A stretch of DNA of 20,711 nt. Origin: a virus. Of this stretch, positions 1 through 20,711 are shown piece after piece; within the stretch, counting starts at the first letter, position 1, and each line of letters begins with the position of its first letter. The translations under genes and the position numbers were made by a program. The stretch covers positions 1 through 20,711 of IMG/VR virus record IMGVR_UViG_3300028653_000244. One strand, written 5' to 3'. Below the pieces are notes generated by a model. The model did not search any database and was not told the origin of the DNA. It worked only from the letters and a program-made list of their open reading frames with translations.

Positions 1-623
1 GGACCAGTTGCGCCTGTAGCACCTGGAGTTCCTTGTGGACCCGCTGATCCTGTAGGTCCGGGTGGTCCACCAGCACCTTGTGGGCCAGTTGGTCCGGTAG
101 GGCCTGGAATACCTTGAGGCCCAGGGGGACCTGGAGGGCCTTGTGCGCCATCTACTCCATTAGTTCCGTTTGTACCATTAGTCCCTGGTGGGCCTGGAGG
201 TCCAGGAGGACCATTCAATCCATTTGTTCCAGGGGTGCCAGGAGGACCGGCTGGACCTTGTGATCCGTTTGTTCCAGGAATACCTTGAGAACCTTGAGGC
301 CCTTGAACACCTGGGGTACCTTGAGGTCCCGCTGGGCCCATTGGACCAGTTGACCTAGTAGGTCCCTGTGATCCTGTGGCACCTTGAGGTCCCGCAGCAC
401 CAGTTGAGCCTGTTGCTCCGGTGGGACCTTGAGGACCAGTTGGTCCCGTTGGTCCCGTAGGGCCTGGAGGTCCGGGAGGACCGGGAGGACCATATCCGTC
501 ATTTCTAGCAGCAATAGCAAGTAGTAATCCCAAATTATTATTTGGGGCAGGTGAACTTCTAAAAATTGGTCTTTCTTCTCTTGTCGTATGATGACAAGGA
601 TCGCATTTTGGATCTCCGCACAT
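1..623 (-). CDS. Collagen-like repeat protein, probable virion fibre (3' end outside window)
   Basis: The frame is open from an ATG at 621-623 to the left edge, giving 207 residues without a stop; the C-terminus lies outside. An AGGA at 630-633, six bases upstream, supports this start. Residues 1-44 are non-repetitive, with a Cys/His cluster ([12 protein letters not shown]) and a hydrophobic stretch (LGLLLAIAA). From residue 45 to the edge the protein is an uninterrupted Gly-X-Y array of 55 triplets, rich in [12 protein letters not shown] and GAT. All triplets keep Gly except one, where residue 90 is Arg. Gly-X-Y arrays form collagen triple helices; in phages they are known from tail fibres and other surface fibres, so a trimeric fibre is inferred. 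It is the last gene of the visible cluster, after the HNH gene. Local base composition is much more GC-rich than its neighbours because of Gly and Pro codons. Attachment to tail or capsid cannot be decided here. Confidence 0.85.
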
Positions 624-782
624 TGAATGTCCTATTTGTGTATTAGTTTGCTCCAAAAAGGATACAAGGATCGGACTTAAATGATGTGATCGCTACACAT
701 ATAAGGATAATTAATTACCACCCAATTAACCCAGGACATACATTGTCGATCATTTTGATATACATTGATAGAAAATAAAATA
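624..782 (-). promoter_or_regulatory. Leader region of the collagen-like gene
   Basis: This is 159 bases between the HNH stop and the collagen-like start. Apart from the AGGA ribosome site at 630-633 I see no convincing terminator and no canonical -35/-10 pair. Several AT-rich hexamers (around 690-700 and 750-765) could be -10-like or late-promoter-like, but none stands out. The collagen frame stays open upstream to a stop near 692, without a better start that has a ribosome site. Confidence 0.3.
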
Positions 783-1346
783 TTATTTAACTAAATTTTC
801 GTAAAGATTATTTATCCAAGTACGAAATTCTTCTTGAGTTCTTTCACGTTTTGCAAAATTACAATATTTACAGCATGGAACACAATTCTCTTTTGTGTGT
901 GGAAGTGTATTATCTACGCGATCTAAGCCATTATAATTAAATATTCCATTTTCTTTTATATTTTCAGATGAATTTTTGCCTGCCGCAGCGTTCTGATTAT
1001 TAGATGGAGGTGCATCACAATAATGACAGTTTTGTTGGGATAATTCGAAAAAATCCTCAAATGATATTTCGCTATACCTATTTTGCCATATTTTCCGCGC
1101 AGATGCTTCTTGCGGGGTGTATTTTATACATGCCGAATACATTTTTTCAGCACGAGCTGAACGCTGTTCATTATTCCAGCAACCACACGATTTTGTGCCG
1201 CCACTTCGTAATTCTTCCGTTTTTATATCTTTTTTATTTCCACAATCGCATTCACATTTCCACGCAGTTCTTCCGCCAATTGAAGGAGCGGCTTCCAGTA
1301 CCAATAATCGATTGAATTTTTGCCCCACGAGATTTAGTTTTTGCAT
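783..1346 (-). CDS. HNH homing-type endonuclease with N-terminal zinc-binding domain
   Basis: A 187-aa free-standing HNH nuclease. The N-terminal part (NLVGQKFNRLLVLE, then Cys31, Cys33, Cys35 and Cys54, Cys56 in KSCGC) is the DNA-recognition zinc module common in phage HNH proteins. The C-terminal part has CHYC at 107-110, GLDRVDN at 140-146 and CCKYCNFAK at 158-166, the beta-beta-metal HNH core stabilised by structural zinc. Such proteins nick or cut DNA and spread themselves between phage genomes. The ATG at 1346 is chosen because the conserved domain begins right after it, and because a longer TTG start at 1436 would place a terminator hairpin and a promoter inside the gene. No Shine-Dalgarno site is well spaced for this ATG. 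It sits between the major capsid gene and the collagen-like gene as an independent cassette. Confidence 0.87.
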   Translation of the reverse strand: MQKLNLVGQKFNRLLVLEAAPSIGGRTAWKCECDCGNKKDIKTEELRSGGTKSCGCWNNEQRSARAEKMYSACIKYTPQEASARKIWQNRYSEISFEDFFELSQQNCHYCDAPPSNNQNAAAGKNSSENIKENGIFNYNGLDRVDNTLPHTKENCVPCCKYCNFAKRERTQEEFRTWINNLYENLVK

Positions 1347-1353
1347 GCCTGTT

Positions 1354-1381
1354 ATTATAACATCTGTGCCAGGGATGTCAA
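1354..1381 (-). promoter_or_regulatory. Sigma70-type promoter for the HNH gene
   Basis: Read on the minus strand, TTGACA (1381-1376) is followed after 16 bases by TATAAT (1359-1354). Both hexamers match the bacterial sigma70 consensus exactly. The expected transcription start, 6-7 bases past the -10, falls at about 1347-1348, one or two bases before the ATG at 1346, which predicts a leaderless or nearly leaderless mRNA. It lies directly downstream of a terminator, so the HNH gene appears insulated from capsid transcription. Confidence 0.7.
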
Positions 1382-1388
1382 GTAAAAG

Positions 1389-1418
1389 AAAAGGCTTTGT
1401 ATTTCTACAAAGCCTTTT
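1389..1418 (-). terminator. Rho-independent terminator after the capsid gene
   Basis: A perfect 13-bp inverted repeat (1389-1401 and 1406-1418) with a 4-base loop that reads GAAA on the minus strand, followed there by TTTTCTTTTA. It would stop minus-strand transcripts coming from the major capsid gene. The other strand also ends in a short T run, so weak bidirectional action is possible. Confidence 0.8.
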
Positions 1419-1484
1419 CGATATTTTAACTAACAATCAACCACTTCACAAGCATATAACTTGAACCATTGTTATATATTGCGT

Positions 1485-1576
1485 GGAAGATAATCTCTGA
1501 TGGTCTCAGAGCCCCGATTAAGACTCGGTGGGACGGTGCTAGTAACGCCGTTTCGGTTCGATCCCGCTATCTTCCG
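1485..1576 (+). tRNA. Class II tRNA with anticodon AAG and tRNA-Sec/allo-tRNA-like shape
   Basis: The only plus-strand gene. The elements are: an acceptor of 8 bp (GGAAGATA 1485-1492 with TATCTTCC 1568-1575) plus a possible A-C ninth pair; a 6-bp D-stem CTCTGA/TCAGAG (1495-1500 and 1506-1511) with GG in the loop; an anticodon stem CCGA/TCGG (1514-1517 and 1525-1528) closing the loop TTAAGAC, anticodon AAG at 1520-1522; a 6-bp variable arm (1533-1538 and 1546-1551); and a 3-bp T-stem CGG/CCG around a perfect TTCGATC loop (1557-1563). The discriminator is G1576 and no CCA is encoded. The long variable arm with G73 is the serine or selenocysteine pattern, while the anticodon reads leucine CUU/CUC. 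The 8-bp acceptor and 6-bp D-stem are abnormal for standard tRNA-Leu or tRNA-Ser. It could also be a decayed tRNA; expression is unproven. Confidence 0.6.
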
Positions 1577-1605
1577 CGAAACATTATATATCAGGCCTAT
1601 ATAAA

Positions 1606-2619
1606 TTAGGCTCCAATTGTTACGGATTTATTGCCCTTTGACACGCCTCTTGGATTGACAATCGCAATTCCGATTTGTTCTGAAACAACCCAACCTAACT
1701 TAAGTTGTTTTGGTTCATCGGCTGGAAGAACTTCGATGTCTTGTCTAATAGGCATGACTCCAACGAATTCAGGATCTGCACATGCGTATACGGTCCCAGG
1801 AGGTACGATTTTGCTTACCATAATGTCAGCACCCCAGATGTGAGCATAAAGACCAGTTTGAAGAATTTCTCTTTGTGTTACTGGATCAATTTCGCCACCG
1901 CCTACGCCTTGACCACCACCAGATGCCCACTTAAGGATATCGGTGAATTCATTGATGTTCATGAAGTACTTGGTTGTTACTAAGTCCCAACGATCTACTT
2001 GAGCCTTAAGTTCAACAAGGTCACGCTTTAACATACCAGCGTCTGCAATGTCTTGGACAATGTTTTCTTGTGCTGCTGCTGCGTCGATAGCTGCGAAAAC
2101 GTTTGCGTCTTCTTGAGCTTGAATTTCTTGACGTGCCTTTTGAACGGAACGGTCAATGACGTTGAAACGACGACGACGAACTTCTGAGATTCTAACTGTT
2201 GGGTTAGAGAATAATTCGAACTCTGGAACTACGACACGATCACCGAAGACACGTGACTCTGGACCGGTACCGTTACTTGAGATAACGACAGCGGCGACGT
2301 CAATATCGCGCTCGTATGTTGCGTATGCACCTTGTCCGATTGGATCGACAACAAGAGCACGACGTGCAATTCCGTGGTAATCTAAGTTTCTACGGATTGG
2401 GTTTGCCATTGCTTGAGCAAGAGCAATCTTTCCTTCTTGTGTAAGAATTGCGCGAGTGATTAATTCGTCACGCTTCTCATCAGAAAGAGATACTTGACCA
2501 GCAAGACCCATGTTTGATGGTTGGTTGTCTTCTAAAATTGCGGCGAACTTAACAAGAGTTTGCATTGCATCTCTAACAGATGAAGCATTTAAAACTCCTT
2601 GGTTGTTGTACATATTCAT
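1606..2619 (-). CDS. Major capsid protein (HK97-fold type)
   Basis: 337 aa, the likely shell subunit of the head. An N-terminal segment rich in polar helix (roughly residues 1-75) precedes a core with VVVPEFELFSNPTVRISEVR and a long helix (RSVQKARQEIQAQEDANVF). Then come a KYFMNINEFTDILKW segment typical of the peripheral domain of phage capsid proteins, and a C-terminal beta region (WGADIMVSKIVPPGTVYA, DPEFVGVMPIRQDIEV, SEQIGIAIVNPRGV). This layout fits major capsid proteins of large myoviruses; the assignment rests on recognition of the pattern, not on a search. The ATG at 2619 has an AGGAG ten bases upstream; a second ATG two codons later is an alternative. The gene has its own leader after a terminator and is followed by a second terminator, as expected for a very highly expressed protein. 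Confidence 0.87.
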   Translation of the reverse strand: MNMYNNQGVLNASSVRDAMQTLVKFAAILEDNQPSNMGLAGQVSLSDEKRDELITRAILTQEGKIALAQAMANPIRRNLDYHGIARRALVVDPIGQGAYATYERDIDVAAVVISSNGTGPESRVFGDRVVVPEFELFSNPTVRISEVRRRRFNVIDRSVQKARQEIQAQEDANVFAAIDAAAAQENIVQDIADAGMLKRDLVELKAQVDRWDLVTTKYFMNINEFTDILKWASGGGQGVGGGEIDPVTQREILQTGLYAHIWGADIMVSKIVPPGTVYACADPEFVGVMPIRQDIEVLPADEPKQLKLGWVVSEQIGIAIVNPRGVSKGNKSVTIGA

Positions 2620-2744
2620 ATTGGTGTAACTCCTAAAGTAGAATTATTTGCCGGGATTACCAGCAACTCATTATTAAATTGCTATGAGTTCTCCTTGAAT
2701 ATATATTTATTACCATATTTAGACAAAAATACGTAATGATATCG
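2620..2744 (-). promoter_or_regulatory. Leader and probable late promoter region of the capsid gene
   Basis: 125 bases between the upstream terminator and the capsid ATG. On the minus strand it holds TCTAAATATGG, TAATAAATATATA, a first purine-rich AAGGAG near 2695, and the used AGGAG near 2633. TAATAAATA resembles the T4-type late -10 (TATAAATA), and TCTAAATAT recurs upstream of the 48-aa gene at 16696. Promoter identity is inferred from position and AT-rich motifs only. Confidence 0.4.
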
Positions 2745-2781
2745 TAAAAAAACAAAAAGGCTGAGATTTTCATCTCAGCCT
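2745..2781 (-). terminator. Rho-independent terminator before the capsid gene
   Basis: A 9-bp perfect inverted repeat (AGGCTGAGA 2758-2766, TCTCAGCCT 2773-2781) with a 6-base loop. On the minus strand it is followed by TTTTTGTTTTTTTACG. It ends the transcript of the 223-aa structural gene and separates it from the capsid gene. Confidence 0.88.
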
Positions 2782-2810
2782 CTCCGAAACTTTTTAAGTT
2801 TAATTAACTG

Positions 2811-3482
2811 TTATTGACCTGGCCAGAATGAAATGACGGCTTGGTTCAATTGATTTGGTAATGAACCAGCGACTGTGCTTGAAGGTGAATTCAAAGCTGC
2901 AACCAATCTGTTTGGAGTGGTAACAAGTGCGCGGTTTGTTTCGAAATCAACGAAGCGAGCAATCACTGGTGTGGTGAATGTGTTGGTTGTGCTCAACTTG
3001 CCACCAGTTGTTGGGTAAAGAGCAACGCCTGGTACACAAGATGCGTTTGTTGGTACAACTGTTGCTGTATCAACTGCGTCAAGTGTTACGCCGAACATAC
3101 CTGGGGTTGCCCAGCAAGTAAGCTTGCCGGAACCAACGTAAGTTGCGGGTCCAAGTGGGGTGCCTGGGTTAGTTGCGCCGTATGATGTTTGACCAACAGT
3201 TCCGCCAACTACAACGCCGAACATAACGCCGTATCCAGTTAAACCATCGTCAACTAACATATATGGAGCGCCAGCTGCGGTTACCTTCTTTACGACAACG
3301 CGCAAATTTGGAGCTACATAGCCGTCTGCTGAGTCAGCTGCTGACTTATCAACAGATGAACCAACTACGACTGAACCGAATGTTACTACTTCACCGCCAA
3401 GGAAACCAGAAGTTAAATCTGTATCCAAAGCATCAAACTCTCCAAGTGGAGTACCTGCTGTGTGTTTTAAAATTAAAGCCAT
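2811..3482 (-). CDS. Virion structural protein, beta-rich (decoration or head-surface candidate)
   Basis: A 223-aa protein I do not recognise by family. It is poor in charged residues and rich in Gly, Thr, Val, Ala and Ser, with short strand-like segments throughout (for example GGEVVTFGSVVVGSS, NLRVVVKKVTAAG, YGVMFGVVVGGTVG). That is typical of beta-sandwich capsid-decoration or fibre proteins. It has only two Cys and no signal peptide or membrane helix. The start ATG at 3482 has AAGGA five bases upstream. It lies immediately before the major capsid gene and ends at a strong terminator, so it belongs to the head-gene group. A capsid-decoration or head-surface role is inferred from position and composition. 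A tail protein is the main alternative. Confidence 0.6.
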   Translation of the reverse strand: MALILKHTAGTPLGEFDALDTDLTSGFLGGEVVTFGSVVVGSSVDKSAADSADGYVAPNLRVVVKKVTAAGAPYMLVDDGLTGYGVMFGVVVGGTVGQTSYGATNPGTPLGPATYVGSGKLTCWATPGMFGVTLDAVDTATVVPTNASCVPGVALYPTTGGKLSTTNTFTTPVIARFVDFETNRALVTTPNRLVAALNSPSSTVAGSLPNQLNQAVISFWPGQ

Positions 3483-3555
3483 TGTGATCCTTTTTTAGTG
3501 TTTATGTTAAAATAAACAGAACTTACACCTTAAACTTACTTAATCTAAATTAAAT

Positions 3556-3574
3556 AATCAATTATGCATTGATT
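3556..3574. repeat. AT-rich inverted repeat between two structural genes
   Basis: AATCAAT and ATTGATT (3556-3562 and 3568-3574) flank TATGC in the 100-base gap between the 449-aa and 223-aa genes. A second weak hairpin (GTTTAT/ATAAAC on the minus strand, around 3503-3520) follows. Neither has a GC stem plus T run, so I call it an inverted repeat rather than a terminator. Confidence 0.4.
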
Positions 3575-3582
3575 TTGCAATT

Positions 3583-4932
3583 TTATCCGCCAATTGTTTG
3601 TTTTTCTGAACTATTGATTGCATCAGCTAATTCTTTCGCCATATCTGGGGTTAATCTTGACTTTGGAGTAGCTGGATTTGCTGGAGTAGTGGGGGTTGCT
3701 GGTGCAGTAGCTACAGGTGGCGTTGCTGCGGGAGGAGCCGCAGTTGGTGCAGGTGTTGCCTTTGCTTCCGCACTACCTGCAACTTGACCAATTTCAGCTT
3801 GAACTGCTTCAATGCCAGCCTCGGCATTAACAATTACATTTTGTAAAACTTGTAAAGCTTTCACTTCGTCATTTACATCATCCCCGAGAATAGCTGTAAA
3901 TGGAGACTTTAACTTAGACCACCAGTCGCTTTCTTTTGGAGCATATTCTCCAGCCTTTGCGTTGGTCATGAAAACACTAATCATTCCACTCAATTTTTTC
4001 AATTCATCAAGATATACTGTAGCAACAGTTGCTGCTTCTTGTTTATCAGATGAAGTAGCATTTGGCATATGCATTTTATCAACAACTTTTGAATAATTGC
4101 TTGCTGTTGGGATAATGTGAACCAACGATCCTTGTAATTGTTTTAAGAATGCGTTTGATGGATCATCTTTAATAAGATCTTTTAATTGATCTAACGCAAG
4201 TTGAGCGTTTAATGCAACATTTTTAGCTTGGGGTGATGTCTTAAAAATAGCTGAAAGAACACCCGATAGAGCTGCACCAGTGGCACCACCAACTTGCATC
4301 CCTAACCAGATGCCACCTGGACCACCTATTGCACCAATTAATCCACCCGCAACTGTTCCAAGAAGTCCGCCTGCGCCAGCGCCCGTTCCAACATCAACGG
4401 CGTCTCCAGCTTTTTCTTTAACTGTGTCCCATAGGCCACCTGACCAATCTGCGTCAGCGCCAGCAGCCAATTTTTGCAATTGATTCATGCAGGTATCGGC
4501 AAGAACTCTAAACTCATCCTTTTTCTTATTATCCATATCAATAGCTAATCTAACCAATGATAATGCTAATTCCGATTGAGCATACTTCTTATTGGAAAGA
4601 TTTCCATTAGGCATCTTTCTAATCATATTGATGATTATATTTTGTCTTTCTTGATCATTTTCAACAAGACTATTTACTTTATCGTGAGAGCGAAACATGA
4701 TAACGCGCTCTGGATGGGCGTCTTCGATGATGTTTCTTTCGTATTTCATATCTTCTGGCATATCTGGTTTCTTGCCGTAAAGATTAGCAATATCTTCAAT
4801 GGATAAAGAATCAAATCTTGGATTTGTTTCGTTAATTTTTTTTGGTTTTTCTTTTGGCTTGTCTTCTGCGGAGACTTTGACTAGCCCGTTTTGTAATGCA
4901 ATTTTTGCGTAATTATCGAAGATCTCGCTCAT
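3583..4932 (-). CDS. Putative internal virion protein with glycine-zipper membrane segment
   Basis: 449 aa, no family recognised. Residues 1-30 contain FDNYAKIALQNGLVKV, resembling the start of the 411-aa protein at 8505-9740. Residues 69-112 have an IIEDAHP...MPNGNL pattern also shared with that protein, so the two look paralogous. Residues 181-230 form a long Gly/Ala-rich hydrophobic stretch (GGLLGTVAGGLIGAIGG and onward) with GxxxG spacing, a glycine-zipper membrane-insertion pattern. Residues about 250-370 are helical. Residues about 390-425 are a Pro/Ala/Thr linker, followed by a short helix. ATG at 4932 follows AGGA by seven bases. A role as a virion protein that inserts in the host membrane during DNA delivery is inferred only. 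Confidence 0.6.
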   Translation of the reverse strand: MSEIFDNYAKIALQNGLVKVSAEDKPKEKPKKINETNPRFDSLSIEDIANLYGKKPDMPEDMKYERNIIEDAHPERVIMFRSHDKVNSLVENDQERQNIIINMIRKMPNGNLSNKKYAQSELALSLVRLAIDMDNKKKDEFRVLADTCMNQLQKLAAGADADWSGGLWDTVKEKAGDAVDVGTGAGAGGLLGTVAGGLIGAIGGPGGIWLGMQVGGATGAALSGVLSAIFKTSPQAKNVALNAQLALDQLKDLIKDDPSNAFLKQLQGSLVHIIPTASNYSKVVDKMHMPNATSSDKQEAATVATVYLDELKKLSGMISVFMTNAKAGEYAPKESDWWSKLKSPFTAILGDDVNDEVKALQVLQNVIVNAEAGIEAVQAEIGQVAGSAEAKATPAPTAAPPAATPPVATAPATPTTPANPATPKSRLTPDMAKELADAINSSEKQTIGG

Positions 4933-4950
4933 TAGTGTGTCCTATGGAAT

Positions 4951-4964
4951 GATATTATAATATC
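4951..4964. repeat. Perfect palindrome upstream of the 449-aa gene
   Basis: GATATTATAATATC is a perfect 14-base palindrome in the 44-base gap before the 449-aa gene. On the minus strand it contains TATAAT and is preceded by ATTATTAC. TTACGATAT is shared with the capsid-gene leader near 2740. It may be a promoter element or operator; no matching -35 was seen. Confidence 0.35.
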
Positions 4965-4976
4965 GTAATAATACCA

Positions 4977-6161
4977 TTATTTAGCTGGTGCTGGGGTTTT
5001 AGTTGGAGGTGCTGCTGGCAAAGCGGCGGGCGAAGGAGTTGCTGCCGAATCCGCAGCAACCTCTGCCATAAATTGATCAACGACATTTTTTCTAGATTTC
5101 CATATGCGTGGAATAAAAATTACGTCAGGTTGTGCGCTTCCTTGATTGTAAGCCTTAATTGCACTAACAACTTGATTAAATGTATTTGTCGATCTAATTA
5201 AAGAGTCTTGACCCTTCAACTCAGGATAGATTGATTCAGCCCAAGAAATAAGGATACTATCTATCGAGTTGATATCGGCACTGATCATCCATCTTGAGCC
5301 GGGACCGTTGAAACTTTCTTCGGAGTAGTTTGGATTTGGTTTGAATTTAGTTTGTGGTGGAGCGGTGGCCATTTGAGTTTCAGTTGCGCCTGGAGTGCCG
5401 CTAGTAGGTGTTGTGGACTTTTTGCCACCACCCGTAAAGTATTTTACAACATCTCCCATGGCCATAAATCCAAATGCAGCAAGGGCTGCCTTGACAAGAA
5501 AGCTAATAACAGTTACTAGAATTTTTGTGGACTGATGTCTACCAGTTAGGAAGGAAGCCAATGGAGAGCTGAACCAACCAGCCGCAACTTTTATATTCAT
5601 TTTTGGATTGTTGAAATCAAAATCTGGTACACGATTGTAAAAATCTTCCATAGCTAATTTGAATAGTTCTGCTTCTCTTAGTGTAAAAGCACTTTTGATC
5701 CCCATGAATTCTTCAGCTCTTTCCAATAGGGATTTAGCATGGTCTTCAGATGGCTCATCAGTTGGAGTATTGTTTACTACCGAAGTAATTACTGCGTTAT
5801 TAACTTGTTCTGAGGAAACTGAACTTCCGCCAGTTACTAAACTTTTTATTTCGGAACCAATGCTTTCCAATATTTTTCCGAGATCAAATCCGAATATTGA
5901 TTGAGCTAACATCATTACAGTTCCAAGCAATGGAGACCCAAGGGCAGTTGCGATACCTGGCCCCAAAAAGCTAATGAATGCTCCGATTTTGTCTGGGCTA
6001 TTTGCAAATTCTTTTTCTTTATCACCAAAGTAATTGAACACCCATTGAGCAAGGCTACTTACAACCCCAGAACTTTGCGCAGCTTTAGTGATTCTTGGGT
6101 CATGAAACATAGTATCGATAATGATACTATCAAAATAAAATTGTAATTGTTCATTCTTCAT
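4977..6161 (-). CDS. Putative membrane-active virion protein
   Basis: 394 aa, family not recognised. Two hydrophobic regions stand out: residues 59-95 (IGAFISFLGPGIATALG followed by LLGTVMMLAQSIFGF), which could be a helical hairpin, and residues 213-237 (ILVTVISFLVKAALAAFGFMAM), a convincing transmembrane helix. Between them is a polar helical domain (about 138-190). Residues 245-290 are a Thr/Pro/Gly linker, followed by a compact domain (about 290-372) and a Pro/Ala-rich tail. No N-terminal signal peptide is present. Start ATG at 6161 has AAGG five bases upstream, which overlaps the stop of the preceding gene, so the two are translationally coupled. Together with the 449-aa neighbour it forms a pair of membrane-type proteins inside the head cluster. 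Ejected pore protein is inferred; a lysis function is less likely at this size. Confidence 0.55.
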   Translation of the reverse strand: MKNEQLQFYFDSIIIDTMFHDPRITKAAQSSGVVSSLAQWVFNYFGDKEKEFANSPDKIGAFISFLGPGIATALGSPLLGTVMMLAQSIFGFDLGKILESIGSEIKSLVTGGSSVSSEQVNNAVITSVVNNTPTDEPSEDHAKSLLERAEEFMGIKSAFTLREAELFKLAMEDFYNRVPDFDFNNPKMNIKVAAGWFSSPLASFLTGRHQSTKILVTVISFLVKAALAAFGFMAMGDVVKYFTGGGKKSTTPTSGTPGATETQMATAPPQTKFKPNPNYSEESFNGPGSRWMISADINSIDSILISWAESIYPELKGQDSLIRSTNTFNQVVSAIKAYNQGSAQPDVIFIPRIWKSRKNVVDQFMAEVAADSAATPSPAALPAAPPTKTPAPAK

Positions 6162-6163
6162 GA

Positions 6164-7312
6164 TTACCTTTTACTTTGAGATTGATATGTGTTTATCGCT
6201 CTTTGTAGCTGGCCCTCAAGCATTCTCATGGATGCAAGATTTTTTGGGTAAACATTACTTAACTGATCATTTAAATCTTTCTTCAAGTCTGCCGCGGAAG
6301 GACTTTGTGTATCCCTATTAGCTGCCCAAACTAATTGCAATAATCTTTGTGTGCCAGCTAGTAACTGGGACAATAGCGCCATGTAAGGTTGAGCAGAAGT
6401 TTCCTTCCCTTGACTCATATCTGAAATTTGTTTAGTTAATTCCATAAAATTAACATTGGTTAAATCTTGTTGAGTAAGTAGTGGATATCTAGTTCTTATA
6501 GCGGTAATTATGCCTTGAACATAAGTTGCTAATTCTTGCGCCCCGGTAAGTCCCATTCTTGAAACCCCTGAGGTAAATTTTCCAATTCTATTCAAATCAA
6601 TTTGATCTGCCGTTAGTGGCATACCAAAACTAATCATTGTTGTTGCACCTTGTTCCGTTAAGCCACCACCTGAATCAACAAGCGCCCCAGGTTGATTTTG
6701 TCCCTGCTGTTCCGTTTGTCCCTGTTGTTCTGTTTGACCTTGGCCTTGTTGAGGCTGTTGAACATTAAAATCATTAAGTTGATTTACTTGACTAACTAAC
6801 GCAGTGACAGCTGGTCTCATTAGATTAGCTTCTGGGGTATTACCACCAGCTTTCTCTAATAGATCTTCTAAATATTTCTCGACGCCATCTTTGTAAAGAT
6901 AGAATTGAAAATTATCTGCGTCATTGCCAACCTCAGGATATTTCACATACAATTTTTGTTGTTCAGGGGTAAGTGCAGTAAATTCTGGATCGCCAGGAGT
7001 CTTATCAATTCCTTGACCACCTTGCTTGGTATGAGGAATCGAAAGTTTTATTCCATTGTAACGAATTCCATTGTATTGAATGAAAGTTAAAAGGGCTTGT
7101 AAATTAACCAAATTTTTCATATTGAGATCTGCATTGGCGCGATCCGCAGTGATTTGTCCACCTTGGTCAACTTGACTTATGATGTTGTTGATCATTTTTT
7201 CTGCAATATCTTTTATTTTAGCCGCGTTATTAACTTCGGGCGCAGGTAGTGAGCCTTGTTGAGCAATTTTCAACAAGTAAGTAATTAAATCTTTATCGTG
7301 AGCTAATGACAT
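6164..7312 (-). CDS. Putative virion structural protein with Gln-rich linker
   Basis: 382 aa, not recognised. It has an N-terminal helical segment (DLITYLLKIAQQG), then a domain to about residue 185. A low-complexity Gln/Gly linker follows (about 185-210, with a direct repeat of GQTEQQ), then a C-terminal helical domain (about 225-382) containing LNRIGKFTSGVSRMGL and a helix that ends LEGQLQRAINTYQSQSKR. There is no Cys and no membrane segment. The ATG at 7312 has GGGAG immediately upstream (AAGGGAGAAAAATG), which overlaps the stop of the 396-aa gene, showing tight co-translation. It belongs to a run of five similar-size genes and is likely an internal or core virion component. That role is inference from position. 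Confidence 0.55.
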   Translation of the reverse strand: MSLAHDKDLITYLLKIAQQGSLPAPEVNNAAKIKDIAEKMINNIISQVDQGGQITADRANADLNMKNLVNLQALLTFIQYNGIRYNGIKLSIPHTKQGGQGIDKTPGDPEFTALTPEQQKLYVKYPEVGNDADNFQFYLYKDGVEKYLEDLLEKAGGNTPEANLMRPAVTALVSQVNQLNDFNVQQPQQGQGQTEQQGQTEQQGQNQPGALVDSGGGLTEQGATTMISFGMPLTADQIDLNRIGKFTSGVSRMGLTGAQELATYVQGIITAIRTRYPLLTQQDLTNVNFMELTKQISDMSQGKETSAQPYMALLSQLLAGTQRLLQLVWAANRDTQSPSAADLKKDLNDQLSNVYPKNLASMRMLEGQLQRAINTYQSQSKR

Positions 7313-7321
7313 TTTTCTCCC

Positions 7322-8503
7322 TTAACCAGCAGTATATTCAGGAATTGCGTGCAGAATTTCATTCAAAGTTGATTTGACTTGGTCAGGATTATTTGGATCA
7401 CGCCCAATTTTTTGCATTAATGCCGAAACTGATTGCATATTTTCAAGATCCGATAAAAATACATTTGTATTTATCGCACCCCTTTTACCTTTGAATGGCA
7501 CACTGAATGGAGTTTTGTATGAACTTGCTAGCGCCTGCTCATCTTTAGTCAGAATCTCAGTTCCACTCTTTGGTTCTTGCTTTTGTTTATATTGCGCAAA
7601 AGGTTTAGTTTGATTTATATATTGAGAATATTGTTTATTTTTCAGGACGAAATCTTGGAATGATTTGAAAACATAAGATACTGTTTTGATTATATCGGTA
7701 AGCTGATCTGCTCTCTGAGCTACTTCATTAGCTGGGACATCTGTGTATTTTTGTGGGACCAATTTTTGGAAATCACTTAAAAGAGAATCATCTAGCCCTG
7801 GTAATTTTAGATTCATTGCCTTAGCAGCTTGCGTAATCGCATACGTAAGTGCAAAGATATTTTTGATTGCATTGTTTGTTCTTTCTTTCCAAACACCGTC
7901 AACACCTTTTTCAGAACCAGGTGCGCCTACACGTTTGATAGAATCAATAATGCCTCTCAATGAAGTATCTGGCATACTAGCATTTTCTCTATTTTTTTGA
8001 CCCGAAACGTCAACGTTGAGATATTGATGGCCAACGGGATCTGATTCCCCTAGATAATTATTTACAAGAAACTTACCGAATGCATCTGAACCGCCAAGAT
8101 ATTCGTTATTCTTAATTGTCTTTGGATTTTGTGGAGATTCTGGCTTTGAATCATCGAAATTTGGGTTTGGAGTCTCGTATTGTTGATTGCCAGTTTGCTG
8201 GTTGTTGTTGCCTTTCATACTGGCTAAATCAGTGCCGCCTGCCAAATTAGCAAAGTCAATAATGGCTTTCTGCATTTGTTTAACGGAATCAAAAGCGGAT
8301 GGTTGTTGCGGTCCGACAAAATTAGGGTTGCCTGGTTTATTGCCACCGCCAGCTTGATATGCGCCCCAATCAAGTTCCGCGGGAACATTGCTTTTGGTTT
8401 CTGGAGGTAAGTTTTTAGGCGTAAAATCCCCAAGCTGACCCGTATGATCAGGTGCGGCTTGACCAACCTTTTTAACAAGTTTAGCTACATTTTTGATATT
8501 CAT
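7322..8503 (-). CDS. Putative virion structural protein, Asn/Pro-rich N-terminal half
   Basis: 393 aa from the ATG at 8503, which has GGTG six bases upstream; a GTG three codons earlier (8512) is possible and would overlap the preceding stop. The first about 135 residues are disordered (Pro, Asn, Gln, Gly). The rest is helical. About 205 residues in, a GVDGVWKERTNNAI segment resembles the core motif of peptidoglycan-binding-1 domains (DGxxGxxT), although the usual Gly after Trp is Lys here. The C-terminal half contains LTDIIKTVSYVFKSFQDFVL and ends in an Asp/Asn-rich helical segment. It overlaps the start region of, and is coupled to, the 411-aa gene. A virion role is inferred; no enzymatic residues are recognisable. 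Confidence 0.55.
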   Translation of the reverse strand: MNIKNVAKLVKKVGQAAPDHTGQLGDFTPKNLPPETKSNVPAELDWGAYQAGGGNKPGNPNFVGPQQPSAFDSVKQMQKAIIDFANLAGGTDLASMKGNNNQQTGNQQYETPNPNFDDSKPESPQNPKTIKNNEYLGGSDAFGKFLVNNYLGESDPVGHQYLNVDVSGQKNRENASMPDTSLRGIIDSIKRVGAPGSEKGVDGVWKERTNNAIKNIFALTYAITQAAKAMNLKLPGLDDSLLSDFQKLVPQKYTDVPANEVAQRADQLTDIIKTVSYVFKSFQDFVLKNKQYSQYINQTKPFAQYKQKQEPKSGTEILTKDEQALASSYKTPFSVPFKGKRGAINTNVFLSDLENMQSVSALMQKIGRDPNNPDQVKSTLNEILHAIPEYTAG

Positions 8504-8504
8504 A

Positions 8505-9740
8505 TTAAACACCAGCTTTTGGAGCAGATAATGCTTGAGCAGCGAAGTTATCTAATTTTTGCTTGACCATACCCGCTCTTTGCGCATATGCATCTGCGGA
8601 AACATCTTTGTATTCAGCCTCAACTGCATCAAATGCTGATTTTTGATCATTTAAATACTGAAGAACATTCCCAAGATAACCAAGCATCTTTTGAGAATTA
8701 GGAGATTGTTGCGCTTTAATTTGCGCCATATATCTGCCAACCTCGGATTTCAACGAAGCATATTGTTGTTGTAACTCAGTTACTTTCGGAGTAGTTGCAA
8801 CTTCACCAGGCTTGCTTGTTGGTTGATTTTTGTCTTCAGGGCTACTGACTTGTTGAATAACTGCTTCATTCGCCGCCTTAAGCTTATCTACGGCAAAGTT
8901 CAACTTGCTTTCTATTGCATTCCAAGTCGCATCATCATCAACGCCCTTGTTTAACCAGTTTGGTAAGTAGTTGTGAAGAAAGTTTGGATGAAGGTTTCTT
9001 AAAAGTGCATTCGTTGCAGAGATAGCATCGCCAACACTACTTTTAATGCCTGCGATATCATTTGGGTTACTCTGTACAACTTCCATTGGCTTTTGAACAA
9101 TCACTAATCTTTCTTGAGCCCAACTCAAAACTGAATCCGACAATCCGCCAACTTTTTCAGCAATCGTCACTACTTGCTTAACTGAATTAGCCGCATCTTT
9201 CAAATCAGTAGCTAAATCACTTTTAACTTCTTGCGCAAAAAGAATTTTGATTGCATTTACTGCCGCAGAATTGCTAGTCTTTCCAGCAGTCTTTATAACC
9301 TTTGCTAAGTTTCTGGCTGTAGCGAGTTTGCCGTTAGGTTCTTTAGCGAGCATATTCTGAATCGCTTTATGCTTATCAAGAATTGTTTCAACCATCGCAT
9401 CGCCATCAATATCTTTCATTTGATGAGATCCATCTGGATGTGCAGCCTGAATGACATCATCACCAGTCTCGCCGTGCGTATCGTAAAGATGGACTGCCTT
9501 CTTCAAATTGAAAAATTTTGTTTCGACTTCAACGGCTTGCTTTGTGAAGCCTGCGTCTCGAAGCCCTGCACATAATTTTAAGATATTCTCCTCGAAGTTT
9601 GGGCCAGGAGTTAAATCCAATGATTTCTTACTTGCGGTCTTTTTGATTTCTTCAGGCTTAACTAAACCCTTCTTTACTGCAAGTTTCTCAAATGATCTCA
9701 TCACGGGAGACTCATTAAATTTTGTATTCTTATAGGTCAT
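8505..9740 (-). CDS. Putative internal virion protein, paralogue of the 449-aa protein
   Basis: 411 aa, function unknown. Residues 15-30 (SFEKLAVKKGLVKPEE) match in style the N-terminus of the 449-aa protein. Residues 50-80 form a helical hairpin with the pattern LxxxGFxxxAxxxE. Residues 82-102 contain VHLYDTHGETGDDVIQAAHP and residues 134-139 EPNGKL, giving the shared IIxxAHP...PNGxL signature. The remainder is alpha-helical with a Pro/Thr linker near 310, followed by a coiled-coil-like C-terminal region (about 325-405). It has no membrane segment, unlike its apparent paralogue. ATG at 9740 follows GAGG by seven bases. The GIY-YIG gene lies just upstream, so this gene may depend on its own leader with alternative hairpins. 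Confidence 0.6.
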   Translation of the reverse strand: MTYKNTKFNESPVMRSFEKLAVKKGLVKPEEIKKTASKKSLDLTPGPNFEENILKLCAGLRDAGFTKQAVEVETKFFNLKKAVHLYDTHGETGDDVIQAAHPDGSHQMKDIDGDAMVETILDKHKAIQNMLAKEPNGKLATARNLAKVIKTAGKTSNSAAVNAIKILFAQEVKSDLATDLKDAANSVKQVVTIAEKVGGLSDSVLSWAQERLVIVQKPMEVVQSNPNDIAGIKSSVGDAISATNALLRNLHPNFLHNYLPNWLNKGVDDDATWNAIESKLNFAVDKLKAANEAVIQQVSSPEDKNQPTSKPGEVATTPKVTELQQQYASLKSEVGRYMAQIKAQQSPNSQKMLGYLGNVLQYLNDQKSAFDAVEAEYKDVSADAYAQRAGMVKQKLDNFAAQALSAPKAGV

Positions 9741-9751
9741 ATGGTAGCCTC

Positions 9752-9790
9752 AATAGATAGAATTATCTATAATATACCGGGTTATAGATA
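9752..9790 (-). promoter_or_regulatory. Three-arm alternative hairpins in the leader of the 411-aa gene
   Basis: On the minus strand, arm 1 TATCTATAA (9790-9782) can pair with arm 2 TTATAGATA (9772-9764), a 9-bp stem with a 9-base loop. Arm 2 can instead pair with arm 3 TATCTATT (9759-9752) across a 4-base loop. Arm 1 overlaps the GIY-YIG stop codon, and arm 3 lies just before the ribosome site. This geometry is that of mutually exclusive structures, but the stems are AT-rich. Confidence 0.4.
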
Positions 9791-10531
9791 TTGATCGGTA
9801 ATTTTATTTAGACTTTTTTGCTTCCTGGGCATAAGCTCCAACGCCCCGTGTTTTCTAAGTCTCTGTGCATGAACGCTACAATATCTAACATTATTGATAA
9901 TATAAAATCTTGGAATGTCAATTATGTCGCAGTTGGGAGCATTGCAAATCATCATCCCCGTAGCTTCACGTTCGGTTTGCCGTTTCTCCCAAGCTATCTT
10001 TGCACTTTCAGATTTTTTATTCTTTGTTTCTTCCGTGTCTTTAATACCAACGTGTGCCTCGGACATATTTTTTCTTTTTTCTTCCGTGTATTCCACGGGA
10101 TTATCTTTGCGAGCCTGAATTAAAATTTGAATTTGCTCAGGAGTTCGCTTGGTTCCTTGGGCTGGATGACCTTTTGTTTCGATCTGTTTTTTAGTTGCAT
10201 CAGATTGTTTTTTCTTTGTCTCTTCTGAGTGTGATGCTGTATGACCGCCAGCTCTGATATTGTATCCTGCAATAGGATTTTGACTATCATATTGTTTTAT
10301 ATAATTTAATTCTAAACAATCAGCTTGATATTGGTTCAAACCAACATCAATTACTTCAAATATAAAATTTTCAACACCATATTTTGCTATTGCATGATGA
10401 ATATATTGCGCTGGTTTATCTGAATTTTTTGCATAAGATTGGTGTTTCTTCCAACGATTTTTTGGCTCGATTGATTGACCGATATAAACTTTGTGATTTA
10501 TTTGATTTGTAATTTTGTATAAATAATGCAT
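9782..10531 (-). CDS. GIY-YIG homing-type endonuclease
   Basis: A 249-aa free-standing endonuclease. The GIY-YIG core spans about residues 1-95: YLYKI at 3-7 and VYIGQS at 15-20 supply the two signature Tyr motifs, followed by Arg26, the catalytic-type Glu74 (LELNYI) and Asn91 (GYN). Residues about 100-185 contain basic NUMOD3-like DNA-binding repeats (SEETKKKQSDATK, TEEKRKNMSEAH, TEETKNKKSESAK). The C-terminus has a Cys/His finger (Cys196, Cys201, Cys218, His221, then QRLRKHG) seen in other phage nucleases. The ATG at 10531 is chosen because GGAGGTG stands five bases upstream; a start six codons earlier has no such site. It interrupts the structural-gene series, consistent with insertion as a selfish element. 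Confidence 0.9.
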   Translation of the reverse strand: MHYLYKITNQINHKVYIGQSIEPKNRWKKHQSYAKNSDKPAQYIHHAIAKYGVENFIFEVIDVGLNQYQADCLELNYIKQYDSQNPIAGYNIRAGGHTASHSEETKKKQSDATKKQIETKGHPAQGTKRTPEQIQILIQARKDNPVEYTEEKRKNMSEAHVGIKDTEETKNKKSESAKIAWEKRQTEREATGMMICNAPNCDIIDIPRFYIINNVRYCSVHAQRLRKHGALELMPRKQKSLNKITDQYL

Positions 10532-10582
10532 CAAAGCACCTCCATACAAACCTATATATCAAGCAATATCAAAATCTTCCCA

Positions 10583-11275
10583 TTAAAACCAAAGGACCTC
10601 AATCATCTGATTTTGCGCAGTTGGTGGAGCCGTCACCATTCCAACCGCTGGATGAATTGAACTTGGGCGCCTCGTAGTCAAAAGTCCCGTTTCACTGCAA
10701 TATAAATTTGCTTTTACCGGGTAAACTTGATTCGTTTCGTATTGGTCAGTTTGGAAAAACATTCTATTAAACCATACGGTTATACGTCCTGAGCCAATCG
10801 TACTATCATCTCCAGGGATATTGGGAACTTGATAAGTGTAATTTACGATTGTTGTGATGGCATTTGGTGAACCAGTTCCAAGTAAATCGCAGTTTAATTC
10901 AGTTCCTGCCGGGAAAACGATAACTCCATTCAATGGAATTAATTGCACATCGACTGTAGAGATGAATGATAATGGGGACACATTTGCATGTGATAACTCC
11001 ACCTTAATATCTACGGTACTCACTAGTCTATTAGTGATGGGATCCAGAACACCTGTCGCTGGGACAGTTTTAGTTTCATTCCAAGCAACTGCGGTGAAAG
11101 CTCTTGTCCTAATATCATCGATAATGCCAATTGGAGCTGTGCCATTTGATACAGTGGCAACAACTTGATTGGATATTACGGTAAGTTCGGCACACATGCC
11201 TGGCTGGAATTCTGCGCTAGGGTCACAAATAAATGTTGATGGTAGGGCATTTCCAACTTGAACTAAACGTAACAT
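10583..11275 (-). CDS. Virion structural protein, beta-rich
   Basis: 230 aa, no family recognised. The sequence is beta-strand-rich, with few charged residues and many Val, Ile, Thr and Pro. The N-terminal part (FQPGMCAELTVISNQVVATVSNG followed by APIGIIDDIRTRAF) resembles the beta-barrel style of head-decoration and spike-like proteins. The middle has VDVQLIPLNGVIVFPAGTEL and the C-terminus ITVWFNRMFFQTDQYE. No signal peptide or membrane helix is present. ATG at 11275 has AAGGTG four bases upstream, after a terminator and an AT-rich leader, so it starts a new transcription unit. The GIY-YIG gene follows 51 bases downstream. A capsid-decoration or other surface role is inferred from composition and position only. 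Confidence 0.6.
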   Translation of the reverse strand: MLRLVQVGNALPSTFICDPSAEFQPGMCAELTVISNQVVATVSNGTAPIGIIDDIRTRAFTAVAWNETKTVPATGVLDPITNRLVSTVDIKVELSHANVSPLSFISTVDVQLIPLNGVIVFPAGTELNCDLLGTGSPNAITTIVNYTYQVPNIPGDDSTIGSGRITVWFNRMFFQTDQYETNQVYPVKANLYCSETGLLTTRRPSSIHPAVGMVTAPPTAQNQMIEVLWF

Positions 11276-11343
11276 ACAGCACCTTTATTGTAAATTTTCA
11301 TGTATTATTCCTTACTCCTACAACAATACATATATCAATAAAT
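11276..11343 (-). promoter_or_regulatory. Probable promoter/leader of the 230-aa gene
   Basis: AT-rich leader directly after a terminator. On the minus strand it reads TTTATTTATTGATATATG near 11344-11329, then GTAGGAG near 11320, then the AAGGTG ribosome site. TGATATAT recurs in the leaders near 1590 and 10557. The promoter call is based on location and this shared AT-rich motif. Confidence 0.35.
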
Positions 11344-11370
11344 AAAAAAAAGGAGAGTATATACTCTCCT
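11344..11370 (-). terminator. Rho-independent terminator after the frameshifted gene
   Basis: A 10-bp perfect self-complementary element (AGGAGAGTAT/ATACTCTCCT, 11351-11370; effectively an 8-bp stem with a TATA loop) followed on the minus strand by a run of eight T. It lies seven bases past the stop of the -1-frame extension, not past the zero-frame stop, so the extension is included in the transcript. Confidence 0.87.
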
Positions 11371-11376
11371 TAATTA

Positions 11377-11583
11377 TTAATCCTCTTCTTCAAAAGTTTT
11401 GTCTGAAGAAGGTGGGGATTCACCTTCGGTGACTTGAAGTGCATCGTTGATGTCAGCGCTCAACATATCGTTGATAAAATTTTGGTCATCTACTTTATAA
11501 TCAAATACTGTTCCGGTATGTTTCAAATTCTCTATCATCTTTTCAGGTGTTAGTCCGGCAGTATATTTATCTTTCTTTAGATT
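11377..11583 (-). CDS. -1-frame C-terminal extension of the 204-aa protein
   Basis: Directly after the A10 run, the frame one base back is open for 68 residues: NLKKDKYTAGLTPEKMIENL at its start, through FDYKVDDQNFINDMLSADIN, to an acidic end DKTFEEED. The composition and helix-like pattern look like a genuine protein, and its beginning continues the Lys-rich end of the 204-aa protein naturally. Joined after residue 203, the product would have 271 residues. An independent start is possible at the ATG at 11538, but it has no good ribosome site. The stop is seven bases before a strong terminator. It could be made by -1 ribosomal frameshifting or transcriptional slippage; alternatively the run length is a sequence error and there is one long gene. 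Confidence 0.65.
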   Translation of the reverse strand, partial: NLKKDKYTAGLTPEKMIENLKHTGTVFDYKVDDQNFINDMLSADINDALQVTEGESPPSSDKTFEEED

Positions 11584-12191
11584 TTTTTTTTATCTTTAGC
11601 AATCTTAACAGCAAGTGACTTCAACACATAATATCGTGGGTCACTTAAATGTCCGCTCGCTTGCTTTTTTTCGTGATGTTTATGTTCTTTTGGTGGATTG
11701 AACTTATCATCAAAGAACGATGGATCGCCTACTTGAATTGGTTCTTTAATTGGTAATGGATTAAACTTATCATCAAAGAATGATGGGTCACCAGTTTCCA
11801 ATACTTCTTGTGGTGCGGCATCTGGGTCTACATAAATTTTTCCACTACGTGCACCACCAGAATAATCTACTGTAAGTGGTTGTGCGCCAGGTTGAATTTG
11901 TTTGAACGGATCTGCAATAACGTCTTCATCTGGAAGCTCTTCTACAATTTGAGCTTGAACATGAAGTGGTCTTTTGCCAGCAAGGCTTTTGAGAATAACA
12001 GTCAAAGCTTCAGCTTGAGAATCAAACCCATTATCATCTAATAGCTCCGCGGCGGCTCCGATGTAATCGGCAGCTTTTGCAAGTCTATCAAAGCTATACT
12101 TATTTTCGAGTTGATTGCTGAAAAGAGTCTTACTCATTCCAGCAACAATTTCCTCTTCGAAGCTGCCGATTTTAAACATCTTTGTTCCCAT
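11577..12191 (-). CDS. Putative head core/assembly protein, zero-frame product
   Basis: 204 aa ending at a TAA just past an A10 run (11582-11591). Residues 28-72 form an alpha-helical segment (FDRLAKAADYIGAAAELLDD, then NGFDSQAEALTVILKSLAGK) resembling segments in the 268-aa and 411-aa proteins. Residues 134-145 and 155-166 are two exact copies of GDPSFFDDKFNP. A His/Lys-rich stretch (KEHKHHEKK) and a final helix (YYVLKSLAVKIAKDKKK) follow. The zero-frame end KDKKKI-stop looks abrupt, and the -1 frame continues for 68 residues. The ATG at 12191 has AGGA four bases upstream; an ATG four codons later, with GGGA, is an alternative. It sits directly after the 268-aa charged gene (10-base gap), so it belongs to the scaffold/protease block. 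Function is inferred from position. Confidence 0.65.
   Translation of the reverse strand: MGTKMFKIGSFEEEIVAGMSKTLFSNQLENKYSFDRLAKAADYIGAAAELLDDNGFDSQAEALTVILKSLAGKRPLHVQAQIVEELPDEDVIADPFKQIQPGAQPLTVDYSGGARSGKIYVDPDAAPQEVLETGDPSFFDDKFNPLPIKEPIQVGDPSFFDDKFNPPKEHKHHEKKQASGHLSDPRYYVLKSLAVKIAKDKKKI
11582..11591 (-). other. A10 slippery run (candidate -1 frameshift or slippage site)
   Basis: On the minus strand GAT is followed by ten A and TCTAAAG. The zero frame reads K-K-K-I-stop. Slipping back one base reads K-K-K-N-L-K-K-D and stays open for 68 codons. A runs of this length are known both for transcriptional slippage and, as AAAAAAA heptamers, for -1 ribosomal frameshifting. Confidence 0.6.
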
Positions 12192-12201
12192 TAGTTCCTA
12201 A

Positions 12202-13008
12202 TTACTTCTTTTTTGCAAATGGATTTGGTTTCTTTGAGTCAGACTTTTTAGAATCCTTCTTTGAGTCCTTTGAATCCTTGCTTTTCTTTTTGTCTTTTGC
12301 TGCATTGCTGTCGGATTTTTTTGAATCTTTCTTGCTCTTTTTTGAATCTTTCTTTGAATCCTTCTTTTTCTTTGCTTCGACTACGAAGGATGCAATCTTA
12401 AGACTCAATGAAGCTGATTTCTCAAATCCAATGGTGTCTAATGCTGCGGATGCGTTAATAAGATTTGAAATTGCTGTATCAAGTGCAAGTGAAACGTCAT
12501 CATCTGCATCGCTGTCGTCATCACTGTCGTCTGCCATTGAGCAGTCTTCATCATCAGATGACTTATGTTTGCGAGCGTCGTCCTCATCTTCTTTCTTTGC
12601 TTTGCGAGCATCGTTATCATCGTCAGATGACTTGTGCTTACGCGCATCATTGTCGTCATCAGATGACTTATGCTTACGCGCTTCGTTTTCATCAGAGTCT
12701 TTCTTTGCTTTACGAGCATCGTTATCGTCATCAGAAGATTTATGCTTGCGGGCATCATTGCTGTCAGAATCAGATGACTTATGCTTGCGAGCATCGTCTT
12801 CATCTTCTTTCTTGTGCTTTGCAGCATTGTCATCAGCAGAGCTTTTATCGCAATCACATGGTGACTTACCACATTCTTTGCACTTTTTCTTTGCGTCATT
12901 TTCATCTTCTGCTACGACGTAATTTTTACGGAATAGAGAGACGTTTTCGGTGCTTGCTAATCTGGTCAACATGTCTGTTGCCATTAAATCTGAAAAGTTT
13001 GTTTTCAT
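12202..13008 (-). CDS. Polyampholytic repeat protein, candidate prohead core or DNA-associated internal protein
   Basis: 268 aa of extreme composition. Residues 1-35 are ordered-looking. Residues 43-53 hold a small Cys cluster (CKECGKSPCDCD). Residues 72-152 are about seven tandem units of roughly 12 residues on the theme ARKHKSSDDDND (some ARKAKK), followed by an acidic Asp/Ser stretch (153-171). Residues 172-212 form a helical segment (LDTAISNLINASAALDTIGF, then EKSASLSLKIASFVVEA). Residues 213-268 are a strongly basic tail of KKDSKKSKKDSK-type repeats ending NPFAKKK. ATG at 13008 follows AAGGGA by eight bases. It lies immediately after the protease-scaffold gene. Small, highly charged proteins are known as prohead core components in T4-like phages (gp67, gp68). 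The analogy is by composition and place, not by homology. Confidence 0.6.
   Translation of the reverse strand: MKTNFSDLMATDMLTRLASTENVSLFRKNYVVAEDENDAKKKCKECGKSPCDCDKSSADDNAAKHKKEDEDDARKHKSSDSDSNDARKHKSSDDDNDARKAKKDSDENEARKHKSSDDDNDARKHKSSDDDNDARKAKKEDEDDARKHKSSDDEDCSMADDSDDDSDADDDVSLALDTAISNLINASAALDTIGFEKSASLSLKIASFVVEAKKKKDSKKDSKKSKKDSKKSDSNAAKDKKKSKDSKDSKKDSKKSDSKKPNPFAKKK
12540..12800 (-). repeat. Tandem 36-bp coding repeats
   Basis: About seven imperfect 36-bp units in the charged 268-aa gene, with CGHAARCATAAGTC-like cores on the minus strand encoding ARKHKSSDD. Units differ by synonymous changes and by the ARKAKK variant. The long antisense reading frame on the plus strand is a by-product of this repeat. 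Confidence 0.8.
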
Positions 13009-13034
13009 TGTTTTGTATCCCTTTTATTTAGTGA

Positions 13035-16000
13035 TTAAAATCCCTTGCCTGGTCTTGAGAAAGCAGATTGTAATTGTGCTGCGAAATCATCTACTTCAGT
13101 GACTGAAGATGTGTTGTCGCTAGTACCAATGAATCCAACTTGTGGCATACGTCCAGCAGTCTTGACTGTTGGTTTTTGATTTGCAATGACGCGTTTGACT
13201 GATTCGAAGCTTTCGTCGTTCCACTTCATGATTTCATCAACTTGGTTGCCGATTGATGTTCTATTACGATCAACTAATTCACGGTCAACCATTTCATAGG
13301 TGAGTTCATAAGCTCTTGCAAGTTTAACTCTGTAATTTGCAAATGCTTCTTCAGCTTGTGCTTTTGCGTGCTCTTTGACAAGTTCAGTTGCGAATTGTGA
13401 TCCTTCTGATCCCATCTCACCGTAGAATTGTTTCCAGTATTTAACTGCTGCTGGGTCAACACCATTTGCGACAAGAAGATCAAGATCTGATACTTCAAGT
13501 TGTCCAGTGGTGATAAGTTGATTAATCATTTCAGCTTCTTTACGAACCTTTGGTGGAGCTTGTGCAAGATCCAAAACTGCGTCGTGAACTTCTTCGATGG
13601 TTTCAACTTCGTCACCCTTATCGGATGGCTTTACATCGAAGTGTGGTCCGTCAAGATGCTTATGGAAATCTCCAAGCATTGGTTCCCACTTCATTTCAGC
13701 GGCGATCTTTGCTCTTTCTGCATCACGAACTGCTCTGGTTTCCAAAGAAGCAACTTGAACATCAAGGCCCTTTCCAGCTAATTCAGCAGCCTTCATTGGG
13801 TCTGAAGTATGAACCATTCCGGCATCGTTGTCATCATCAGCTTCTTCTGTGTCGAAATCAGCTGATTCCATATCTTCTGCTAACATAGCATCGAGTGCGT
13901 CTGCGGCTGGCATTGGCTTTTCAACCATAGCCATAAGGCCATCCTTGTGTCCTGGTTCCATTTCCATCTCTCCATGTGCATTCTTATTAAGTGCTGCCTG
14001 TTTTGTTATTGACTTAGTTCCGCGTGCATATTTGACAAATGCACCCAATAATTGAAATGAGTTAGCAAGTGCTGACTTTGCTTCAACTATAGCATCTTCT
14101 ACAAGATTATTAACTAAATCTTTATTGGCTTCATTAACTGCACCCTTTTCGTACATGCTAACGACAGTTCTTAACTCTTGTTCATGGTCAGTAAGAGTTG
14201 CGACAGCTTCTTTAAACGATGCCAAAAGCATTGTGTTTAAATTCTTTCTAACATCTAATAGATGTGCTGAGCTAACTTTGCTATCACCAGATGAACCGGC
14301 TGAATCATCAGCCTTCATTGAACCGATATCGCCCATTTCTGATTGTTCGCCGGTAAGTTCCTTGATTGAATCATTAAGGTCTGAAATAACGGTAACTGCT
14401 TTATCAGCAAGATCAAGAGCCTTCTCTTTTGGATCGCCGTCTTTTGATGCATCACCAGCTGCTGGTGGTGTTGAAGAACCTGCTTCTGGAAGAGCTGGTG
14501 GAGCGCCTGGACCATCTGTTGGTGGCATTGGTGCTGGAGGAGCGCCCGCATCTTGTGCAGTCTTGTAAAGACTGGATACTTTTTCTGCGCCTAACTTTCT
14601 AACTTTTCCAATTAAGTCGGTTGCGAATTCTTTGGTTGCGACAGCTGAATAAAGAGCGTCTGCACGTCCACCAGTAATATCATTTACTGATGCCGTAAGT
14701 ACCAACTTGTCTCCAAGGTAGACTTCCCATGCGCTGTTTCCTAAGTCGTGAGAACCGTCAGCCTTTGAAGCTTTGACGAATCTTGCTTTAAGAGCGGCTC
14801 TTAAAAGAAGCTCCTTGCGCTTTAATTCATCTTTTTGATCGGCTGATTCTGGTGATGGATGTAATCCGTCAACTGCGCCGACACCTGGGAATGGCTTTTG
14901 CCCAACCATTTGCTTATCATTTTTTTCACGATCAATTTCTTGTTGCTTGTCAACTGGGTACTTTTGTTTACCTGGGGTTGGTTCTTCTGTACCGTTGAAA
15001 TAACCCTCTTTGACTTGTTCAAGTCTGTTTTTGACAGCTTCGACAATTTGGCTTCTATGTGAGGCGCGTTCGTCGGATTGTGCACGAGCTAACATCTTCT
15101 TGCGCTCAAGTTCACCTTGATCGAAGGACTCGTATCCAGGATACATGCCATCAGTTGGACCAACATTTGGGAATGGGCTTTGTCCAACCATTTGTTTATC
15201 TTCAGTGTTTCTTAACTTTTCATTAAGAGGATCTTTAGTATATTTAACTTGACCTGGAGTTGGCTCATTAACATCGCCAGCACCTTGGAAATATCCTTGC
15301 TTATTTAAATCTTTACTATTGTTTCCAGACATAATTTCCTCTTTTTTATTTGAACCTGTAGATTGTTTTGCTGCGACTTTTAATAACTGTTGTTGCATCG
15401 CATCTAATTTTGATTTAATAACTTTCATATGATTATCAAGAGCCGCCAAATCGTCTGATGCGAAACGATCTGCTGGTGGAGCCAAATTACTTTCAGTGCC
15501 TGGCATTTCACTTTCATGCATAGCGACTGTGCTACCGGTCTGATTAGATGCGGTATCATTAGTATTTTGATCAATATTTTCTTTATCTTTTGTAATTTGT
15601 GAAAAATCATCAAAAGCTTTTTGAACCTGAGTTTGTAAATCTTCAATCGAATCTGCATTCAAAGTTACATTACCTTGTTTGCCATTTTCTTGTCCAGCTG
15701 GATCTGTGAAACTCAAATTTGCTTGGAATTTGTAATCAGCTAACTTCTCAAGCTCAGCTGATTTCATATCAACATATGTATTGAGATTCTCAGCAGCGGC
15801 AAGAACATCCTTGATTCTTGCTTGTGGGTCAGCACCATTCACAACAATGGAAAGTTCGATTGGATTTAAATCAACGTTGATTTCGCCGTAGCACGTGCGC
15901 CCACGCATGCACTTGCAAAAATCAGCTTCGGTCTTTGCGACAGTTCCGCAATCTGAACAGATTGCCTTGCCAACAGCAGTTCCCATGCTTACTGAGTTTG

Positions 16001-16544
16001 AATACCCAGTAGAGACTTTTCTAGCTAAATCAGGATAATTAAGTTTGTCTAATGCGCAAAGTGCGATTACTCTCTTAAGAGAACGATCGTAGTAGGTATC
16101 AACAATAAAACCACGAACATGCTCGATTGAGCTAGATTTGTGGTCAACGCATAGTGGCTTTCCAATCCACTTCTTATAAGCTTTTACGAGTTCTTCTTCG
16201 GGGAAGATATCGCCATTGGAATTCTTATATGGCTTTATACTTGGATCATTTGTCTTCCAGCGGAAACTTCCACCAGTTTTATCCCAGTGAGCCTTTACAG
16301 CTTCACCCTTGGATGTTAACTTGGGGGTTCCATCATGATTGACTAATGACGCTTCAGCAGCGTGCATCATTACAGCAGAGAAATATAAAAAGTTATCAGC
16401 CTTTGGAGCAATTCTTTTTGTCGCGGTAACTATCTTTTGAAAGTTTTGAAGGACCGATTGATCAATAAGAGGCTCAACAGAACCAAAGCTTTCTAAATTC
16501 GACGCATTAATTTCTACTAATTCACCTAGTTTTAAAAATGACAT
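13035..16544 (-). CDS. Prohead protease fused to a long scaffold-like region
   Basis: 1169 aa. Residues about 50-250 form a prohead maturation protease of the caudovirus serine type. KPLCVDHKSSS carries the likely catalytic His135, STGYSNSVSMG carries the likely Ser186, and IELSIVVNGADPQA (229-242) matches the EVSLV...P-NP-A strand typical of the family. Between them lies a four-Cys cluster (Cys196, Cys199, Cys210, Cys212), probably zinc-binding. Residues 250-1169 are far longer than a usual protease. They contain a Gln/Ser/Asn-rich linker, two approximately 73-residue repeats (415-488 and 512-584), Pro-rich linkers (about 660-690), acidic and helical segments, and a C-terminal MPQVGFIG. ATG at 16544 follows GGGAG. 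A second in-frame ATG (codon 405) with its own ribosome site suggests a separate scaffold product. Scaffold function for the C-terminal part is inferred. Confidence 0.85.
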   Translation of the reverse strand: MSFLKLGELVEINASNLESFGSVEPLIDQSVLQNFQKIVTATKRIAPKADNFLYFSAVMMHAAEASLVNHDGTPKLTSKGEAVKAHWDKTGGSFRWKTNDPSIKPYKNSNGDIFPEEELVKAYKKWIGKPLCVDHKSSSIEHVRGFIVDTYYDRSLKRVIALCALDKLNYPDLARKVSTGYSNSVSMGTAVGKAICSDCGTVAKTEADFCKCMRGRTCYGEINVDLNPIELSIVVNGADPQARIKDVLAAAENLNTYVDMKSAELEKLADYKFQANLSFTDPAGQENGKQGNVTLNADSIEDLQTQVQKAFDDFSQITKDKENIDQNTNDTASNQTGSTVAMHESEMPGTESNLAPPADRFASDDLAALDNHMKVIKSKLDAMQQQLLKVAAKQSTGSNKKEEIMSGNNSKDLNKQGYFQGAGDVNEPTPGQVKYTKDPLNEKLRNTEDKQMVGQSPFPNVGPTDGMYPGYESFDQGELERKKMLARAQSDERASHRSQIVEAVKNRLEQVKEGYFNGTEEPTPGKQKYPVDKQQEIDREKNDKQMVGQKPFPGVGAVDGLHPSPESADQKDELKRKELLLRAALKARFVKASKADGSHDLGNSAWEVYLGDKLVLTASVNDITGGRADALYSAVATKEFATDLIGKVRKLGAEKVSSLYKTAQDAGAPPAPMPPTDGPGAPPALPEAGSSTPPAAGDASKDGDPKEKALDLADKAVTVISDLNDSIKELTGEQSEMGDIGSMKADDSAGSSGDSKVSSAHLLDVRKNLNTMLLASFKEAVATLTDHEQELRTVVSMYEKGAVNEANKDLVNNLVEDAIVEAKSALANSFQLLGAFVKYARGTKSITKQAALNKNAHGEMEMEPGHKDGLMAMVEKPMPAADALDAMLAEDMESADFDTEEADDDNDAGMVHTSDPMKAAELAGKGLDVQVASLETRAVRDAERAKIAAEMKWEPMLGDFHKHLDGPHFDVKPSDKGDEVETIEEVHDAVLDLAQAPPKVRKEAEMINQLITTGQLEVSDLDLLVANGVDPAAVKYWKQFYGEMGSEGSQFATELVKEHAKAQAEEAFANYRVKLARAYELTYEMVDRELVDRNRTSIGNQVDEIMKWNDESFESVKRVIANQKPTVKTAGRMPQVGFIGTSDNTSSVTEVDDFAAQLQSAFSRPGKGF
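15330..15346 (-). promoter_or_regulatory. Internal ribosome-binding site and in-frame ATG in the protease-scaffold gene
   Basis: The ATG at 15332-15330 is codon 405 of the 1169-aa frame and is preceded on the minus strand by AAAAAAGAGGAAATT. GAGG stands five bases before the ATG, a spacing as good as at the annotated starts here. Initiation here would give a 765-aa protein lacking the protease domain, just before the first 73-residue repeat. Confidence 0.55.
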
Positions 16545-16549
16545 TCGTA

Positions 16550-16696
16550 TTAGCTCCCAGACTTTTTATCTTTATTTTGTTCTGCTGGCTTGACAGATTC
16601 GGAACCTTTCTTAATGCTACTCTTTCTGGCCTCTTCAGATGAAGAATCCTGATCAACATTAAGTATTTTTCCATCGCCACCACGTTTGATAAACAT
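16550..16696 (-). CDS. Small charged protein of the head-gene block (48 aa)
   Basis: A short gene with a strong ribosome site: GGAG stands five bases before the ATG at 16696. The product begins MFIKRGGDGKILNVDQD and continues with a Ser/Glu/Lys-rich, probably disordered tail ending DKKSGS. The stop TAA is at 16550-16552, six bases before the protease ATG, and the protease ribosome site (GGGAG) lies inside its last codons, so translation is coupled. A longer overlapping minus-strand frame (16522-16707) in another phase lacks such a site and is rejected. No family is named; its fixed place before the protease and the MFIKRG-DGKI start suggest a conserved small virion or assembly protein. Confidence 0.75.
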   Translation of the reverse strand: MFIKRGGDGKILNVDQDSSSEEARKSSIKKGSESVKPAEQNKDKKSGS

Positions 16697-16818
16697 TTTT
16701 TCTCCAATGAGAATTACAATTTCATATATTTAGATAATAAATTATTGCCACAATTTTCAGATTTATTGGCAACATGTGCCCAGTATATTCTAAAATATAC
16801 TATTATTGCTAGATCTTC
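16697..16818 (-). promoter_or_regulatory. AT-rich leader with probable late promoter for the head block
   Basis: 122 bases without a gene between the 208-aa gene and the 48-aa gene. On the minus strand, TTATTATCTAAATATATG (about 16740-16723) resembles the TCTAAATAT element of the capsid leader. A second AT-rich inverted repeat (TATATTTTAGAATATA, about 16790-16805) lies closer to the upstream gene and lacks a T run, so it is not a clear terminator. Confidence 0.4.
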
Positions 16819-17445
16819 CTATCTGTTTTCATCCTCGTTAAGCTGATTTTGTCTTTCATTGTATAAATCAAGCATAAGCGGAGTTTGTTTTTCGATCTTC
16901 ATTTCAAGGTCTTTACTAATACTATCTGTCCAGTTTTTTCCTAAAATGTTAGTTTGTAAGTGTGTTTTTAATCTCTCATCAATAATATCATTAAGATCAT
17001 CGCAGTCTTTTTGTATTGTTTCAATAACAGAAACGGCATCCTTTACGAAAGTTTTAGATTGAAAATCAGAAAATAAATCAGCGAAATCATTAACTTGTTT
17101 TTCAATATCTTCAATGGCTGCAATGAAAGATTTCATAATTTTGACCGTCTGAGTATCGGAAGCAAACGTCTGCATAATTGTAATGCACTTAAAAGCAATT
17201 ATTTTAAAATTGTTAAAATTATCGATAACCTTATCTCTAAATCTACGAAGAGCAGCTCTAAACTTCAATACTTGTGCAGTATCTATATCACCATTATCTT
17301 TGAAAGGTGTCTTCATAATATCCAAATGATCAGATGCCGCTTTAAGAAGCTTCTGAGCATAATTAAAGCATAGCAATGCCTTTTCAGCTTGAGCTTTTTC
17401 AAGATCTGATACTTCATATGACATTTGGATTGCGAATATTTTCAT
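16819..17445 (-). CDS. Alpha-helical protein of unknown function
   Basis: 208 aa, not recognised. It appears entirely helical with heptad-like hydrophobic spacing: LEKAQAEKALLCFNYAQKLL, LKFRAALRRFRDKVIDNF, IEDIEKQVNDFADLFSDF and a C-terminal LMLDLYNERQNQLNEDENR. Cys occurs three times, not in pairs. No membrane helix or signal peptide is present. ATG at 17445 has AAGG seven bases upstream in the nine-base gap after the phosphatase stop, so the two genes are co-transcribed. It is the last gene before an AT-rich leader. A coiled-coil structural or chaperone-like role in assembly would fit, but nothing in the sequence proves it. Confidence 0.5.
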   Translation of the reverse strand: MKIFAIQMSYEVSDLEKAQAEKALLCFNYAQKLLKAASDHLDIMKTPFKDNGDIDTAQVLKFRAALRRFRDKVIDNFNNFKIIAFKCITIMQTFASDTQTVKIMKSFIAAIEDIEKQVNDFADLFSDFQSKTFVKDAVSVIETIQKDCDDLNDIIDERLKTHLQTNILGKNWTDSISKDLEMKIEKQTPLMLDLYNERQNQLNEDENR

Positions 17446-17454
17446 AGTTTAACC

Positions 17455-18207
17455 TTAAATTGTATTAACGAACCCTCCACCGTTTTCGATAGGACCAGAC
17501 CCTTTGATACCTGCGTCATTGTCGTATAATCCAACTTGTGGAATTTGATCTCCTTCAGAGATAGACTTATCATTATAGTTTTGCTTTGTTACAACATTTT
17601 GTCGTGTCGGATACTGATCATATGCGTAATCATAACCATATTGATGATTAGGATCTAACTGTGGAGCAAAGCTTTTTACATCTGCACTATCGATAGTCGA
17701 TGCAGCTTCATCTCTACTATTATCCGCGATATCCCAAGTAGAATTGTTATCTTTATGATTATCTTTACAAGACTTATTTATAATTTTCTCATAAAATTTT
17801 ACGACACTTGGGTCTAACCCAATGCCAAATCCTAGTTTCTTGGCTTCAGCAATAGCTCTTTCATAGGAATATCCCATGTATTGGCATTGATACATCGCCA
17901 CAACCATTCCAGTTCTATCCTTGCCATGAAGACAATGAACGTAGGTTGGACCACCATCAATTAATAATTCGTGTAAATTATAGCTGAGAAGCCTTGCTAT
18001 TGGTTCAAAATCCTTCATATTGATAGGAATTATGATATGTTTAATTCCCAATAGTTTACATACTCTATTGATTCGTTCGCCACACTTTTGATCTAAACTA
18101 ACAATTTTTTTAATACCATATACATCATGAAGAACGTTTACATCTTTGATAGATGGGCATGATCCTCGGTATAAACCTTTAGTTATAAGTCTAAATCTAT
18201 CTAACAT
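17455..18207 (-). CDS. Dual-specificity/tyrosine protein phosphatase with disordered tail
   Basis: 250 aa. Residues 1-145 form a compact cysteine-dependent phosphatase. LITKGLYRGSCPSIKDVNVL and KKIVSLDQ are the usual N-terminal strands of the family. Asp66 (NMKDFEP) is a candidate general acid. The P-loop HCLHGKDRTG (91-100) supplies nucleophile Cys92 and Arg98 in the CX5R signature. The catalytic set looks intact. Residues about 150-250 are an added low-complexity tail rich in Asp, Asn, Tyr and Gln, with IPQVGLYDND and a Gly-rich end. The family removes phosphate from Tyr, Ser or Thr residues, and some members act on inositol phosphates or RNA 5' ends. The start ATG at 18207 follows the previous stop by one base (TAACATG). 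Its presence among virion genes suggests a packaged or assembly-linked enzyme, which is inference. Confidence 0.85.
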   Translation of the reverse strand: MLDRFRLITKGLYRGSCPSIKDVNVLHDVYGIKKIVSLDQKCGERINRVCKLLGIKHIIIPINMKDFEPIARLLSYNLHELLIDGGPTYVHCLHGKDRTGMVVAMYQCQYMGYSYERAIAEAKKLGFGIGLDPSVVKFYEKIINKSCKDNHKDNNSTWDIADNSRDEAASTIDSADVKSFAPQLDPNHQYGYDYAYDQYPTRQNVVTKQNYNDKSISEGDQIPQVGLYDNDAGIKGSGPIENGGGFVNTI

Positions 18208-18208
18208 G

Positions 18209-18820
18209 TTATCTCAAATTAGCTACTACATTGTTTATAACAGCCCTTATATATTGAGGTTCATTACCAATTAATACATTTTTTACGAAAGAAATTGATT
18301 GCCCTATTGAAGACGATGCCGGCATTTGTTTGCCACCAAGAACGTTTTCATCCAAAAAATAAATCTTTCTCAATACCGTGTGTAGGGCTTTTGCTCTTTT
18401 ATCAGGATCAACTCTATTGAGCGTGAATTTGATAATGTTGGCTAGATATTGACCAGCAAGCGGAGCGTCGCCCAAGTCGGAAGCATTAGCAACTTTTTCA
18501 ACTTTCAATTTCAATGGATGTAATGAATTGAATAAATCAACCGCAAATATAAGCGCGATTTCTCCAGCCTTTACAACATCATTGTTAATTAACATATCGA
18601 AGCACATTTTATAAATTAGTAAGAACTCTCTAACGGTTTCCTCGTCACATTGCTTTCTTAAATCTCTCATGATTGCAGAGTAAGAAAAATCATTTAAATC
18701 CGTTAGATCGATTTTATCTGATGATGTTTTACGAATAGAAAATTTATTAGCACCAGCCTGTCTCAGACAAGAGGTGCAGTAATTATCAGTTAACTCAATT
18801 AAATTATCTATTTGATTCAC
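18209..18820 (-). CDS. Protein of unknown function with N-terminal CxxC
   Basis: 203 aa from a GTG at 18820, with AAGGA ten bases upstream. It overlaps the end of the 134-aa gene by 17 bases. Near the N-terminus, NYCTSCLRQAG carries a CxxC pair without a clear second pair, so zinc binding is uncertain. The remainder is helical (VREFLLIYKMCFDML, IALIFAVDLFNSLHPLKL, AKALHTVLRKIYFLDENV) and ends with RAVINNVVANLR. No signal peptide. It lies directly before the phosphatase with a one-base gap, so coupled expression is likely. I do not recognise a family; by its position between a cell-wall hydrolase and the head block it may be a tail or connector component. Confidence 0.5.
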   Translation of the reverse strand: MNQIDNLIELTDNYCTSCLRQAGANKFSIRKTSSDKIDLTDLNDFSYSAIMRDLRKQCDEETVREFLLIYKMCFDMLINNDVVKAGEIALIFAVDLFNSLHPLKLKVEKVANASDLGDAPLAGQYLANIIKFTLNRVDPDKRAKALHTVLRKIYFLDENVLGGKQMPASSSIGQSISFVKNVLIGNEPQYIRAVINNVVANLR

Positions 18821-19208
18821 CAGCGAATAATCCTTTTACAATTTTTGAGTCTCTGGTGCTAAGGAAAGTATCTTTCAAAATACCAGATTCATCAACCTCT
18901 GTAACTGTTCTGATTGCTCTTTCATTAAGACAAACAATATTACCTAACTTTATATTTTTTGTGTTTTGATCCATATACGCACAATTCAAAACTAAACATT
19001 CTGCATATGCTGCAACAATTTTGCCAATTAGGACTGCGGCGCACTTTTGAGTGCTATCATCGTATTTGACATCCTCGAAAGTGTCTCCAACATATATTTC
19101 AACTATCTTACCTTTCAAAACTTTAGCAAGTAGTTCTGCAAGCGTAATGTCTTCACCTGCACCATTTAATTCGTCAATTACTTTTGTGAAGTCTCTTTCT
19201 TTACTCAT
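18804..19208 (-). CDS. Small protein of unknown function, possible beta-barrel
   Basis: 134 aa. An N-terminal helix (FTKVIDELNGAG, then ITLAELLAKVLKG) is followed by several short strands (KIVEIYVGDTFEDVKYDD, AAVLIGKIVAAYAECLVLNC, IKLGNIVCLNERAIRTVTEV). That pattern could be a small beta-barrel, for example Sm-like, but it is not diagnostic. Four Cys are scattered. ATG at 19208 has AGGA five bases upstream, located just past the hydrolase stop. It overlaps the next gene by 17 bases, so the three genes are translated together. Function unknown. Confidence 0.5.
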   Translation of the reverse strand: MSKERDFTKVIDELNGAGEDITLAELLAKVLKGKIVEIYVGDTFEDVKYDDSTQKCAAVLIGKIVAAYAECLVLNCAYMDQNTKNIKLGNIVCLNERAIRTVTEVDESGILKDTFLSTRDSKIVKGLFAGESNR

Positions 19209-19215
19209 TGCAGTC

Positions 19216-20271
19216 CTATTTGATAAATTTTAAGTGGAATTGTCTATACGCTAACTGCGCCAAATCAATATCTAATTCTTGATAGTTAGATACTTTATTG
19301 GATAATACTTTTGTTTTTACATCGACTCCGCCGATTTTCTTAGTTGCTAACTTGAATGCGCCTGCAATTGAGCTTGATAGTTGATTAACGGCTTGTTTAC
19401 AAATCTCTTCTGGGCCATGGATTGAACATAATACTTCTACATTTTCTTTATCTGTATGAATCGTTGCATCTGATTGGGTTTCTTCATCAAGAGCCAAACA
19501 CAAAATTCTTGCAAATTCCAAAGAATCAATTAGATTACTCGATTTAACTTGAATTACAATATCATTTTTAGGTAAGAATTTTTTATATGTAGCCTTCTTA
19601 ACTAACTTATCATTCACATTATCTTCAGATAAAGCCGATAAAAACGAATTGAGATACTGATTTATTTGATCCATTGGTTGCGCACCCTCATGTGGAGTAG
19701 TGGTGGCAACAGCTTGGCCTTTATCGAAGTTCCCGCTTTGGGCTCTTTGGAAGCTATCTGATTTATTGAAGGCATCGTATGAGCCAGTTAAGCCAGCAGT
19801 ATACCCTTTTTCATCAGCGGTATAGTATCCACTTTGTTTTAGTGATTTAGAAAACGCCGCAGGATCGCCTTGCATTATGGTATTCCAAACTTTCCCGCCA
19901 GCACGATTATGAAGATTTTTTAGATAGTCTTCTGTGGCAGTTTCCAAATCAGGATAGGAACGAAATCTCATAGTCTGTGCTACCCATTTTCCTGGAGACA
20001 CTTGCTCTTGAAGCTTCATATCGTTGCCATTTTTATCTTGATGAATAAAGAAATCCCAACCATCTCCAGGAGAATGCGTAATGTTTCCAATATTATAATT
20101 AAACATCGCATTTCTATGGGCGGTTTCTAAATTGTTTTGAGCAATTAAGAGACCCACTTGTTTTTGAGTTAGATCTATATTATAAAGCTTTTTAGCTGCG
20201 GTCATAAAATGCGCAGCCATTTCAGGCTCTGATACTGTAGTTCTAACTGTTTTAACTCTTTGGTCAGCCAT
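19216..20271 (-). CDS. Glucosaminidase-like cell-wall hydrolase with extra C-terminal domain
   Basis: 351 aa. Residues about 15-170 match the endo-beta-N-acetylglucosaminidase family (FlgJ/LytD type). The segment LLIAQNNLETAHRNAMFNYN, followed by IGNI, places the probable catalytic Glu49 and the conserved NYN-GNI. MRFRSYPDLETATEDYLKNL (101-120) is the usual FRxY-SLExxxxDY segment, and GDPAAFSKSLKQSGYYTADE the closing helices. It would cut the glycan backbone of peptidoglycan. Residues 180-205 are a linker and residues 205-351 an unrecognised domain (IVIQVKSSNLIDSLEFARIL, DATIHTDKENVEVLCSIHG, ending AQLAYRQFHLKF). There is no signal peptide and no adjacent holin. Within virion genes it is more likely a virion-associated (tail or internal) lysin than the endolysin, which is inference. 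ATG at 20271 follows AGG by six bases. Confidence 0.8.
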   Translation of the reverse strand: MADQRVKTVRTTVSEPEMAAHFMTAAKKLYNIDLTQKQVGLLIAQNNLETAHRNAMFNYNIGNITHSPGDGWDFFIHQDKNGNDMKLQEQVSPGKWVAQTMRFRSYPDLETATEDYLKNLHNRAGGKVWNTIMQGDPAAFSKSLKQSGYYTADEKGYTAGLTGSYDAFNKSDSFQRAQSGNFDKGQAVATTTPHEGAQPMDQINQYLNSFLSALSEDNVNDKLVKKATYKKFLPKNDIVIQVKSSNLIDSLEFARILCLALDEETQSDATIHTDKENVEVLCSIHGPEEICKQAVNQLSSSIAGAFKLATKKIGGVDVKTKVLSNKVSNYQELDIDLAQLAYRQFHLKFIK

Positions 20272-20278
20272 TTAGAAC

Positions 20279-20711
20279 CTACTGTGTTAGTGATTTAGCA
20301 ATAGCTAATAAGCGCTCACTAGTTGGTTTGTCTGTTTTTTCAATTGTTTTTGCAAATCTCAAAATTTCCAAAGACAATACCGCAGGGTTTCCATTTGAAA
20401 GTTTTGTAATTTTGTCAATGAATTCTTGTGTAGTGATAGTTGGAACTCTTGGTGGAGGTGGGAAAGATGGATTTTCTAGATCATATTCCTTTAAATTTTG
20501 CTTGGCTTGTTCAGGATTGATTGATACTGGAGGTGGATAAGTGGATAAAGGTGCCTTTGCAACCGGCTTAGGTGGTGCTGGTGTTGTTGGCGCAGTTGCT
20601 ACTGGACCTGTCTCCTTAGCAACGGGAATGACAGATTGTGGTGGATCGGAATCTCTTGTTGGAAATACCTTTGGAGAATTTAAATCTTCTTTCAACGAAT
20701 CTGTAACGGAT
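20279..20711 (-). CDS. Pro-rich protein with C-terminal helical domain (5' end outside window)
   Basis: The frame is open to the right edge, so the start is outside the window; a TTG at 20695 is the first internal candidate but has no clear ribosome site. The visible 143-144 residues consist of a disordered Pro/Ala/Thr/Val-rich region (VATAPTTPAPPKPVAKAP, PSFPPPPRVPT). A helical C-terminus follows (TTQEFIDKITKLSNG, VLSLEILRFAKTIEK, SERLLAIAKSLTQ). The stop TAG is seven bases before the hydrolase ATG, and the hydrolase ribosome site overlaps it. The same Pro/Ala/Thr linker style occurs in the 449-aa and 394-aa proteins here. Function unknown; probable virion protein. Confidence 0.55.
   Translation of the reverse strand, partial: SVTDSLKEDLNSPKVFPTRDSDPPQSVIPVAKETGPVATAPTTPAPPKPVAKAPLSTYPPPVSINPEQAKQNLKEYDLENPSFPPPPRVPTITTQEFIDKITKLSNGNPAVLSLEILRFAKTIEKTDKPTSERLLAIAKSLTQ

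Follow-up and report, generated by a model that had tools for sequence, protein, structure and literature searches.

The window, by which we mean the whole 20,711-nucleotide stretch of viral DNA that was analyzed (a 20.7-kb IMG/VR record), carries a capsid gene and a cluster of structural genes. All of the plausible protein genes lie on the minus strand, so that a tRNA gene close to the capsid gene is, as originally predicted, the only gene seen on the plus strand. Relatives of the capsid protein (phrog_2522) number in the hundreds and lie on contigs of up to 481 kb; the nearest isolate by this protein is Bacillus phage G, with 49% identity; the source of the stretch is a giant phage. Large relatives of this phage have between 23 and 65 tRNA genes each in the parts that were read. 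The structural cluster also includes a GIY-YIG homing endonuclease (PF01541; 9782-10549) and a dual-specificity/tyrosine phosphatase-like protein (17455-18207), and a collagen-like tail fibre is found at the edge of the window (3-656).

The features of the locus are listed in Table 1. The tRNA gene is antisense to the capsid mRNA and is placed between the capsid stop codon and the capsid terminator; the capsid mRNA thus carries the complement of the tRNA. In relatives the stop-to-terminator interval has a median of 29 nt and measures 19-48 nt in 72 of 74, and the interval of the window is about 150 nt longer. Two relatives with a longer interval have no tRNA there, and none of the 80 relatives examined has a tRNA beside the capsid gene. 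Around the tRNA gene no promoter could be recognised on the plus strand, and ARAGORN calls no minus-strand tRNA at the locus. In two relatives (L030 and L034) the same endonuclease, with 64-66% identity, follows the capsid gene and there is no tRNA. The tRNA is therefore a separate, lineage-specific insertion, and the HNH gene was rejected as its obligate partner.

Table 1. Positions of features in the window and of selected RNA genes in other phages.
Feature	Position	Strand	Basis
HNH/endonuclease VII-like free-standing endonuclease	783-1346	-	phrog_374, phrog_1035
Endonuclease gene promoter, consensus TTGACA-16-TATAAT	1354-1381	-	
Capsid intrinsic terminator, 14-bp stem and T tail	1388-1419	-	
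Interval from capsid stop to capsid terminator, 186 nt	1420-1605		interval comparison
Class II tRNA, 8/4-type with one mismatch, anticodon AAG, G73, no encoded CCA	1485-1576	+	ARAGORN, Rfam, family model R2
Acceptor stem, 8 bp, GGAAGATA paired with TATCTTCC	1485-1492 with 1568-1575	+	sequence, fold
D-arm, 6-bp stem CTCTGA/TCAGAG, loop UGGUC, no A14	1495-1511	+	fold
Anticodon arm, 4-bp inner stem CCGA/TCGG, loop UUAAGAC (U33, A37)	1514-1528	+	fold
Anticodon AAG, reading CUU, and CUC if A34 is deaminated	1520-1522	+	ARAGORN, fold
Variable arm, 7-bp stem, 7-nt loop	1532-1552	+	fold
T-arm, 3-bp stem CGG/CCG, loop TTCGATC, outer pair U1553·C1567 broken	1553-1567	+	fold
Discriminator G73	1576	+	sequence
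Major capsid protein	1606-2619	-	phrog_2522, E 6.7e-73
RNase P RNA loci of related phages	L143:3158-3489 (G025:C1:58158-58489); G028:C1:51723-52066; G010:C1:411691-412037; G026:C1:56887-57250; G030:C1:36384-36715; G020:C1:415917-416284		
tRNA-Ile(UAU) loci of other phages	L148:4573-4666; L158:8469-8562; L136:15541-15633; L180:8274-8365; L113:1466-1555		

Anatomy of the tRNA

ARAGORN identifies a tRNA-Leu(AAG) at 1485-1577 on the plus strand. The MFE fold of 1485-1576 reproduces, pair by pair, the anatomy described in the original prediction: acceptor and D-stem of 8 and 6 bp, a T-stem of 3 bp and a long variable arm. The sequence has G73 and the anticodon AAG and encodes no CCA. In this fold an A9·C83 mismatch lies beyond the acceptor stem, and a C·U mismatch adds to the inner anticodon stem. 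The anticodon loop is otherwise normal; an alternative register giving the serine anticodon AGA was rejected on inspection of the fold, since it would leave the stem unpaired. Between C61 and position 72 the 3' strand counts 12 nt, which makes this an 8/4 (or 9/3) tRNA with one mismatch and not the 8/5 form of tRNA-Sec, and the branch can be drawn equally well as 9/3, if the A·C pair is included, or as 8/4 with a mismatch. The sole structural flaw is the fourth pair of the T-stem, which is U·C here and is paired in all 34 of the relatives used to train the family model described below. Among the matches listed, the T-stem has fewer than 4 pairs in 7 of the 83 distinct tRNAs that share the acceptor, the window's included.

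The top Rfam match is to RF01852 (tRNA-Sec), with 33.9 bits and an E value of 0.0022 over all families, which falls below the gathering score of 47. Other phage 8/4 tRNA-Ser match RF01852 at 34-45 bits, likewise below threshold, and the model also responds to many ordinary phage tRNAs and gives matches in 14 of 14 control genomes. The likeness to tRNA-Sec is explained by this sub-threshold response of the other phage 8/4 tRNA-Ser. The architecture had been described as that of tRNA-Sec or an allo-tRNA; the serine type and the relation to Sec-like and allo forms stand, but the likeness is not a trait specific to Sec, being shared by the phage 8/4 tRNA-Ser. The acceptor sequence of E. coli selC given in the original prediction was correct when checked.

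The phage 8/4 tRNA-Ser family

When the parts of the large relatives that had been read were scanned for an 8-bp acceptor on a 12-nt branch, the window's tRNA was joined by a single other match, a tRNA-Ser(CGA) from a relative of 267 kb (G025). The latter has G73 and an identical acceptor, GGAAGATA/TATCTTCC, which prompted us to search the viral collection by pattern. This acceptor occurs in the 8/4 arrangement in at least 118 stretches, which represent at least 83 distinct tRNAs, the window's included, although near-identical records may be hidden in these counts. Sister phages with similar capsid proteins (L116, L120, L131, L140 and L143) also carry 8/4 tRNA-Ser. Such tRNA-Sec-like serine tRNAs are thus common in phages, and they lie under the curated tRNA-Sec cut-off of Rfam. 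Among the matches listed, U73, which is unusual among serine tRNAs, is present in 44 of the 83 distinct members (L174-L291), and CCA is encoded in 53 of 82. Genomes of Calothrix and Dulcicalothrix (L298-L301, L303 and L306) carry an 8/4 tRNA-Ser(CGA), showing that the fold is also present in cyanobacterial genomes.

A covariance model of the family (R2) was built from 34 members, with the window sequence excluded, on an alignment (A4) fitted to the structure of R1, itself derived from the window; R1, a window-only model, was too narrow when run on relatives in whole records. All five helices show covariation across the family (paired cells 93.4%, none of 500 shuffles as good, and slid controls below 50%). 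R2 scores the window's tRNA at 70.2 bits (E value 9e-16 within the window), against at most about 46 bits for ordinary tRNAs and 52-78 bits for held-out members, which were picked by the window's own acceptor, so that the scores of all are raised alike. The tRNA stands 15th by R2 score, mid-range among the held-out members; the molecule is therefore not decayed as a whole, and its score is far beyond chance, not the noise that would have counted against the original prediction. From its sequence and fold, the tRNA very probably belongs to this large phage tRNA-Ser family with its 8/4 arrangement of acceptor and T stems, and its predicted identity is serine.

Other tRNA and RNA features were seen in other phages. 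A tRNA-Ile(UAU) with a long variable arm, the loop of which resembles C(T/A)GAT(A/T), recurs among them. The sister phage G006 has a serine-type class II tRNA with the amber anticodon CUA (L125:15139-15230), and class I CUA tRNAs are found in several other sister phages. Short tRNAs (74-78 nt) with leucine anticodons and without the long variable arm occur at L189:8731-8953 and L180:11604-11841. Within the capsid clade of the window's phage, six giant phages have a full-length bacterial-type RNase P RNA (RF00010, 247-308 bits), the genes for which lie near their tRNA arrays, and sub-threshold RF00010 matches are present in G034 and G036. A limited literature search found no paper on a phage-encoded RNase P RNA, which could process the phage's own odd tRNAs.

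Anticodon, predicted amino acid and use of CUU

Among the matches listed, all 82 of the other distinct viral tRNAs with the same acceptor have serine anticodons, where L201 and L216, with odd machine calls, read UGA by eye and are counted as serine; the window's tRNA alone has AAG. The subset with A9 and G73, which was fully enumerated, contains 12 stretches besides the window, all of them serine, and about 35 further 8/4 tRNAs with other acceptors are without exception serine as well. Among bacteria and archaea, 84,980 species genomes yielded 13 matches to the acceptor pattern, of which 12 are tRNAs, each with a serine anticodon, and no AAG version. Tight patterns for the tRNA had no match in viral contigs, pattern scans for AAG with similar acceptors gave only chance matches or ordinary tRNAs, and a second copy of an AAG 8/4 tRNA was found in neither the viral nor the bacterial scans. 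In isolated phages the DNA relatives were limited to weak 30-40 nt pieces of tRNA-Ser. Since all the others are serine, the tRNA is filed as a derived variant of the family and not as a plain tRNA-Ser. The view that AAG is rare for leucine does not hold in this phage group, in which two sister phages (G006 and G020) have an ordinary, canonical tRNA-Leu(AAG).

Serine identity resides in the variable arm and is independent of the anticodon, G1-C72 and G2-C71 are conserved, and G73 is an antideterminant for the E. coli LeuRS (PMC9976931). The window's tRNA has G1-C72, G2-C71, G73 and a long variable arm and lacks A73 and A14; A73 is found in all 32 of the CCA-bearing tRNA-Leu of sister phages, including the two tRNA-Leu(AAG). 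On these grounds serine is the predicted amino acid, and the same identity elements agree with the earlier expectation that SerRS would charge the tRNA irrespective of its anticodon. In E. coli, bacterial allo-tRNAs of this shape placed serine at CUC and UUA, both of them leucine codons (PMC7609411).

CUU makes up 153 of the 480 leucine codons (32%) in the genes of the window. It is the commonest leucine codon of the capsid gene (13 of 21), a share that is the highest among 81 capsid genes (mean of relatives 30%, SD 17%). At the CUU positions of the window, aligned relatives have leucine at 75.8% and serine at 1.0% of 2,221 residues, and no other leucine codon in the window is as highly conserved as leucine. 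Reassignment of CUU was therefore rejected; strong mistranslation late in infection is also unlikely, and abundant Ser-tRNA(AAG) during capsid synthesis would be harmful. The suggestion that serine is placed at the phage's own CUU codons is not supported, given this abundance and conservation. The evidence conflicts chiefly at this point, the leucine meaning of CUU standing against a predicted Ser-tRNA(AAG), and for this reason we regard the insertion of serine at CUU at some stage as possible but somewhat less likely than not.

Interpretation and comparison with known systems

The explanation that we tentatively favour is an intact gene of the phage 8/4 tRNA-Ser family, the anticodon of which has changed to AAG; the product is, by its architecture and identity elements, a phage-borne allo-tRNA, which may act as a serine missense reader. 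Charging by SerRS would depend on the long variable arm together with G73, G1-C72 and G2-C71, CCA would be added after transcription, and the resulting Ser-tRNA(AAG) might compete at CUU and perhaps at CUC. The phage's own reliance on CUU as a leucine codon means that any such missense effect must be small or must precede capsid synthesis. Antisense capsid transcription through the tRNA gene would oppose its late expression. In a more elaborate form, which we consider quite improbable, an early Leu-to-Ser mistranslating tRNA would disturb host proteins until the convergent late capsid transcript, with its full complement of the tRNA, silenced it; if this is true, the overlap in antisense would serve as an inbuilt timer that spares the CUU-rich capsid.

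It is rather unlikely, though a reading of some weight, that the gene is silent or dying, a cassette that entered the stop-to-terminator interval of the capsid gene and lost its expression or charging, and the anticodon of which then drifted freely. None of the 74 relatives whose interval could be measured has the insertion, which is consistent with such a relic, as are the wrong strand, the failure to recognise a plus-strand promoter, the missing CCA, the broken outer T-stem pair and the lack of AAG relatives. However, the fold score is mid-range for the family, and pairing is perfect or nearly so in the stems of the acceptor, D-arm and variable arm. Moreover, AAG lies two substitutions from AGA and three from UGA, GGA, CGA or GCU, and such changes, with U33, A37 and the T-loop all kept, are unlike random decay. 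The same intact molecule might be a true supplier of leucine, charged by a host or phage LeuRS and feeding the CUU-rich capsid gene; the record share of CUU in that gene argues for this, and the canonical tRNA-Leu(AAG) of G006 and G020 suggest that reading by AAG is useful in the group. We find it distinctly unlikely, as the tRNA has the LeuRS antideterminant G73 instead of the A73 of all CCA-bearing sister tRNA-Leu, a 5-nt D-loop without A14, and a body and acceptor of the serine type; furthermore, one of the two phages with tRNA-Leu(AAG) (L050) has a CUU share of only 22%, so that the correlation between this tRNA and CUU is weak.

Defences that target tRNAs exist, and phage tRNAs can counter them. 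A non-decoding decoy, either a look-alike of tRNA-Leu(AAG) or a SerRS binder, that soaks up a host toxin which cleaves or modifies tRNAs would account for the intact fold without harm to CUU translation, but we consider such a role improbable. A selenocysteine tRNA has practically no probability. Sense anticodons do occur in some Sec tRNAs, and the top Rfam match, seven of the eight acceptor pairs and the 6-bp D-stem are those expected of selC, but the score is under the gathering value of an unspecific model, and the anticodon (AAG, not UCA) and the branch length (12 nt, not 13 bp) refute that identity. We know of no natural role for allo-tRNAs with serine identity and foreign anticodons. In this giant-phage case the family background is clear, as more than 100 relatives read serine, and the codon concerned, CUU, can be measured, so that mistranslation, decoy and relic are directly testable against each other.

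Phage and bacterial 8/4 tRNA-Ser were reportedly described by Mukai et al. in NAR in 2017. The tRNA of the window shares with these tRNAs the acceptor, G73, the 12-nt branch on the 3' side and a D-stem and variable arm that are both long, but differs in having AAG in place of a serine triplet and in its broken outer T-stem pair. The sister-phage member at L143:10565-10649 sits among tRNA genes, whereas that of the window is alone beside a capsid gene. Bacterial tRNA-Sec (selC) resembles it in the acceptor, D-stem and long variable arm and differs, as set out above, in branch and anticodon. In Candida, tRNA-Ser(CAG) is likewise a serine tRNA that has a leucine anticodon and keeps G73, but there CUG is reassigned and depleted (PMC8178436), whereas CUU is abundant here and conserved as leucine. 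The allo-tRNAs of soil bacteria and metagenomes, which are 8/4 or 9/3 molecules with serine identity and non-serine anticodons, leucine ones included (PMC7609411), share with it the 12-bp branch (with one mismatch here), the long D and variable arms, the serine identity elements and the non-serine anticodon; the window's tRNA differs from them in being encoded by a giant phage, between a capsid stop codon and its terminator.
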